A program made the position numbers and the translations under genes. The notes under the pieces were generated by a model, which worked only from the letters and a program-made list of their open reading frames with translations, ran no database searches and had not been told where the DNA came from. DNA of 64,000 bases, from NCBI RefSeq assembly GCF_004339765.1, contig NZ_SMGO01000002.1, positions 124,001 to 188,000 on the forward strand, written 5' to 3'. Within the stretch, counting starts at the first letter, position 1; each line of letters starts with the position of its first letter. The stretch is from Albibacterium bauzanense (GTDB taxonomy: Bacteria > Bacteroidota > Bacteroidia > Sphingobacteriales > Sphingobacteriaceae). Of this stretch, positions 1-64,000 are shown in pieces.

Positions 1-1
1 A

Positions 2-163
2 GAGGATGATCCTTACTATTTTGAGTTGGAAATTGTTCAAGACGAATTAACAAATGACGTTGCACTTGCCGTAACTGACTTTGCATATGAGGATAATCTC
101 GAAGACCGTAAATCAATTTGGGATAACCAAATCGACTATCTACTAAGCGTTTTAGGTGCTTAA
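2..163 (+). CDS. START-like domain protein, C-terminal fragment
   Basis: An open frame enters the window already in progress and ends at TAA 161-163. It encodes 53 residues ending in SVLGA, with acidic EDDPYYFELEI and FAYEDNLEDRK stretches and a closing helix IWDNQIDYLLSVLG. From memory this matches the end of the roughly 130-residue START-like (AHSA1/SRPBCC-type) protein that often lies directly before the LptF/G permease gene in Bacteroidota, as it does here. The ligand and function of the family are unknown to me. The 5' part lies outside the window. Confidence 0.7.
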   Translation, partial: EDDPYYFELEIVQDELTNDVALAVTDFAYEDNLEDRKSIWDNQIDYLLSVLGA

Positions 164-179
164 ATCATAAATTTCTCCT

Positions 180-187
180 TACCTTTG
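180..187 (+). promoter_or_regulatory. -7 promoter element (TACCTTTG) for the LptF/G gene
   Basis: This is an exact match to the Bacteroidota -7 consensus TAnnTTTG. Only four bases (188-191) separate it from the GTG start codon, so transcription should begin at or next to the start codon (leaderless or nearly so). No good TTTG -33 box is visible. Confidence 0.6.
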
Positions 188-191
188 CAAG

Positions 192-1625
192 GTGAAAAAG
201 ATTCATGTACTTGTACTTAAGGCATTCATAAAGCCTTTCATCGTTACGTTTTTTATCGTAATGTTCGTACTCTTGATGCTTTTTCTATTCAAATATATTG
301 ATGATCTTATAGGAAAAGGCTTCGAGTGGTATGTCATTCTGCAATTACTCTGGTATGCTTCTGCAACCAATGTAGCGATGGCATTGCCTCTATCTATGCT
401 GCTTTCATCCATCATGACCTTCGGTAATTTGGGGGAAAGTTCTGAACTTACTGCAATTAAAGCGGCAGGTATTTCCTTAAGAAAGGCAATGATGCCTTTA
501 ATTATATTCGTTTCTCTTTTTAGCATGAGCGCTTTCTTATTTAGCGATTATATGCTTCCGATAGCCAATTTAAAGATGGGCTCTCTCTTGTATGATGTGC
601 GTGAAAAGAAAGCAGACTTTTTAATAACTGAGGGAGTATTTAACAATAGCATCCCGGGCTACGCTATCCGTGCAAAAAGTAAGAGTGAAAAGGGCAGCAA
701 GCTCGAAGATCTTATTATCTATCAGCATACGCCAAATACCTCAGGCACCAATGTGTTGATGGCTAAAGAAGGGAAAATGTACAATTCTCCGGATAATAAT
801 TACATGGTTCTTGAACTTAAAGATGGAGTTCGTTATGAAGAAACATCAGGATCAAGAACATACAATCCGAGACAGCTTTTTACGCGTTATTATTTTGACC
901 AAACAGAACAGAAATTCGATATGTCGGCATTTCAAATGAAAAGGACAGATGAAAACCTTTTCAAAAGCCATTATGCCATGCTGAATTTAAGGCAATTAGA
1001 ATATTATGCCGATTCTATATCTCATTACAATGATAGCTTACGTCAAGAGGTATTTCAGGAGCTAGAGCCTTATTATAAGATATATTCTCAATATTCATCT
1101 GCCAAAAATGCTGCAGATCCGGTTAACTACAAGAACAACCTTCTGGAAATTATTCCCGAGGACAACAGAATGATTGCCATTGCCGAGGCTCAAAGTCAAG
1201 TGCGCTATATACAAGATGTACTTTCTATAAAATCAACCATTGACAATGAATATTCCAGCTCAATCAGACGTTATTTGATGGAGTATCAAAGGAAGTTCAC
1301 CCTATCTGTAGTTTGTCTGGTATTTTTCTCAATTGGCGCACCTTTGGGAGCCATTATTCGAAAGGGAGGACTGGGTTTACCTGTTGTGATGGCCATAATT
1401 TTCTTCCTGATCTATTATGTAATTTCAACACTTGCCGAAAAGTCTGCACGAGAAGGAAATATGGATGCCACATTAGGGATGTGGACTGCAATAATTATTC
1501 TGGCACCTCTAGGAATTTTCTTAACTTACAAAGCGGCAACAGACTCTGCTTTATTTGATATTGAACAATATAAGCTTACCCTTAAAAATTTATGGGATAA
1601 GCTTAGAAAGCGAATCTCCGCTTAG
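192..1625 (+). CDS. LptF/LptG family lipopolysaccharide export permease
   Basis: This 477-residue inner-membrane protein belongs to the YjgP/YjgQ (LptF/LptG) family, the permease part of the machine that extracts LPS from the inner membrane. Membrane helices lie near residues 12-34, 50-75 and 100-120, followed by a periplasmic region (about 125-370) and three C-terminal helices (about 375-460). That is the family layout, with a longer periplasmic part than E. coli LptF. The start is GTG; the product begins MKKIHVLVLKAF. A promoter element sits only 4 nt upstream. Its ATPase partner LptB is encoded at 14237-14971, away from this gene. Sequence alone does not separate LptF from LptG. Confidence 0.88.
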   Translation: MKKIHVLVLKAFIKPFIVTFFIVMFVLLMLFLFKYIDDLIGKGFEWYVILQLLWYASATNVAMALPLSMLLSSIMTFGNLGESSELTAIKAAGISLRKAMMPLIIFVSLFSMSAFLFSDYMLPIANLKMGSLLYDVREKKADFLITEGVFNNSIPGYAIRAKSKSEKGSKLEDLIIYQHTPNTSGTNVLMAKEGKMYNSPDNNYMVLELKDGVRYEETSGSRTYNPRQLFTRYYFDQTEQKFDMSAFQMKRTDENLFKSHYAMLNLRQLEYYADSISHYNDSLRQEVFQELEPYYKIYSQYSSAKNAADPVNYKNNLLEIIPEDNRMIAIAEAQSQVRYIQDVLSIKSTIDNEYSSSIRRYLMEYQRKFTLSVVCLVFFSIGAPLGAIIRKGGLGLPVVMAIIFFLIYYVISTLAEKSAREGNMDATLGMWTAIIILAPLGIFLTYKAATDSALFDIEQYKLTLKNLWDKLRKRISA

Positions 1626-1666
1626 TTTAATGACGGTCATATTATCTAATAAACATTCATAAAACG

Positions 1667-1674
1667 TACTTTTG
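1667..1674 (+). promoter_or_regulatory. -7 promoter element (TACTTTTG) for ribBA
   Basis: Exact TAnnTTTG match, 25 nt before the ribBA ATG, implying a short leader of about 20 nt. No FMN riboswitch fits in this space, so the gene is unlikely to be riboswitch-controlled here. Confidence 0.6.
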
Positions 1675-1699
1675 TACAAATTTTCAATACCCATAATCT

Positions 1700-2914
1700 A
1701 TGACAATTCGTTTAAATACAATCCAAGAAGCGATTGAAGATATAAAAGCTGGAAAAGTAGTTATCGTAGTCGATGACGAAGACCGCGAAAATGAAGGTGA
1801 TTTCGTGACAGCTGCAGCGAATGCGACGCCCGAAGTAATTAATTTCATGGCAACGCATGGTCGGGGTTTAATTTGTGTTCCGCTAACCGAAGAGCGATGT
1901 GATGAGTTAAAACTGGATTTAATGGTAGGTAAGAATACAGCAGCTTACGAAACTAATTTTACAGTTTCTATTGATTTAATTGGCCACGGCTGTACAACAG
2001 GCATTTCGGCATCTGACCGTTCTAAGACAGTTAAAGCACTTATAAACCCAGAAACTAAACCAGAAGAGCTGGGTCGTCCGGGACATATTTTCCCTTTGCG
2101 TGCAAAAGATGGTGGAGTATTGCGCAGAACCGGCCATACAGAAGCTGCTATTGACCTGGCAAGATTAGCTGGTTTTGAACCGGCAGGAGTGTTGATAGAA
2201 ATTCTAAAAGAAGACGGTGAAATGGCTCGCCTACCCGATTTATTACTTATAGCTAAAAAGTTTGATCTAAAGATCATTTCCATCGAAGATCTAATTGAAT
2301 ATCGTTTGAATAAAGATTCTTTAATTACAAAAGAAGTTTCTGTTAAAATGCCAACGGCATGGGGCGACTTTGAACTTTCTGCTTATACGCAGAAAAATAC
2401 AGGTGAACAACATGTGGCTCTGATCAAGGGATCTTGGGAACCTAATGAACCTATTTTGGTAAGAGTGCATAGCTCTTGTGTAACGGGTGATATTTTTGGC
2501 TCATGCAGATGCGATTGCGGTGCGCAATTACATGCCGCTATGGAGATGATTGAAAAAGCTGGTAAAGGCGTAATTGTTTATATGAACCAGGAAGGAAGAG
2601 GTATCGGCTTAATTAATAAGCTTCGTGCCTATAATCTTCAAGAAAACGGATTAGATACTGTAGATGCTAACTTAAAATTGGGCTTTAAAGCTGATGAACG
2701 TGATTATGGCGTTGGCGCTCAAATACTTCGGAATCTGGGTGTTACAAAAATGCGTTTAATGACTAACAATCCTAAGAAAAGAGCTGGAATGATTGGTTAT
2801 GGTTTAGAGGTAGTAGAAAACGTACCCCTAGAGATCAAATCTAACAAGCATAATGAATTGTATCTACGTACAAAACGCGATAAGCTTGGTCATTCGATCA
2901 TGAAAAACATATAA
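1700..2914 (+). CDS. ribBA: bifunctional 3,4-dihydroxy-2-butanone 4-phosphate synthase / GTP cyclohydrolase II
   Basis: This 404-residue fused enzyme supplies both precursors of riboflavin. The N-terminal RibB half (about 1-205) makes 3,4-dihydroxy-2-butanone 4-phosphate from ribulose 5-phosphate and carries the acidic [10 protein letters not shown] loop (25-34) and [10 protein letters not shown]. The C-terminal RibA half (about 210-404) opens GTP. It has the zinc-binding cysteines in [15 protein letters not shown] and the NQEGRGIGL motif. Length is normal for RibBA and both active sites look complete. It is monocistronic here, with its own promoter, and no other rib gene is in the window. 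Confidence 0.96.
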
Positions 2915-3047
2915 AAACAACTGTTCAGCGTTCGACTATCATTGTGAAAAGTTTCATAAAGTCAAAATAGTTGGAAGGTTTTAAAACAAATGACAACGTA
3001 TTTCTCTTTTATATTAAAAACACATTTTCTCACTTAAAAGATTTGTC

Positions 3048-3374
3048 ATGAAAGCAAAAATTTATTCCCTATTAACAGTACTATTGTTAGCTTTTACATT
3101 TAGTTCTTCGGTTTCAGCCGCTACAACAGCTCCTGATAATCCTGCTAAAACTTATACAGACGAAGAAATAACCATTCGCATGAATGAAATGCGAGAACGT
3201 GTAAAGGAAATTAAAGAGCTGGATAAATCTGAATTGAGTAAACAAGGCAGAAAAGAGCTAAAAAAGGAATTACGTGAAATGAATAAAGAAGCGAGGGCAC
3301 TCGGACAGGGGGGAGTTTATCTTTCTGTAGGAGCAATTATCATTATTATTCTATTACTTATCTTGATTCTGTAA
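3048..3374 (+). CDS. small exported membrane protein of unknown function
   Basis: The 108-residue product has a signal peptide (1-24, ending VSAA), a highly charged, probably helical middle (40-88, rich in EMRERVKEIKELD-like heptads) and a hydrophobic C-terminal tail (about 91-108) that runs to the last residue (IIIIILLLILIL). Similar short proteins with a GGVYLSVGAII tail are, as I recall, common in Sphingobacteriales and uncharacterised. The gene stands alone and is closed by a strong hairpin terminator. I infer a periplasmic helix held to the inner membrane by its C-terminus; a role in envelope stress is possible but unsupported. Confidence 0.72.
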   Translation: MKAKIYSLLTVLLLAFTFSSSVSAATTAPDNPAKTYTDEEITIRMNEMRERVKEIKELDKSELSKQGRKELKKELREMNKEARALGQGGVYLSVGAIIIIILLLILIL

Positions 3375-3387
3375 GAAATCCATATTT

Positions 3388-3429
3388 AAAACACAAAAAG
3401 GGAAACTCAGGTTTCCCTTTTTGTGTTTT
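3388..3429 (+). terminator. intrinsic terminator
   Basis: A perfect 19-bp inverted repeat (3388-3406 with 3411-3429) encloses the 4-nt loop TCAG. The stem has a GGGAAAC core flanked by A/T runs that supply the U tract. It lies 13 bp after the stop of the small membrane protein. Confidence 0.88.
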
Positions 3430-3525
3430 AAATTATTCTCATTTAATCTTTTTTGTCACTAGTTTTTTGTAAAATTGTTACTAGCTTAAACCAATCCTAA
3501 ACGTATTTCACATATTTAAATCGGT

Positions 3526-4638
3526 ATGATACTAATTGTAGATGATAAGCCCGAAAATTTGGTGTCCTTACGTGGCTTTTTAGAGCACAATAACTTTAGT
3601 GTTGATAGTGCATCATCTGGAGAAGAAGCATTACGAAAGGTATTAAAAACGATTTATTCGTTAATAATCTTAGACGTTCAAATGCCCGGAATGGATGGCT
3701 TTGAAGTAGCAGAAACTATACTGGATTATAGTAAAGCAAAAGACACCCCCATCCTATTCCTTTCTGCAGTAAATATCGACAAAGAGTTTATTACCCGCGG
3801 CTATCAATCAGGAGCGGTAGATTACATAACTAAACCTTTCGACCCTGATATTCTATTACTAAAAGTAAAAACCTTCAATCGATTATTCGAACAAAATAAC
3901 CAACTAAAACAAATACAAAAATCTTTAAAGAAGGAGATTGAACAGCGAAAACTACTTGAGAAAAAGAAAGATGAGTTTATAAGCATCGCTAGTCATGAAC
4001 TAAAAACTCCTTTAACGAGTATGCGGGGCTATATCCAACTATTAGAACGCATCATTAACAAAGAAAATAACGAAGACCTCAAGACATACATTTCAAAGGC
4101 CAGTTTTCAGATCAATAAGTTAGGCGACTTAGTTTCAGATCTATTAGACATATCCAATATGGAAAGTGGAAAGATGAAGTTTAATATACGCCCCTTTTCT
4201 TTTCAAGATATGCTCAACAATGCTGTCGAAAATATTCAGCACATCTTCCCGGAGCACTCTATAATCAGAAAAGGATCTGCTGATTTGATTTTCCTTGGAG
4301 ATGAAATGCGCCTTGAACAGGTGGTTGTAAACTATTTAACCAATGCTATTAAATACTCGCCAGATAAACGAGAAATAGAAGTTGAATCTATCATCACAAA
4401 AGATACTTTAGAAATTCGCGTTTCAGACTCGGGGATTGGTATCTCGAAAGAATTACAAGATCAGCTTTTTGAGAAATTCTTTCGGGTAGAAGAATCTTCC
4501 AATCGCTTCCAGGGCTTAGGCATAGGACTTTATATCTGTCGCGAGATCATTCAACGCCATAATGGAATTTGTGGGGTAAACAGTCAGCTGGGAAAAGGAT
4601 CCACTTTCTTTTTCAATCTTCCAATAAAGAATACTTAG
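3526..4638 (+). CDS. response regulator-histidine kinase hybrid (REC-HisKA-HATPase)
   Basis: This soluble 370-residue protein has a receiver domain first (about 1-118; phospho-acceptor Asp50 in IILDVQMPG, conserved Lys in TKPF). A coiled linker (125-150) follows, then a HisKA domain with phospho-accepting His157 in SHELKTPL and a HATPase domain with DSGIGIS and GLGIGLYI boxes. A kinase with an N-terminal receiver can be tuned by phosphate from another kinase, which fits its place as first gene of the signalling operon that continues to 10498. No membrane segment is seen. Its input is unknown. Confidence 0.9.
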   Translation: MILIVDDKPENLVSLRGFLEHNNFSVDSASSGEEALRKVLKTIYSLIILDVQMPGMDGFEVAETILDYSKAKDTPILFLSAVNIDKEFITRGYQSGAVDYITKPFDPDILLLKVKTFNRLFEQNNQLKQIQKSLKKEIEQRKLLEKKKDEFISIASHELKTPLTSMRGYIQLLERIINKENNEDLKTYISKASFQINKLGDLVSDLLDISNMESGKMKFNIRPFSFQDMLNNAVENIQHIFPEHSIIRKGSADLIFLGDEMRLEQVVVNYLTNAIKYSPDKREIEVESIITKDTLEIRVSDSGIGISKELQDQLFEKFFRVEESSNRFQGLGIGLYICREIIQRHNGICGVNSQLGKGSTFFFNLPIKNT

Positions 4639-4661
4639 ATACTAATAAATCATTTCAATAA

Positions 4662-7600
4662 ATGAGAAAGCTATTCAACAAAATCCCATTACATTTAAAA
4701 TTGCTTTTTAGTGCAGTTATTCCACTGCTAGCACTATTCTATTATTTTTATATTATTCAGGCAGAAAAACAGATCAGGATCACTAGCACAGATAACTTTA
4801 TAACACGCCTAAATAGTACAATTGCTACCAACAATCTAATTGATGAATTACAACAAGAGCGACGCTTCAGTTTAAGCTTTATATTAAAAAGGGAAAACAA
4901 CAGTAATATAAATGGCCAAAGAGAAAGATCAGACATTGCTTTTAGTGAACTAGAGAAGCTCTCAAATGATGGCTTTACAGACGACTATAAGAAGTTTACT
5001 TTTATTGATGAGTTAGGAGAGTGGAGAAGAAGAGTGGATAGCGACAGTATTACCGCAAATGAAATACTATCAAATTATCAACTTTTAATTGACCGTTTGC
5101 AAGGAATTGTCAATATCAGAACCGACAATCCTCTTTTAATTCAAAGATCTAACAATAAATTAGAAGCCAGTGCAGCCTTATCAGAAATGACTAATTTGAT
5201 TGCATTGATGCGTTTAGAGATCTACCTGAAACTTATCAATAATCCATCGATAACACCCTCTTTACTCGATTTCCAAAAAAACTATGCTCTATTCAAATCC
5301 TACGAATATGAACTTTTAACAAATGGAGATAAAGAAATCGTTAATAATTATAATAAGTTACGAGAGAGCTCAGTCTTAAATCCGACGTTAAACTTCTTTG
5401 ATACGATCACAGAAACAAATGAGATCGAAAATCCAATTGATGCAGAAGAATGGTGGCGAACTTCCGCCGCAGGAATGGATGCTCTAAAAAATATGCATCA
5501 AGGTATCTTAACTAATATACAAACAGATACATTACAAATGTATCAAGACAATATTCAGGAACAGAGAACTCTTCTTATCGCCTTAATACTTATAGCTCTT
5601 TTAATATCCATAATTATCTTCTTTGCTATTAAATCTACGACCGAACAGATTAATAAATTAAAGAAAGAAGCTTATAGAATAGCCCTTGGTGAAACAGGAA
5701 TTGATCTGCCTCCGTATCCAAATGATGCTCTTGGAAGGCTAGCCCAATCGTTTATTCAAATCGACAAAAACAATATAAAAATAGCTAAAGCAGCAGAGGA
5801 AATAGGGAAAAACAATTTCAATACCGAGTTTAATGCCAGAGGTGAAAAAGATAAACTAGGCCAGTCTATTTTAAAGATGAACGAATCGCTTAAAAGCTTC
5901 TCTGCATCTAAAGAAAATGAAATCTGGATACAAACTGGCTTATCAACCATCAATAGTGTATTAATAGGTAGAAAAAACCTTGAAGAGACCTGTAGTGCCG
6001 TATTAGCATCCTTAGTAAACTACTTAAATGCCGACATTGGTACTCTTTACCTTCATAATTATACAGATACCTTAGAACTTCAATGCAGTTATGCAGCCAT
6101 TAACAATAATTTAATTCCTAAGGTTATTAGACTGGGTCAGAACCGTTTAGGTACAGCTGCAAAAAACATGAAACCTATTATCATAGATCATGTACCTGAA
6201 GACTATCTTGCAATAGGAAGCAGTATGGGGAAATCTCAGCCAACTCATTTATTTCTTATACCACTTGTTCAAAACGGCCAAGTAGAAGGTATTATGGAAA
6301 TCGCTTCTTTTGTTTCCTTTCATAACGCTTCAGTAGATTTCATTAAGCAAGTAGCAGTAAATATTGCAAGTACATTCCAAAGCATGAAATCGAGAGTTCG
6401 GCTACAAGAACTTTTGGAAGAAACACAAACACAAACAGAAGAATTACAAACACAACACAGCGAACTAGAAAATCTCAATACAGAATTAGAAGCTCAAACA
6501 CAAAAATTACAGGCTTCGGAAGAAGAATTAAAAGTACAGCAAGAAGAGTTATTACAAGCTAATCAGGAATTAGAGGAAAGAAGTAATTTATTAGAAGACC
6601 GTAATCATCTTATTATTGAGCGTAATCTGGAGATCCAAAAGAAAGCAGAAGAATTAGAATTAAGCACACGCTATAAATCTGAATTCCTGGCAAATATGTC
6701 GCATGAACTCAGAACCCCTTTAAACTCTATCTTACTTCTTTCACGCCTTTTAAGTGAAAACGGAACGAATAACCTTAGTCCGGATCAAGTAGAATATGCA
6801 GAAGTTATTCAAACTTCGGGAAAGGGTTTATTATCGTTAATTGATGAGATTCTAGACCTATCTAAGATTGAGGCAGGAAAGATGAGTGTTGAGTTCAAGT
6901 TAGAAAAGATTGATGAAATCGTCTTAAGAATGCGCTCGCTGTTTGGAGAAATGGCTAAAGAGAAACAACTGGATTTACAATTCTCTGTGAGTGGAAGTAC
7001 ACCAAGATCAATAACCACCGACCGCTCCCGTCTTGAACAAATTCTCAAGAACCTACTTTCAAATGCTCTTAAATTTACTGCTAAAGGGTATATTCAGCTG
7101 CGCATTGAACCAAACACAGCCGACCCGGATTTCATTGATGTAATTGTAAAAGACACAGGTATTGGAATTGCTCCGGAAAAACAAGAACACATCTTTGGGG
7201 CTTTCCAACAAGCAGATGGCTCTACGCGCAGAAAATATGGAGGAACTGGTTTAGGCCTTGCAATTAGTAGAGAGTTAGCAAGACTTTTAGGTGGCACTCT
7301 TACATTAAAAAGTAAAGTAGGTACTGGAAGTGAATTTACTTTAACGATTCCAATTGATATAAATAAACTCTCGCAGAATAGAAAAAGTGGAATAACTGCC
7401 GTCCCAGACGTCAAACCTGTTGATACCATTATTAGAGAAGAGATCGATGAGGGGGAAGGTGAGCAAACCTACATTGCTTCAGTTATTCCAGAGGAGATTC
7501 CTGACGATAGAGATAAGATCAAAAAAGGAGATAATGTCATTCTGATCATTGAAGATGATCCATCTTTTGCGAAATCTCTACTTTCCTTTACTAGAAAGAA

Positions 7601-8708
7601 GGGCTATAAAGGCCTTGTTGCAGTAAGAGGTGATTATGGAGTAGAATTAGCTTTTAAATATAACCCACAAGCCATTTTACTCGATTTGCAATTACCTATC
7701 AAGGATGGGTGGCAGGTTATGAGTGAATTAAAAGAAAACCCTTCAACGCGTCATATCCCTGTTCATATGATGTCATCCTATGAAATAAAGAAAGAGAGTC
7801 TTCGAAAAGGGGCCATCGACTTTATCAATAAGCCGGTTGCCTTTGAGCAAATGAATGAAATATTCATTAAACTAGAAAAAGCACTATCAAAAGGGCCTAA
7901 AAAAGTATTGATTATTGAGGAAAACCCAAAGCATGCTCAAGCCCTTTCACAGTATCTGGACAGCTTCAATGTAAAAGCTGAGATTAAAGAAAATATCCAG
8001 GATGGAGTTTCCGCACTGCAAGGCGATAAAATAGATTGTGTTATCCTGGATATGGGAATTCCAGATGAAGAAGGGTATAAAACGCTGGAAACAATTAAAG
8101 ACAACCCGGGTTTAGAAAATCTACCGATCATTATCTTTACCGGTAAAAATCTATCCCGTATTGAAGAACAAAAAATTAAGCAATATGCCGATTCTATTGT
8201 AGTAAAAACAGCACATTCTTATCAACGAATACTTGATGAAGTGACACTTTTTCTACACCTGATAGAAGAAAATAAAGTAGCCGAAGGAAAAACTAAGCCT
8301 TCCAGAAAAACAGGAAGATTCAACGAAATCCTTGAAGGAAAAACTGTATTAATTGCGGATGATGACATTCGTAATATCTTTTCATTAACCAAGGCATTAG
8401 AAAGCAATAACATGAAAGTGTTATCTGCCAATGACGGAAAAGAGGCCTTGGAGATTCTTGAAGCCCATCAGGACGAAGTTGATATAATCTTAATGGATAT
8501 GATGATGCCCGAATTAGATGGCTATGAAACGACTACACGTATCCGCAAAAACCCTAAAATGGCTAACCTGCCAATTTTAGCGGTTACAGCAAAAGCAATG
8601 ATAGGCGATCGTGAAAAATGTATTCGTGCAGGCGCATCCGATTACATATCAAAACCTGTAGATATTGATCAGTTAATTTCTTTATTAAGAGTATGGTTAT
8701 ATAATTAA
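4662..8708 (+). CDS. giant hybrid sensor kinase: NIT-like sensor, HAMP, GAF, HisKA, HATPase, three receivers
   Basis: The 1348-residue kinase has a membrane helix (about 13-33) and a periplasmic helical domain (40-300). The LIDELQQERRFSLSFIL stretch in that domain resembles NIT (nitrate/nitrite-sensing) domains. A second helix (about 304-324), a HAMP-like linker and a GAF domain (about 425-570) follow. A long Gln/Glu-rich coiled coil (575-670) leads into HisKA (His681 in SHELRTPL) and HATPase with KDTGIGI and GTGLGLAI. Three receivers close the protein, with phospho-acceptors Asp1008, Asp1130 and Asp1279. Receiver 2 has an EEN acidic pocket and is the most divergent. It lies 23 bp after the REC-kinase gene. 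The ligand is unknown; nitrate sensing is only a suggestion from the fold. Confidence 0.9.
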   Translation: MRKLFNKIPLHLKLLFSAVIPLLALFYYFYIIQAEKQIRITSTDNFITRLNSTIATNNLIDELQQERRFSLSFILKRENNSNINGQRERSDIAFSELEKLSNDGFTDDYKKFTFIDELGEWRRRVDSDSITANEILSNYQLLIDRLQGIVNIRTDNPLLIQRSNNKLEASAALSEMTNLIALMRLEIYLKLINNPSITPSLLDFQKNYALFKSYEYELLTNGDKEIVNNYNKLRESSVLNPTLNFFDTITETNEIENPIDAEEWWRTSAAGMDALKNMHQGILTNIQTDTLQMYQDNIQEQRTLLIALILIALLISIIIFFAIKSTTEQINKLKKEAYRIALGETGIDLPPYPNDALGRLAQSFIQIDKNNIKIAKAAEEIGKNNFNTEFNARGEKDKLGQSILKMNESLKSFSASKENEIWIQTGLSTINSVLIGRKNLEETCSAVLASLVNYLNADIGTLYLHNYTDTLELQCSYAAINNNLIPKVIRLGQNRLGTAAKNMKPIIIDHVPEDYLAIGSSMGKSQPTHLFLIPLVQNGQVEGIMEIASFVSFHNASVDFIKQVAVNIASTFQSMKSRVRLQELLEETQTQTEELQTQHSELENLNTELEAQTQKLQASEEELKVQQEELLQANQELEERSNLLEDRNHLIIERNLEIQKKAEELELSTRYKSEFLANMSHELRTPLNSILLLSRLLSENGTNNLSPDQVEYAEVIQTSGKGLLSLIDEILDLSKIEAGKMSVEFKLEKIDEIVLRMRSLFGEMAKEKQLDLQFSVSGSTPRSITTDRSRLEQILKNLLSNALKFTAKGYIQLRIEPNTADPDFIDVIVKDTGIGIAPEKQEHIFGAFQQADGSTRRKYGGTGLGLAISRELARLLGGTLTLKSKVGTGSEFTLTIPIDINKLSQNRKSGITAVPDVKPVDTIIREEIDEGEGEQTYIASVIPEEIPDDRDKIKKGDNVILIIEDDPSFAKSLLSFTRKKGYKGLVAVRGDYGVELAFKYNPQAILLDLQLPIKDGWQVMSELKENPSTRHIPVHMMSSYEIKKESLRKGAIDFINKPVAFEQMNEIFIKLEKALSKGPKKVLIIEENPKHAQALSQYLDSFNVKAEIKENIQDGVSALQGDKIDCVILDMGIPDEEGYKTLETIKDNPGLENLPIIIFTGKNLSRIEEQKIKQYADSIVVKTAHSYQRILDEVTLFLHLIEENKVAEGKTKPSRKTGRFNEILEGKTVLIADDDIRNIFSLTKALESNNMKVLSANDGKEALEILEAHQDEVDIILMDMMMPELDGYETTTRIRKNPKMANLPILAVTAKAMIGDREKCIRAGASDYISKPVDIDQLISLLRVWLYN

Positions 8709-8738
8709 TTAAACAAGCTGGAACCCTTAGTTTTACGT

Positions 8739-9125
8739 ATGAAAACACAAATTTTAGTCGTTGACGATGACTCAAAAAACACTTTTGCACTACGCGCTGT
8801 ACTTCAGTCAAGAGGTTTTATTTGTATACCTGCACAGTCTGCTCAAGATGGCATAGATCACTTATTAGAAAACGAAGAAATTGGCATAGTTTTGATGGAT
8901 ATGATGATGCCGGATATGGATGGCTATGAAGCAATAAGCAAGATCAAAGCTGAAAAAACTTTAAAAGATATACCCATTATAGCAGTAACTGCTCAAGCAA
9001 TGTCTGGCGACAAAGAGAAATGCCTGTTGGCAGGAGCATCTGACTATCTGCCAAAACCAGTAGACATTGATTTACTGATAAATAAAATTAACCACTACTT
9101 AGATAATGGAATTACAAACAGTTAG
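8739..9125 (+). CDS. stand-alone CheY-like receiver protein
   Basis: The 128 residues form a single receiver domain: acidic pair DDD near the N-terminus, phospho-acceptor Asp54 in LMDMMMPDMDGYE, then AVTAQAM and the KPVDID lysine motif. There is no output domain. It is strikingly like receiver 3 of the kinase just upstream (shared LMDMMMP-x-x-DGYE, AVTA-x-AM-x-GD-x-EKC and KPVDID), which suggests it arose by duplication of that domain. It probably acts as a diffusible phosphate carrier or sink. Its end overlaps the start of the next gene by 20 bp, implying coupled translation. Confidence 0.9.
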   Translation: MKTQILVVDDDSKNTFALRAVLQSRGFICIPAQSAQDGIDHLLENEEIGIVLMDMMMPDMDGYEAISKIKAEKTLKDIPIIAVTAQAMSGDKEKCLLAGASDYLPKPVDIDLLINKINHYLDNGITNS

Positions 9126-9933
9126 AGATGAGGACATTGAGATTCTATTAATAGATTTACACCGAGCACATGGCTATGATTTTTCAGACTATAGCCGTGC
9201 TTCTATGAAAAGGAGGTTAATTAGGCTTATTACCATTGATAAATTTCCAAGTTTTGCAGAAATGCATTATCGTTTAATCCATGATAGTTTCTATTTAAGA
9301 CGATTCATCGAAGAAATTACAGTAAACGTTACAGAAATGTTTCGGGATCCTGAGTTCTTTAAATACCTTAGACAACATATCATTCCAACCTTAGGCACCT
9401 ATCCTTTTATTAGAATATGGGTCGCGGGCTGCGCCTCTGGTGAAGAGGCATATTCAATCGCAATTTTATTAAAAGAGGCCAATCTTTTACACAAGAGTTT
9501 AATTTATGCTACTGACTTAAATCCCCGAGTGCTGGAAAAAGCAAAATCAGGGATTTTCTCTTTGAAGTCAATCAAACAATATTCTGAGAATTACCTGGCC
9601 AGCGGCGGGTATGAAGATTTCTCATCCTATTATTCTGCAAAATATGATGTCGTTATATTTAATGAAGCACTTCGCAAGAAAGTAGTTTTCTCAACCCATA
9701 ACCTGGTTTCTGACTCTTCTTTCAATAGTTTTCAATTAGTATTATGCAGAAATGTATTGATCTACTTTAATACACACCTCCAGAGTCATGTACTTGATCT
9801 GATAGACAAAAGTTTGGATAACCTGGGATATCTAGCCATGGGTACAAAAGAAACCCTTCGCTTTTCCGGCATTTCTCCAAAATACAAACAAGTAGACACA
9901 AAAGAAAAGATATGGAGGAAACATGATAGCTGA
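9106..9933 (+). CDS. cheR: CheR-type protein-glutamate methyltransferase
   Basis: The 275-residue SAM-dependent methyltransferase has an N-terminal helical CheR_N region (about 1-75) with the ARASMKRRL-like arginine-rich helix. The catalytic domain follows, with the SAM loop GCASGEEAYSIAI and the C-terminal LCRNVLIYF motif. Classical CheR methylates chemoreceptors, but no chemoreceptor, CheA or CheW gene is in the window. The target is therefore likely a coiled-coil sensor, perhaps the adjacent giant kinase (inference). The start overlaps the receiver gene by 20 bp and the end overlaps cheB by 11 bp. Confidence 0.88.
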   Translation: MELQTVRDEDIEILLIDLHRAHGYDFSDYSRASMKRRLIRLITIDKFPSFAEMHYRLIHDSFYLRRFIEEITVNVTEMFRDPEFFKYLRQHIIPTLGTYPFIRIWVAGCASGEEAYSIAILLKEANLLHKSLIYATDLNPRVLEKAKSGIFSLKSIKQYSENYLASGGYEDFSSYYSAKYDVVIFNEALRKKVVFSTHNLVSDSSFNSFQLVLCRNVLIYFNTHLQSHVLDLIDKSLDNLGYLAMGTKETLRFSGISPKYKQVDTKEKIWRKHDS

Positions 9934-10498
9934 TCTAATTACAATAGGAGGATCAGCTGGCAGCCTGCAGGTTATTCTCGAAATCCTTCCAAGGCTCAGG
10001 TCCGACCTGTCCACTTCCATTGTCATTATTTTCCATAGGAAAGCTACCCCTAATCCAGAAATACTGATCAACCTTCTAGCCTTAAAAAGTTCTCTTCCTA
10101 TAAAAGAAGCTGAAGATAAAGAAAAGATAAAGCCTGGCGTAATATATATTGCAGCAGCCAACTATCACCTATTCGTAGAAAAAGATCATTCTTTTTCGCT
10201 TGATGCTTCAGAGAAAGTTAACTTTTCAAGACCAAGCATTGATCTCACTTTTATAACCGCTGCAGACGTTTATAAAAACCATACGATGGGCATTCTCCTT
10301 TCAGGAGCAAACTCAGATGGCATACGCGGACTTGAGGCCATCCAATCACAAGGAGGTTATTGCATAGCTCAAGATCCGGCTACTTCACAAGTACCCTATA
10401 TGCCTGCAAAAGCAATTTCCAAAAAGGTGGTCGATCATATTGCAACACCTGCAGAAATTGCAGATATTATTAATAACTGTAAATCTACAGTATCCTGA
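9923..10498 (+). CDS. cheB: CheB-type methylesterase catalytic domain protein
   Basis: The 191 residues form only the catalytic domain of CheB: nucleophile loop IGGSAGS (Ser11), HR box (His38) and the SGANSDG acid loop match the Ser-His-Asp triad. The N-terminal receiver of classical CheB is missing, so it cannot be phospho-activated in cis; the separate receiver proteins of the operon could replace it. It overlaps cheR by 11 bp. It is expected to remove methyl esters (or deamidate glutamines) on the substrate that CheR modifies. Confidence 0.86.
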   Translation: MIADLITIGGSAGSLQVILEILPRLRSDLSTSIVIIFHRKATPNPEILINLLALKSSLPIKEAEDKEKIKPGVIYIAAANYHLFVEKDHSFSLDASEKVNFSRPSIDLTFITAADVYKNHTMGILLSGANSDGIRGLEAIQSQGGYCIAQDPATSQVPYMPAKAISKKVVDHIATPAEIADIINNCKSTVS

Positions 10499-10600
10499 AT
10501 GTTTCTTTGTGGTTTAAAAAAGCACAACTATCATAACCATCAAGAGACTTATGCCCAAGTAAAATTTTACGTACATAAAGTCCCTTTCTATAAAATTCGT

Positions 10601-10608
10601 TATGTTTG
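10601..10608 (+). promoter_or_regulatory. -7 promoter element (TATGTTTG) for polyprenyl synthase
   Basis: Exact TAnnTTTG match 32 nt before the chosen start. It contains an in-frame ATG (10602), which therefore lies upstream of the expected transcript start and should not be used as the initiation codon. Confidence 0.5.
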
Positions 10609-10640
10609 TGCTGAAAAATTTCAAGCACTACTCTGCAAAC

Positions 10641-11612
10641 ATGTTGACACTCGGTGAGATAAAAAAACCCATTGCTGAACAACTTGATCTATTTGAAGGC
10701 AAGTTCAAGCAGTCCATGCAGAGCTCAGTGCCCCTTCTAGATCGTATAACACATTATATTGTTAAAAGGAAGGGAAAGCAGATCAGACCGATGTTTGTGT
10801 TTTTTGCAGCAGGTAACTGTGGCCTTATCAATGACGCAACACATCGGGGTGCAGCATTGGTTGAATTATTACACACAGCCACGCTGGTTCACGATGATGT
10901 TGTCGACAATTCCAATGAACGAAGAGGCTTCTTCTCTGTCAACGCTCTTTGGAAAAATAAAGTTGCAGTACTTGTAGGCGACTTCCTATTATCAAAAGGA
11001 CTTACGCTTTCGATCAAAAACAATGACTTCAAGCTTCTCAAGATAATTTCAGAAGCAATGGAACAAATGATCGAGGGTGAATTATTGCAAATGGAGAAAG
11101 CAAGGCGTCTTGATATTGATGAGGCTGTTTACTTTGAAGTTATCCGTAAAAAAACAGCATCTCTTATCGCTTCTTGCTGTGCATGCGGAGCCGCATCAGT
11201 AACTGCAGACGAAGAGGTTATCCAACGAATGGGTCAATTAGGAGAAAAGATCGGCATTGCCTTTCAAATAAAAGATGATCTATTCGATTTTGGAATCGAT
11301 GATGTAGGAAAACCCTTAGGAAATGATATCAAAGAAAAAAAGCTTACACTGCCTTTGATCCATGCCCTCAAACAAACTAAAAAAGCTGAAAAACGTTACT
11401 TTATTAACCTGGTGAAAAACCACAGTGAAGATTCAAAAAAGGTGAAAGAGGTAATTGACTTTGTAAAATCAAGCGGTGGCTTGCAATACGCCCACGAAAA
11501 AATGCTTGAATATCAAGACGAGGCCTTCAGGATATTAGACACCTTTCCTGAAAGTGAATACCGTACAGGACTTCAACAATTAGTACAATTTACAACAGAG
11601 CGTAAAAAATAA
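10641..11612 (+). CDS. trans-polyprenyl diphosphate synthase
   Basis: The 323-residue all-helical synthase condenses isopentenyl diphosphate into a long polyprenyl chain, probably the menaquinone side chain. It shows the first Asp-rich motif in LVHDDVVDN, the GKQIRP substrate loop near the N-terminus and the second Asp-rich motif in IKDDLFDFG. I chose ATG 10641 (MLTLGEIKKPIAEQ), where family members start. The in-frame ATG at 10602 lies inside the -7 promoter element. The next gene begins 3 bp after the stop, so both are likely co-transcribed. Exact chain length cannot be read from sequence. Confidence 0.9.
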   Translation: MLTLGEIKKPIAEQLDLFEGKFKQSMQSSVPLLDRITHYIVKRKGKQIRPMFVFFAAGNCGLINDATHRGAALVELLHTATLVHDDVVDNSNERRGFFSVNALWKNKVAVLVGDFLLSKGLTLSIKNNDFKLLKIISEAMEQMIEGELLQMEKARRLDIDEAVYFEVIRKKTASLIASCCACGAASVTADEEVIQRMGQLGEKIGIAFQIKDDLFDFGIDDVGKPLGNDIKEKKLTLPLIHALKQTKKAEKRYFINLVKNHSEDSKKVKEVIDFVKSSGGLQYAHEKMLEYQDEAFRILDTFPESEYRTGLQQLVQFTTERKK

Positions 11613-11615
11613 AAA

Positions 11616-12692
11616 ATGGATTCTTCTTTTCTGACACATGAACTTCTTTTCTTTGGTGGATTTCTAATATTTATCGCTCTCATGCTTGCTATTGACCTCG
11701 GTCTCTTCAGTAAAAAGAACGAAGCCATCAGCTTTAAAGCAGCCGCAATAATGAGTACCGTTTGGGTAACTTTTGCACTCATATTTTATGTTATACTCCG
11801 CATCTGGGGAAATGAGCTACACAACATTCAAGACTTTGAAACCCTTGTAGCCATTACAGAAAAGCACATGCATAACATTCAATTGATCCCGGATGACCTT
11901 GCAGCAAGTTTAAGAATTTACAACAACAACCTCGCTCTCGAATACCTCACAGGTTATGTAGTAGAATATGCTCTTTCAGTAGATAATATCTTTGTTATGG
12001 TTTTGATCTTCAGCTCGTTTGGAGTTGACCCTAAATATTACCACCGTGTATTAGTTTGGGGAATAATGGGAGCTTTAATATTCCGTTTTATCTTTATCTT
12101 CTTAGGAGCAGCATTAATCAGCCGTTTCGATTGGATTTTATACGTTTTCGGCATCTTCCTGGTTTATACAGGAATCATGATGTTTATTAAAAGAAACGAA
12201 GAAGAAACCATGGATCCGCAAGAGAATAAAATAGTACGATTCGCATCCAAGCATTTCTCTGTAACGCCCAACTTTATTGGCGATCATTTCTTTCATAACA
12301 TAGATGGGAAAAGGTTTATAACACCTCTTTTTCTTGTATTATTGATGATAGAGTCAACCGATATCATATTTGCAGTCGATTCCATTCCAGCGATCTTTTC
12401 AGTAACTCAAGACCCTTATATCGTATTCTTCTCTAATATTTTTGCCATACTTGGATTAAGATCCATGTTCTTCCTTTTAGTAAATGTAATCCATAAATTC
12501 CATTACTTAAAAGCCGGACTAGCTTTCCTTTTGGTATTTATCGGAGCAAAAATGCTATTACATACACCTTTAGAAAGTATTGGCTTTACAACCTCACATT
12601 CGCTCATAGTGATTGTTACTATATTAGCAGGAAGTATTATTCTATCGCTTTTATTTCCGAAGAAGGAACCATCAAAACCGGCAAAAAAATAG
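11616..12692 (+). CDS. TerC/Alx family integral membrane protein
   Basis: The 358-residue protein has about eight membrane helices. The two acidic helix motifs of the TerC family are present: EYALSVDNIFVMVLIFS and ESTDIIFAVDSIPAIF, whose Glu/Asp residues are thought to bind or move metal ions. The family includes the Mn2+ exporters Alx/MeeF of E. coli, so manganese or general metal handling is a better guess than tellurite resistance. It begins 3 bp after the polyprenyl synthase gene and ends 18 bp from the convergent GH3 gene. Confidence 0.87.
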   Translation: MDSSFLTHELLFFGGFLIFIALMLAIDLGLFSKKNEAISFKAAAIMSTVWVTFALIFYVILRIWGNELHNIQDFETLVAITEKHMHNIQLIPDDLAASLRIYNNNLALEYLTGYVVEYALSVDNIFVMVLIFSSFGVDPKYYHRVLVWGIMGALIFRFIFIFLGAALISRFDWILYVFGIFLVYTGIMMFIKRNEEETMDPQENKIVRFASKHFSVTPNFIGDHFFHNIDGKRFITPLFLVLLMIESTDIIFAVDSIPAIFSVTQDPYIVFFSNIFAILGLRSMFFLLVNVIHKFHYLKAGLAFLLVFIGAKMLLHTPLESIGFTTSHSLIVIVTILAGSIILSLLFPKKEPSKPAKK

Positions 12693-12710
12693 AATAAGAG
12701 CAAAGGCTTT

Positions 12711-14228
12711 TTAAGAATTCTCGGCGATCATTGCTAAAACGTCATCCAGAAAAACGCGGTCATTTGACAAGCGTGGAACTTTGTTCTGTCCGCCGAGCTT
12801 TCCACGCTTCTTCATCCAATTATAAAAGGTGCCTTCTTTGGCTATATGGATAATAGGTTCTTTCAAAGCTAAATTACTGACGCGTTTTGCATCATAGTCT
12901 GAGTTAACCTGCCTCAATACTTTATCCAGCACCTCAAAAAAGTGTGGGGCACTTTCCGGCTGTTTTTCAAATTCAATAACCCATTCATGTGCACCTGCTT
13001 CTTTATCTTTAAAATAAACAGGTCCGGCAGTATAATCTTTCACAATGGCGCCTGTTGCCTTACAGGCAGCACGAATTGCATCATCAGCATTATCCACAAT
13101 AAGCTCTTCGCCAAAAGTATTGATATATTGCTTGGTCCTTCCACTTACCTGGATACGGTATGGAGATAAAGAAGTAAACTTTACGGTATCTCCAATCATA
13201 TATCGCCATAATCCTGCATTAGTAGAAATAATAATCGCATAGTTTTTTCCCAATTCAACCTCGCTCAGATTCTTAGTTTTAGGGTGTTCATCCAAGAGAT
13301 TCTCCATAGGTAAAAACTCAAAGTAGATACCATAATCCAGCATCAAGAGCATTTCATCCGAATCAGGAAGATCCTGGATAGCAAAATAACCTTCCGAAGC
13401 ATTATAGTTTTCCATATAATACATATTCTCAGAAGGTATTAATTGGTCAAACTGTTCGCGATAAGGTTTAAAGCTCACTCCGCCATGAAAGTAGAACTCT
13501 AAATTAGGCCATACCTCCAGCAGATTAGACTTCCCTGAAATTTCAAGTATCCGCTTTGCCAATACAATATTCCAGGTAGGAACACCAGAAATACTGGTAA
13601 TATTTTCATTTAAAGCCTGATGCGCAATCTTCTCTATTTTCTCTTCAAAATTAGGATTCAATGTTAATTCAATATCCGGGAAACGATGGTACTCTGCCCA
13701 AAAGGGAAGATTCTGAACAATAATAGCAGATAGGTCACCCGATGAAGTTTTACCTATCTCATTAATCTGATGGCTTCCTCCCAAAACAAGGCCTTTTCCT
13801 TCAAAAACAGCATTATCTGGTCTGTTATGACAGTAGATACTCAATAAATCTTTACCTCCTGTATAATGGCAATCTTCCAATGCCTCCTCACTAACGGGTA
13901 TAAACTTACTTCTATCCGCGGTAGTGCCCGATGATTTAGCAAACCATTTAATCGGCGAAGGCCACAGTATATTCTGCTCCCCCTTTAACATTCTTTCTAT
14001 GTAGGGCTTTAGAGTATCGTAATTCTGAATGGGTACACGTTCTTTAAATACCTCCGGACTTGAAATAGATTCATAATCATATTTCTTACCCCATTCTGTG
14101 GCCTGGGCAGCTGCTATCAGATCGTGAAGCCATTCCTCCTGAACCTCATTTGGATATTTTTTAAACAGCTCAATCTGATGCATGCGCTTTTTCATTATCC
14201 ACTTAAGGATCGAATTAACAATCGCCAT
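12711..14228 (-). CDS. GH3 auxin-responsive promoter family protein (acyl-adenylating amidosynthetase-like)
   Basis: The 505 residues belong to the GH3 family of the ANL adenylating superfamily. KWFAKSSGTTADRSKFIPV is the ATP-binding P-loop-like motif, YNASEGYFAIQ is the middle motif and YRIQVSGRTKQYINTFGEE is the C-terminal hinge. Plant GH3 enzymes join amino acids to jasmonate or auxin; the bacterial substrate is unknown. It is the last gene of a recJ-lptB-GH3 unit with 8 bp between it and lptB. A role in lipid or envelope acyl chemistry would fit lptB linkage but is only inference. Confidence 0.88.
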   Translation of the reverse strand: MAIVNSILKWIMKKRMHQIELFKKYPNEVQEEWLHDLIAAAQATEWGKKYDYESISSPEVFKERVPIQNYDTLKPYIERMLKGEQNILWPSPIKWFAKSSGTTADRSKFIPVSEEALEDCHYTGGKDLLSIYCHNRPDNAVFEGKGLVLGGSHQINEIGKTSSGDLSAIIVQNLPFWAEYHRFPDIELTLNPNFEEKIEKIAHQALNENITSISGVPTWNIVLAKRILEISGKSNLLEVWPNLEFYFHGGVSFKPYREQFDQLIPSENMYYMENYNASEGYFAIQDLPDSDEMLLMLDYGIYFEFLPMENLLDEHPKTKNLSEVELGKNYAIIISTNAGLWRYMIGDTVKFTSLSPYRIQVSGRTKQYINTFGEELIVDNADDAIRAACKATGAIVKDYTAGPVYFKDKEAGAHEWVIEFEKQPESAPHFFEVLDKVLRQVNSDYDAKRVSNLALKEPIIHIAKEGTFYNWMKKRGKLGGQNKVPRLSNDRVFLDDVLAMIAENS

Positions 14229-14236
14229 TCTGTTCG

Positions 14237-14971
14237 CTAACGTTTTTTAATTTTTAACTCAAAATGCTGACCCAGATAATACGTTCGCGCCATCTCATTC
14301 ACTGCAATTTCTTGTGGAGTACCGGTTAACATAATACGACCTTCAGTTAGTAAATAAGCCCGATCGGTAATGGATAAAGTTTCCTGAACATTATGATCGG
14401 TTATTAAAATACCAATATTACGATGCTTCAATTTATAAACAATAGTTTGAATTTCATCCACTGCAATAGGATCGACCCCGGCAAAGGGTTCATCCAGCAA
14501 AATGAAATTAGGGTTGGCCGCCAGGGCACGGGCAATTTCTGTACGCCTCCTCTCTCCCCCGGAAAGCAAATCTCCTCTGTTTTTACGCACTTTATTTAAA
14601 CTAAATTCACCAATAAGCTCCTCCAGCTTTGCCATCCGCTCCTCTTTGTCTTTATAATGAATTTCAAGTACAGCAAGAATATTATCCTCTACAGAAAGCT
14701 TTCTGAATACAGAGGCTTCCTGAGCCAGATAACCGATCCCCTTTTGAGCTCTGCGATACATGGCATCACCCGTAATATCTTCATCTCCTAAAAATACGCG
14801 GCCCAAAGTAGGTTTTACCAAACCCACGATCATGTAAAAAGAAGTTGTTTTTCCAGCTCCATTCGGTCCCAATAAACCCACAATTTCTCCTTGCTCAACC
14901 TGAAATGAGACATCATCTACAACCTTACGCTGCTTATATTTCTTTACTAAATGTTCCGCTCTTAAAATCAT
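14237..14971 (-). CDS. lptB: LPS export ABC transporter ATPase
   Basis: The 244-residue cytoplasmic ATPase powers LPS extraction through LptF/LptG. Walker A is GPNGAGKTT, the signature is [19 protein letters not shown], Walker B is [12 protein letters not shown], and the H-loop reads ITDHNVQET. These are typical of LptB, including the YLGQHFEL-like C-terminus. It lies 9 bp after recJ and 8 bp before the GH3 gene. The matching permease of this family is at 192-1625. Confidence 0.94.
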
Positions 14972-14980
14972 ATTACGTCG

Positions 14981-16705
14981 CTAATTTACCGATTCAGTTG
15001 AATATTCAGCCATTTTAATTCCCTTAATATTTAATTGGATTGATCTTCTATCCCGCCATACATTCTCTTCAATTGAATAGCAAATATCAAATGGCATGCC
15101 CTTGCTAACAAGCGAATGCATTTCTGCTAAACCAAAACCAATGCATTCAAAAGCAGCAGAAGCTCCCTGAACCACCCGCATCTTTAAATGATCTTTTCCT
15201 ACAACATCTGCATAACCCAATAAGTTAACTCCTTTACTCAAAAACAATGGAGTTTCATTTTGAGGCCCAAAAGGTGCAAAGCGTTTTAATATCCTAAAAA
15301 ACTTACCATCTATTTCTTCTAAATTAAGAACCTCATGAATCAACAATTCGGGAGTCAGTAATTGTAATGGAATATTGGCAGCTACAATTTCTTCAAAACG
15401 AGACTGAAATGCTCCTACATTTTCCTCCAGCATAGATAAGCCTGCTGCATATTTATGTCCTCCAAATTGCTCAAAAAGCTCACTACATTGATTTAATGCT
15501 TCATACAGATCATAACCTAAAACGGATCTTGCAGAGCCAGATACCATCCCATTAGAGCGGGTCAATACAACTGTAGGCCTATAATATTTCTCTGTTAAAC
15601 GCGAAGCTACTATGCCAATCACCCCTTTATGCCAATCCTCTTTATAAACAACCGTAGTTTTTCGATGCCGAAGTTCCTCGCTTTCATCAATCATCGCAAG
15701 CGCCTCTTCGGTAATCCGACTATCAAAATCTTTGCGTTCACTATTCTGTACATCAATCTGCTCGCTAAACTCCCTTGCCTCTTCTGCACTTCGTGATATC
15801 AAAAGAAAAACAGCATCCCGTGCATGCTTTATCCTCCCTGCAGCATTAATCCGCGGACCTATCTGAAAAACTAAATCGCGTGCAGTAAACCCCGTTTTAT
15901 TGCCCGATAATTCAATAAGAGCAGCCAGTCCCACACAGGGATTTGAATTAAACTTCTGAAGTCCATAATAAGTAAGAACCCTATTTTCTCCAACAATTGG
16001 AACAATATCAGAAGCGATACTAACCGCAACCAAATCCAGGTAACAATAAACCTTATCCTTCGGAATTGAATTACTTTGTGCAAAAGCCTGAATAAGCTTA
16101 AAACCTATTCCGGCTCCTGATAGCTCCTTAAAAGGATAGATACAGTCTGCCCGTTTCGGATCCAGAATAGCTATTGCTTCTGGTAATGCATCATCCGGAT
16201 TATGATGATCGGCAATAATGAAATCAATTTGTTTTGAGTTAGCATAAGCCACCTTATCCATTGATTTTATACCACAATCCAATGCAATGATAAGAGAAAA
16301 ACCATGCTCATAAGCATAATCAATGCCCTCAGTAGAAATGCCATAGCCCTCCGAATAACGGTCGGGTATATAAAAATCAAGCTTGTTATAAAACTCTCTG
16401 AAAAAACTATAAACCAAAGCAACCGCTGTAGTACCATCTACATCGTAATCGCCATAAATCAAGATTTTTTCATTTTTTTTCAGGGCTTCCTCAATTCTGG
16501 ATACAGCTTTATCCATATCCTTCATTAAAAAAGGGTCGTGAAGATGCTCAAGTTCCGGGCAAAAGAAGTGTTCAGCATCCTGGTAACTTTGAATTTCTCT
16601 GTTCGTTAATAAACGTGCTAAAACCCGGCTGATACCTAAAGATTTACAGAGCTCCTCTACCTTCTTAGGATAAAGCAGAACCTGTTCTACCCATCTTTTT
16701 TGCAT
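14981..16705 (-). CDS. recJ: single-stranded-DNA-specific exonuclease RecJ
   Basis: The 574-residue 5'-3' ssDNA exonuclease acts in recombination and mismatch repair. DHH-domain motifs are visible: GDYDVDGTTAVALV, ALDCGIK, ADHHNPDD, then the DHHA1 part with VIGIVASRL and FGGHKYAAGLSM. The C-terminal OB domain follows. ATG 16705 (MQKRWVEQVLLYPKK) is the natural start; a TTG five codons earlier is less likely. It heads the recJ-lptB-GH3 operon. The start is 71 bp from the divergent metallo-hydrolase. Confidence 0.95.
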   Translation of the reverse strand: MQKRWVEQVLLYPKKVEELCKSLGISRVLARLLTNREIQSYQDAEHFFCPELEHLHDPFLMKDMDKAVSRIEEALKKNEKILIYGDYDVDGTTAVALVYSFFREFYNKLDFYIPDRYSEGYGISTEGIDYAYEHGFSLIIALDCGIKSMDKVAYANSKQIDFIIADHHNPDDALPEAIAILDPKRADCIYPFKELSGAGIGFKLIQAFAQSNSIPKDKVYCYLDLVAVSIASDIVPIVGENRVLTYYGLQKFNSNPCVGLAALIELSGNKTGFTARDLVFQIGPRINAAGRIKHARDAVFLLISRSAEEAREFSEQIDVQNSERKDFDSRITEEALAMIDESEELRHRKTTVVYKEDWHKGVIGIVASRLTEKYYRPTVVLTRSNGMVSGSARSVLGYDLYEALNQCSELFEQFGGHKYAAGLSMLEENVGAFQSRFEEIVAANIPLQLLTPELLIHEVLNLEEIDGKFFRILKRFAPFGPQNETPLFLSKGVNLLGYADVVGKDHLKMRVVQGASAAFECIGFGLAEMHSLVSKGMPFDICYSIEENVWRDRRSIQLNIKGIKMAEYSTESVN

Positions 16706-16776
16706 ATATTTGTAATACAATTTTGGTAAATATACGTCATGTGAGCCGTATTAACAACGAATCAAAACACACTCTT

Positions 16777-17544
16777 ATGCAAACTTTCTCATTACATGAA
16801 GGATATTATTCAGTAGGTATAGATAAAAAATTCATTCCTTTTGATCCAAAAACAGATGATAAAAAAGACAGAAAGGGCTCACTATTTATTCACGTACAAC
16901 CCTTCCTGGTTCAACACAATAACGATCTTATTGTAATTGATACCGGCCTTGGGCAACACCGGAACGGAGAACTTTTAATCCATTCCAATATTCGAAAAGA
17001 GGGCTTTGATCCATCCGATGTTAATCTAGTACTGATGTCTCATCTCCATCAAGATCATTCTTCAGGAATGGTTTTCGAAAAGGATGGAAAGCTGGAAATT
17101 ACCTTCCCCAATGCAGAATATGTTATTCAACGCCAAGAGTGGGAAGAAGCCTACAGCGGAAACTCTTCTTCTTATCGAACTGAAGTGTTCGATGTGCTTC
17201 AACGCAGCGGACAAGTTCAATTTGTTGAAGGCAACGGACAATTAAACGACTATATCCGTTATGAATTAAGTGGAGGGCATACCAAGGCTCACCAGGTCTT
17301 CCATATTGAAGGAGACGACCAGCTTGTTTTCTACGGAGGAGATGAATGGCCTGAACCCGAACAAGCCTTGCGTCAATTTATGGCAAAATACGACTACGAT
17401 GGCCGGAAAGCCATGGAATTAAGAGAGCAATATGCAAATTCAGCAGCCGAAAACAATTGGAAGTGCTTGTTCTACCACGCCAATGACACATCCATAGCCA
17501 CCATTGCCAAACAGGACGAAAGCTTTAAAATAATTCCGGCATAA
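16777..17544 (+). CDS. MBL-fold metallo-hydrolase
   Basis: The 255-residue protein has a metallo-beta-lactamase fold with metal-binding SHLHQDHSSGM (HxHxDH), then LSGGHTKAH and the later YGGDEW motif. It resembles quorum-quenching lactonase/N-acyl hydrolase relatives, but the substrate cannot be told. ATG 16777 (MQTFSLHEGYYSVG) is preferred because an upstream extension would use TTG or GTG and adds a non-conserved leader. It has no signal peptide, so it is cytoplasmic. Confidence 0.85.
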   Translation: MQTFSLHEGYYSVGIDKKFIPFDPKTDDKKDRKGSLFIHVQPFLVQHNNDLIVIDTGLGQHRNGELLIHSNIRKEGFDPSDVNLVLMSHLHQDHSSGMVFEKDGKLEITFPNAEYVIQRQEWEEAYSGNSSSYRTEVFDVLQRSGQVQFVEGNGQLNDYIRYELSGGHTKAHQVFHIEGDDQLVFYGGDEWPEPEQALRQFMAKYDYDGRKAMELREQYANSAAENNWKCLFYHANDTSIATIAKQDESFKIIPA

Positions 17545-17565
17545 GCTCGGTAAACACCTTAAAAT

Positions 17566-17973
17566 TTACCAGTTAAACTGAATATCTTTTTCTATGGCCG
17601 GGTCTAAGCTATAGTAAACCGGACAAGTTACAGCTGCTTTTTCCAAAATAGCTTTCTCTTTATCGCTATAACTTTTTCCTGCCGGAAAAGTGAAGGAAAC
17701 GTCCAGCCTAACTATTCTGCGAGGATCTGTTCCCATAACCTTGGTGGTTTCTAACTTCGTTCCCTCTATTTCAATCTCGTGCGTACGGGCAGCAATGCCC
17801 ATAAGCGTTAACATGCAACTGCCCAAGGCTGTTGCCACTAAATCAGAAGGCGAAAAAGCTTCACCCTTACCCTGGTTATCAACCGGCGCATCTGTAATTA
17901 TCGAATTTCCTGATTTCAAATGGGTTGCTCTTGTGCGTAATTCCCCTAAATATTCATTTCGTATCGTAGCCAT
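17566..17973 (-). CDS. OsmC/Ohr family peroxiredoxin-like protein
   Basis: The 135-residue protein carries the two redox cysteines of the OsmC family, in ALGSCMLTLM and VTCPVYYSL. It would reduce organic hydroperoxides. It lies alone and converges on the metallo-hydrolase with a 21-bp gap. OsmC and Ohr subtypes are hard to separate by eye; the SPSDLVATALGSC start of the core helix favours an OsmC/YhfA-like member. Confidence 0.88.
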   Translation of the reverse strand: MATIRNEYLGELRTRATHLKSGNSIITDAPVDNQGKGEAFSPSDLVATALGSCMLTLMGIAARTHEIEIEGTKLETTKVMGTDPRRIVRLDVSFTFPAGKSYSDKEKAILEKAAVTCPVYYSLDPAIEKDIQFNW

Positions 17974-18053
17974 AATATAATAATGATGTAATAATCGTGG
18001 TAATTCTAAAGTTCACTTGGTTTATCTACCACACTAAATTACAATATTATCTT

Positions 18054-18061
18054 TACTTTTG
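18054..18061 (+). promoter_or_regulatory. -7 promoter element (TACTTTTG) for lipA
   Basis: Exact TAnnTTTG match. Four bases separate it from ATG 18066, so the transcript is expected to be leaderless. Its position also rules against the longer reading frame starting at 17997. Confidence 0.62.
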
Positions 18062-18065
18062 TAGT

Positions 18066-18947
18066 ATGATTGAACTTCCAGTTATTTCAGCAAACCAATT
18101 ACAGCGCAAACCTGATTGGCTACGTGTTAAATTACCTGTGGGAAAAGAATATCGCCATGTGCGTAGTTTGGTAGATACCCACAAACTGCATACAATCTGT
18201 GAAAGTGGAAACTGTCCGAATATGGGTGAATGCTGGGGAGCAGGAACCGCTACGTTTATGATATTAGGAAATATCTGCACGCGCTCATGTTCTTTCTGTG
18301 CGGTAGCTACCGGAAGACCGAAGGCTGTAGATTTAGAAGAACCCAATCGTGTTGCTGAATCTGTACGCCTGATGGAAGTGAAACACTGTGTGATCACATC
18401 CGTAGATCGTGACGATTTAAAAGACGGTGGGTCAACCATCTGGGCAGAAACAATCAATGCCATCCGTCGCGAAAGCCCGGATACAACATTAGAAACTTTA
18501 ATACCTGACTTCAGAGGGATCTGGGAAAACCTGGATCGCGTATTAGCCGTTAGACCAGAAGTAGTATCTCATAACCTTGAGACTGTACGCCGCTTAACTC
18601 GTGAAGTACGAATTCAAGCTAAATACGACCGCAGCCTTGAGTGCCTAAGACGCATTTCAGAAGCTGGATTACGTACCAAATCAGGTATTATGCTTGGTTT
18701 CGGTGAAACAGAAGAAGATGTTATTGAAGCAATGAACGACTTATACAATGTAGGAGTTCATGTATTAACCTTGGGCCAATACTTACAACCCAGCAAAAAC
18801 CATCACCCGGTAGTTGAATGGATTACACCAGAACAGTTTAACCGCTATAAAGAAATCGGTTTAGAAATAGGATTCAAATATGTAGAAAGCGGACCATTAG
18901 TCCGCTCATCATACCATGCTGAAAAGCACTTATTTGATATGCAATAG
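18066..18947 (+). CDS. lipA: lipoyl synthase
   Basis: The 293-residue radical-SAM enzyme inserts sulfur into octanoyl groups to make lipoate on 2-oxoacid dehydrogenases. The auxiliary cluster motif [12 protein letters not shown] and the radical-SAM motif CTRSCSFC are both intact, and the closing RSSYHAE motif is present. An upstream in-frame start would add 23 residues; ATG 18066 is chosen from family length and because the -7 element occupies the upstream region. No lipB is adjacent. Confidence 0.96.
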
Positions 18948-18954
18948 ACAAGAG

Positions 18955-18986
18955 CTTGATAAACGATAGCTTTATCGTTTATCAAG
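18955..18986. terminator. bidirectional hairpin terminator between lipA and doxX
   Basis: A perfect 14-bp inverted repeat (18955-18968 with 18973-18986) has the 4-nt loop GCTT. The right arm overlaps the last codons and stop of the DoxX gene on the minus strand, so the terminator is partly coding. Confidence 0.7.
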
Positions 18987-19382
18987 ACTGTATTTACCCG
19001 GACCGACAAATATCAACCCAAAGAAAACAATAGCCATTTCTAATGCACGAGAGGCAACTGCTATTCCATCTCCGGCAGAAAGATGATAGATACCTGCCAT
19101 GATCATGGTGAACAATAAGAAAATACAAGCCGGACGGTAAAACAGTCCAAGCAATAAAAACAATCCGCCAAGCCCTTCAGCAAGAGCAGCCATAAAACCC
19201 CAGAAAGCCGGGAAAAAGTGAATATTGATATTGCTCATTGCAGAACCTACTCCTGTCCACATTTCCGGACCGCCTGATAATTTAGGAAAACCATGGATAG
19301 TTATAAAGAACAATCCTAAGCCGATACGCATCAGCAATAATCCTAAATCCTTGTAATTCCCTAATGAAGATAATAAAGCCAT
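18972..19382 (-). CDS. DoxX family membrane protein
   Basis: The 136-residue protein has four membrane helices (about 12-30, 50-72, 75-95, 105-125) and the DoxX-type RIGLGLFFITIHGFPKLSGG opening. Members are small quinone- or redox-associated membrane proteins of unclear role. Only 1 bp lies between it and the LD-carboxypeptidase stop, so it is the second gene of that operon. Its last four codons form part of a terminator stem. Confidence 0.85.
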   Translation of the reverse strand: MALLSSLGNYKDLGLLLMRIGLGLFFITIHGFPKLSGGPEMWTGVGSAMSNINIHFFPAFWGFMAALAEGLGGLFLLLGLFYRPACIFLLFTMIMAGIYHLSAGDGIAVASRALEMAIVFFGLIFVGPGKYSLDKR

Positions 19383-19383
19383 A

Positions 19384-20280
19384 CTAAATGTAATTTAAAG
19401 TAACCGATTTTTCTTGAACGCGCAAAGTTACCGCTTTCCCGAAAATTAATGTCTTATTATTGTCAATATGCCCGGCAGGAAAATCAGTCGCCACGGGGTA
19501 TTCATATTCCTTAACCAAATCAATAACCATCTCAGGCACAGAAAAACCAAAGCCCGGTTCTTTGTCCTTAAGAGCAGTAAAAGCCCCTACTATCAGTCCT
19601 TTTAAGTCCTTTAACTTTCCTGCACGCTTAAGCATACGCAGCATCCTGTCAATAGAATAGTAATATTCTCCCACATCCTCTATAAAAAGGATCTTACCCC
19701 GATAATCCACTTCAGAAGTCGAACCCGAAATACTTAATAAGATCGATAGATTACCCCCTGTCAATATCCCCTCTCCATAGCCTGCCTTATTTTCAAATCT
19801 ACTTGTATATTGATAAGAAATATCTTCTCCAAAAAGAGCTTTCCGCAAGGTTTCTAAAGAAGTTTTAGTTGCATCAGGTATGGTAAGAGGCATTTGTCCG
19901 TGCACCGTTGCAATTCCAAACAAAGCTTGTACATGACTATGCAGTACAGTGATATCGCTAAATCCGATGATCCATTTTGGATTATTCTCAAAAGTAGAAA
20001 AGTCAATTTTGTCAATAATCCGCACCATTCCATAACCCCCACGAGCCGCAAAAACAGCTTTAATAGAAGTATCATTTAGCATATGCTGCAAATCATTTGC
20101 CCGCAACTCATCATTTCCGGCAAACTGATGGAAGAAAGAACTAACCGATTTACCGATAATAACTTCCAAACCCCACGACTCCAGCAACTTTACAGCATCA
20201 TCCAAGCCTCCGGGAATATTCCCTGCCGGAGCAACAATCCCAATTTTATCTCTTTTTTTTAAAAACGGAGGCACTTTCAT
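19384..20280 (-). CDS. LD-carboxypeptidase (peptidase family S66)
   Basis: The 298-residue enzyme cleaves the L,D bond to the terminal D-Ala of recycled murein peptides. The nucleophile motif IGFSDIT (Ser), the EDVGEYYYSIDRML glutamate and the GHIDNNKTL histidine complete the Ser-Glu-His triad. I start at ATG 20280 (MKVPPFLKKRDKIG); 33 extra residues upstream are not family-like and would overlap the metG promoter region. No signal peptide is present, which fits a cytoplasmic LdcA. Confidence 0.9.
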   Translation of the reverse strand: MKVPPFLKKRDKIGIVAPAGNIPGGLDDAVKLLESWGLEVIIGKSVSSFFHQFAGNDELRANDLQHMLNDTSIKAVFAARGGYGMVRIIDKIDFSTFENNPKWIIGFSDITVLHSHVQALFGIATVHGQMPLTIPDATKTSLETLRKALFGEDISYQYTSRFENKAGYGEGILTGGNLSILLSISGSTSEVDYRGKILFIEDVGEYYYSIDRMLRMLKRAGKLKDLKGLIVGAFTALKDKEPGFGFSVPEMVIDLVKEYEYPVATDFPAGHIDNNKTLIFGKAVTLRVQEKSVTLNYI

Positions 20281-20313
20281 ACGATTATCGGTTTTAGAAA
20301 CCACAAATTGAAT

Positions 20314-20321
20314 TATCTTTG
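20314..20321 (+). promoter_or_regulatory. -7 promoter element (TATCTTTG) upstream of metG
   Basis: Exact TAnnTTTG match 65 nt before the TTG start of metG, leaving a leader of about 60 nt. No T-box-like structure is evident in that short leader. Confidence 0.5.
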
Positions 20322-20386
20322 TACAATTAACAAATATCGCACAAATTCCTTGGTACGATATTACAAAATAACAAAACACGAAGAGA

Positions 20387-22456
20387 TTGAAAGCGCAAGA
20401 AACAAAAAGATTTACGATAACCTCTGCTTTGCCCTATGCAAACGGCCCACTTCATATCGGACATTTAGCTGGAGCTTATATTCCATCTGATATATTTGCC
20501 CGCTTTCAGCGACTTAAAAAACACGATGTTTTGCATGTGTGCGGATCAGATGAACACGGTGCAGCAATTACCATAAAAGCTAAAAAAGAAGGAAGTACGC
20601 CTCAACAGATCGTTGACAAGTATCATTTCCAGATCATGGAAAGCTTTAAAGAATTTGGGATTGCTTTCGACATTTACCATCGCACCTCTACTCACATTCA
20701 CCACGAACTTTCACAAGAATTTTTCTTGAACCTTTATAACAAAGGAGAATTCATTGAGAAAATTTCAGAACAATATTACGACGAAGATTTCAATCAGTTT
20801 TTAGCCGACAGATACATTATAGGTACCTGCCCAAATTGCCATAGCGAAGGTGCTTATGGCGACCAATGTGAGAAATGCGGCACATCCTTAAATCCGACCG
20901 ATTTAATTAATCCTATTTCTACCTTAAGTGGAAAATCTCCTGTTTTAAGAGAAACAAAACATTGGTACTTACCGCTTGATAAGTATCAGGACTTTTTAGA
21001 AAAATGGCTGATTGAAGGCAAGAAAGATATTCTAAAGTCCAACGTATTCGGACAATGCAGCTCTTGGCTAAAATCGGGTTTACAAGCCCGCTCTATGACC
21101 CGTGATCTGGATTGGGGAGTAGATGTTCCGCTTAAAGAAGCTGAAGGTAAAAAGCTATATGTTTGGCTTGATGCTCCTATCGGCTATATATCTGCCTCTA
21201 AACAGTGGGCGCTTGATACCAACAACGATTGGGAAAAGTACTGGAAAATACAAGCAGACCCAAAAGACAATGCACACTTAATTCACTTTATTGGAAAAGA
21301 TAACATCGTTTTCCATTGCATCATTTTCCCGGCAATTTTAAAAGCACATGGCGATTATATTTTACCTGAAAACATCCCGGCTAATGAGTTCTTAAACCTG
21401 GAAGGCGATAAGCTTTCTACCTCAAGAAATCATGCGGTATGGCTTCATGAATACTTAAACGAATTCCCTCAAAGACAGGATGAATTGCGCTACGTATTGA
21501 CATCCATCTTACCTGAAACATCCGACAGTGAGTTTACCTGGAAAGACTTTCAGGCACGTATCAACAATGAATTGGTTGCTATTTTTGGTAACTTCATTAA
21601 CCGCGTCATGGTACTTTCTCATAAGTATTTTGATGGAAAAGTAATGGAAGCTTCTGCACTTACTGAAAACGACCGCAATGTATTGGAAGAGCTTGCACAC
21701 TATCCTGAAAAGATAGAAAAATCAATCAACGACTACCGTTTCCGCGAAGCATTATCGCACTTCATAAACGTTGCCCGTTTAGGAAATAAATACCTGGCTG
21801 AAGAAGAACCCTGGAAAGTAATAAAAACTGACGAGGAGCGCGTTAAAACCGTATTAAACGTAAGCTTGCAGATAGCATCTAACCTGGCTATCCTGGCATT
21901 ACCTTTCTTACCGTTCACTGCCGAAAAGCTGTTTGCTATGTTGAACCAAACCCAGAAGGATTGGGATAATGCCGGCAAACCTGACCTGTTACAACCGGGT
22001 CATCAATTAGGTGATGTACAACTTCTTTTTGAAAAGATTACCGATGAGCAGGTTCAGTTTCAACTAGATAAGTTGGCTCAGGCAAAAATCGATAATCAGC
22101 CTGCGAAAAGTGAAACCAGTGCGGCGAAATCCAATATCAGCTTTGATGATTTCTCAGCGATGGATATCCGCACAGGAAAAATCATTGCTGCAGAAAAAGT
22201 TGCTAAAACCAAGAAACTGCTAAAATTAACCATCGATACCGGCATTGATCAACGTACTGTCGTATCTGGAATCGCAGAGTTCTATCAACCCGACGAGATC
22301 ATCGGAAAGCAAGTATCGATCTTAATTAACCTCGAGCCTCGCGCTATCAAAGGAATCCAATCACAAGGAATGATTCTGATGGCTGAAGACAACAATGGAA
22401 AATTAAGCTTCGTTGCACCGCTGGATGATATTAACCCCGGTAGCACCATCCGATAA
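20387..22456 (+). CDS. metG: methionyl-tRNA synthetase with C-terminal tRNA-binding domain
   Basis: The 689-residue class I synthetase has [11 protein letters not shown] (HIGH), a zinc-knuckle insert ([17 protein letters not shown]), the KMSKS equivalent KLSTS and a C-terminal Trbp111-like OB domain (about 575-689, starting [14 protein letters not shown]). The C-terminal domain promotes dimerisation and tRNA binding. The apparent start codon is TTG 20387 ([12 protein letters not shown]); no in-frame ATG fits. The gene ends before a repeat-rich intergenic region. Confidence 0.95.
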
Positions 22457-22590
22457 ACTCCATTATTTCATCAATTTTCAGCTGCATTTAAGCAGCATGG
22501 AATTGCTATGTCTTTATTTTACTATAGCGCTTACGATGCTGTATAATCTGTCGAAACCCTGATCGAAGATCGTTAAAATCGCGATTTACT

Positions 22591-22691
22591 CAAACAAGGG
22601 TTAAACAGGGTTCAAACAGGGACCAAACAGGGGCATAACAGTCCTATTGCCCTTGTTTGAACCCTGTTTGATCCTTGCTTTATTCCTGTTT
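22591..22691. repeat. dyad array of 11-bp-phased AAACAGGG / CCCTGTTT repeats
   Basis: Five forward units start at 22592, 22603, 22614, 22625 and 22636, with (A/T)AACAG or AAACA cores, mostly AAACAGGG. Four inverted units have TGTTT (or TGCTT) cores at 22654, 22665, 22676 and 22687. Spacing is exactly 11 bp in each half, about one helical turn. The two halves can pair as a long imperfect hairpin around 22645. A related array lies at 63383-63473. Confidence 0.8.
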
Positions 22692-22742
22692 AACTATTAT
22701 AAAGTTAACGCTAGTCTATGTTTAATTTAGGTCTATAAACGC

Positions 22743-22776
22743 AAAAAGAGGATGCTCTTTCGAACATCCTCTTTTT
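22743..22776. terminator. bidirectional terminator between metG and frr
   Basis: A perfect 12-bp inverted repeat, AAAAAGAGGATG (22743-22754) with CATCCTCTTTTT (22765-22776), with a 10-nt loop. A and T runs flank the stem on both strands, so it can serve both converging genes. Confidence 0.85.
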
Positions 22777-22796
22777 ATCAACAGGGTTGAATTATT

Positions 22797-23360
22797 TTAT
22801 ACCGTCATGATATCATGCTCTTTCAATTCGGCTAGCTTATCAACTTTAGCGATATATCTATCTGTTAATTTTTGAATTTCTGCTTCTCCGTCTTTTATTT
22901 CGTCTTCAGAAGCTCCATCATTTTTTAATTTTCTTAATTGTTCATTTCCATCTTTACGAAGGTTTCTAACAGCAATCCGTCCGCGTTCTGCTTCATCTTT
23001 CACTTTTTTAACCAAATCTTTTCTACGTTCTTCGGTTAAAGGTGGAATTAATAAGCGGATAACATTACCATCGTTTTGAGGATTTAAACCAATGTTTGAA
23101 TCGATGATCGCTTTTTCGATCGTTTGAAGAAGATTCTTCTCCCAAGGTTGAATAACCAATGTACGCGCATCGGGCGTATTGATGGTTGCAACTTGGGATA
23201 AAGGAGATGCGGCTCCATAATAATCAATATATATACCATCAAGCATAGATGGCATTGCTTTTCCAGCACGTATCTTGGTTAATTCATTGTCTGCGAAAGA
23301 CACGGCCTTTTCCATACTTTCAGCCGTATCGTCCAGTTGTAATTTTACGAGGTCGTTCAT
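22797..23360 (-). CDS. frr: ribosome recycling factor
   Basis: The 187-residue factor splits post-termination ribosomes together with EF-G. The family pattern is clear: KIRAGKAMPSMLDGIYIDYYG, then PLSQVATINTPDARTLVIQPWE, and the C-terminal helix ending LAELKEHDIMTV. It follows pyrH with a 45-bp gap, a classic pyrH-frr order, though it also has its own -7 element. Confidence 0.97.
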   Translation of the reverse strand: MNDLVKLQLDDTAESMEKAVSFADNELTKIRAGKAMPSMLDGIYIDYYGAASPLSQVATINTPDARTLVIQPWEKNLLQTIEKAIIDSNIGLNPQNDGNVIRLLIPPLTEERRKDLVKKVKDEAERGRIAVRNLRKDGNEQLRKLKNDGASEDEIKDGEAEIQKLTDRYIAKVDKLAELKEHDIMTV

Positions 23361-23378
23361 GGGTATCTAATTTAAAAT

Positions 23379-23386
23379 CAAAAATA
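23379..23386 (-). promoter_or_regulatory. -7 promoter element (TATTTTTG) for frr
   Basis: Exact TAnnTTTG match on the minus strand, 18 nt before the frr start, within the pyrH-frr gap. It suggests frr can be transcribed apart from pyrH, though A/T-rich context raises the chance level. Confidence 0.4.
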
Positions 23387-23405
23387 GCATTTTTTCCAAG
23401 AAATG

Positions 23406-24110
23406 TTATCGTACCAGGGTTCCAATAGTTTCTCCCTGTACTAACTTTAAGAAGTTGCCTTCCTTATTCATATCAAAAACAATGATCGGCAGGTTATTTT
23501 CATGACAAAGCGTAAAAGCAGTCATATCCATCACACTTAAACCACGATCATAGATATCCTGGAAACTTAGTTCTTCAAAACGAGTGGCTGTAGCATCTTT
23601 TAACGGATCTGAAGTATAGATCCCATCAACACGGGTTCCTTTTAGAACAACATCTGCATTGATTTCAATGGCACGCAAAGAAGCTGCCGTATCGGTTGTA
23701 AAGTATGGGTTACCTGTACCTGCACCAAAAATAACTACACGTCCTTTTTCTAAGTGGCGAACGGCTCTTCTACGAATAAAAGGTTCGCAAATCTGCTCCA
23801 TTTTGATGGCAGTCAGCAGGCGTGTTTTCAACTCCACTTTCTCTAACGCATCTTGCAAAGCCATGGAATTAATAACAGTTGCAAGCATACCCATATAGTC
23901 TGCCTGTACCCTATCCATTCCTGATTTCTCAGCACTTAAACCGCGATATATATTTCCGCCACCAATTACAATGGCAATTTCAACGCCTTCATTGTGCACA
24001 TTTTTAATCTCACGAGCGTACTGGGCTACTCGATCTATATCAATTCCATAATTTTTCTCACCCATCAGGGCTTCACCACTAAGTTTTAATAAGATGCGTT
24101 TGTATTTCAT
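23406..24110 (-). CDS. pyrH: UMP kinase
   Basis: The 234-residue hexameric kinase of the amino-acid-kinase fold phosphorylates [22 protein letters not shown] and the [20 protein letters not shown] and VDGIYTSDP motifs are as expected for bacterial PyrH. It precedes frr. The usual tsf neighbour of many bacteria is not present upstream; a 268-bp non-coding gap follows instead. Confidence 0.97.
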
Positions 24111-24151
24111 TGCGTTTTCTGAATGTTGAAGAAGTATTACTATTCAGGCAT

Positions 24152-24159
24152 CAAAGGTA
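24152..24159 (-). promoter_or_regulatory. -7 promoter element (TACCTTTG) for pyrH
   Basis: Exact TAnnTTTG match on the minus strand, 41 nt before the pyrH start. No clear -33 box. Confidence 0.55.
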
Positions 24160-24293
24160 AACCATTTTTTTAAATACCCCTGCTGTCTTTTACAATTAGG
24201 GAGCCAATTATTGAGATTAATCAATAGAAACAAAAAAAGAGGGTATTTAAAAAGGCACGAATAGTAAAGCTTCTTCTTTTCGGCGCCCTTTTT

Positions 24294-24325
24294 TTTGTAA
24301 CAATACAATTAAAGTTCTATACTTG
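24294..24325 (+). promoter_or_regulatory. promoter: TTTG-N20-TATACTTG
   Basis: A -33 TTTG (24294-24297) is followed after 20 bp by TATACTTG (24318-24325), one mismatch from TAnnTTTG. The spacing is ideal for the Bacteroidota housekeeping sigma factor. It would drive the beta-barrel gene 53 bp downstream. Confidence 0.6.
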
Positions 24326-24378
24326 CGCCTTAAACTAATTCTATCCAAAAACCTTAGAATAAACTCTATCTAAATTAA

Positions 24379-24906
24379 ATGAAGAAACTCTTATTGTGTG
24401 CCGTAACAGCATTAATATTCTTTAATGCAAAAGCTCAAGAAGTTAAAAGCACAATCAAAATCAACCCTTTAAGTGCTTTATTAAGTACTGGATCCGTGTT
24501 TTACGAAAGAAAAGTTAACGAAGGTATGTCGGTGCAGCTTGGTGTTGCTTATACCGGGGTTAAACTTGATGACACTAAATTTAATGGTCTTGCAATTACT
24601 CCGGAGGTTCGTTTTTATATTAAAAAACACGCTCCAACCGGAATGTATGCAGCTCCATTCTTAAAATATCAAAATTATACCATTTCTGACCACACAGACA
24701 AAGGTAGTTATACCTCATTTGGCGGTGGCGCATTGATGGGGCACCAATGGGTATATAACAGTGGTTTTACCCTGGATCTGTTTTTTGGGCCAAGTTATAA
24801 CAACGGAAAATACAAAGCTACAATCGGAACTGACGAGCCAGATATTAAAGGCGGAATCGAAGGATTTGGTATCCGTACTGGTGTTGCTATAGGATTTGGT
24901 TTTTAA
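24379..24906 (+). CDS. small outer-membrane beta-barrel protein (DUF3575-like)
   Basis: The 175-residue product has a signal peptide (1-19, ending NAKA) and alternating amphipathic strands. The last strand ends in Phe (GVAIGFGF), the typical C-terminal signal of outer-membrane beta-barrels. It resembles DUF3575 proteins of Bacteroidota; no activity is known. It is a single-gene unit with its own promoter and terminator. Confidence 0.8.
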   Translation: MKKLLLCAVTALIFFNAKAQEVKSTIKINPLSALLSTGSVFYERKVNEGMSVQLGVAYTGVKLDDTKFNGLAITPEVRFYIKKHAPTGMYAAPFLKYQNYTISDHTDKGSYTSFGGGALMGHQWVYNSGFTLDLFFGPSYNNGKYKATIGTDEPDIKGGIEGFGIRTGVAIGFGF

Positions 24907-24909
24907 TAA

Positions 24910-24943
24910 AAGAGGGTATCCTAAATATATAGGATACCCTCTT
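24910..24943. terminator. bidirectional terminator after the beta-barrel gene
   Basis: A perfect 14-bp inverted repeat (24910-24923 with 24930-24943) with a 6-nt loop, carrying GGGTATCC in the stem. It lies between the converging beta-barrel and asd genes. Confidence 0.83.
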
Positions 24944-24964
24944 GCAATTTTTATTATTTGCTGC

Positions 24965-25954
24965 TTAAACCAGCTTGTTCTTTACTAAATATTCTGCAAC
25001 TTGTACCGCATTGGTTGCTGCCCCTTTGCGTAAATTATCAGCAACTACCCATAGGTTTAAGGTGTTATCCTGAGTTTCATCGCGACGGATTCTACCTACA
25101 AACACTTCATCTTTTTCATGCGCATCTAATGGCATTGGATATTTCTGATTAGCAGGATCATCAACAACAACCACTCCTGATTGTTTTGAAAGGATGCTGC
25201 GTACTTCGTTTAAATCAAAATCATTCTCAAACTCAATGTTGATAGACTCTGAATGACCACCTATTACCGGGATACGAACTGTAGTAGCGGTTACACGGAT
25301 TGAATCATCGCCCATGATTTTATTGGTTTCCTGAATCATCTTCATCTCTTCCTTGGTATATCCGTTTTCTACGAATACATCGATCTGAGGAATCACATTT
25401 AAATCGATTTTGTATGGATAGGCCTTTTCACCTTCAATACCTGCACGCTCATCATTTAATTGTGCAACGGCTTTAACACCGGTACCCGTAACCGACTGAT
25501 AGGTAGAAACTACCACTCTTTTAATTTTATATTTATCATGCAAAGGCTTCAATACTACAACCATTTGAATGGTAGAGCAATTTGGATTTGCGATAATACG
25601 ATCATCAGCGGTTAATACCGAAGCATTAACTTCAGGAACGATTAGTTTCTTTGTAGGATCCATCCGCCAAGCAGAAGAATTATCAACTACAATGGTTCCT
25701 GCCTCTGCAAATTTAGGGGCAAATTCTGTTGAAGTTGAACCGCCGGCTGAAAACAGGGCGATATCAGGTTTTAATGCAATTGCTTCATCTGCTGTGACTA
25801 CCTTAAACTTATTTCCCTTGAAACTAATTTCCTTACCCTTACTTCTTTCTGAAGCAACGGGAATTAATTCAGTAACCGGGAAGTTTCGTTCCTCTAGTAC
25901 TTTTAAAATCATAGATCCAACCAGACCTGTAGCACCAACAACTGCAACTTTCAT
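24965..25954 (-). CDS. asd: aspartate-semialdehyde dehydrogenase
   Basis: The 329-residue NADP-dependent enzyme makes aspartate semialdehyde for Lys/DAP, Thr and Met synthesis. The nucleotide-binding VGATGLVGSMIL, catalytic Cys in NPNCSTIQM and catalytic His in GGHSESINIE are all present. It provides the precursor of the diaminopimelate epimerised by DapF (53314-54105). It is monocistronic with its own promoter. Confidence 0.97.
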   Translation of the reverse strand: MKVAVVGATGLVGSMILKVLEERNFPVTELIPVASERSKGKEISFKGNKFKVVTADEAIALKPDIALFSAGGSTSTEFAPKFAEAGTIVVDNSSAWRMDPTKKLIVPEVNASVLTADDRIIANPNCSTIQMVVVLKPLHDKYKIKRVVVSTYQSVTGTGVKAVAQLNDERAGIEGEKAYPYKIDLNVIPQIDVFVENGYTKEEMKMIQETNKIMGDDSIRVTATTVRIPVIGGHSESINIEFENDFDLNEVRSILSKQSGVVVVDDPANQKYPMPLDAHEKDEVFVGRIRRDETQDNTLNLWVVADNLRKGAATNAVQVAEYLVKNKLV

Positions 25955-26023
25955 TTTTTTTAATTTTTACTTTAATTAATTATTAATATTTATACCAATA
26001 GGTACATAAAACACGCGAAAGTA

Positions 26024-26031
26024 CAAAAATA
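26024..26031 (-). promoter_or_regulatory. -7 promoter element (TATTTTTG) for asd
   Basis: Exact TAnnTTTG on the minus strand, 69 nt before the asd start. A TTTG lies 22 bp further upstream (26054-26057), close to ideal -33 spacing. Confidence 0.5.
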
Positions 26032-26077
26032 TTGCCTATTTATAGCGGGGCTACAAAATATTTACAACATTCAAACA

Positions 26078-27616
26078 TTAGCCTGCCCAGCTTTCGCGAT
26101 CTAAAGATCGATATTGGATAGCTTCGGCCAAGTGCTCATTCTCAATATGTTCGCTCGCATCGAGGTCTGCAATGGTTCTTGACACTTTTAATATTCGATT
26201 ATAAGCGCGGGCCGAGAGCCCCAATCGTTCCATTGCGGACTTAAGCAATTGTTGTCCGGATGCAGATACATGACATATTTCGCGAACCATACGATCTTCC
26301 ATTTGAGCATTGCAATGCACTTCCTGATTGGTTATAAAACGGCCTGATTGTTTTTCACGAGCTTTGATTACGCGATCTCTTACTGTTGCACTATTTTCTG
26401 ATTGTCCGCTTAAGCTCAGCTCATTAAAATCTACCGGTGTAACCTCAATGTGTAAATCAATGCGATCTAATAAAGGGCCGGAGATCTTACTAAGATACTT
26501 TTGTACAACACCCGGTGAACAAATGCAATCTTTTTCAGGATGATTATAATAACCGCAGGGGCAAGGATTCATGGAAGCGATTAACATAAAACTAGCTGGA
26601 TAATCGACTGTTAAGCGTGCTCTTGAAATTGTTATTTTTCGTTCTTCCAAAGGTTGTCGCATAACTTCCAGAACCGAGCGTTTAAACTCAGGCATCTCAT
26701 CTAAAAACAATACTCCATGATGTGCCAGTGAAATCTCGCCCGGCTGTGGATTAGCTCCGCCTCCAACCAAAGCAACATCGCTGATTGTATGATGAGGAGC
26801 ACGAAATGGGCGAACGGTCATTAATGATTCTGTTGCTGCCAACCTGCCTGCTACAGAATGAATTTTAGTGGTTTCTAATGATTCGTGCAAATTCAAAGGT
26901 GGAAGAATAGTAGGCAAGCGCTTCGCCAACATAGTTTTACCAGAACCAGGGGGCCCGATCAGGATTACATTGTGACCGCCGGCTGCTGCAATTTCCAAAG
27001 CTCTTTTGATATTGCTCTGTCCGCTAACATCGGAGAAGTCGCTTTCATAGTTATTGATGTTCCTCTGAAATTCTGTTCGTGGATCTACATGGGTTTCTTC
27101 AAGAATTGTTTTACCATCCATAAAGGAAATTACATCTGCGATATTCTCCACTCCATACACCTGAAAGCCACTAACAATGGCGGCCTCCCGAGCATTATCT
27201 TTTGGCAGAATAATACCTTTAAAGCCATCTTGCTTAGCCTGAATGGCTATGGGTAAAGCTCCTTTAATAGGTTGAATTCCTCCATCAAGAGAAAGTTCAC
27301 CGAGTATTAAGAAGTCATTGAGCTTTTCTGTTTGCAACTGACCAGAGGCTCCTAAAATTGCCATTGCAATAGCGAGATCATAAGCTGATCCTTCTTTTCG
27401 GATATCGGCAGGTGCTAAATTAACTACTATTTTCTGTCGGGGCATTCGGGAGCCGGCAGACTGTATGGCACTTTCTATTCGTTGCAGGCTTTCCTTAATG
27501 GCACTGTCGGGTAAGCCTACAATGTAATATTTTGTACCCGAAGTAACTTTTACCTCAACTGTAACGGTTATTGATTCAATGCCATAAACAGAACTAGCGT
27601 AGGTTTTAACAAGCAT
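26078..27616 (-). CDS. comM: YifB/ComM family AAA+ ATPase (Mg-chelatase-like)
   Basis: The 512-residue protein has an N-terminal Lon-protease-like domain (about 1-170), a AAA+ module with Walker A GPPGSGKTMLAKRL and Walker B VLFLDEMPEF, and a C-terminal Mg_chelatase_C domain. Cysteines in NPCPCGYYNHPEKDCIC may bind zinc. ComM of Vibrio is a hexameric helicase for branch migration during natural transformation. Whether this organism is competent is not shown; the family is also kept in non-competent bacteria. Confidence 0.92.
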   Translation of the reverse strand: MLVKTYASSVYGIESITVTVEVKVTSGTKYYIVGLPDSAIKESLQRIESAIQSAGSRMPRQKIVVNLAPADIRKEGSAYDLAIAMAILGASGQLQTEKLNDFLILGELSLDGGIQPIKGALPIAIQAKQDGFKGIILPKDNAREAAIVSGFQVYGVENIADVISFMDGKTILEETHVDPRTEFQRNINNYESDFSDVSGQSNIKRALEIAAAGGHNVILIGPPGSGKTMLAKRLPTILPPLNLHESLETTKIHSVAGRLAATESLMTVRPFRAPHHTISDVALVGGGANPQPGEISLAHHGVLFLDEMPEFKRSVLEVMRQPLEERKITISRARLTVDYPASFMLIASMNPCPCGYYNHPEKDCICSPGVVQKYLSKISGPLLDRIDLHIEVTPVDFNELSLSGQSENSATVRDRVIKAREKQSGRFITNQEVHCNAQMEDRMVREICHVSASGQQLLKSAMERLGLSARAYNRILKVSRTIADLDASEHIENEHLAEAIQYRSLDRESWAG

Positions 27617-27719
27617 AAAACGTTTTTCCCTAATATAGAGAAGAAAACAGAGATAAGCGAAAACGACCGCGAGAGACGCAGTTAATTAGCAAGAATAATG
27701 ATCAACGAAAGGTTCTTTT

Positions 27720-29060
27720 CTATTTTCCGAATGGCATTTTCGGCATATTCTTCATAAGCTTGGCTGCAGCTGCAGGATTAGAGAATTGCTTCATTACCTT
27801 TTTCATATCATTGAACTGCTTCATCAGTTTATTGACTTCCTGAAGATCAGTACCTGATCCGTTTGCAATTCGCTGACGGCGTGGCTGACTAATGATATCT
27901 GGATTTTCACGCTCATAAGGAGTCATGGATTGAATGATAGCTTCAATAGGTTTAAAGGCATCGTCTTCGATCTCAACATCTTTCAGGGCTTTTCCGGCAC
28001 CCGGAATCATTCCCATCAAGTCTTTCATATTACCCATCTTCTTGATCTGTTGAATCTGGCTTTGAAAGTCATTGAAATCAAATTTATTCTTTCTTATTTT
28101 CTTTTGAAGCTCGGCAGCTTCTTTTTCATCAAACTGTTGCTGTGCTCTTTCAACCAATGAAATCACGTCTCCCATTCCCAGAATACGTGACGCCATACGA
28201 TCTGGATAGAAAACATCCAGGGCTTCCATCTTCTCTCCGGTACCGATGAATTTGATAGGTTTATTTACAACCGATTTGATGGATAAAGCAGCACCACCGC
28301 GTGTATCACCATCGAGTTTGGTTAATACAACCCCGGTATAATCAAGTCGGTCGTTAAAAGCCTTAGCTGTATTAACCGCATCCTGACCCGTCATTGAATC
28401 AACCACAAATAAGATTTCTTGTGGTTGCGTGGCTACTTTCACAGCCGATATTTCATTCATTAATGCTTCATCAATCGCTAACCGACCGGCGGTATCAATG
28501 ATCACTACATTATTTCCATTGCGTTTTGCTTCAGCAATACCTTCCATAGCAATAGCAACCGGATCTTTAGACTCCAAGTTAGCGTATACCGGAACACCGA
28601 CTTGCTCTCCTAAAATCTGAAGCTGATCGACCGCTGCCGGACGATAAACGTCGCCAGCTACCAACAATGGTTTTTTATTCTTCTTATCTTTTAAATAATT
28701 AGCTAATTTTCCTGAAAAAGTTGTTTTACCAGCACCGTTTAATCCGGCGATCAGAATAACAGTTGGATTGCCCTTCAGCTCTAGCTCAGTAACCGTTCCA
28801 CCCATTAATGAGGCAAGCTCATCATTCATGATCTTGGTTAGCAACTGACCGGGAGAAACGCTGGTTAGCACGTTTTGTCCCAAGGCTTTTTCCCGAACCT
28901 CATCGGTAAAGGTTTTAGCTGTTTTATAGTTAACGTCGGCATCAAGTAATGCTTTACGGATTTCCTTTACGGTTTCCGCAACGTTAATTTCTGAAATGCT
29001 TCCCTGGCCTTTTAAAACCTTAAACGCTCTATCTAACTTATCCTGTAAATTCTCAAACAT
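27720..29060 (-). CDS. ffh: signal recognition particle protein Ffh
   Basis: The 446-residue GTPase delivers nascent membrane proteins to FtsY. The N domain is followed by G-domain motifs GLNGAGKTTFSGKLA, DTAGR and TKLDGDTRGG, then a Met-rich M domain (about 300-446) ending KNMPKMPFGK. Length and order are normal. No 4.5S/ffs RNA gene was recognised nearby. It has 103 bp before comM and 213 bp upstream to the divergent SDR gene. Confidence 0.97.
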   Translation of the reverse strand: MFENLQDKLDRAFKVLKGQGSISEINVAETVKEIRKALLDADVNYKTAKTFTDEVREKALGQNVLTSVSPGQLLTKIMNDELASLMGGTVTELELKGNPTVILIAGLNGAGKTTFSGKLANYLKDKKNKKPLLVAGDVYRPAAVDQLQILGEQVGVPVYANLESKDPVAIAMEGIAEAKRNGNNVVIIDTAGRLAIDEALMNEISAVKVATQPQEILFVVDSMTGQDAVNTAKAFNDRLDYTGVVLTKLDGDTRGGAALSIKSVVNKPIKFIGTGEKMEALDVFYPDRMASRILGMGDVISLVERAQQQFDEKEAAELQKKIRKNKFDFNDFQSQIQQIKKMGNMKDLMGMIPGAGKALKDVEIEDDAFKPIEAIIQSMTPYERENPDIISQPRRQRIANGSGTDLQEVNKLMKQFNDMKKVMKQFSNPAAAAKLMKNMPKMPFGK

Positions 29061-29233
29061 ACCCTTATTGTGTCTTTAATATTGCTCTTCAGCTAAATGT
29101 TATTAGATTATTTATTTCGATCTGCAAACACATTGCAAACAACGGGTGCAATTTACGAATATTTGATAGCATTTATAAAAAGTAAATAGCAATGCAATAC
29201 TGTTTTTTCAAATATTCGAAACTTTCATTCATG

Positions 29234-29276
29234 CATCCTGTTGAAATTTTAAAGTATTAAAGGTTTCAACAGGATG
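29234..29276. promoter_or_regulatory. 13-bp perfect inverted repeat at the SDR start
   Basis: CATCCTGTTGAAA (29234-29246) is repeated in reverse as TTTCAACAGGATG (29264-29276) across a 17-nt gap. The right arm includes the first possible ATG of the SDR gene (29274). It could be a repressor operator or an RNA hairpin that hides the start codon. Confidence 0.6.
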
Positions 29277-29288
29277 AAAGCAACGATG

Positions 29289-30086
29289 ATGAAGAACATA
29301 AATCAATATGCACTGATTACAGGAGCAACCAGCGGAATAGGTTATGAACTTGCTAAGCTTTTTGCAAGGAATAATTATAATTTGGTAATTGTAGCGCGCG
29401 ATCAACAGGAATTAAATAGTAAAGCCATGGAGTTTAAACAATATGGCATCAATGTAATTACAATAGCTGCAGATTTGTTTCAAAGAGAAAATGCCTTTTC
29501 TGTTTATGATGAAATAAAAAGCCGGGAAATAACCATTGATGTATTGGTAAATGATGCAGGACAGGGATTATATGGCGAATTTAAAGACACGGATATTAAC
29601 AGGGAGCTGGCAATTATTGATCTTAATATTTCTTCTCTTGTTATTCTGACGAAATGTTTTTTGAAAGAAATGACGAGTAGAAACTCAGGTAAGATCTTGA
29701 ATCTGGCATCCATAGCAAGCAAAGCACCGGGGCCATGGCAATCAGTTTATCACGGTACAAAGGCTTTTGTGCTTTCATTTACTGAAGCCATTCGGGAAGA
29801 GGTGAAAGATTTCGACATCACTGTTACTGCCCTATTACCTGGTGTAACGGATACCGACTTTTTTAATAAAGCCGATATGTTGAGAAGTAAGATAGTGCAA
29901 GATAAAGACTCGATGGCAGATCCGGCAGATGTAGCAAAGGATGGCTTTGATGCATTGATGGACGGAAAAGACAAAGTAATTTCTGGCTTTAAAAACAAGG
30001 TACAGGTAGGCATGGATAATATCATGTCTGATAGCGCTGCTGCTCATAGTATGAATGAACAGCAGAAACCTGCTGATAATGATTAA
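29289..30086 (+). CDS. short-chain dehydrogenase/reductase (SDR)
   Basis: The 265-residue NAD(P)-dependent oxidoreductase has the TGATSGIGYELA cofactor loop, NDAG motif, catalytic Ser in LNLASIASKA and the YHGTK Tyr-Lys pair. It resembles the DltE/YqjQ-type classical SDRs; the substrate is unknown. Possible starts are ATG at 29274, 29286 and 29289. I choose 29289 (MKNINQYALITGATSG) because 29274 lies in the arm of an inverted repeat. The 3' end is 9 bp from the convergent MFS gene. Confidence 0.87.
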   Translation: MKNINQYALITGATSGIGYELAKLFARNNYNLVIVARDQQELNSKAMEFKQYGINVITIAADLFQRENAFSVYDEIKSREITIDVLVNDAGQGLYGEFKDTDINRELAIIDLNISSLVILTKCFLKEMTSRNSGKILNLASIASKAPGPWQSVYHGTKAFVLSFTEAIREEVKDFDITVTALLPGVTDTDFFNKADMLRSKIVQDKDSMADPADVAKDGFDALMDGKDKVISGFKNKVQVGMDNIMSDSAAAHSMNEQQKPADND

Positions 30087-30095
30087 AGACTTGTT

Positions 30096-31391
30096 CTAAA
30101 ACTTAATTTCAGAGCTTTTTCTTCCTACATTATGACCTGAAATGGCATAATAAAGAATAAACAGGTAGCAAGGAACCATGATCCAGTAAGCCGTTTGTGC
30201 ACCCCAAGAATCAGCCAATGCTCCATATAATAATGGAATGATAGCTCCCCCTGCTATACCCATTACCAAAAGAGACGATGCCGCCTTGGTAAAACGACCA
30301 ACACCGGCAAGCGCCAACGGCCAGATTGCAGGCCACATTAGCGAATTAGCTAAACCTAATAAGGCTATGCATGCTACCGAAACATAACCCTGAGTAAAGA
30401 TAGCTCCTACAGAAAATAAAATTCCTAAAAGGGCACATATACGTAGGGCATTTTCTTGTTTAATGTATTTGGGGATGGTTATAATTCCTATTATATAGCC
30501 TACAACCATGGAAATCATGGTAGCTGTAGCAAAATACTTAGCCGTTGTTAAAGGAATTCCTTGTGAAATACCATAACGAATAATGGTATCGCCTGCCATT
30601 ACTTCCACACCAACATATAAGAAAAGTGTTAATACTCCTAACATAACATGAGGGAAATCAAATACACTCTTCTTACCGAAGTTAGAAGCAGAGATAAACT
30701 CATCTTCCTGATCGGTATCTACTTCAGGAAGACTTGATCTATAGATCCAGACAGCAAGAATCAAGAGCACAGCAATAATACCTACATAAGGGGTGATTAC
30801 CCGCATTGCCATTTCATTTAAGGCAGCAATACGATCATCAGCAGCCATATTTGCTACCTCTGATTGTAGCTTATCTGCATCTTCCAATCTTAAGAATAAA
30901 CCTAATATAAGGGGCGCCATAGCTCCTGCCAGCTTATTGCATATACCCATTATGCTAATGCGTTTGGCTGCACTTTCTGGTGGGCCAACAATGGTAATGT
31001 ACGGATTAGACGCTGTTTGAAGGATGGCAAGGCCACTTCCCATAATAAAAAGCCCTAACAGGAACAAACCATAGGTGCGGGTCATGGCAGCCGGAATAAA
31101 TAATAGAGCGCCAAAAGCCATTACAATTAAGGCTACAGACATCCCTTTCTTAAAGCCAAAAACAGTTAGTACCCGGGTAGAAAGAGGTGCCATTACCAAA
31201 TAGGCGATATAAAAAGCGAAGGTTACAAAATAAGCCTGAAAGATCGTTAGCTCACAGGCAATTTCGAGATAAGGTATTAATAGCGAATTTAGCCAAGTAA
31301 CAAAACCGAAAATAAAGAAAAGGGCTCCAATAATAACAATTGGCTTTACGCCTTTTTGAGGTAACTGACCAGGTGAATTAACTTGAGTCAT
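30096..31391 (-). CDS. sugar:H+ symporter, FucP-like MFS transporter
   Basis: The 431-residue, roughly 12-helix transporter matches the FucP/GluP branch of the MFS: FFIFGFVTWLNSLLIPYLE in helix 1, LQTASNPYITIVGPPESAA after helix 4 and NSLMWPAIWPLALAGVG in the second half. It likely imports glucose, galactose, fucose or a related sugar with a proton. It is monocistronic; a weak -7 (TAGCTTTA) lies about 30 bp upstream. Confidence 0.9.
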   Translation of the reverse strand: MTQVNSPGQLPQKGVKPIVIIGALFFIFGFVTWLNSLLIPYLEIACELTIFQAYFVTFAFYIAYLVMAPLSTRVLTVFGFKKGMSVALIVMAFGALLFIPAAMTRTYGLFLLGLFIMGSGLAILQTASNPYITIVGPPESAAKRISIMGICNKLAGAMAPLILGLFLRLEDADKLQSEVANMAADDRIAALNEMAMRVITPYVGIIAVLLILAVWIYRSSLPEVDTDQEDEFISASNFGKKSVFDFPHVMLGVLTLFLYVGVEVMAGDTIIRYGISQGIPLTTAKYFATATMISMVVGYIIGIITIPKYIKQENALRICALLGILFSVGAIFTQGYVSVACIALLGLANSLMWPAIWPLALAGVGRFTKAASSLLVMGIAGGAIIPLLYGALADSWGAQTAYWIMVPCYLFILYYAISGHNVGRKSSEIKF

Positions 31392-31520
31392 TAGCGTTTA
31401 TTTTTAGGTAAATGGTGGTTTAAAGCTATTAACGGTTACACCATTAAATCGCTATACAAGACTAATGAAATTAATTTGTAATTAAAAGAAAAGTGAAACA
31501 CAATCGGTTGTCTAAAAATA

Positions 31521-31551
31521 GAAGCGCTCCGATGAGATATCAGAGCGCTTC
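31521..31551 (-). terminator. hairpin terminator after the thioesterase operon
   Basis: GAAGCGCTC (31521-31529) pairs with GAGCGCTTC (31543-31551). Three more pairs follow after one mismatch, closing a 5-nt loop. On the minus strand the stem is followed by TATTTTTA. It lies 80 bp downstream of the thioesterase stop, before the MFS gene. Confidence 0.6.
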
Positions 31552-31631
31552 AACCTAAACCTATCTGTAAAACCTTCTGTTTTATAGATTATAGCTAAAC
31601 AAGTGGCTATTCTATTTAGTTTTAAATGATT

Positions 31632-32054
31632 TTATAAGTTATTTGGAACTATAGCAACTGTAAGCCTGCTTATGCAACTTAACTTGCCGGCATCGGTATA
31701 AATCTTTATATCCCAAACGTGTGTCTTTGCACCTAGATGGATAGCGGTGCAATGTGCGGTTACGAAGCCTTGTTTTACAGGGCGTAAATGATTAGCATTT
31801 ACTTCTAAACCAACAGCGATGTATTGCTCCGGATCAATTATTAAACTAGAGGCAATGCTTCCTACTGTTTCTGCTAATACAACAGAGGCGCCGCCATGCA
31901 ATATTCCATAAGGTTGTTTGGTACGATCATCAACAGGCATTCGTGCTGATAAACCTGTATCCGTGATTTCTATAAATTCAATACCAAGTAAACCTCCTAA
32001 ATGGTTCTTTGGACGGTTGTTTATTTCTTGAACAGAGAAGTTCTTAAACCACAT
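31632..32054 (-). CDS. PaaI-type hotdog-fold thioesterase
   Basis: The 140-residue protein has the hotdog pattern of PaaI/YbdB acyl-CoA thioesterases: GILHGGASVVLAETVGSIAS, with catalytic-type acidic Glu in the hotdog helix, then LEVNANHLRPVKQGFV. It would hydrolyse an aromatic or medium-chain acyl-CoA, possibly DHNA-CoA in menaquinone synthesis (inference from family). It is third in the kinase-DinB-thioesterase run, 9 bp after the DinB-like gene. Confidence 0.88.
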   Translation of the reverse strand: MWFKNFSVQEINNRPKNHLGGLLGIEFIEITDTGLSARMPVDDRTKQPYGILHGGASVVLAETVGSIASSLIIDPEQYIAVGLEVNANHLRPVKQGFVTAHCTAIHLGAKTHVWDIKIYTDAGKLSCISRLTVAIVPNNL

Positions 32055-32063
32055 AATACGAAA

Positions 32064-32579
32064 TTAAATATCATTCAAATAGCGATCCTGGATAATGCTT
32101 CGATGATGAGCCAGATGACCTGCAATTACATAAACAAGTGCACGGACACTAACTAAACGATCATTCGCTAAACCACTTCTCAACAACTCATTCGTATTGA
32201 AAGATTCGATTAGCATCAGATTAGATTTACGTAATAAAGTAAATTCTTCCGAATAATGTTCTAAACTATAATCGTTGAAGTGAGCATTTTGAACAAAGGT
32301 TTCTTCATCGTAGCCCGGCAAGGACTGAGTATCATTGCGCGCAAAGCGTAATGCACGATAGGCCATTATTCGCTCAGTATCAATGACATGACCAACGACT
32401 TCTTTGATGGTCCATTTCCCCTCAGCATAGGCATATTCTGCTTTTTCAGGAGGGATACTTGCTAGGAAAGCTGGAAAAGAGATCAACTGTTCTTTTAAAA
32501 CATCCTTAGGATCTTTATTCACTACTTCAATATACGGTTCCCATGAGACAGGGTATTCATCAGATTTTAGCGGGTTCAT
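32064..32579 (-). CDS. DinB-like four-helix protein
   Basis: The 171-residue protein fits the DinB/YfiT-like fold of metal-dependent thiol transferases. Three spaced histidines are visible, in VVGHVIDTERIMAYRALRF and AGHLAHHRSIIQDRYL, and likely bind a divalent metal. Many family members use bacillithiol; the thiol here is unknown. Its start overlaps the preceding kinase gene by 20 bp, so the two are translationally linked. Confidence 0.85.
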   Translation of the reverse strand: MNPLKSDEYPVSWEPYIEVVNKDPKDVLKEQLISFPAFLASIPPEKAEYAYAEGKWTIKEVVGHVIDTERIMAYRALRFARNDTQSLPGYDEETFVQNAHFNDYSLEHYSEEFTLLRKSNLMLIESFNTNELLRSGLANDRLVSVRALVYVIAGHLAHHRSIIQDRYLNDI

Positions 32580-33795
32580 AAACTAAGCTGCTTTTTAATA
32601 TAATTCTAAAGGTTGTACCTTTTCCTATTTCGGAATCTTTAACAAAGACCTGACCGTTATGGTAATTTTCTACCATTCTTTTTGTGAGAGAAAGTCCAAG
32701 CCCCCATCCACGTTTCCGGGTTGTAAAACCCGGCTGAAAAACTGCATCAAACATAGAACGTGGAATTCCTCTTCCATTGTCACTAATGTCGATAAAAATC
32801 TGTTCTCTAACAATATTCTCTTCAATTCTGACCTCTATTTTTCCTGTCGAGTCTATTGCATTGGTAGCATTTTTCATGATGTTCTCTAATACCCAATCGA
32901 ACAAGGGAACATTTAACATAGCCTCCACATGTTTATCTCCGGAAACCACGAACTCTATTTTATCACTCACTCTTATTTTAAAGTAATTAACAAAGTCTTT
33001 TATAACATCATATAAGTTATGTGGCTCTAAAACAGGCTTAGATCCAATCTTAGAAAACCGATCAGCGACGACTTCCAAACGTTTAACATCCTGCCCCATT
33101 TCATCAATTAATGGATCATCTTCTGCATTAAACTTAGCTTTAATGAGTTCTACCCATGCCATTAGGGAGGAGATTGGTGTCCCGAGTTGATGGGCAGCTT
33201 CTTTTGCCATACCTAACCAGACCTGGTTCTGTTCAGATTTTCTGATGGAGTTAAAAACGGTATAGGCTATCACCAGAAAAATAGCAATTAACGAAAGCTG
33301 AACATAGGGAAAAATGCGCAGCTGCGTCAATAAAGCAGAATCTTTATAATAGATATACCAGGACTCACCATTGTAGAGATCAACAATAATAGGTGGATGC
33401 TGCTCTTTCATGATCTTTAGCTGCCGATTGAAATAAGCGGGATCATACTTAGGCATAGGAGTGCCCTCCATCACAATTTCATTCTGGAAACTGATATTGG
33501 TACGTGAAGTGTCTAAGCCCTTCCAATAAAAGATGCTATCTCTTGCGTCAGCGATAATGGCAGGCATTGCCAAGCTATCGCGTATTGCATAAATAAAAGT
33601 TGTGAATTCGTCATTAACATCGGGCATATCAAAAATATTGCGTGTACTCATTGCCCATACTTCTGCTTTTGTACGCTCAGCAGCCGATAGATTCTTTACC
33701 AGATAATTGGTATAAATTAAAGAAGTACCGGCTATGATTGCAGCAAAAATTAAGAGGGCGAATTTCCAACGTTGATTATTCTGATAGGGATTCAT
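32560..33795 (-). CDS. membrane sensor histidine kinase with atypical His box
   Basis: The 411-residue kinase has two membrane helices (about 11-30 and 162-182) around a 130-residue periplasmic sensor. The His box is unusual, AAHQLGTPISSLMAW (His202), where most HisKA domains read SHELRTP. HATPase boxes ENIMKNATNAID, DNGRGIP and RGWGLGLSL are intact. No response regulator is adjacent, so it is an orphan. It overlaps the DinB-like gene by 20 bp. Confidence 0.9.
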   Translation of the reverse strand: MNPYQNNQRWKFALLIFAAIIAGTSLIYTNYLVKNLSAAERTKAEVWAMSTRNIFDMPDVNDEFTTFIYAIRDSLAMPAIIADARDSIFYWKGLDTSRTNISFQNEIVMEGTPMPKYDPAYFNRQLKIMKEQHPPIIVDLYNGESWYIYYKDSALLTQLRIFPYVQLSLIAIFLVIAYTVFNSIRKSEQNQVWLGMAKEAAHQLGTPISSLMAWVELIKAKFNAEDDPLIDEMGQDVKRLEVVADRFSKIGSKPVLEPHNLYDVIKDFVNYFKIRVSDKIEFVVSGDKHVEAMLNVPLFDWVLENIMKNATNAIDSTGKIEVRIEENIVREQIFIDISDNGRGIPRSMFDAVFQPGFTTRKRGWGLGLSLTKRMVENYHNGQVFVKDSEIGKGTTFRIILKSSLVYEPAKI

Positions 33796-33870
33796 GACAA
33801 ATAATTTTAGCCAAAATACATATTTCTATCAAAACATAAACGAATAAGCGCAAGCTCGCTTTCAAATATT

Positions 33871-33878
33871 TATCTTTG
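33871..33878 (+). promoter_or_regulatory. -7 promoter element (TATCTTTG) for gltX
   Basis: Exact TAnnTTTG match with exactly four bases before ATG 33883. A leaderless gltX transcript is expected. Confidence 0.62.
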
Positions 33879-33882
33879 CCGA

Positions 33883-35409
33883 ATGGTTGATGATAAAAAA
33901 GTTCGGGTGCGCTTTGCACCGAGCCCTACTGGTGGCTTACATTTAGGCGGTGTTCGCACGGCTTTGTTTAATTATTTGTTTGCAAAAAAACACAATGGCG
34001 ATTTTATTCTTCGCATTGAGGACACAGATCAAACACGTTTTGTAGCTGGAGCAGAAGAATATATTATTGAATGTTTAAGCTGGTGTGGGATTTTACCACA
34101 AGAAAGTCCGCAAAACCCCGGTGAGTTTGGACCGTACCGTCAGAGTGAGCGGAAAGCATCTTATCGTGCGTATGCTGAGAGATTAGTTGAAGATGGCAAT
34201 GCCTATTATGCATTCGACACGCCAGAAGAATTAAATGCTGAACGCAATAAAACCCCTAACTTTACTTACGGGCATAAAACCCGCTCAAGTATGCGGAATT
34301 CATTAAGCCTTCCGGAAGATGAGGTGCGCTCTTTACTTGAGAATAATACTCCGCATGTTATTCGTCTTAAAGTTCCTGAAGATGAAACGATAAGTTTCAG
34401 CGATATGATTCGTGGCCAGGTAAGTTTTGAGACCAATATTGTAGATGATAAAATACTTTTAAAGGCAGATAACATGCCTACTTATCATTTAGCAGTGGTA
34501 GTTGATGATCATAAAATGCAGATCAGCCATATTTTCAGAGGTGAAGAATGGCTTCCTTCAGCTCCTATTCACATTTTACTATGGGAATATCTGGGCTGGA
34601 AAAAGGAAATGCCCCAGTGGGCACATTTACCATTGATCTTAAAGCCTGATGGACATGGTAAGTTAAGTAAACGCGATGGTGACCGATTAGGTTTTCCGGT
34701 TTTTGCAATGAACTGGACAGACCCAGCTTCGGGGGAGCTAATTAAAGGTTTCAGGGAAATGGGATTTCTTCCAGAAGCATTTGTAAATATGCTGGCTCTT
34801 TTGGGATGGAATGATGGTTCTGATCAAGAACTATTCTCACTAGAAGAACTGGTAGAAAAATTCTCTATAGAGAGGATCAACAACTCTGGCGCAAAGTTCG
34901 ATTTTGAAAAAGCTAAATGGTTTAACCATGAGTGGATCAAAAAATCTGATATTGAAGAATTAAGACCTTATTTTACTGCAGTCCTGGCAGAACATCAAAT
35001 CTTTCAAGTAGAGAATCATTATCTGGATATCGTTATAAATTTAGTGAAAGAAAGATTGATGCTTTTAACAGACTTCTGGGATCAGGCTTCTTTCTTCTTT
35101 AAAGAGCCAGAAACATATGACCTGGCTTCTGTGTTACCAAAATGGACTGTAGAAAAAACTTCATTCTTTACTGATATTATTGAGAAGTTTGAGGGTTATG
35201 AACCCTGGAATTCTGAAGGTATAGAAAGTCTTTATAAGCTTGCAATACAAGCAAGTGGGTTAAAAATGGGAGAGCTGATGCTTCCATTTAGGATTATGTT
35301 AGTAGGAGGCAAATTTGGCCCTCATATTTTTGATATTGCCGCAACCTTAGGGAAAGAGGAAAGTATAAAACGAATTAAAAAAGGATTATCAGCTATTTTA
35401 GCCCAATAA
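33883..35409 (+). CDS. gltX: glutamyl-tRNA synthetase
   Basis: The 508-residue class I synthetase charges tRNA-Glu. FAPSPTGGLHLGGVRTALF holds the HIGH-like site and GKLSKRDGDRLGFPV the KLSKR loop. The zinc site of some GltX is not obvious. It is co-transcribed with the nitroreductase, which starts 3 bp after its stop. I see no glutaminyl-tRNA synthetase here, so discrimination versus Gln cannot be judged. Confidence 0.96.
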   Translation: MVDDKKVRVRFAPSPTGGLHLGGVRTALFNYLFAKKHNGDFILRIEDTDQTRFVAGAEEYIIECLSWCGILPQESPQNPGEFGPYRQSERKASYRAYAERLVEDGNAYYAFDTPEELNAERNKTPNFTYGHKTRSSMRNSLSLPEDEVRSLLENNTPHVIRLKVPEDETISFSDMIRGQVSFETNIVDDKILLKADNMPTYHLAVVVDDHKMQISHIFRGEEWLPSAPIHILLWEYLGWKKEMPQWAHLPLILKPDGHGKLSKRDGDRLGFPVFAMNWTDPASGELIKGFREMGFLPEAFVNMLALLGWNDGSDQELFSLEELVEKFSIERINNSGAKFDFEKAKWFNHEWIKKSDIEELRPYFTAVLAEHQIFQVENHYLDIVINLVKERLMLLTDFWDQASFFFKEPETYDLASVLPKWTVEKTSFFTDIIEKFEGYEPWNSEGIESLYKLAIQASGLKMGELMLPFRIMLVGGKFGPHIFDIAATLGKEESIKRIKKGLSAILAQ

Positions 35410-35412
35410 GAT

Positions 35413-35985
35413 ATGAGTGAGTTAAAGACAACGGTTCAGGAGTTAATTAAATATCGTAGAAGTGTTTTTCCTAAAAACTACATCGATAAACCGATCCCTA
35501 AAGAAATTCTGCTAGAGCTGCTTAAATGTGCTGTTCAGGCGCCTACCCATAAACTAACCCAACCCTGGAAGTTTACTGTATTTACCGGTGAGGGTTTAGT
35601 TAAACTGGCTGATGAACTAAAAAAACAATATAAGAAAAGCGTCTCTAAGGACGATTATAGCAAGAAAAAAGGCGAATCTATTCGGGAAAAGGTATTACAG
35701 TCTGGAGCAGTAATTGCCATTTGTCTAAGTGAAAGTGGCAAAATACCTAAATGGGAAGAGCTTGCTGCTGTCGCGTCTGCTGTGCAAAACTTAGCACTAG
35801 CAGCCTCTGCAGAAGATATCGGATCGTATTGGAGCAGCTCAAAGATAATTGATGACCTTAATTCATTTCTCAACTTATCTAAGAATGAGAGTTGCATTGG
35901 TCTGTTCTATATGGGCTACCATAAGGAAAAAAGATCATTAGGAAAACGCTCTCCTCTTAAAGAGAAAGTAACCTGGATAGAATAA
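35413..35985 (+). CDS. nitroreductase family protein
   Basis: The 190-residue flavoprotein resembles the FMN-binding nitroreductase family: the N-terminal RRSVFPKNYIDKPIPKEIL and the APTHKLTQPWKF loop bind the flavin phosphate, and the core ends with LFYMGYH. It probably reduces quinones or nitro compounds with NAD(P)H. It starts 3 bp after gltX and is therefore the distal gene of that operon, although a functional link is not apparent. Confidence 0.87.
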   Translation: MSELKTTVQELIKYRRSVFPKNYIDKPIPKEILLELLKCAVQAPTHKLTQPWKFTVFTGEGLVKLADELKKQYKKSVSKDDYSKKKGESIREKVLQSGAVIAICLSESGKIPKWEELAAVASAVQNLALAASAEDIGSYWSSSKIIDDLNSFLNLSKNESCIGLFYMGYHKEKRSLGKRSPLKEKVTWIE

Positions 35986-35995
35986 GAATACAAAG

Positions 35996-36640
35996 CTAAT
36001 TACTCTCTTTTCCTTTGGAAATCTGATCAATAAATTTTGCCCAGGCAAAAGGATTCAGCAATGGATTTGCATAGCGTTGGTTAATATTCTTATTAACCAT
36101 GTTTAAATGGCTGCTTACTGCATTATAATTCTGTATCTCGGCAGCACTTCGAGGTGCCTCACGAGCCATGGCTAGCAAACTTTCTCTGCTAAGATTACGC
36201 TTTGCTAAAAGATAATCATCATCTGCAACGTCTAAAGCAAGAAAAGCTAAATTAAACTCTTCAACACTTGCCCAAGGAAGAACGACCACTACAGGGAGAT
36301 TGGTTATGCTTGCCTGCATTTTAATAATCTCGCTATAACGATTGTCTTTTGATTCAGGAATAACAATTTGTGTAGTCCGATATCCAATTGCACTAAATTC
36401 AATGGTATCTCTTTCGCGAGCCACAAATGAGAAGTAGCCCTGATGATTGGATGCAAAGAATTGATTCTTATAAGAGATATTTTTGATAGACACGAAAGGA
36501 ACAACGACCGTGGAAGAGTCTGCATTTTGAATAATACCAGTAAATTGCACTAATTTATTCGTGGTATCCTCCTGGGCATACGCACCCATAGAAATACCAA
36601 AAAATAGGACAATTACTATTGCTCTTAAACAAAATCTCAT
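35996..36640 (-). CDS. exported protein with carboxypeptidase-regulatory-like domain
   Basis: The 214-residue secreted protein has a signal peptide (about 1-22, ending AYAQ). A CarboxypepD_reg-like beta-sandwich (about 30-115: FTGIIQNADSSTVVVPFVSI, GYFSFVARERDTIEFSAIGY) follows, and then a charged helical tail. Such modules often open TonB-dependent receptors; here it stands alone. ATG 36640 is used because the GTG at 36646 lies on the -7 element itself. Function is unknown. Confidence 0.75.
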   Translation of the reverse strand: MRFCLRAIVIVLFFGISMGAYAQEDTTNKLVQFTGIIQNADSSTVVVPFVSIKNISYKNQFFASNHQGYFSFVARERDTIEFSAIGYRTTQIVIPESKDNRYSEIIKMQASITNLPVVVVLPWASVEEFNLAFLALDVADDDYLLAKRNLSRESLLAMAREAPRSAAEIQNYNAVSSHLNMVNKNINQRYANPLLNPFAWAKFIDQISKGKESN

Positions 36641-36645
36641 AGACA

Positions 36646-36653
36646 CAAAACTA
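36646..36653 (-). promoter_or_regulatory. -7 promoter element (TAGTTTTG)
   Basis: Exact TAnnTTTG on the minus strand, 5 nt before ATG 36640 of the exported protein gene, consistent with a leaderless or nearly leaderless mRNA. Confidence 0.5.
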
Positions 36654-36691
36654 TCAAATTATAGGATTGGCTCAGGTTAAAAAATGTTAAA

Positions 36692-36970
36692 TCAAGCCTG
36701 CCTAAAAGGCATCGTTGCATTGGGATCAGAAAAATCTGTAAGGTTAACAGCCTCTACAGCTGTAACTTCTGGGACTGCTTTCTTGATTGCCTGTTCCAAA
36801 CCTGCTTTAAAAGTCATAATACTCATAGAACACGAAGCACATGCACCTATTAGGCGAAGTTTCACAACATTGTCCTCCGTAATTTCCTCGATAGCAACAT
36901 TCCCCCCATCTGTCTCTAGAAAAGGCCGCATACTATCTAATGCCTGCTCTACTCTTTCCTTTAATTCCAT
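36692..36970 (-). CDS. NifU-like C-terminal-domain iron-sulfur scaffold
   Basis: The 92-residue protein is a single NifU_C (Nfu) domain with the cluster-binding CxxC in GACASCSMS and the RPFLETDGGNVAIEEI core. It is thought to assemble or carry an Fe-S cluster. A start three codons earlier (36979) is possible. It lies 42 bp after mrp, another Fe-S carrier, and is read in the same direction, so the pair probably works in cluster delivery. Confidence 0.9.
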   Translation of the reverse strand: MELKERVEQALDSMRPFLETDGGNVAIEEITEDNVVKLRLIGACASCSMSIMTFKAGLEQAIKKAVPEVTAVEAVNLTDFSDPNATMPFRQA

Positions 36971-37021
36971 AACCAACATCTTTAAATGTAAAGATACTAA
37001 AATATCTAGCCTTCCGAAAAC

Positions 37022-38095
37022 TTATGCTTTCAGAAAGCTTGCTTCATTTAGAATCGATAATTGTTGTGCAACCTTACTTGCAATTTCCATAAAAATCTTA
37101 CCTACAATTGAATCATCATCCATTACAGCAGGAACACCAATATCTCCCGAGTCACTAATACTCTTAACGAGTGGAATTTCTCCTAAAAGAGGCACTTCAA
37201 ACCGCTCAGACAAATACTTTCCTCCTCCTTTTCCAAAAATATAATATTTATTATCAGGTAATTCTGCAGGTGTAAAATAAGCCATGTTCTCAATAATGCC
37301 TAAAAGAGGAATATTGATAGAATCCATTAAAAACATTCCTATACCTTTTGTTGCATCGGCAACGGCTACATTCTGAGGGGTAGAAACGACCACCGCACCG
37401 GTTATCGGGTAACCCTGTGCAATGGTAATATGAATATCGCCTGTACCAGGAGGAAGATCCACGATAAGATAATCCAATTCGCCCCAATCTGCATCGTTAA
37501 AAAGCTGCTTTACAGCTGAACTTGCCATAGGGCCGCGCCATGGAACGGGTTGATTCGGATCAGTAAAGAAGCCAATAGAAAGTAGCTTTAAGCCCCATTT
37601 CTCAATAGGAACAATTTTCTGTTTTCCATCTGCACCTAATACAGTGCCTGGCTTCATTCCTTCTAAACCAAACATAATTGGTAATGAAGGACCGTATATA
37701 TCTGCGTCGATTAATCCTGTTTTTGCTCCTTGAATACTTAAAGCCAATGCCAAATTGCAAGCAACCGTTGATTTACCTACACCGCCCTTACCTGACGATA
37801 CTAAAATTATATGTTTAACATTGGGTAACTGACTGTTCTTAGGTGCCACGACACGCGATGTCATATTAATTTTAACCTCAATATCTTTGGAAACAAAATG
37901 AGTTATGGCATTCCGGCAAGCGTTTTCAAGATGATCTTTCATCGGACAAGCAGGGGTTGTTAACTCCACACTGAAACTTAACGTATCAGGGGTTATTTCT
38001 ATATCTTTAATCATATTAAGGGTAACCAGATCTTTCTTGAAATCAGGATCCTCAACATAACTTAAAGCTTTTAAAACTTGTTCTTTCGTAATCAT
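37022..38095 (-). CDS. mrp: Mrp/NBP35 family iron-sulfur carrier ATPase
   Basis: The 357-residue P-loop ATPase begins with a MIP18/DUF59 domain (about 1-80). The Mrp core follows, with the deviant Walker A SSGKGGVGKSTVACNLA, LPPGTGDI, and a run near the end for the catalytic core. The CxxC of some Mrp proteins is not clear here. Family members load Fe-S clusters onto target proteins. It is followed by the NifU-like gene. Its promoter lies back to back with that of the transglycosylase gene. Confidence 0.9.
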   Translation of the reverse strand: MITKEQVLKALSYVEDPDFKKDLVTLNMIKDIEITPDTLSFSVELTTPACPMKDHLENACRNAITHFVSKDIEVKINMTSRVVAPKNSQLPNVKHIILVSSGKGGVGKSTVACNLALALSIQGAKTGLIDADIYGPSLPIMFGLEGMKPGTVLGADGKQKIVPIEKWGLKLLSIGFFTDPNQPVPWRGPMASSAVKQLFNDADWGELDYLIVDLPPGTGDIHITIAQGYPITGAVVVSTPQNVAVADATKGIGMFLMDSINIPLLGIIENMAYFTPAELPDNKYYIFGKGGGKYLSERFEVPLLGEIPLVKSISDSGDIGVPAVMDDDSIVGKIFMEIASKVAQQLSILNEASFLKA

Positions 38096-38109
38096 TACAC
38101 GCCCTCTAT

Positions 38110-38117
38110 TATTTTTG
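38110..38117 (+). promoter_or_regulatory. -7 promoter element (TATTTTTG) for the transglycosylase gene
   Basis: Exact TAnnTTTG on the plus strand, 31 nt before the TTG start. It lies only 4 bp from the opposite -7 element of mrp. Confidence 0.45.
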
Positions 38118-38121
38118 TTTT

Positions 38122-38129
38122 CAAATTTA
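38122..38129 (-). promoter_or_regulatory. -7 promoter element (TAAATTTG) for mrp
   Basis: Exact TAnnTTTG on the minus strand, 26 nt before the mrp start. It faces the transglycosylase promoter across 4 bp. Confidence 0.5.
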
Positions 38130-38148
38130 AGAAATAAGGCTCATAATC

Positions 38149-40269
38149 TTGAAAAACAACAGATTTTACGGATATTTACAGAATATTCTACATTCAATTA
38201 ACATTAAGACAGCAGAGATCAAACAATTGGACACTTTAATTTCCTTTTTCAGGAGGATACCGAAAAGATACTACAAGATAGCTGGTATTGTGGCAGGCTC
38301 CTTTATTGTGTTATTGACGGTTATTTCAATTATCGTTATCAATAAAAGAGATCCTCTGCTGAAAAGCGCTATCTTAAGAGCACAGGAAAAGGCCAATCAG
38401 GAATATCAGATAGACCTAAGCATTGGCAAGGCTTATTTCTCAGGATTGAGCGAGGTAACTCTTGAGAATGTAAAAGTGGTTCCACAAAAGGCAGATCAAT
38501 TAGCATCCATACAAACATTAACTGTTAGCATTAAAATACTTCCCCTGCTCTTTGGAAATACAAAGATTGCAGACTTAGGCCTGGAAAATGCTTCCATTAC
38601 TTTTGTTAAAAAAGACAGTATCAGTAATTACGATTTCATATTTCGCAAGAAGGACAGCACTGAAACTTCGACCAACAAGGAGCCACTCAACCTGGCAAAT
38701 GTTGCAGATAGAATGATTCATCAGGTGTTATTCAAGATACCTGATAATATGAAACTCAGAAATTTTGTGGTTAGCTATCAGGATGATAGTTTGCAACAAA
38801 GTTTAACAGTACCTGCTGCAGATATCGATGATGGTGAATTAACATCAACTATTCTGGTAAACCAGAATCAAGCAACCTGGTATCTGAACGGAGACCTTAA
38901 ACCGAATAAGAATAATTTATTCTTTCAGCTTACTGCAAAGGAGAAGAAAGTTGAATTCCCTCTGCTGGAAAAGAAATATGGCCTTAAATTGAATTTCGAT
39001 ACCCTTGAAGCACATTTAAAGAAAGTTAAATGGAATAATGGAAAAGAAGATTTCCAGATAAGTGCCAGCGGCAGGGTTGTCAACCTCTTAGTAAATCATT
39101 GGCGAATAGCTTCTAATAATGTGATTGTACCGAATGGATCAATTGATGCTGAAGTAATTATTGGTAAAGATTATATTGAGCTTGATAAAAACTCACAAGC
39201 AACGATTGCCAAGGTTACTGCAAAGCCTTATGCAAGATTTTCACTAAGTCCTAATAAGACCATTGCTTTGGGTTTAGAAGTTCCGGAAACGAAGGCTCAA
39301 GATGTCTTTGACTCATTTCCGGCAGGTTTGTTTGAATCGTTAGAAGGAATCAAAGTAAGTGGCACAATGAAATACAGTGCAGACTTCTTCTTAGATACAA
39401 AGAATCCAGATAGTGTTAAACTTCACTCCGCACTTCAAGAAAGCGGTTTCAAAATAAATGCATTTGGAAAAACAGACTTCTCCAAAATAAACTCACAATT
39501 TGTTTATACTCCCTATGAAGATGGGAAACCTGTTAGGGATATTATTGTAGGTCCGGATAATCCAAACTTTACCCCCCTAAATCAAATCTCCCCACTTTTA
39601 AGAAACGCTGTTCTTACTGCAGAAGACCCTTTGTTTTTCAGCCATGAGGGCTTTGAAGAAAGGTCTATTCGTGCCTCAATAGCTACTAATTTTAAAGAAA
39701 AAGCATTTAAACGGGGGGGTAGTACTATTTCTATGCAATTGGTGAAAAACGTGTTTTTAGATCGCGAAAAAACGATAGCCAGAAAGGTAGAAGAGATGTT
39801 GATTGTATGGCTGATTGAGCATAATAAGATTGTTAGCAAGCAGCGAATGCTGGAAGTTTATCTAAATGTAATTGAATGGGGAAGAAATGTTTATGGCATA
39901 TCTGAGGCATCTCAAAACTATTTCTTGAAGAAACCTTCTGAGTTGGATTTAGGTGAGAGCATCTTTTTGGCCAGTATTGTACCAAGCCCTAAAAATGGGA
40001 TCTATCGTTTTAATGAATATGGTGGTCTTAAACCTTTTTTAGCAAGCTATTTCCGGCTAATTGGATCGCTAATGGCAAATGATGGTATTGTAACACGCGA
40101 CTCCACACAAACCTATGGTTTTTATTCTGTAAGTTTACGAAATGCAGTACTTCCTACGCACAGTGTTCCTGACACCATCAGCCAGGATATTAACAAGGAA
40201 GATTTAGAGCGTGAAATAAAAGAAGCAGAACAACTTCTTCAAGATCTCTTTGGAACCAAAATCAATTAA
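38149..40269 (+). CDS. AsmA-like/GT51 fusion: monofunctional peptidoglycan transglycosylase
   Basis: The 706-residue protein has one N-terminal membrane helix (about 43-64). A long beta-rich region (about 70-450) follows, whose opening (YFSGLSEVTLENVKVVP, then TLTVSIKILPLLFG) reads like AsmA-family proteins. The last part is a GT51 glycosyltransferase (about 455-640) with catalytic Glu492 in LTAEDPLFFSHEGF, GGSTISMQLVKN and KVEEMLIVWLIE. It lacks a transpeptidase domain. The enzyme should polymerise lipid II into glycan. The start appears to be TTG. The hpt gene follows after 3 bp. The fusion is the unusual feature. Confidence 0.82.
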   Translation: MKNNRFYGYLQNILHSINIKTAEIKQLDTLISFFRRIPKRYYKIAGIVAGSFIVLLTVISIIVINKRDPLLKSAILRAQEKANQEYQIDLSIGKAYFSGLSEVTLENVKVVPQKADQLASIQTLTVSIKILPLLFGNTKIADLGLENASITFVKKDSISNYDFIFRKKDSTETSTNKEPLNLANVADRMIHQVLFKIPDNMKLRNFVVSYQDDSLQQSLTVPAADIDDGELTSTILVNQNQATWYLNGDLKPNKNNLFFQLTAKEKKVEFPLLEKKYGLKLNFDTLEAHLKKVKWNNGKEDFQISASGRVVNLLVNHWRIASNNVIVPNGSIDAEVIIGKDYIELDKNSQATIAKVTAKPYARFSLSPNKTIALGLEVPETKAQDVFDSFPAGLFESLEGIKVSGTMKYSADFFLDTKNPDSVKLHSALQESGFKINAFGKTDFSKINSQFVYTPYEDGKPVRDIIVGPDNPNFTPLNQISPLLRNAVLTAEDPLFFSHEGFEERSIRASIATNFKEKAFKRGGSTISMQLVKNVFLDREKTIARKVEEMLIVWLIEHNKIVSKQRMLEVYLNVIEWGRNVYGISEASQNYFLKKPSELDLGESIFLASIVPSPKNGIYRFNEYGGLKPFLASYFRLIGSLMANDGIVTRDSTQTYGFYSVSLRNAVLPTHSVPDTISQDINKEDLEREIKEAEQLLQDLFGTKIN

Positions 40270-40272
40270 AAG

Positions 40273-40806
40273 ATGAGACTTAATATTGATAAAAAGGAAT
40301 TTGGATTAATCATAGAGCACGATCAGATAAAAAAAAGAATACGGCTCATTGGTACACAGATTAATGTTGCCTATGAAAAGCAAGTTCCTGTTTTTATCGG
40401 TGTCTTAAATGGGTCTTTTATGTTTATGGCAGACCTGATGAAAGAAATTGATATTGCAGCTGAGATCTGTTTTATTAAGCTAGCTTCTTATGAGGGAGAA
40501 ACTAGAAAAGATGAAGTACAAGAAATTATCGGATTATGTGTTGATATTAAAGATAGAGAGGTTGTTATCATCGAAGATATTATTGATACCGGGAATACGC
40601 TCAATTACTTATTAAAACGAATAAAAGAAAAAGAACCCGCATCCATTTCTATATGTACCCTTTTGTTAAAGCCGAAAAAGCTTCAGCATCAATTTAAGAA
40701 TATTGCTTACGTAGGATTCGAAATACCCGATGATTTCGTAGTAGGCTATGGAATGGATTATAATGGCCTGGGAAGAAACTTAAAAGATATTTATAAAGCG
40801 TATTGA
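40273..40806 (+). CDS. hpt: hypoxanthine phosphoribosyltransferase
   Basis: The 177-residue purine salvage enzyme joins hypoxanthine or guanine to PRPP. The PRPP loop VVIIEDIIDTGNTLNYLL is diagnostic, with PVFIGVLNGSFMFMADL earlier and VGYGMDYNG near the end. It begins 3 bp after the transglycosylase gene and ends 41 bp before psd. Confidence 0.93.
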   Translation: MRLNIDKKEFGLIIEHDQIKKRIRLIGTQINVAYEKQVPVFIGVLNGSFMFMADLMKEIDIAAEICFIKLASYEGETRKDEVQEIIGLCVDIKDREVVIIEDIIDTGNTLNYLLKRIKEKEPASISICTLLLKPKKLQHQFKNIAYVGFEIPDDFVVGYGMDYNGLGRNLKDIYKAY

Positions 40807-40823
40807 GTAGTTCAGCTTATTAT

Positions 40824-40831
40824 TATCTTTG
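40824..40831 (+). promoter_or_regulatory. -7 promoter element (TATCTTTG) for psd
   Basis: Exact TAnnTTTG match, 16 nt before the psd ATG, so the leader is short (about 12 nt). Confidence 0.55.
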
Positions 40832-40847
40832 CTCAAAATAACATAAC

Positions 40848-41525
40848 ATGACCATACATAAGGAAGGATATACATCTATAGCCATTTGTGTTTTATTTAT
40901 ATTTGTGCTTAATGCGCTTGTTCATTACTATGCCCCAAATAATGGGATATTGACCTGGTCGGTTTACCTTTTATCTGCCTTCCTTTTTATTACTGTACTT
41001 CAATTCTTTAGAAGTCCGAAACTGACCGTTACTCAAAATGATTTTTATATCTTAAGTCCTGCCGATGGAAAGGTAGTTGTTATTGAAGAAACCGAGGAAA
41101 CGGAATATTTTAATGAGAAACGCATCCAGGTTTCAGTATTCATGTCGCCTGTTAATGTTCACAGCAACCGCAGCCCTATTTCCGGCATTATTACTTATTT
41201 CAAATATCATCCTGGTAAATATTTAATGGCATGGAACCCAAAGTCTTCAACTTTAAACGAACGTACAACGATTGTTGTTAAGAATAAAGGTGTAGAAATA
41301 CTTTTCAGACAGATCGCCGGAGCTCTTGCCCGACGTATTGTTTGGTATGTAGACGAAGGTAAAACAGTAAGCCAGGGCGAAGAATTCGGCTTTATAAAAT
41401 TCGGTTCCCGAGTAGATGTATTTTTACCCTTAGGAACTAAGATCAACGTTAAACTTGGCGACAAGGTTCAAGGCGGAAAAACAGTATTGGGCGAGTTTAT
41501 AAAAGTCGAAGCATCTGCTAAATAA
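40848..41525 (+). CDS. psd: phosphatidylserine decarboxylase
   Basis: The 225-residue pyruvoyl enzyme makes phosphatidylethanolamine. Two N-terminal membrane helices (about 10-27 and 33-52) are followed by the catalytic domain (SPADGKVVVIEE, MSPVNVHSNRSP). The self-cleavage Gly-Ser lies in FGSRVDVFLP, as in the short archaeal-type Psd rather than the LGST of E. coli. It is followed 10 bp later by a kinase gene. PE is the main zwitterionic lipid in this group. Confidence 0.92.
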   Translation: MTIHKEGYTSIAICVLFIFVLNALVHYYAPNNGILTWSVYLLSAFLFITVLQFFRSPKLTVTQNDFYILSPADGKVVVIEETEETEYFNEKRIQVSVFMSPVNVHSNRSPISGIITYFKYHPGKYLMAWNPKSSTLNERTTIVVKNKGVEILFRQIAGALARRIVWYVDEGKTVSQGEEFGFIKFGSRVDVFLPLGTKINVKLGDKVQGGKTVLGEFIKVEASAK

Positions 41526-41535
41526 ACATCAGGCA

Positions 41536-42561
41536 ATGAAATTCAGATCGTTAATAATCTTAAATGCCGTACTGGTTTCACTTGCTATCGCATTGGTAAA
41601 CTTCTATTTCCAACGCGATGTTTTCTATCTGATTATAACCTTCATAAGTTCATTAATTATCAGCTTTTGCTTTTTCTATTTTTTAATGGAACGCTATATC
41701 TATAGCAAGATTAAAATCATTTATAAATTGATTCATCATTTAAAACTAGGAAAAGATTTAAAGGATAATTTAGGAGAACAAATAAGTAGAGACCCGATAG
41801 GCGATGTACAGAAAGAGGTTAGAGAATGGGCAATTGATAAAAAAGAAGAGATTGATGCATTGAAGAATCAAGAGAAATTCCGTCGCGAATTCCTTTCTAA
41901 TATTTCACATGAATTTAAAACACCTCTTTTCACTATTCAAGGCTATATTGATGCCTTACAGGATGGTTTAATTGAAGAAGACCCGCTTTTAGCAAACAGC
42001 TTTTTAAACAAAGCCGCTAATAATCTGGACCGATTAAGCTATCTGATCAAAGACATTGATGAAATTTCTAAATTAGAAAGTGGGGAACTTCCCATTAACT
42101 TTCAGCAATTCGATATTATATTGCTCATTAATGAAGTTCTGGAATCCTTGGAGCTTAAAGCACAAAAACACAAAATCAAACTGGTATTTAAAGATAAACT
42201 AAAGGGTCATACCATGGTATTTGCTGATCGAGAGAAAATACGCCAGGTATTGATCAACCTGATCTCTAACTCTATTAAATACGGTAATGAAGATGGGAAA
42301 ACTACCGTTCGTATATTTGAACTACATGACCAAATTTTAGTGGAGGTAGCCGACAATGGTATTGGTATTGATGAGAAAAACCTGCCGAGAATCTTTGAAA
42401 GATTTTTCAGAACAGAGAAAAGCAGAGCGCGAGAAATTGGAGGATCCGGCCTGGGATTATCTATCGTTAAACATATTATGGAGGCTCACCAGCAAACCAT
42501 TTCTGTACGCAGTAAAGAAGGTGTTGGCAGTACCTTTGGTTTTACACTTGAAAAGAAGTAG
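41536..42561 (+). CDS. PhoR-like sensor histidine kinase without a periplasmic sensor
   Basis: The 341-residue kinase has two N-terminal helices (about 5-24 and 29-51) with a tiny loop between them, a linker, HisKA (His125 in LSNISHEFKTPL) and HATPase (NLISNSIKYG, DNGIGID, GGSGLGLSI). With almost no outside loop it probably senses within or near the membrane. The gene follows psd by 10 bp, and no regulator gene is beside it. It converges on the anti-sigma gene with 1 bp between. Confidence 0.9.
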   Translation: MKFRSLIILNAVLVSLAIALVNFYFQRDVFYLIITFISSLIISFCFFYFLMERYIYSKIKIIYKLIHHLKLGKDLKDNLGEQISRDPIGDVQKEVREWAIDKKEEIDALKNQEKFRREFLSNISHEFKTPLFTIQGYIDALQDGLIEEDPLLANSFLNKAANNLDRLSYLIKDIDEISKLESGELPINFQQFDIILLINEVLESLELKAQKHKIKLVFKDKLKGHTMVFADREKIRQVLINLISNSIKYGNEDGKTTVRIFELHDQILVEVADNGIGIDEKNLPRIFERFFRTEKSRAREIGGSGLGLSIVKHIMEAHQQTISVRSKEGVGSTFGFTLEKK

Positions 42562-42562
42562 T

Positions 42563-43198
42563 TTAAAACTTAATCTTTAGCTCCCCAGATTCACCTTCCC
42601 ATAGAGGGCCTTCCTGTAACAGCCTGATCAACTCTTGTGATGTCTGTAAGTTACTCGAAGAAATGATTTTGACATTCTGTGGTTGATTATCTTTTACTTC
42701 AAAGTATAAACTTACTTCTTCTCCCTCACCTATCTTTACTCCATTTACACTCAGATAGTCATTGAAACTTACCCAGCCATCCTTTGGCACGATGGAGCCA
42801 CTTACAAGTGTAGCATTGGCTTTATCCTGTATATGCACCTCCATGCCAATCTGAGACCCTTTGTTAGCTGAGTTCGATACTTGCGGAGTATTAGTCATCC
42901 AAAACAACACTCCAATAACGATTAGCATAACACCAGCCACACTGGCAACCGTTAACCGTTGAGCAGTAAAATAAAATCTATTCTTTTCTGTTTGTTGAGC
43001 TTCTATCCTGCTTTCTAATTGCTGCTGAAGAAGACTTAACTGCTTATGATTGATGTTCTTAGTAAGACGAAAACCTTCTATAGCATCATGAAGCATCGCA
43101 TCTTCCAGAGCATCGCGCTCTAATTGATGCATATCTTTGGCACTTAACCTGCCCTCTAAATATTGTTGAATATATAATATATCGTATTGTTTACTCAT
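42563..43198 (-). CDS. membrane anti-sigma factor-like protein
   Basis: The 211-residue protein has an N-terminal cytoplasmic part (LEGRLSAKDMHQLERDALED-like, about 10-45) common in Bacteroidota anti-sigma proteins. One membrane helix (about 83-101) and a 100-residue periplasmic domain follow. No zinc HxxxCxxC signature is seen. Its start overlaps the ECF sigma gene by 8 bp, which is the strongest argument that it binds that sigma factor. It is not a FecR type. Confidence 0.72.
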   Translation of the reverse strand: MSKQYDILYIQQYLEGRLSAKDMHQLERDALEDAMLHDAIEGFRLTKNINHKQLSLLQQQLESRIEAQQTEKNRFYFTAQRLTVASVAGVMLIVIGVLFWMTNTPQVSNSANKGSQIGMEVHIQDKANATLVSGSIVPKDGWVSFNDYLSVNGVKIGEGEEVSLYFEVKDNQPQNVKIISSSNLQTSQELIRLLQEGPLWEGESGELKIKF

Positions 43199-43763
43199 AG
43201 GTTTTATCCATGCAAATTTTTAAATTCCGTTTACCATTTTGAATATAGCTTTTTACCTGATTCATGCTAAAGTTTGTAATCTCTGAGATCTCTTTATAGC
43301 ACTTCTCTTCCAGGTAAAATAAACGAACGCATACCCTTTGTTCTTCATTTAATTGCTCAATACAATTCTCCATCTTTTGGAGCTGTTCTTCATGGTCATT
43401 CTCACTGCTATCTGGATGCAAAAATGCTTCGCTTTCCATAAAACTTTCATCAAATAGAACTTCAGGTTGTTTACCTGTAGCCCGAAGCTGCATTAAACAA
43501 TGATTGCGTGCAACTGTATACAACCATGCCTTAAAATTCTCAACACGGTGAACCCGTAACTTCTTAATCAAAGATTCAAAGATCTGCATAACGGCATCTT
43601 CACTCTTAGTCGTATCCTTCAGGTATTTTAGGCAAAGTCCGAATATTAAAAACATGTAAGGCTCATAGAGCTTGCCTAAAACTTCTAAATCTCCAGTTTC
43701 ATAAAACTCTTTAAGCCAGGCAGCTTCTTGTTTGGCACTTTGACTTTCTTTATTTATTTTCAT
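43191..43763 (-). CDS. ECF RNA polymerase sigma factor
   Basis: The 190-residue sigma-70 member has region 2 (about 35-95: FGLCLKYLKDTTKSEDAVMQ, and FKAWLYTVARNHCLM) and region 4 (about 130-185: YKEISEITNFSMNQVKSYIQ). It overlaps the downstream anti-sigma gene by 8 bp and is co-transcribed with it. The -7-like element upstream, TATACTTG (43776-43783), has one mismatch. The trigger and regulon are unknown. Confidence 0.92.
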   Translation of the reverse strand: MKINKESQSAKQEAAWLKEFYETGDLEVLGKLYEPYMFLIFGLCLKYLKDTTKSEDAVMQIFESLIKKLRVHRVENFKAWLYTVARNHCLMQLRATGKQPEVLFDESFMESEAFLHPDSSENDHEEQLQKMENCIEQLNEEQRVCVRLFYLEEKCYKEISEITNFSMNQVKSYIQNGKRNLKICMDKTYE

Positions 43764-43851
43764 TTTTGGCTATAACAAGTATAACCATTTTATTGTTCAA
43801 TTAAGCACAGCCTTTCTCCATTTGTTGGTTTTTTAATGTAATTTCGTAACG

Positions 43852-44334
43852 ATGGAATACAATGGAATAACATTTACCGAAGATATGATTTGGGCCCTGG
43901 CAATAACCATGGTTATTTACTATACGGTCCTTGCATTTTATTGCCATACATTAAAAAGGACTTTAGACCTCATAGCCGAAGGAAACAGATTTCTTAAGCC
44001 TAAATTAGCATGGCTGGCTATGATTCCGATTTTTAATATCTACTGGAATTTTGTAATTGCATCTCGCATGTCAGATTCGCTTACCAACGAATTTTACGAT
44101 CGCAAAATACCCGAAGAAGAATATCCCGGAAAAGTCACTGGAACCACCTATGCTATTTTAATAGCCTTAGCTAACTTCCCCGTTTCTCAAGGGCTTTCAG
44201 TATTCACTGGATTATTCTCTCTCTATTTCTTTATCAGGTACTGGATTAAGATTGATAATTTTCGTGTACTCTTAAAAGAGCACAACCGCTATCTTATGTT
44301 ACAAAAGGAATCAAATGAGCATGAAACTACTTGA
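43852..44334 (+). CDS. small multi-pass membrane protein of unknown function
   Basis: The 160-residue protein has about four membrane helices (about 10-30, 50-68, 102-120, 122-142). It contains LAWLAMIPIFNIYWNFVIAS, a pattern I loosely associate with DUF4328-type proteins; the match is weak. A near-consensus -7 element TAATTTCG lies 5 nt before the ATG. It overlaps the Nif3-like gene. It diverges from the ECF sigma gene across 88 bp, so a link to it is possible. Confidence 0.7.
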   Translation: MEYNGITFTEDMIWALAITMVIYYTVLAFYCHTLKRTLDLIAEGNRFLKPKLAWLAMIPIFNIYWNFVIASRMSDSLTNEFYDRKIPEEEYPGKVTGTTYAILIALANFPVSQGLSVFTGLFSLYFFIRYWIKIDNFRVLLKEHNRYLMLQKESNEHETT

Positions 44335-45418
44335 AATCACATCTTTTCTAGAGAACTTTGCACCATTAGAATGGCAGGAAGATTATGATAATTCAGGTCT
44401 GATTGTAGGCAGGCCAGATCAGGAAATTAATCAGGCTCTGATTTCTTTAGATTGCACTGAAGCTGTGATTGATGAGGCAATTCAATCTAATTGCAACTTA
44501 ATTATCTCTCATCATCCCATTGTATTTAAAGGAATGAAACGCTTCAATGATGCCAGCTATATCGAACGTGTAATTTCCAAAGCTATTAAACATGGCATCG
44601 CATTATATGCTATCCACACGAATCTGGACAACATACAACTTGGCGTAAACCAGCAGATCATGAATCGCTTAGGCATTCAAAAACCTTTAATACTTTCACC
44701 CAAAGAAGGGGTTCTTAAAAAACTGTCCGTATTTGTACCAAATACCCATGCTGCACAAGTACGAAATGCTTTATTTGCTGCCGGAGCAGGAAATATTGGC
44801 AATTATTCCGAATGCAGCTTTAATATCGATGGAACGGGTACCTTCTTCCCAAAAGAGAATGCTAATCCATCGCTTGGAGAAATCGGCATTCGTGAAGAGG
44901 CCAAAGAAACTTCAATTGAAGTTATATATCCAAAGCACCTGGAGCGAAGTATATTGATCGCCATGTTTGAAAGCCACCCTTATGAAGAAGTAGCCTATAA
45001 TATCTATTCTCTCTCAAATACCTATCAGGAAATAGGTTCTGGCATGGTCGGCAATTTATCAGAGGCATTATCAGCAGATGATTTTCTCGCTTATCTAAAG
45101 GAGAAAATGCAAGTTTCTGTTATTCGTCATACTCAGAAATTGAAGAAAAATATCCAACGTGTTGCTGTTTGTGGCGGCGCCGGAAGCTTCCTATTGAGAC
45201 AAGCAATTCGTGCTGGAGCTGACGCTTTCATTTCAGCCGACTTTAAGTATCATGAGTTTTTTGATGCAGAAAATAAAATAATGATTGCAGATATCGGACA
45301 TTTTGAAAGTGAGCAATTTACACAACATTTATTGTTGGAAAAAATCCGAAATAAATTCCCTAACTTTGCAATCCGAATAACAATTGAGAATACGAACCCC
45401 ATAAAATATTATTTTTAA
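44315..45418 (+). CDS. Nif3-like dinuclear metal-centre protein
   Basis: The 367-residue NIF3/YbgI-type protein shows the metal-ligand sets SHHPIVF, HTNLDN and the C-terminal IGHFESEQF. An inserted middle domain (about 130-230) makes it the long form. Hexameric rings with a di-metal site are known; the reaction is unclear, though a role as GTP cyclohydrolase-like or hydrolase has been proposed. An alternative start is ATG 44321. The next gene starts in the stop codon (TAATG). Confidence 0.9.
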   Translation: MSMKLLEITSFLENFAPLEWQEDYDNSGLIVGRPDQEINQALISLDCTEAVIDEAIQSNCNLIISHHPIVFKGMKRFNDASYIERVISKAIKHGIALYAIHTNLDNIQLGVNQQIMNRLGIQKPLILSPKEGVLKKLSVFVPNTHAAQVRNALFAAGAGNIGNYSECSFNIDGTGTFFPKENANPSLGEIGIREEAKETSIEVIYPKHLERSILIAMFESHPYEEVAYNIYSLSNTYQEIGSGMVGNLSEALSADDFLAYLKEKMQVSVIRHTQKLKKNIQRVAVCGGAGSFLLRQAIRAGADAFISADFKYHEFFDAENKIMIADIGHFESEQFTQHLLLEKIRNKFPNFAIRITIENTNPIKYYF

Positions 45419-46161
45419 TGGAAAAAACTGTAGAGCAGAAGTTACAAGCATTGTGGAACCTGCAAACCATTCATACACAAATAGATAAAATTCATCAAGT
45501 TCGTGGCGAACTTCCTATCGAAGTAGCTGATCTTGAGGATGAAGTAGCTGGCCTGGAAACTCGTATTGAGAAAATACGAACTGAGCTTGATAGCTTAGAG
45601 GATACGATTGTTAATCGTAAAAATCAGATTAAGGATGCTCAAGCTGCCATCAAAAAATATGAAACTCAACTTGGTGATGTAAAGAACAACCGTGAATACG
45701 ATGCTATTACAAAAGAAGTTGAGATACAAGGTTTAGAAATACAAGTTCAGGAAAAGAAGATCCGCGAGCTCGAATACGAAATCACGACCAAAACTTCTAA
45801 ATACGAGAAAGCCCAAGCTGATATCGAAGAACGTAAAAAAGATCTGGCTGTAAAGAAAGAAGAGCTAGCTAATATTACCGGTGAAACTGAAAAGGAAGAA
45901 CAGAACCTATTAGCAAAAGCAGAAAAAGCCGAGAAGAAAATTGAAGAAAGATTATTGATAGCTTACCAGCGTTTACGCAAAAATGCGAAGAACGGTCTGG
46001 CTGTAGTAACCATTGATCGTGATTCTTGTTCAGGTTGTTTTAATCAAATTCCACCACAAAGACAACTTGATATCCGTCAACGTAAAAAGATCATTGTCTG
46101 CGAACATTGTGGCAGAATCTTAGTCGACGAAGAATTTACACACGAATCAACTAACGCATAA
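45418..46161 (+). CDS. coiled-coil C4 zinc-ribbon protein
   Basis: The 247 residues form a long antiparallel coiled coil (about 20-190) followed by a zinc ribbon with SCSGC and VCEHCG Cys pairs (CxxC...CxxC). This is the zf-RING_7/YbgI-linked family often found next to Nif3 genes. It may bind nucleic acids; the role is not known. The ATG overlaps the stop of the Nif3-like gene by 1 bp, so they are translated together, and a strong terminator follows. Confidence 0.9.
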   Translation: MEKTVEQKLQALWNLQTIHTQIDKIHQVRGELPIEVADLEDEVAGLETRIEKIRTELDSLEDTIVNRKNQIKDAQAAIKKYETQLGDVKNNREYDAITKEVEIQGLEIQVQEKKIRELEYEITTKTSKYEKAQADIEERKKDLAVKKEELANITGETEKEEQNLLAKAEKAEKKIEERLLIAYQRLRKNAKNGLAVVTIDRDSCSGCFNQIPPQRQLDIRQRKKIIVCEHCGRILVDEEFTHESTNA

Positions 46162-46163
46162 CA

Positions 46164-46191
46164 AAAAAACCCACGCAAGCGTGGGTTTTTT
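46164..46191 (+). terminator. intrinsic terminator
   Basis: A perfect GC-rich inverted repeat AAAAAACCCACGC (46164-46176) / GCGTGGGTTTTTT (46179-46191) with a very tight loop and a T run. It closes the Nif3/zinc-ribbon operon. Confidence 0.88.
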
Positions 46192-46202
46192 GCTGAATAG
46201 CT

Positions 46203-47459
46203 ATGAGCATACAAATTAATACACAAGAATTTGAAGTCACTGAACATTTCCTTCAATATGTTCAAATCGACACGCAATCTGATCCCTATTCTGAAAGTTT
46301 TCCTTCCACTGAGAAACAAAAGGATCTTGCCAATCTTTTATTAAAGCAATTGCTTGAACTAGGAATAAAAGATGCACACCTTGATGAGCATGGTTATGTT
46401 TTTGCAACAATCCCGTCTAATACAGACAAAAAAGTTCCGACAATTTGTTTCTGCGCACACATGGACACCTCTCCAGATTGCAGTGGATTCAATGTTAAAC
46501 CTATCATTCATAAAAACTATCAAGGGGAAGATCTAATATTACCAGATGACCCGAAGCAAATAATCAAAGAAAGTGAACATCCTGACTTAACAAAACAGCA
46601 TGGCAACGATATTATCACTGCCAGTGGAACAACTCTGCTAGGAGCAGACAATAAGGCTGGAGTTGCGGCTATTATGGATGCTGCAAGGCTATTATTAAAG
46701 CACCCTGAAATCAAACATGGTGATATCCGAATTCTATTCACCCCTGATGAAGAAGTTGGGCGAGGAGTTGAGAAACTGGATATGAAAAAACTCGCTGCCG
46801 ATTTTGGTTATACAGTAGATGGGGAAACTTTAGGTTCTATCGAGAACGAAACCTTCTCTGCAGATGAAGTAATCATTCGTATTCAAGGAATAAGCATTCA
46901 CCCTGGTTTTGCCAAAGGCAAGATGCTGAACGCCTTGAAGGTTGCAGGAAAGCTTCTTGATTCGTTACCAAAAGATCGTTTATCACCAGAAACAACATCA
47001 GAAAGAGAAGGCTTTATTCACCCAGTTGCTATTCAGGGTACAGTAGAAGAAGTAACTCTTCACTTCATTATTCGCGATTTCAATGACGATAAATTAAAGG
47101 ATCACGAAGCAGAACTAAAGAACATAACTGAAACAGTTATTGCAGCCTATCCAGGGTGCACCTATGAGTTTATCGTCCATGAACAATACCGCAATATGAA
47201 AAACGTTCTCAAGGATTTTCCAAAGGTAACGGAGATTGGGATAGAAGCGTTGGAAAGACTAGGAATTAATCCCATTCTTCGCAGTATCCGGGGCGGAACA
47301 GATGGATCCAGACTATCTTTCATGGGTTTACCTTGTCCTAATATCTTTGCAGGAGAACATGCCTTTCATGGAAAGCAAGAATGGGTATCAGTTCAAGATA
47401 TGCAAAAAGCTGTGTTAACTATTATGATGATTGCAAAGATCTGGGAAGAAAAGGCATAA
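46203..47459 (+). CDS. pepT: peptidase T (tripeptide aminopeptidase)
   Basis: The 418-residue M20 metallopeptidase frees the N-terminal residue of tripeptides. Zinc-site motifs are FCAHMDTSPD, LLGADNKAGVAA, LFTPDEEVGRG and the closing FAGEHAFHGKQEWV. Length is normal. Its ATG is only 12 bp after a terminator hairpin and no -7 element fits in that gap, so it may depend on read-through or on an unseen promoter. Confidence 0.95.
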   Translation: MSIQINTQEFEVTEHFLQYVQIDTQSDPYSESFPSTEKQKDLANLLLKQLLELGIKDAHLDEHGYVFATIPSNTDKKVPTICFCAHMDTSPDCSGFNVKPIIHKNYQGEDLILPDDPKQIIKESEHPDLTKQHGNDIITASGTTLLGADNKAGVAAIMDAARLLLKHPEIKHGDIRILFTPDEEVGRGVEKLDMKKLAADFGYTVDGETLGSIENETFSADEVIIRIQGISIHPGFAKGKMLNALKVAGKLLDSLPKDRLSPETTSEREGFIHPVAIQGTVEEVTLHFIIRDFNDDKLKDHEAELKNITETVIAAYPGCTYEFIVHEQYRNMKNVLKDFPKVTEIGIEALERLGINPILRSIRGGTDGSRLSFMGLPCPNIFAGEHAFHGKQEWVSVQDMQKAVLTIMMIAKIWEEKA

Positions 47460-47524
47460 CATTTTCTTAGTGAGAAAACTCGAACGAAAAACATTAATCG
47501 ACACGAAAATATATATAAAAAATA

Positions 47525-47556
47525 TTTGAGATTATCAATTCCATATTGTAGATTTG
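47525..47556 (+). promoter_or_regulatory. complete promoter TTTG-N20-TAGATTTG
   Basis: The -33 TTTG (47525-47528) and -7 TAGATTTG (47549-47556) both match the Bacteroidota consensus with 20-bp spacing. A transcript starting near 47562 would have a 28-nt leader before ATG 47590. Confidence 0.75.
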
Positions 47557-47589
47557 TCGCTTAATCTATTAAGAAAATAGAACAATACC

Positions 47590-47772
47590 ATGAAACGCTT
47601 ATTTTTAAATATCTCACCTTATCTATTACTTCTAGTTCCGATATTTATCGCTTTAGGAGTTTTATTAGTTTATTCTGATGTGGCATTAATTGAGCAAGAA
47701 ACTTCTTTAAATGTTTCATTCATTAAAGTACCGAATTTTAACATTATGCAGTCTATCTGCAGCCTCTTCTAG
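47590..47772 (+). CDS. 60-residue membrane protein of unknown function
   Basis: The 60-residue product starts MKRLFLNISPYLLLL and has one membrane helix (about 9-30). A short polar tail follows with a Cys near the end (SICSLF). It has a complete promoter upstream and a perfect 20-bp terminator downstream, so it is very likely a real transcription unit. I cannot assign a family. It could be a toxin-like or regulatory micro-protein, but nothing shows that. Confidence 0.6.
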   Translation: MKRLFLNISPYLLLLVPIFIALGVLLVYSDVALIEQETSLNVSFIKVPNFNIMQSICSLF

Positions 47773-47790
47773 TAAGAGTTATAAAAAGAT

Positions 47791-47835
47791 TATAAACGAA
47801 TAAAGCTCCGAAAATCGGAGCTTTATTCGTTTATA
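47791..47835. terminator. bidirectional terminator
   Basis: A perfect 20-bp stem (47791-47810 with 47816-47835) with the 5-nt loop AAAAT. It lies between the 60-residue gene and the end of sdhB and can serve both. Confidence 0.9.
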
Positions 47836-47851
47836 ACAAGAAGGTTATTAC

Positions 47852-48622
47852 TTAGTGAACTTCCACCTCTTTAATAATCTTCGCGCCTAAGTATTCTCTG
47901 TTTAATGTAGCAATATTTGATAAGCTAATTCCTACCGGACATTCAGCTTCGCACGCACCAGTATTAGTACAAGATCCAAAACCTTCTTTATCCATTTGAT
48001 CTACCATAGCCTGAGCTCTTTCCTTACGTTCTGCTTGTCCTTGAGGCAATACAGCGAACTGAGCTACCTTAGCACCCACAAATAGCATAGCAGATGAATT
48101 CTTACAAGCTGCAACACAAGCTCCACAACCAATACAAGTTGCTGAATTAAAAGCTTCGTCAGCCTTAACCTTCGGAATTGGAATAATGTTCGCATCCGGC
48201 GTTCCACCTGTATTTACCGAAATATATCCTCCAGCTTGTTGAATACGATCAAAAGCGCTACGATCAACCGCTAAATCCTTTAATACAGGAAATGCTGCTG
48301 CTCTCCAAGGCTCTATAACAATTGTTTGTCCATCATGAAAACTTCTCATATGGAGCTGGCAGGTGGTTATCTGCTCTTTCGGACCATGCGGCCGACCATT
48401 TATATATAAAGAGCACATTCCACATATTCCTTCACGACAATCGTGATCAAAATAAATTGGATCTTCTCCTTTACGAGTTATTTCATCATTTACAACGTCG
48501 AGCATTTCAAGAAAAGACATATCCTCAGAGATATCCTTCGCCTCATAAGTATGAAACTTACCACGAGTATTCTCATTTTTTTGACGCCAAACTTTAAGCG
48601 TTAAATTCATATTTCCACTCAT
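47852..48622 (-). CDS. sdhB: succinate dehydrogenase/fumarate reductase iron-sulfur subunit
   Basis: The 256-residue subunit carries electrons from FAD to quinone. The 2Fe-2S motif is [12 protein letters not shown], the 4Fe-4S site [11 protein letters not shown] and the 3Fe-4S site [14 protein letters not shown]. It is the third gene of sdhC-sdhA-sdhB, with 55 bp after sdhA. In this group the complex works as menaquinone-linked succinate dehydrogenase or fumarate reductase; direction cannot be told. Confidence 0.95.
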
Positions 48623-48677
48623 TTTATTTATAGATTTGAGATGTTAGGGGAAAGATTACAGATCTTTGAACTCACAC

Positions 48678-50609
48678 CTATTTATAACTACGTTGTGTTA
48701 ATACAACATTTTCAAATTTCAACTCCTCTTTGTGTAATTCTTCTGGTGCATTTTCATGATACTGCCATGCAGAAACAAAAGAAAATTCTTCATCATCACG
48801 TTTCGCCTCGCCCTCTTCTGTCTGGCTCTCTACCCGGAAGTGTCCTCCGCAAGATTCCCTGCGATTAAACGCATCATCAACCATCAATTCTGCAAGTTCA
48901 ATAAAATCAGCAACTCTTCCGGCTTTCTCAAGCGACTGGTTTAGCTCCTCATTTTCACCCAATACTGTTACATCTGCCCAGAACTCTTTTCTTAATTCCT
49001 GAATCAATCCCTTCGCTTTGGTCAATCCCTCTGCAGAACGCGCCATACCGCAGTATTCCCACATAATATGACCTAATTTCTTATGAATATCATCAACCGT
49101 TTGTTTTCCTTTAAGGCCTAATAACGTGTTAACTTTTGATTCAACTTCAGAACGCGTTTTTTCAAAATTCGGATGATTAGCATCTACCGGACCAAATCCT
49201 AATTTTGCTAAATAATCACCTACAGTGTATGGAATAACAAAATATCCGTCTGCAAGTCCTTGCATCAAAGCAGATGCACCCAAACGATTCGCACCATGGT
49301 CAGAGAAATTACATTCTCCTAAAGCATATAAACCAGGCACTGTAGTCATTAAGTTATAATCAACCCATAAACCACCCATTGTATAATGGACAGCCGGATA
49401 AATCCGCATCGGTTGCTTATAAGGATTCTCATCCGTAATCTGCATATACATATCAAAAAGATTACCATACTTTGCACGTACAGCATCTTCACCCAAACGA
49501 GCGATAGCGTCTTTAAAATCTAAATATACAGCCACTCCTGATTTACCAACACCTCTACCTTCATCCACCATTTCCTTAGCATTTCTAGAAGCAACGTCAC
49601 GAGGAACCAGGTTACCGAAAGAAGGATACTTACGTTCCAAGTAGTAATCTCTGTCTTCTTCCCTAATATCGGCTACCTTAATCTCACCTTTACGTAGGCG
49701 CTGAGCCATTTCTACTGTTTTTGGAACCCAAACACGACCATCATTTCTCAACGATTCCGACATCAATGTCAACTTCGATTGATGATCTCCCGTAACCGGG
49801 ATACAAGTAGGGTGAATTTGAGTATAGCAAGGATTCGCGAAGAAAGCTCCACGTTTATGCGCCCGCCAAGCAGCAGTCACATTACAACCCATTGCATTAG
49901 TCGATAAGAAAAACACATTTCCATATCCACCTGTACATAAAATAACAGCATGTGCTGCATGCGATTCAATTGCACCGGTTACCAAATCACGTGTAATAAT
50001 TCCACGTGCCTGGCCATCAATGGTAACTAAATCCAACATTTCATGCCTTGTATAGCTTTGAACTGTTCCTTTTTTAATCTGACGATTTAAAGCAGAATAT
50101 GCTCCTAAAAGTAATTGTTGTCCTGTTTGACCACGAGCGTAAAATGTTCTTGATACCTGCGCTCCACCAAAAGAACGATTATCTAATAAACCACCATACT
50201 CACGTGCAAAGGGAACACCCTGCGCCACACACTGATCAATAATATTAGATGAAACTTCAGCTAAGCGATATGTATTAGCTTCTCTTGAGCGGTAATCTCC
50301 TCCTTTAATCGTATCATAAAACAAGCGGTAAACGCTATCTCCATCGTTTGGATAATTCTTAGAAGCGTTGATACCACCTTGAGCAGCAATAGAGTGAGCT
50401 CTACGTGCACTATCCTGGTAGCAAAAAGTCTTAACATTATATCCTAATTCTGCTAAAGAAGCAGCAGCAGAAGAACCAGCCAATCCGGTTCCAACTACAA
50501 TAATATTATATTTCCGTTTATTTGCTGGATTTACAAGTTTCAGATTGAACTTATGGTTCGTCCATTTTTCAGCCAATGGGCCTTCGGGTACTTTAGAATC
50601 TAAAATCAT
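48678..50609 (-). CDS. sdhA: succinate dehydrogenase/fumarate reductase flavoprotein
   Basis: The 643-residue catalytic subunit has [18 protein letters not shown] for FAD binding and [11 protein letters not shown], which holds the histidine that covalently binds FAD. The active-site motif HPTCIP is present, and [10 protein letters not shown] and [14 protein letters not shown] follow. It lies between sdhC and sdhB with short gaps. Length is typical of the b558 type. Confidence 0.96.
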
Positions 50610-50638
50610 TTTGAATATTTTATTTTCAGCATTAAATG

Positions 50639-51418
50639 CTAACTATTAACAACAAAAAAGGAATATAGAGGCATAGCAGCAAACAACAAAGGAATCAGTA
50701 TACCAAATATCCAGAAACCTATTGCCCGAATAAGCGGAGCATAGCGATTATGGTCAAATCCTAAAGTCTGGAAAGCAGATTTAAATCCATGCGCCAGGTG
50801 AAAACCTAATGCAACCATCGCTAACACATAAAAGACTACCAGATACCAGCTTTGAAAAGAAAAGTTTACTTCTTTATATAAATCCTTTGCGATCATGATC
50901 TCAGAACCATCCTCAATATATTTCACGAAATCATGAAATTCGGCCGCAGGAATATCACGAACGGAAGTTTCACCGGTCTGAATATTTGTGGTATATTCTA
51001 CATAAGGAACATCTCCCCAATGATATTGATACCAGAAATTACTCATGTGAGTTACCAGGAAAATAAGAATAATGGTACCTAAAAGGCCCATATTCCGTGA
51101 ATTCCAAGTGCTATTTGCTGCACCGTTATAAGATGCATATGCAATTGGCCTTGCCTTTCTATTACGATAGGTAATAATCAAAGAATAAAGTGCATGCACA
51201 ATGAAAGTTGCATAAAGCAAATAAGAAATAGCTTTGATTGGTGCAAAGTGGGTCATAAAATAGGCATATTCATTAAATGCCAGACCTCCGTCACTCTTAA
51301 ATAATTGCAAATTCCCAACCAGGTGTACTACGAGGAATAAACTTAAAAATATCCCTGTCAAACTCATGATTAGCTTCTTCCCGATCGTGGAAGAAAATAA
51401 TTGATTGAAACGACTCAT
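50639..51418 (-). CDS. sdhC: succinate dehydrogenase cytochrome b subunit (b558 type)
   Basis: The 259-residue, five-helix membrane anchor is first in the sdhCAB operon and belongs to the cytochrome b558 group with two haems: heme-ligand histidines lie in [30 protein letters not shown] and [13 protein letters not shown]. It passes electrons to menaquinone. It fits the single-subunit anchor of this type; no SdhD is expected. Confidence 0.92.
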
Positions 51419-51447
51419 TTTTATGGCTTGTTTTTAATAATGGTAAA

Positions 51448-51455
51448 CAAAATTA
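51448..51455 (-). promoter_or_regulatory. -7 promoter element (TAATTTTG) for sdhCAB
   Basis: Exact TAnnTTTG on the minus strand, 29 nt before the sdhC start. A good -33 box is not visible. Confidence 0.55.
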
Positions 51456-51529
51456 TCCATTTGATTCCACATAGCTAAGGTTTTATCAAAAATAAATCAA
51501 TTTAGAATAATTCTAAGCAATAAACAAAA

Positions 51530-51557
51530 AAAGTCGTACTTAAGCAAGTACGACTTT
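51530..51557 (-). terminator. terminator after degP
   Basis: AAAGTCGTACTT (51530-51541) pairs perfectly with AAGTACGACTTT (51546-51557) around the loop AAGC. It lies 20 bp beyond the degP stop and separates degP from sdhC; on the minus strand it is followed by a T run. Confidence 0.8.
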
Positions 51558-51577
51558 AAAAACAAAAACTAATTAAT

Positions 51578-53122
51578 TTATTTTGTAGGGAAGGTCATTT
51601 CTACACGACCACCATCAGGAGAAACCCCTTTAATATTAATCATTGAAGAATTTGATTTACTCAAAGCATTCTCAATCTGTTCAATATTATTAACAGCTAC
51701 ACCATTAATGCTGGTAATGATTAATCCACGAGGAACACCATATTGAGAAAACAATCCATCTCTCCTTACATCAGAAACTACAACTCCGGAAGATATACCC
51801 AGTTCTTTTTTACGATCAGCAGGTATGGTACTAAATCCTGCTCCAAGATCATTATATAATTGAGTAGAGCTCTTACTTGCTGTAGTACTTGTCGGCATAG
51901 AGGTTGCAGCATCTTGCAAAGTAACAGTTGTTTTATGCTCTTTGCCATCACGTAGATACGTTAATTCAACTTTATCACCAGGCCCCATTCTTCCAACACG
52001 TTCTTGTAAAACAGAAGATGCAGTAATTACGCGTCCATCAATCTTGGTAATGATATCACCCTTTTTAATTCCAGCTTTCTCAGCTCCACCATTAACAACT
52101 ACATCCTGAACATATAGACCGTTATATTCACTAATGTCCAGGCTTTTCGCTACATCTGGGTCAAGCTCAGTAAACGTTATACCAACAAAGCCACGTTTAA
52201 CCTTTCCAAATTCTTTAAAATCATTCGCAATCTTCTTCACTAAGTTTACAGGAATAGCAAAACCATAGCCTGCGTAGTATCCGGTTTGAGATGCAATAGC
52301 AGCATTGATACCAATCAACTCACCATTTGAGTTAACCAAAGCACCACCACTATTTCCACGGTTAATTACAGCATCGGTCTGAATAAAAGACTCAATGGCT
52401 GCGCTCACTGGCACTTCATCCGGATTTTCATAATATTGTTGCTGACGCTCTTCTTGTCCTAATAAATTTAAAGCACGACCTTTAGCACTAACAATACCGG
52501 CTGTTACGGTTGATTCTAATCCTAGCGGATAACCTACCGCTAAAACCCATTCACCGATATTCACAGCGTCTGAATCACCCAATTTCACAATTGGCAATGG
52601 AGAAGAAGCACTAACTTTCAATAATGCTAAATCCGTATTCGGATCCCGTCCAATCAATTTCGCTTCAAACACACGTTTATCAGTTAATTTAACTTCAATC
52701 TTAGAAGCATTTTCTACAACGTGATTATTCGTTACAATATATCCATCCGTAGAAATTATGACGCCAGATCCAGATGCACGAGTTGGTTGTGCTTGTTGTT
52801 GACGACCTCTCGGTGTTCCAAAGAACTCTTGAAACATATCAAATGGGCTCGGCTGTCCTTGTCTGCCTGTTGTTGAACTAGGCTCATAAGTAGTTACAAT
52901 ATGCACCACTGCCGGAGCAACTGCTGCACTCGCTTGTGTAAAATCAGGATTCCCCGTTGAGGAACTTATATTCGCCGGATTGTTTGCAAAATAAACTTTC
53001 TGGCTTTCCTCAAAACTCATCTTATTCAATTGCGTGTTCTCAAACAACTTATAACCGCCAATAGCAAGGAGCCCCCCAAGCATGGCAATTAAAAGTGTAA
53101 ATCCAATTTTTTTCATATTCAT
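51578..53122 (-). CDS. degP: Do-family periplasmic serine protease (DegP/DegQ type)
   Basis: The 514-residue protease-chaperone has an N-terminal signal/anchor helix (about 5-22), a trypsin-like domain (about 60-290) with catalytic His in TNNHVVENA, Asp in NTDLALLKV and Ser in NRGNSGGALV, and two PDZ domains (about 300-390 and 420-510). Q-rich PFDMFQEFFGTPRGRQQQ marks the LA-loop region. It degrades misfolded envelope proteins. Promoter and terminator show it is a single-gene unit. Confidence 0.95.
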   Translation of the reverse strand: MNMKKIGFTLLIAMLGGLLAIGGYKLFENTQLNKMSFEESQKVYFANNPANISSSTGNPDFTQASAAVAPAVVHIVTTYEPSSTTGRQGQPSPFDMFQEFFGTPRGRQQQAQPTRASGSGVIISTDGYIVTNNHVVENASKIEVKLTDKRVFEAKLIGRDPNTDLALLKVSASSPLPIVKLGDSDAVNIGEWVLAVGYPLGLESTVTAGIVSAKGRALNLLGQEERQQQYYENPDEVPVSAAIESFIQTDAVINRGNSGGALVNSNGELIGINAAIASQTGYYAGYGFAIPVNLVKKIANDFKEFGKVKRGFVGITFTELDPDVAKSLDISEYNGLYVQDVVVNGGAEKAGIKKGDIITKIDGRVITASSVLQERVGRMGPGDKVELTYLRDGKEHKTTVTLQDAATSMPTSTTASKSSTQLYNDLGAGFSTIPADRKKELGISSGVVVSDVRRDGLFSQYGVPRGLIITSINGVAVNNIEQIENALSKSNSSMINIKGVSPDGGRVEMTFPTK

Positions 53123-53182
53123 ATTATTAAGTATTTTTGTTTAAAAGAATCACCATAATATTGGGCTTCTTTTGAATAGATA

Positions 53183-53214
53183 CAAATTTACTACCAAAGG
53201 CTACGAATTGCAAA
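53183..53214 (-). promoter_or_regulatory. complete promoter TTTG-N20-TAAATTTG for degP
   Basis: On the minus strand TTTG (53211-53214) precedes TAAATTTG (53183-53190) with a 20-bp spacer. The leader before the degP start (53122) is about 55 nt. Confidence 0.72.
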
Positions 53215-53299
53215 CGTAAAACAGGGCATTTCTGTTAAATAATGTTAAAGAAACGCACTTGGCATTTAAATTAAAAGACACCTATTCGATTAATTGTTT

Positions 53300-53307
53300 T
53301 AATTTTG
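53300..53307 (+). promoter_or_regulatory. -7 promoter element (TAATTTTG) for dapF
   Basis: Exact TAnnTTTG match, 6 nt before ATG 53314. It overlaps the alternative TTG (53305), which is thus not a likely start. Confidence 0.5.
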
Positions 53308-53313
53308 ATCATT

Positions 53314-54105
53314 ATGAGTTTACATACATTCTATAAATACCAAGGTGCAGGAAATGACTTCATTATAATCGATAATCGCGACCTTAAATTTACAGAAAAC
53401 AATCCACAAAAGATCGCTCAATTATGTGATCGCAGATTCGGTATTGGTGCCGATGGCCTCATGCTATTACAGAGTTCAAAAGGTTCCGATTTCGAGATGG
53501 TTTATTACAATGCCGATGGAAATATTGGCAGTATGTGCGGCAATGGAGGAAGGTGTATCGTCGCCTTTGCCAAAGACCAGGGTATTATTTCTGGCAACAC
53601 TACCTTTCTGGCTGTCGATGGCATTCACGATGCTTCCATCGACCAGGCTGGCACCTGGGTTTCTTTAAAAATGAATGATGTAAACAACATTGATACCGAT
53701 GGAGATGCCTATGTCCTTGACACAGGATCACCCCATTATGTAAAAATCGTATCCCATTTAGAAACACTGGATGTAGCAACTGAAGGAGCCTCCATCCGGA
53801 ATCAGGACACCTATCGTAAAGCAGGCATTAACGTTAACTTCACGAGCCCGGAAGACAATGGCTATTTTGTCCGAACATTTGAACGTGGAGTAGAAGACGA
53901 AACTCTTGCCTGCGGTACCGGCGTAACAGCAGTTGCTTTAGCAATGGCGAAACACAATCAACAACAAGGCGACATTGAAACTCCCATTCGGGCATTAGGT
54001 GGAAATCTTCTGATTCGCTTTCATGCAAACAATAACCACTATTCAAATATATTTCTAGAAGGACCTGCAAAATTCGTTTTCAAAGGAACTATAGATCTTA
54101 GCTAA
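53314..54105 (+). CDS. dapF: diaminopimelate epimerase
   Basis: The 263-residue enzyme turns LL-DAP into meso-DAP for lysine and murein. Both catalytic cysteines are seen: MCGNGGRC and LACGTGVTAV, and the KYQGAGNDFI start is diagnostic. The chosen ATG 53314 (MSLHTFYKYQG) follows the -7 element by 6 nt. A hairpin sits after the stop. Confidence 0.95.
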   Translation: MSLHTFYKYQGAGNDFIIIDNRDLKFTENNPQKIAQLCDRRFGIGADGLMLLQSSKGSDFEMVYYNADGNIGSMCGNGGRCIVAFAKDQGIISGNTTFLAVDGIHDASIDQAGTWVSLKMNDVNNIDTDGDAYVLDTGSPHYVKIVSHLETLDVATEGASIRNQDTYRKAGINVNFTSPEDNGYFVRTFERGVEDETLACGTGVTAVALAMAKHNQQQGDIETPIRALGGNLLIRFHANNNHYSNIFLEGPAKFVFKGTIDLS

Positions 54106-54107
54106 AC

Positions 54108-54135
54108 CATTCGACAGTCCATTAGCTGTCGAATG
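54108..54135. other. 10-bp perfect inverted repeat after dapF
   Basis: CATTCGACAG (54108-54117) and CTGTCGAATG (54126-54135) flank an 8-nt loop directly after the dapF stop. There is no clear T tract, so it may be a weak terminator or an operator for the lipoprotein gene 35 bp downstream. Confidence 0.5.
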
Positions 54136-54169
54136 ATCTTTACCTTCAGCCTTAAGCTCAATCTATTTT

Positions 54170-55102
54170 ATGGCAAAGGCACTTTTCCTGCTGTCTTTCT
54201 TAATCCTTTTATCAGGATGTAATAAGGATAAACTAAACACAGATCTTCCTCAGGCAGATAAACCAGCTGAATTTGCAAAAGTCCTGATCAGTGAAATTCT
54301 TGCCGATCCTAAAAAGGACGGGGTAGAATTCGTTGAAATCTACAATAATTCAACTGAAACAGTCGACCTCAGTTCCCTGCAACTAGCCAGCGTCAATGCA
54401 TCTGGCAAAAGAAGCAAATTGCATCCGGTTGCCAACTCAAACACCTATATTTCTCCATTCTCCTACAAGCTCCTCAGCAAAAATTCAGAAAAAGTGCAAG
54501 CTCAATACCTACATCAGAGCAAAAACACATTCCACAACATGCCATCCTTTCCTGTTCTTACAAATACACAAGGTGCAGTTATCCTCTTCATGAATGAAGC
54601 AGCAATTGATAGCTTTCACTACACCCTGGCTATGCATAGCCCCTTTATAAAAAATGCAAAAGGTGTCTCTCTAGAACGAGTAAACTTCCATATACCTGGC
54701 CATATTAAAGGAAACTTCTTATCAGCTGCAGCAAGCAACGGTTATGCTACACCCGGCTATCAAAACTCACAGTCAGAAAACAAAGAAACAATCCCTAAGA
54801 CCGTTTTTCTAAGTGAACAGGTTTTAAATCCGGCCCGAAATAAAACCTTAACAATCAATATTCTCCTTCCCACGGGCGGTAAAATGGCTAACATCCATAT
54901 TTATAATGCAAAAGGTGTAGGCGTCCGCAATCTCGCAAAGAACCAACTCTTGGGAACAAAAGAGCAATTCGAATGGGATGGCAAAGGCGATAAGGCACAA
55001 GCCTTATCTACCGGGATCTATTATATCTATGCGGAAATATTTGACAGTAATGGTTTTTTGAAAACTTATAAGGAAAGCTGCATTCTAGCCAACAAAATTT
55101 GA
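54170..55102 (+). CDS. lipoprotein with lamin-tail domain and FlgD-like C-terminus
   Basis: The 310-residue product has a lipoprotein signal peptide with lipobox LLSGC (Cys near residue 17). A lamin-tail (LTD) domain follows (about 38-160; VLISEILADP, GVEFVEIYNNSTETVDLSS, GVSLERVNF). The C-terminal part (about 215-310) has an FWDG-like EQFEWDGKGDKAQ and GIYYIYAEI strand pattern of FlgD-type/gliding-motility beta-domains. LTD domains in Bacteroidota occur in surface proteins and nuclease-linked proteins. The gene is on its own between dapF and yebC. Function is not known. Confidence 0.8.
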   Translation: MAKALFLLSFLILLSGCNKDKLNTDLPQADKPAEFAKVLISEILADPKKDGVEFVEIYNNSTETVDLSSLQLASVNASGKRSKLHPVANSNTYISPFSYKLLSKNSEKVQAQYLHQSKNTFHNMPSFPVLTNTQGAVILFMNEAAIDSFHYTLAMHSPFIKNAKGVSLERVNFHIPGHIKGNFLSAAASNGYATPGYQNSQSENKETIPKTVFLSEQVLNPARNKTLTINILLPTGGKMANIHIYNAKGVGVRNLAKNQLLGTKEQFEWDGKGDKAQALSTGIYYIYAEIFDSNGFLKTYKESCILANKI

Positions 55103-55131
55103 AGCACATTCTATTTTATTTCCAAAAAGTA

Positions 55132-55139
55132 TATATTTG
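55132..55139 (+). promoter_or_regulatory. -7 promoter element (TATATTTG) for yebC
   Basis: Exact TAnnTTTG match with four bases before ATG 55144, so the mRNA is likely leaderless. It supports this start over an upstream TTG. Confidence 0.62.
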
Positions 55140-55143
55140 CCAC

Positions 55144-55866
55144 ATGGGAAGAGCATTCGAATTTAGAAAAGAAAGAAAGTTTAAGCGTTGGTCCAAAATG
55201 GCTATTCAATTCACCCGCTTAGGGAAAGAAATTGCCATGGCAGTAAAAGAATCTGGCCCGCACCCGGAAACCAATTCACGCTTACGTACCGTAATCCAAA
55301 ATGCGAAAGCGGTAAACATGCCCAAAGACCGAATAGAAGCAGCTATAAAAAGAGCTTCCGATAAAGACGCAAGTACATACGAAGAACATATTTACGAAGG
55401 TTATGCTCCTCATGGTGTTGCTATATTAATTGAAACAGCAACCGATAATATTAACAGAACTGTTGCCAATGTTCGCAGTTATTTAACAAAGGCTGGAGGT
55501 TCATTAGGAAAGACTGGCTCTCTCGACTTTATTTTCAATCGCAAATCCATGTTCCGCTTTAAAGCAGATGAAAACATTGATCTTGAAGAATTAGAACTGG
55601 AATTAATTGATGGCGGATTAGAAGAGCTTTACATCGAAGATGATGAAGATGGAAACGACATCGCTGTTGTTCAAACTTCTTTCGAAGACTTTGGAAACAT
55701 GCAAAAGTTACTGGAATCAAAAGGCTTACAAGTTATTGCCAAATTAGAAAGAATCACCTTATCTACCACAGAAATATCCGAAGAAGATGCGGCCGACATT
55801 CTCAAATTGATCGATAAAATCGAGGAAGACGACGATGTTCAGGCTGTTTATCATAACATGGCATAG
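55144..55866 (+). CDS. yebC: YebC/PmpR family protein
   Basis: The 240-residue protein belongs to the YebC/PmpR (TACO1) family: MGRAFEFRKERKFKRWSKM and LGKEIAMAVKESGPHPETNS, and the acidic C-terminal domain. The family has been described as transcriptional regulators and more recently as ribosome-associated factors that help translation of hard (poly-proline) stretches. ATG 55144 is chosen. The stop lies within a hairpin shared with trhO. Confidence 0.93.
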   Translation: MGRAFEFRKERKFKRWSKMAIQFTRLGKEIAMAVKESGPHPETNSRLRTVIQNAKAVNMPKDRIEAAIKRASDKDASTYEEHIYEGYAPHGVAILIETATDNINRTVANVRSYLTKAGGSLGKTGSLDFIFNRKSMFRFKADENIDLEELELELIDGGLEELYIEDDEDGNDIAVVQTSFEDFGNMQKLLESKGLQVIAKLERITLSTTEISEEDAADILKLIDKIEEDDDVQAVYHNMA

Positions 55867-55881
55867 AAGAATTTCTATGCC
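55860..55881. terminator. hairpin spanning both stop codons of yebC and trhO
   Basis: GGCATAGAA (55860-55868) pairs with TTCTATGCC (55873-55881) around a 4-nt loop. The stem contains the stop codons of both converging genes. There is no long T run, so termination strength is uncertain. Confidence 0.45.
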
Positions 55882-56813
55882 TTCATTACCGGCTGAGGAA
55901 CTTTAACATAGTAACCCGTCCCGTCATAAGGTCTTTTAAGTGGGTGCTCCTGACATTCAACAGAGCAGCAGCCTTCTAATTGTTCGCCACAAGCATCGCA
56001 TTGATTAAAATGCTCATTACATTCCGGGTTAGCACAATTAATCATCTTGTTTGTCTTCGCACCGCAATTCCGGCAAGTAGCAATAACAGTAGGATTTACC
56101 GTATTAACATCTACTGCAACCCGGTTGTCAAATACATAACACTGGCCATCAAAATCTTTCCCCTCAGCTTCCTTCCCGTATTTAATAATGCCACCATGTA
56201 ATTGATAAACATCTTTAAAGCCCTCCTTAAGCAACAAGGCAGATGCTTTTTCACATTTAATACCTCCGGTACAATAGGTTACTATCTTCTTATCTTTAAA
56301 CTTAGCAAGTTCATTGATCTTAGACGGGAAGTCACGAAAGTTCTCAATATCCAGGGTAACTGCATTTTTGAAACGCCCTAACTGATGCTCATAATTAGAA
56401 CGAACATCCAGGATCACAACATCTTCTGCGTCTTTCATCTCCAAAAACTCATTCGGCTCCAAATAAGTACCGGTTTGCTTATTCGGATTAATGACAGTCG
56501 GGTCTTTTAAACCTGAATGAACAATCTCTGATTTATAACGGCAATGCATTTTAATAAAAGAAGGCTCTTCAACATCATCGATCTTAAAATCTACTTTCGC
56601 AAAGCGTTCATCTGCATGAATAGCATCGATGTATTTCCTACAAGATTCTTTCGTGCCAGAAACTGTTCCATTCAAACCTTCATCAGCAACGATAATTCGT
56701 CCGACTAAGTTTAATGATTTACAAAATTCAAGGTGTTCTGCGGCAAATTCTTCTGCATTCACCAAAGGGCTGTAGCAATAGTACAGCAAGGTCTGATAGC
56801 TTGTTTTCATCAT
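55875..56813 (-). CDS. trhO: tRNA uridine(34) hydroxylase, rhodanese-like
   Basis: The 312-residue protein (YceA/UPF0176 family) has an N-terminal ferredoxin-like domain (about 1-110), a rhodanese domain (about 115-225) with active-site Cys in VTYCTGGIKCEKA, and a C-terminal Cys-rich tail (CRNCGAKTNKMINCANPEC and CDACGEQLEGCC) that should bind zinc. Known members hydroxylate U34 of tRNAs using oxygen. The gene is convergent with yebC. The first Met is doubled (MMKTSYQ). Confidence 0.9.
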   Translation of the reverse strand: MMKTSYQTLLYYCYSPLVNAEEFAAEHLEFCKSLNLVGRIIVADEGLNGTVSGTKESCRKYIDAIHADERFAKVDFKIDDVEEPSFIKMHCRYKSEIVHSGLKDPTVINPNKQTGTYLEPNEFLEMKDAEDVVILDVRSNYEHQLGRFKNAVTLDIENFRDFPSKINELAKFKDKKIVTYCTGGIKCEKASALLLKEGFKDVYQLHGGIIKYGKEAEGKDFDGQCYVFDNRVAVDVNTVNPTVIATCRNCGAKTNKMINCANPECNEHFNQCDACGEQLEGCCSVECQEHPLKRPYDGTGYYVKVPQPVMKA

Positions 56814-56854
56814 ATCATTGATACCGCTGCAAACGGCGTTTAATGTTTTTTTTT

Positions 56855-56862
56855 CAAAGGTA
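56855..56862 (-). promoter_or_regulatory. -7 promoter element (TACCTTTG) for trhO
   Basis: Exact TAnnTTTG on the minus strand, 41 nt before the trhO start, in the gap shared with the divergent DUF4153 gene. Confidence 0.55.
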
Positions 56863-56899
56863 GAAAAAATGAATTAAATTCACATTCAAGAAAAAGATT

Positions 56900-58717
56900 A
56901 TGGTCAAGATCCCATCCTTATCAAGCTTATGGCAGAAAAGCAGAAATACACTTCTCCGCTTTCCGTTACAAACTCTTATCTGCCTGACAGCTATGTCAGT
57001 ATGGATCTGGACAAACAATCATTCAGGTTCTGAGAATGAATATCAGTTCTACAAATTAATTGTATTATGCAACATAGCTTTTACACTTAGTTTGTCTGCC
57101 AATCTGTATGCGGAACAACAAAGATGGACACCGTTAAAAAGCATCGGACTGCAACTAGTGGCGCTTGTTTTATGTGCCGCTCTATTTCCACTTCTATCGC
57201 CTCAGCTATTTGAAGCCGACCTGTTTCGTTTACTTCTATTTATACTTGCCGGTCACCTTCTTGTTTCTTTTAGCGTTTATCCACGTTCTTCCAACATCCT
57301 CGATTTCTGGCATTTCAATAAAACTTTATTTCTTCGCTTTATCACTGCTTTCATATTTTCGGCAGTCTTATTCGCTGGCTTATCTGTTGCGCTTTTAACG
57401 ATAGATGCACTTTTCAATTATAACATCAGCGACAATATTTATTTCAATCTCTTTATCTTTCTGGCAACAGTTTTTAACAGCCTGTTCTTCCTTGCCGGTG
57501 TTCCAGACAGCTCGGATAATAACACTCAAGATAAAAGCTACCCGAAAGTATTGAAGATCTTTACCCAATATGTGCTAATTCCTCTGTTGACCATTTACTT
57601 CGGAATACTGGTTGTTTATGAACTAAAAATTGCCATCAACTCTGAACTACCAAACGGAATGGTTTCCATTCTAATATTAGGTTATGCAGTATTCGGAATC
57701 CTTTCCTATCTTCTTATTTATCCCATAAGCAATGATTCCGGCAATGAATGGATGCGCCAATTTTCGAAGTTCTTCTTCTGGCTAATGCTCCCTTTATTAC
57801 TCTTATTATTTGTAGCTATCTGGGTGCGTACCGATAATTACGGATTAACCGAAATGCGCTATTTTATTATCTTATTAGCAATCTGGCTATTGGCTCTGTG
57901 TCTTTACTTTATACTCCATAAGTCACCAAGTATCCAACTTATACCCATCAGTCTTTTTATACTGGCACTTTTATCAACTTATGGACCGCAGAGTCCTTTC
58001 AACCTATCCAAAAAGTCGCAACAAGCACGACTCCGGACATACATTCATCAACAAGATGAAAATGCCAATCGTGAGAAAACTTCTATTGTAAATTACCTGG
58101 TCAATTTTCACGGCTTAACTGCCTTACAAGAGTTCTCTTCTTCTAACTTAAGCAATATTCAAGAACAGATCGCCTTTAATACCGATTCGCTAAACAACAA
58201 CAACTATTTAATTAAAAGCAAATTACGAGATACCGCATTCGCTATATTATCCATTGACCCCAATGCGGCCTTGCCCTACGATCAATACATTAGTTTCAAT
58301 AATGCTGATAAAATTATTCCTATCAGCAGTTTCAACTACGCCTACTGGCTACAAAGTGGTTCAGATGAAGAACTGAATTCTCCGCTAGGAAAAATCAACA
58401 TAGAAAACAATAAAGATCAATCCTTATTAATTAAGATTGGAGAACAAGACAGCGTGAGTTTCGATGTCAACCAGCTTGGAAAAGATATCAGAACTCACTA
58501 CCAGCAACAAATAACAAACACTTCAGAGCCTAAATGGAATACTGATAAAAATAACAACGTTATAGTTCCTGCCGGGCAAATGAAATTATCTGCCAATAGC
58601 TCAAACTATAACGTTGAAATCAATATTCAAACCCTATTATCAACCCTATCAAATGATTCTACTGTACAAGAATATTCGATCTCTTTTACAGGCTACTTAC
58701 TGATATCAAACAAATAA
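56900..58717 (+). CDS. DUF4153 multi-pass membrane protein
   Basis: The 605-residue protein has about ten membrane helices in its first 370 residues (for example about 22-37, 48-66, 73-90, 96-113, 137-160). A soluble C-terminal part (about 385-605) follows, rich in Asn and Ser, with no recognised fold. It resembles DUF4153-family proteins, of unknown role. It is monocistronic and its end lies 29 bp from the convergent outer-membrane receptor gene. Confidence 0.78.
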   Translation: MVKIPSLSSLWQKSRNTLLRFPLQTLICLTAMSVWIWTNNHSGSENEYQFYKLIVLCNIAFTLSLSANLYAEQQRWTPLKSIGLQLVALVLCAALFPLLSPQLFEADLFRLLLFILAGHLLVSFSVYPRSSNILDFWHFNKTLFLRFITAFIFSAVLFAGLSVALLTIDALFNYNISDNIYFNLFIFLATVFNSLFFLAGVPDSSDNNTQDKSYPKVLKIFTQYVLIPLLTIYFGILVVYELKIAINSELPNGMVSILILGYAVFGILSYLLIYPISNDSGNEWMRQFSKFFFWLMLPLLLLLFVAIWVRTDNYGLTEMRYFIILLAIWLLALCLYFILHKSPSIQLIPISLFILALLSTYGPQSPFNLSKKSQQARLRTYIHQQDENANREKTSIVNYLVNFHGLTALQEFSSSNLSNIQEQIAFNTDSLNNNNYLIKSKLRDTAFAILSIDPNAALPYDQYISFNNADKIIPISSFNYAYWLQSGSDEELNSPLGKINIENNKDQSLLIKIGEQDSVSFDVNQLGKDIRTHYQQQITNTSEPKWNTDKNNNVIVPAGQMKLSANSSNYNVEINIQTLLSTLSNDSTVQEYSISFTGYLLISNK

Positions 58718-58746
58718 GCAGTCCTGAATTATATTATTAAACTCAA

Positions 58747-61191
58747 TTACATACCCGGGCCGCCTACATCGCCGCCACCCATATCGTCACCACCCATATT
58801 TGGCTCTTGATCGCCAGAGTTTCTTGCAGCACCTTCTTTCAATGAACCGAAGGTGTAGCTTATGCTAAAGCTTAAATAACGCGACTGTCTTCTAAAATCA
58901 CTTACTTCAACGAAGTTCGGCTGTGTTAATGTTCTTGAAAACTGTTGGTTGTTGAAAACATCTGACAAGCGCAATGCTAAATTAACTTTCCTATCCAATA
59001 CTGCTTTCCGTAAACCGATATCACTAATCAACATACCTTTCATTTCTCCTTGAGCAATGGCTCTAGGACCCATATAGCGAACAAAAGCGTATCCTCTAAA
59101 ACCATACGGCAATGGGAAGAAGGTTGAAAAACGACCTGTTAAAGATACATTTGAGTTCTCACGGTCAAACCCAAGTACTTCACTTTTTCGTACACCTATA
59201 TTTAAACGTACATTCCATTGTGGAACAATGTCTGCACTGGCACCTGTTTCCAATCCATAATAGTTCTCTTTACCAATATTATCGAAAGTGGTAAAAGATA
59301 TCCCCTCAGAATCTACTGTTGTAATTCGCTGAATAGGATTATTACTGTTTCTATAGAAAACCGAAGCAAAAAGATTAAACTGATTGATAAACTTTCCGTA
59401 GCTAAATTCGAATGAGTTAGTAACACTTGGCTTCAATTCAGGATTACCGGATTGAATATTCTCAGGATTTGAATAATCTATAAACGGACTCAATTGATTC
59501 CAACGAGGGCTACGTGCTCTGCGGCTGTAACTAACCTTAATATTATCTTCATTCTTTAAACGATACGCAAGATTAACCGTTGGTATCAGGTTCAAAAAGT
59601 TATTGCTGTATGATTGGCCCAACAAAGGTTGTTCCGCATCTAAAACTGATTTTTCTAACCTGGCACCCGCCTGCACACTTAAACGCTCAATACTAGTACG
59701 ATACATGGCATACAATGAATACTGCTGCTCTTTAGATGTTAAATCATCCATCCTATCTGTCATAAGAACATATTCCTCTGTTTGAGGATCAAATTGATAA
59801 GGATTAAACTGATCGCTATCCTTCTCCCAGTCTCCTCTAAATCCAGCCTCTAAACTCGAATTCTCTCCAAGAGGCTGAACATAGTCACCCTGAACAGTAA
59901 AACCATGATCACCTCCGGTAGAAACCTGGCGTTGCAGATAATCCAACTCATCCCAATCACTTTGTTGATCAAATATCTCGGTTTGATCATTATCTCTTGT
60001 TGAATAATATGCCTGTAAGTCAAGTATTTGATCCTCATTAGCAAATGTTTGCTTAAAATCTATCCCTGCTCTATAATTCATCATCGATCTTTCAGAACTA
60101 ATAGCCCGATTATAACCCGATGTTAATTGATTATTATCATCCAATGTGCGTGTAATCAATGTTTCATTTTCATTCTCAGTATCCCGTCCTAAACCAAAGA
60201 AAACACCAAAAGTACTTTTATCAGTTACTTCATAAAAAAGGTTACCTGTATAAGAAAAATCACTTTCCTTTTCTAAACCATTTCGCTGCTGATCGGTAGA
60301 AAACGAAGGGCTTACTAAGTTCTGTCTGAAAACACTGCTGTTAGAAGGATCACGTTCAGAGTCAAAGCTAATGCTATTGTTAAAACCAATCCTATTACGG
60401 GTTACATTCACATTAAGAGAAGGCGAATACCTGTTAGCCGTAGTAGTAGCCAAAGAAGCAATACCACTTACACCTATTAATCTATTTGATTTAGTAATAA
60501 TATTTAATACAATTCCGCCCTGCTCTGTAGTATAACGAGCCGACGGGCTTGTTATCACTTCAACTTTTTCAATAGTTCCTGATGGAACCAATTTTAATAC
60601 CGTTGCAATATCACTGCCATAAACCGTAGAAGGCCTGCCATCAATCAATACTGTTAAATTCTGCCCCATAACACTCGGACTTCCATTTTCATCCATTTCC
60701 ACCATTGGTATCTGCTCCAATACTTCTGTAGCATTTACACTCATAGATTGAATATCAGGCGTCATATTAAAAGTTGTCCTGTCCAATCCATATTCTACCG
60801 CCGGAGCTGCCTTTTCTATCACCACTGCATCCAGCAAACGAGAATCCTGATTCAAGGTAATTACACCTAAATTATGTGAAGTTGTTCCTATTTGAATATT
60901 TCCAACCACCTTCTGAACAAAACCTACGAAACTTATTCGGATAGCATAATTTCCGGCTGCAACATCTGTAAACTCAAATCTTCCATTAGAAGCAGTTTGC
61001 ATATCTTTAACAATGGTTGAATCCGGCAACCTTAATAAAGAAACCGAAGCCAGTTCAACAGCATCTTTTGCATCATCAACTACCTGCCCTCTTAACCCTC
61101 CTCCTTGTTGAGCAAAAGCGCCATGAACAGCAAATAGCAATCCGGCAATCAATACTAGTTTAACATTTTTAATTAACGTAAGTTTGAACAT
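58747..61191 (-). CDS. TonB-receptor-like outer-membrane beta-barrel protein (OMP_b-brl_3)
   Basis: The 814-residue protein has a signal peptide (1-27), a CarboxypepD_reg-like domain (about 32-115), a plug-like domain (about 130-235: MSVNATEVLEQIPMVEMDEN, GQNLTVLIDGRPSTVYG) and a C-terminal barrel. It ends not in a barrel Phe but in a Gly/Asp/Met-rich tail (GGDDMGGGDVGGPGM). It follows, in the same direction, a regulator-kinase pair, and both promoters share an operator-like repeat. Its substrate is unknown; a metal or peptide is possible. Confidence 0.88.
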   Translation of the reverse strand: MFKLTLIKNVKLVLIAGLLFAVHGAFAQQGGGLRGQVVDDAKDAVELASVSLLRLPDSTIVKDMQTASNGRFEFTDVAAGNYAIRISFVGFVQKVVGNIQIGTTSHNLGVITLNQDSRLLDAVVIEKAAPAVEYGLDRTTFNMTPDIQSMSVNATEVLEQIPMVEMDENGSPSVMGQNLTVLIDGRPSTVYGSDIATVLKLVPSGTIEKVEVITSPSARYTTEQGGIVLNIITKSNRLIGVSGIASLATTTANRYSPSLNVNVTRNRIGFNNSISFDSERDPSNSSVFRQNLVSPSFSTDQQRNGLEKESDFSYTGNLFYEVTDKSTFGVFFGLGRDTENENETLITRTLDDNNQLTSGYNRAISSERSMMNYRAGIDFKQTFANEDQILDLQAYYSTRDNDQTEIFDQQSDWDELDYLQRQVSTGGDHGFTVQGDYVQPLGENSSLEAGFRGDWEKDSDQFNPYQFDPQTEEYVLMTDRMDDLTSKEQQYSLYAMYRTSIERLSVQAGARLEKSVLDAEQPLLGQSYSNNFLNLIPTVNLAYRLKNEDNIKVSYSRRARSPRWNQLSPFIDYSNPENIQSGNPELKPSVTNSFEFSYGKFINQFNLFASVFYRNSNNPIQRITTVDSEGISFTTFDNIGKENYYGLETGASADIVPQWNVRLNIGVRKSEVLGFDRENSNVSLTGRFSTFFPLPYGFRGYAFVRYMGPRAIAQGEMKGMLISDIGLRKAVLDRKVNLALRLSDVFNNQQFSRTLTQPNFVEVSDFRRQSRYLSFSISYTFGSLKEGAARNSGDQEPNMGGDDMGGGDVGGPGM

Positions 61192-61227
61192 AACATCTAA
61201 GGCTTTTTAATTCATTTTATAATACCA

Positions 61228-61239
61228 TCTCTATAGAGA
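61228..61239. promoter_or_regulatory. 12-bp palindrome TCTCTATAGAGA
   Basis: A perfect palindrome 36 bp upstream of the receptor start, between the start codon and the direct-repeat operator. It would lie in the 5' leader of the mRNA. Its role is unknown and a chance occurrence is possible. Confidence 0.3.
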
Positions 61240-61290
61240 GACACGGTTAAAAGTATATGGTTTAAAATTACCGCAGATATTTAAATACAA

Positions 61291-61319
61291 TTTGATGCAA
61301 ATTTGAAGGAATCTTGAAG
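61291..61319. promoter_or_regulatory. direct-repeat operator upstream of the receptor gene
   Basis: TTGATG (61292), TTGAAG (61303) and TTGAAG (61314) recur at exactly 11-bp steps, as expected for an OmpR/PhoB-type regulator. The 18 bases 61291-61308 match 63319-63336 at 16 of 18 positions. On the minus strand the element lies 9 nt upstream of a weak -7-like AATATCTG (61274-61281). Confidence 0.65.
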
Positions 61320-61362
61320 TATGCCTTATAAGCACCTATCAATGGTAACAATTATAACGATA

Positions 61363-62613
61363 TTAGAAAGAGAGACGAAGGATGTGCATACTATCCCGAT
61401 AATCATAACTAATATCAATGTTGCTTTGCTCACAAATCTGCTTTACAATAGCAAGGCCCAAACCAACTGATTCATTACTCTGATTATTCTTAATAAAACG
61501 ATTGAACATCTTCTCAGCAGGAAAATTCAAAGGGTCTCCTGAATTAGATATTTCCAACCTGGCAGGAGTTAACTCCACGCGGATAACCCCATCCTTTATA
61601 TTATGGCGTATAGCATTTCCTATCAAATTATTCAATAAGATATTGCTCAATAAAGGATGGATCTTCACTTTAACATGATCTGCAATTTGCTTTTCTAAGT
61701 GAAGCGATTTCATCTCAATAAGCTCTTGGAATGCAAAAAGGCTATCATTCAATACCTGACTAAAATTAACTGTTTCCTGCGACTCAAATTCACGGTTATC
61801 AAGCTTCGTTATTAACGTTAACGACTGCCCTACTTTACTTAATTTCTCTACCGCATCATGCGCACTTACAATCAATTTAGCCTGCTCATCATCAATTTGC
61901 GACTCAAGCAATAACTCCAGCTTACCCATAATAATAGCAAGAGGAGTTTGCATTTCATGCGATGCATTTTCTGTAAACTCCTTTAAAGTCTGATAGTCTT
62001 TAAGCGCCTTATTCGTCATCAGGCTTAAGAAGTTATTCAATTTCTTAAATTCTGTCGTTTTCGTTTCCATCAGGCGAAGCGGCTTCTTCTGCTGCAATCT
62101 AAACTCTTGCATCGCCTTTAGGGTTCTATTAAAAGGCAATAAAACTTTTCTGGAAATCAATATACTTACCAAGCCGGTTACAACCAGCATAATCAAAAAG
62201 ATAGTGCTGATAGATTTAACCACAGCAGTGGTAATATCGCGGGTGTCCACAATGGCCCCATAAGTTGAGATATAAAAATGATGACCGCCAATTATTTGTG
62301 ACGTTGAAACCTTTAACTGTGGTTCTTTACGCCTTAAATAACGTGTATATACAAGCGTATCTGTTACGGAAAGCCTGGTTTTTGGGGTAGACATGGCCAG
62401 CTCACTGATCTCCATCCTATTTTGAGATAAGGAATCAGGAATAACTCCCCTGTTCAATTCTCTAATCGTAAAATCAATGTTCTTCCTCAAATACTTTACC
62501 TGCTCATAATCCACCTCTGATTTTATGGAATAATAAGAAAGCAAACCACCAATGATAAGCACCACAAAGGTGATTACTAAATACCAAAGAGTGAACTTCT
62601 GGATGAGTTTCAT
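61363..62613 (-). CDS. sensor histidine kinase paired with the OmpR-type regulator
   Basis: The 416-residue kinase has helices at about 8-28 and 134-154, a 105-residue periplasmic region, a linker and HisKA with His219 in TENASHEMQTPLAII. HATPase boxes are LLNNLIGNAIRH and GLGLAIVKQI; the G1 box is unusual (LEISNSGDPLNFPAEK). Its ATG overlaps the regulator's stop codon (TAATG), so both are translated from one mRNA. It probably phosphorylates the regulator and, through it, controls the receptor gene. Confidence 0.91.
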   Translation of the reverse strand: MKLIQKFTLWYLVITFVVLIIGGLLSYYSIKSEVDYEQVKYLRKNIDFTIRELNRGVIPDSLSQNRMEISELAMSTPKTRLSVTDTLVYTRYLRRKEPQLKVSTSQIIGGHHFYISTYGAIVDTRDITTAVVKSISTIFLIMLVVTGLVSILISRKVLLPFNRTLKAMQEFRLQQKKPLRLMETKTTEFKKLNNFLSLMTNKALKDYQTLKEFTENASHEMQTPLAIIMGKLELLLESQIDDEQAKLIVSAHDAVEKLSKVGQSLTLITKLDNREFESQETVNFSQVLNDSLFAFQELIEMKSLHLEKQIADHVKVKIHPLLSNILLNNLIGNAIRHNIKDGVIRVELTPARLEISNSGDPLNFPAEKMFNRFIKNNQSNESVGLGLAIVKQICEQSNIDISYDYRDSMHILRLSF

Positions 62614-63293
62614 TACTTATTTGTGTTTAGCTTATACCCCAGCCCATATACTGTTTCAATATAATCTTTACCATCCGCCTGCACAATCTTCTTCCTTAAA
62701 TTCTTAACATGCTGATAAACGAAATCAAAGTTCATAAGATTATCTGTATAATCACCCCAAAGATGTTCAGCAATGGTTTGGCGTGTCAATACACGATTCT
62801 GATTGGTAAGAAAATACAAAAGCAGCGCATACTCTTTCCGGGTAAGATCAAGCATGTTGTCATTTACACTTACCTCCATATTATCGGTATTAATATAAAT
62901 CTCATTAAAGCGGATCTCATAAGCTCCCTGCAGATATTTTCTACGGTAGATAGCCTTTAAGCGCGCATTAAGCTCCGGCAAGTGGAATGGTTTTGTCAAA
63001 TAATCATCTGCACCCAACTCTAGTCCGTTAACCTTATCATCTAACGAGTTTTTAGCAGATATAATAAGAATTCCACTATCAATCTTCTCTGATTTAATAT
63101 GGCTCAAAATATCCAAACCATTTCCATCAGGCAGAATAATATCCAATACAATGCAATCGTATTTGAAACCATTCAGCTTATCAATCGCCTGAAAATGATT
63201 CGTAGCAAGTTCACAAATGTATCCTTCTCTGGTTAGGTAAGAAGTGATGTTTTGTGCTAATTCTTCGTTGTCTTCAATGACTAAAACCTTCAT
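62613..63293 (-). CDS. OmpR/PhoB-family response regulator
   Basis: The 226-residue regulator has a receiver domain (about 1-115; Asp51 in CIVLDIILPDGNG, Lys in TKPFHLPEL) and a winged-helix DNA-binding domain (about 125-224; LTRKEYALLLYFLTNQNRVL, then YIETVYGLGYKL). Upstream of it lies a promoter with an 11-bp direct repeat, also present before the receptor gene, suggesting autoregulation. It is the first gene of the regulator-kinase-receptor run. Confidence 0.94.
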   Translation of the reverse strand: MKVLVIEDNEELAQNITSYLTREGYICELATNHFQAIDKLNGFKYDCIVLDIILPDGNGLDILSHIKSEKIDSGILIISAKNSLDDKVNGLELGADDYLTKPFHLPELNARLKAIYRRKYLQGAYEIRFNEIYINTDNMEVSVNDNMLDLTRKEYALLLYFLTNQNRVLTRQTIAEHLWGDYTDNLMNFDFVYQHVKNLRKKIVQADGKDYIETVYGLGYKLNTNK

Positions 63294-63301
63294 TTATAGC
63301 A

Positions 63302-63309
63302 CAAATATA
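63302..63309 (-). promoter_or_regulatory. -7 promoter element (TATATTTG) for the response regulator
   Basis: Exact TAnnTTTG on the minus strand, 8 nt before the regulator ATG. The 18-bp operator lies 9 nt upstream of it, where a -33 box would be. Confidence 0.62.
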
Positions 63310-63318
63310 TATTTTGTT

Positions 63319-63336
63319 TTTGATGAAACTTTGAAG
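63319..63336. promoter_or_regulatory. direct-repeat operator upstream of the response regulator
   Basis: TTGATG (63320-63325) and TTGAAG (63331-63336) are 11 bp apart. The 18-mer TTTGATGAAACTTTGAAG differs at only two positions from TTTGATGCAAATTTGAAG at 61291-61308. It covers the expected -33 region. Confidence 0.65.
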
Positions 63337-63382
63337 CTAGCCTCTTACTAAAGAATTCACTTGTCCATACTTGACTAATATC

Positions 63383-63473
63383 AAACAGTAAACAGACAGT
63401 CCTTGACCAGTCCTTTTACCACTGCTTAACCACTGTTCAACCACTGTTTGACTACTGTTTAACCACTGTTTGA
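63383..63473. repeat. 11-bp-phased repeat array with CTGTTTRA units
   Basis: Seven units start at 63400, 63411, 63422, 63433, 63444, 63455 and 63466, exactly 11 bp apart; the last five carry CTG(T/C)T(T/C) cores such as ACTGTTTAACC. Two AAACAG copies in the other orientation lie at 63383 and 63390. The core is the same as that of the array at 22591-22691. The array fills the gap between the formimidoylglutamase end and the regulator gene. Confidence 0.8.
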
Positions 63474-63563
63474 GTATAGCGAATTTTAAAGACGTTTCTT
63501 TTTAAGAACGAAACAGACAATAAGATTGAATATTTTACGCTGGAATATTATAAGGTTTCTGCC

Positions 63564-64000
63564 CTAAATTAGCTTTTGATAGGTTCTCCACCATAAATCA
63601 GGGAGTTCGCCATCAATGGCTATTTGGTAGTCTTCATAACGACAAGGAACCATGTGGTAGCGCTCGTTAACCGATTTGGTGTTCGGGTAAGGAACTTGCA
63701 TCCACCAGCGATCTGACTTCTTGCTTTTCACAAAAACCACTTCATGCTCATCGGCAGTTAAAGAGGTTCGGTAGATCACATAAGCTGACTTTGGCTGCAA
63801 TGGGAAGTCTTTTTTGCGGCCGTAATACCCATCAATGAAATACCAGATCATTTGTGATAACAGAATAGCTGTTTGTCCGTTTTGATCTAAATCCGGATTA
63901 AATTCATAAAATCCAATGGAAGTAAGCTTATCGCTCATACCTGCATAACGACACATTTGGCAGGCTTCTTCGCCGTAAAAACCATTGGGACCAGCATTCG
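63564..64000 (-). CDS. formimidoylglutamase-like (arginase superfamily) enzyme, C-terminal part
   Basis: The open frame continues past the right edge of the window, so only about 145 C-terminal residues are seen. PNGFYGEEACQMCRYAGMSD and IGFYEFNPDLDQNGQTAIL match the end of Bacteroidota formimidoylglutamase/arginase-type hydrolases, with a Trp-rich tail (DRWWMQVPY, DLWWRTYQKLI). Such enzymes release formamide from N-formimino-glutamate in histidine breakdown. The metal-binding half is outside the window, so activity is not proven. Confidence 0.72.
   Translation of the reverse strand, partial: NAGPNGFYGEEACQMCRYAGMSDKLTSIGFYEFNPDLDQNGQTAILLSQMIWYFIDGYYGRKKDFPLQPKSAYVIYRTSLTADEHEVVFVKSKKSDRWWMQVPYPNTKSVNERYHMVPCRYEDYQIAIDGELPDLWWRTYQKLI

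Follow-up and report, generated by a model that had tools for sequence, protein, structure and literature searches.

A helically phased two-armed array in the metG-frr gap, counted among at least 26 dispersed copies, belongs to an element family linked to DUF6266 genes

Introduction

In the REPIN-RAYT system, as one account of it describes, each dispersed repeat type belongs to one gene, copies of the repeat lie beside that gene and in other intergenic DNA, and gene and repeat co-evolve (PMC6006769). The same account mentions Bacteroidetes genes of subclass 2.6 with atypical flanking structures, copies of which occur at other places in the genome (PMC6006769), and REP families of 20-100 copies or fewer have also been reported (PMC3733652). 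A second point of reference is ParR-parC, described as having direct repeats upstream of the cognate operon, 11 bp long in plasmid R1 and 10 bp in pB171, with a repeat specific for each ParR and with the ParR of R1 needing two 11-bp repeats (PMC9426499).

Here we analyse an array of 11-bp units between metG and frr in the window, the whole 64,000-nucleotide stretch of DNA under study, together with its relatives in the same genome and family. The arrays resemble REPIN-RAYT in having one gene per type, a repeat beside that gene and intergenic copies, but the partner is DUF6266, in which we find no Pfam Y1/HUH domain, and the arrays are a ladder of 11-bp units where REPINs are a GT[AG]G-tagged hairpin; their copy number, 9-15 per type, is low for REP. 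They share with ParR-parC helically phased repeats upstream of a cognate gene (48/77 DUF6266 genes), yet differ from it in their inverted arms, their many chromosomal copies and a partner protein with no Pfam ribbon-helix-helix match. Like MITEs they are short, intergenic, copied as whole units and present or absent between species, and in one family of the sister species G001 they have end blocks in inverted order; unlike MITEs they have no known cognate transposase, retain a phased interior and pair with a cognate gene other than a known transposase, and no conserved ends were found in six other array families. On our best reading the system would work like ParR-parC or RAYT-REPIN without being either.

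Results

Architecture of the metG-frr array

The features of the window that bear on the array are as follows.

22570..22591, plus strand: left extension kept among GGG-type copies, consensus like CGTTCATATCTCGATTTACT (alignment of 10 GGG-type copies)
22592..22646, plus strand: strong arm, five 11-bp units, AAACARGGNNN and a last TAACAGTCCTA (unit reading, period scan)
22639..22655, no strand: dyad centre CAGTCCTATTGCCCTTG, counterpart of the TGG-type centres CAGTCCTATTACCACTG / CAGTGGTAAAAGGACTG (comparison with TGG-type copies)
22647..22691, plus strand: weak arm, four inverted 11-bp units TGTTT, TGTTT, TGCTT, TGTTT (unit reading)
22743..22776, no strand: terminator-like hairpin on the frr side, 52 bp past the array (inverted-repeat search)
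63381..63474, minus strand: second member in the window, TGG type, strong arm about 63415-63474, weak arm 63381-63414 (period scan, unit pattern)

The original prediction, made from the sequence alone, had described five direct and four inverted units at exact 11-bp steps, and our reading agrees with it base by base. The strong-arm units start at 22592 (AAACAAGGGTT), 22603 (AAACAGGGTTC), 22614 (AAACAGGGACC), 22625 (AAACAGGGGCA) and 22636 (TAACAGTCCTA), and the inverted units, each step being exactly 11 bp, at 22654, 22665, 22676 and 22687; the description of these four as TGTTT-type holds for three of them, the third being TGCTT. The array matches itself at period 11 in 32/44 positions, above the maximum of 28 among 100 Markov control windows of the same dinucleotide make-up, and its two arms are 76% complementary across 49 bp. 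A period scan of the window exceeded 27/44 for periods 11 and 22 only, with period-11 peaks of 32 at metG-frr and 36 at 63408-63482, where the array at 63381-63474 repeats the metG-frr architecture with units TTTAACCACTG. Conservation among the GGG-type copies begins about 22 bp left of the array start given in the original prediction, where values of 0.83-1.15 bits per base precede the first units and drop to 0.33-0.71 further out (10 copies).

The identities of metG and frr are confirmed by NCBIfam and the intervening gap measures 340 bp, as had been proposed. The hairpin said to lie 52 bp further on is likewise present, though a terminator scan of the window listed none in the metG-frr stretch. 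CRISPR arrays consist of 20-50 bp repeats parted by unique spacers; the units here are contiguous 11-bp repeats with no spacers, which excludes a CRISPR array and bears out the earlier view. A known structured RNA is excluded in the window by a search of Rfam 15, which returned 0 matches at the gathering score.

A dispersed family in the genome and its relatives

In what follows G and L numbers label the genomes and loci of the analysis, G000 being the window's own genome (3.08 Mb). The genome-wide search for period-11 units that the original prediction had proposed proved productive: patterns of 11-bp-repeated units gave 7, 47 and 49 matches in G000, with 0 for the reversed pattern, and locus retrieval resolved them into 26 distinct arrays, namely 10 of GGG type (AAACAGGG units, including the metG-frr array), 15 of TGG type (AAACAGTGG units, including 63381-63474) and one mixed (L053). 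This count is possibly incomplete, since the GGG-type site C2:494342 surfaced as a 3-mismatch match of a pattern from other genomes. The genome carries at least 26 scattered copies of a helix-phased, inverted-arm element of about 110 bp, among them the metG-frr array; this dispersal, the wide family beyond it and the link to DUF6266 described below all lie outside what the original prediction had in view. Every array pairs about five strong units on one side with about five weaker inverted ones on the other, around a centre such as CAGTGGTAAAAGGACTG; conservation, highest in the strong arm at 1.6-1.9 bits, drops toward background outside some 9-11 units. The GGG copies have position-specific units in common, AAACAAGGACC, AAACAGGGTTC, AAACAGGGACC, AAACAGGGGCA and AAACAGTCATA, and because copies of one type share such units they look copied as whole elements, not convergent.

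Every one of the 26 G000 arrays is intergenic when ORFs of at least 100 aa are considered, although 15 and 21 bp of two nominal 111-bp array spans run into an ORF, and at L071 the array is overlapped by a doubtful 75-aa ORF. The gaps are convergent in 10 cases, tandem in 12 and divergent in 4, and the orientation of solo copies in G000 relative to neighbouring genes follows no rule that we could find beyond the intergenic position.

A unit-independent pattern, (RAAC N7) x5, matched 29/301 genomes of the family, G000 included, in 7/25 genera; its reversed control matches in some genomes as well, and part of these matches are therefore other tandem repeats. Across species the units vary, the 11-bp spacing is constant and the dyad is kept in many loci. 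Related genomes thus do carry phased copies and the spacing does not drift freely, the two points on which the original prediction had said that it could fail. Genomes of genus g17 have 11-bp-phased TTCG/CGAA dyads (L097, L098, L099, L102, L107, L108), and G275 has seven such sites. Their neighbours are HTH_3 proteins above cut-off at L097, L102 and L107 and below it at L099, with no match at L108, and the dyad of L098 lies near a gene for a CarbopepD_reg_2 protein that by eye looks like the start of a TonB receptor.

Arrays upstream of DUF6266 genes

At five loci where a gene start lies beside an array, the gene encodes DUF6266 (PF19781): L051 (G000), L085, L087, L088 and L101. For four of these proteins DUF6266 was the sole Pfam match above the curated cut-off, and L088 was identified in a separate PF19781 search. 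Pfam gives no function for the family, and among open-licence PubMed Central papers we found none on DUF6266 or PF19781 and none on such arrays.

A profile search found PF19781 in 15/41 relatives, at 57 listed places. Our first set comprised 40 of these genes from 15 genomes, 17 having been dropped beforehand (11 were the second gene of a tandem pair and 6 were fragments or lay at contig ends), and an array was scored where the period-11 self-match reached at least 26/44 within 400 bp upstream. Such arrays stood upstream of 22/40 genes and downstream of 0/40. The strongest period was 11 in 21 upstream regions and one downstream region, and 10 in 8 and one respectively. For a second set, 37 named loci from Pedobacter, Daejeonella, Chitinophaga and MAGs, the corresponding counts of arrays were 26/37 upstream and 0/36 downstream. 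Pooled, the figures are 48/77 upstream and 0/76 downstream, or 43/72 upstream after removal of five genes first noticed via their array (L144, L262, L263, L265, L266). At the threshold, dinucleotide-shuffled upstream regions scored in 3/2310 cases. Other genes of the named loci had an upstream period-11 array in 4/74 cases, located in L271, L284 and L294, each of which is listed with a second DUF6266-like neighbour that may be the array-bearing control gene. Among all 77 upstream regions, scores of at least 26/44 occurred for period 11 in 48, 22 in 23, 10 in 8, 20 in 5, 19 in 4, and 9 and 21 in 3 each, with every other period in at most 2.

The arrangement is recurrent as well: of the 48 arrays 43 allowed the order of the arms to be tested, and of these 34 have the inverted arm facing the gene, 8 have it on the far side and one is a tie, and the strong arm starts 130-190 bp before the start codon in 27/48. 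At the same threshold 29/77 DUF6266 genes have no period-11 array, among them the syntenic pair L142/L146, array-less in both species (G000/G001). Upstream arrays of period 10 occur at L115, L116, L127, L148 and L273, and the G007 genes L117, L128 and L138 show upstream periods of 9 or 19, which are not whole turns.

Taken from the side of the arrays, PF19781 was present in 20/20 array-bearing genomes (19 above cut-off) compared with 15/41 relatives; these 20, which span three genera only, are 19 of the 28 other genomes with a (RAAC N7) x5 match plus G049, nine matched genomes having been left out of the search as plain tandem repeats by eye. By our reading of locations, at least 8/38 array sites of the 19 genomes lie within about 400 bp of a DUF6266 gene. 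At L091 (G216:C19:32195-32908) a DUF6266 pseudogene with three internal stops lies beside a period-11 array that is still recognisable.

One gene, one repeat type

The dispersed type matches a DUF6266 gene's own array in four genomes, G000 (two types), G001, G018 and G021. Within G000 the GGG family matches the array of the gene at C1:750420 and the TGG family that of C2:1098040, so that both dispersed families have a gene partner; the third DUF6266 gene, C1:290673, has no array. The likely partner gene of the metG-frr array, which is of GGG type, is G000:C1:750420-751025. The TTCGGA unit of one G001 gene returned 23 matches at 14 sites in G001 (reversed control 0), none in G000, G004 or G007, and five in G016, whose own gene has a like unit. 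A joint pattern of single-gene units gave 36 matches at 15 sites in G021 and 21 matches at 9 sites in G018, again with 0 for the reversed control, and one 3-mismatch match in G000. The rule of one gene to one type, which holds in the four genomes named, fails for two G004 genes, whose arrays had no further copy in a search at 0 mismatches. Units also vary among the DUF6266 genes of a single genome, as between TTCGGAC and CAGTGG/CAGTCC in G001, and likewise in G004 and G007. Over 41 genes protein identity correlates with unit similarity (Mantel r 0.246, 0/5000 permutations), a correlation that may also arise from an array being inherited with the adjoining gene.

A Y1 transposase was sought because Bacteroidetes subclass 2.6 genes are reported to have atypical flanking structures (PMC6006769). 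The domain PF01797 (Y1_Tnp) gave 0 matches in G000, G001 and G016, 3 in G018, 3 in G021 and 2 in G155, and was present in 5/14 control genomes. Its absence from G000, G001 and G016 rejects a RAYT/Y1 transposase as the partner and, with it, membership of the REPIN-RAYT system.

The DUF6266 protein and its neighbours

In the predicted structure of the L262 protein (pLDDT 86.8) we see a three-strand meander and two helices as well as an FN3 domain. Its C-terminal half matches FN3 domains with Z about 10, which indicates fold and not function; an alignment with one viral model gave TM 0.58 over the query. Modelled alone, the N-terminal part gave pLDDT 81.8 and pTM 0.59; a solved fold for this half was found neither by Foldseek (best E 1.8) nor by VIA (best Z 2.2 over 80 aligned chains), which is no proof of a new fold. 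All 77/77 DUF6266 proteins carry a net positive charge over their first 70 residues, with a mean of +9. On four DUF6266 proteins Pfam reported neither a ribbon-helix-helix nor a Y1/HUH domain above cut-off.

Among 336 neighbouring ORFs the clusters found in most loci were those of a DUF6266-like gene (19 loci), of a membrane protein (12 loci) and of a CHAP protein (7 loci), which rejects a conserved neighbour as hidden transposase. At L142:187-1788, L146, L116 and L128 the DUF6266 gene is followed by a small membrane protein and then a CHAP endolysin-like protein, an order like that of a lysis cassette, which is array-less in the G000/G001 pair; a HipA-like kinase gene (L142:2146-3393) adjoins this array-less operon in G000. 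The membrane and CHAP neighbours suggest another role for part of the DUF6266 family. A phage or plasmid origin was considered and rejected, the L262 protein having no match in phage or plasmid collections; the L142 protein had one weak match in an 8-kb phage record (28.5% identity, 72% of query, E 2e-4). A scan of viral contigs with one peptide pattern returned no relative, PHROGs returned nothing for three DUF6266 proteins, and PADLOC returned nothing.

Turnover and element ends

When nine G000 array sites were sought in the sister species G001, flanking genes were recovered for six. Both neighbours are kept at two of these, metG-frr and trx, and both sites are array-free in G001, where the gaps measure 80 bp and 71 bp versus 340 and 313 in G000 and hold a terminator-like hairpin. 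At the other four synteny is lost on the array side, and their 3.3-kb loci contain no period-11 array (maximum 22/44). Comparison of 18 G001 arrays with 27 G000 loci yielded one common site, the gap between metK and a lipid-kinase gene; four more pairs have a single homologous gene nearby in common, not the gap. In the metK gap (L073, L075) the array is of TGG type in G001 and of GGG type in G000, as if the site had been kept and the type exchanged.

Each of the 13 solo TTCGGA arrays retrieved from G001 lies between two inverted copies of a 16-base block, spaced by 249-306 bp in 12/13; the block is absent at the DUF6266-linked TTCGGA copy. Scores of at least 12/16 were reached at the left end in 13/13 and at the right end in 9/13. 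Scores in the wrong orientation go up to 12 (left) and 13 (right), so that the left end alone is unambiguous throughout. Used alone as a query, the block had 11 exact matches in G001, all at TTCGGA arrays and revealing one new array, and one match in G000 versus 4 for the reversed control. End blocks were not found in the two G000 types, G001 TGG, G018, G021 or G155, and no target duplication was clear by eye at the 13 solo arrays. At L308 (G001:C1:372948-373210) a TTCGGA array is flanked by a direct repeat of about 26 bases, near-identical by eye, with the end block inside; possibly this is a long target duplication. Together, turnover and end blocks favour a copied, mobile-like element.

Discussion

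Our findings place the metG-frr array in a family of dispersed elements and point to DUF6266 as its partner. The explanation we prefer, with a probability of roughly 0.6, is that this is a solo array of such an element, that each array family is cognate to one DUF6266 gene with the same array before its start codon, and that the protein is a candidate co-operative binder that regulates itself and also occupies solo sites. With about five 11-bp units in each of two arms that mirror one another across a short centre, the element would present one unit per helical turn. DUF6266, through its basic N-terminal part and followed by its C-terminal FN3, may bind these units co-operatively on one face of the DNA along both arms, with monomers meeting at the centre; recurrent phasing, combined with freely changing units and a dyad, suggests protein monomers on one helix face. 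Binding of DUF6266 to its own array is proposed from sequence comparison, as it best explains why the unit changes with the gene. The protein would then regulate its own promoter via the upstream array, and the solo copies may be further binding sites or substrates copied around the genome. The original prediction had offered either a co-operative DNA-binding protein on one helix face or an extruded structure. The first of these fits, because the 11-bp spacing recurs (48/77) while the units vary between genomes and genes; the second did not find support, as set out below. We acknowledge that several observations count against a strict rule of array and gene, namely the 29/77 genes with no array, the periods of 9 and 19 in G007, the two G004 arrays with no copies and the opposite geometry of 8/43 arrays, and that FN3 domains, which are common in unrelated proteins, also count against the DUF6266 reading.

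An alternative that we regard as unlikely is that a third, host-encoded regulator binds all arrays, the DUF6266 genes belonging to its regulon and the solo arrays being its other operators. The arrays do occupy operator-like places, the strong arm starting 130-190 bp before the start codon in 27/48, and neither Pfam nor structure comparisons recognise a DNA-binding domain in DUF6266. Against this, units vary among the DUF6266 genes of one genome and one regulator could hardly read them all, 10/26 G000 arrays lie between convergent genes, which are poor places for an operator, and it is whole arrays with position-specific units that have been copied.

Quite improbable, in our view, is the proposal that an unlinked transposase moves the arrays as miniature mobile elements and that the DUF6266 copy is incidental or a captured promoter. 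The whole-element sequence with edges common to copies, the empty metG-frr and trx sites of G001 and the inverted 16-base blocks that bracket the solo TTCGGA arrays of that species all speak for it. However, the end blocks were not found in six other families, some G000 gaps (114 bp) are too small to hold them, and a place and geometry upstream of DUF6266 that recur with unrelated units in several genera are not incidental; a Y1 transposase, the only transposase class searched, is moreover absent from G000, G001 and G016.

That the element acts as a hairpin, whether transcribed RNA or extruded DNA, is very improbable. Eleven base pairs make one turn of A-form RNA, and the metG-frr array, like many copies, folds far better than its shuffles (z about -8 on both strands). 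Yet in six array families a copy's own arms pair not clearly better than arms exchanged between copies: own and swapped energies were -42.6 vs -43.3 kcal/mol for the G000 TGG type (14 copies), -48.6 vs -47.5 for G000 GGG (5 copies) and -45.8 vs -47.1 for G001 TGG (4 copies), and the mean rank of the own arms against that expected was 8.07 vs 8 in G021 (15 copies), 4.67 vs 5 in G018 (9) and 7.93 vs 7.5 for G001 TTCGGA (14 copies). The arms match because both repeat one motif, and the window contains no Rfam family. Chance, or slippage of a simple tandem repeat in a single intergenic gap, for which one could cite that short-period repeats occur in intergenic DNA and that the reversed control of the loosest pattern also matches in some genomes, is already refuted by 26 G000 copies with a centre and dyad in common and reversed controls of 0, and by the link to one gene family.

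Returning to DUF6266 as the binder, we put forward tentatively, at somewhat less than even odds, that it represents a new class of sequence-specific DNA-binding protein, one that, with its unassigned basic N-terminal part and FN3, would read an 11-bp unit per turn, form a two-armed filament at a dyad and, together with its copy-spread arrays, make up a self-maintaining chromosomal system retargeted by a change of unit, all without known transposase chemistry. By the features tested, DNA architecture and partner protein both fall outside the known gene-and-repeat systems. In summary, the work gives context to a protein family that had no function attached to it and to a class of intergenic DNA in Bacteroidota related to Pedobacter. 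Should DUF6266 not bind, the arrays still mark a dispersed, helically phased element. If it does bind, dozens of natural protein/array pairs that differ in their units would become available for learning how DNA is read by a protein whose fold is unassigned, and the family would constitute a second, independent case of one gene paired with one repeat beside REPIN-RAYT.
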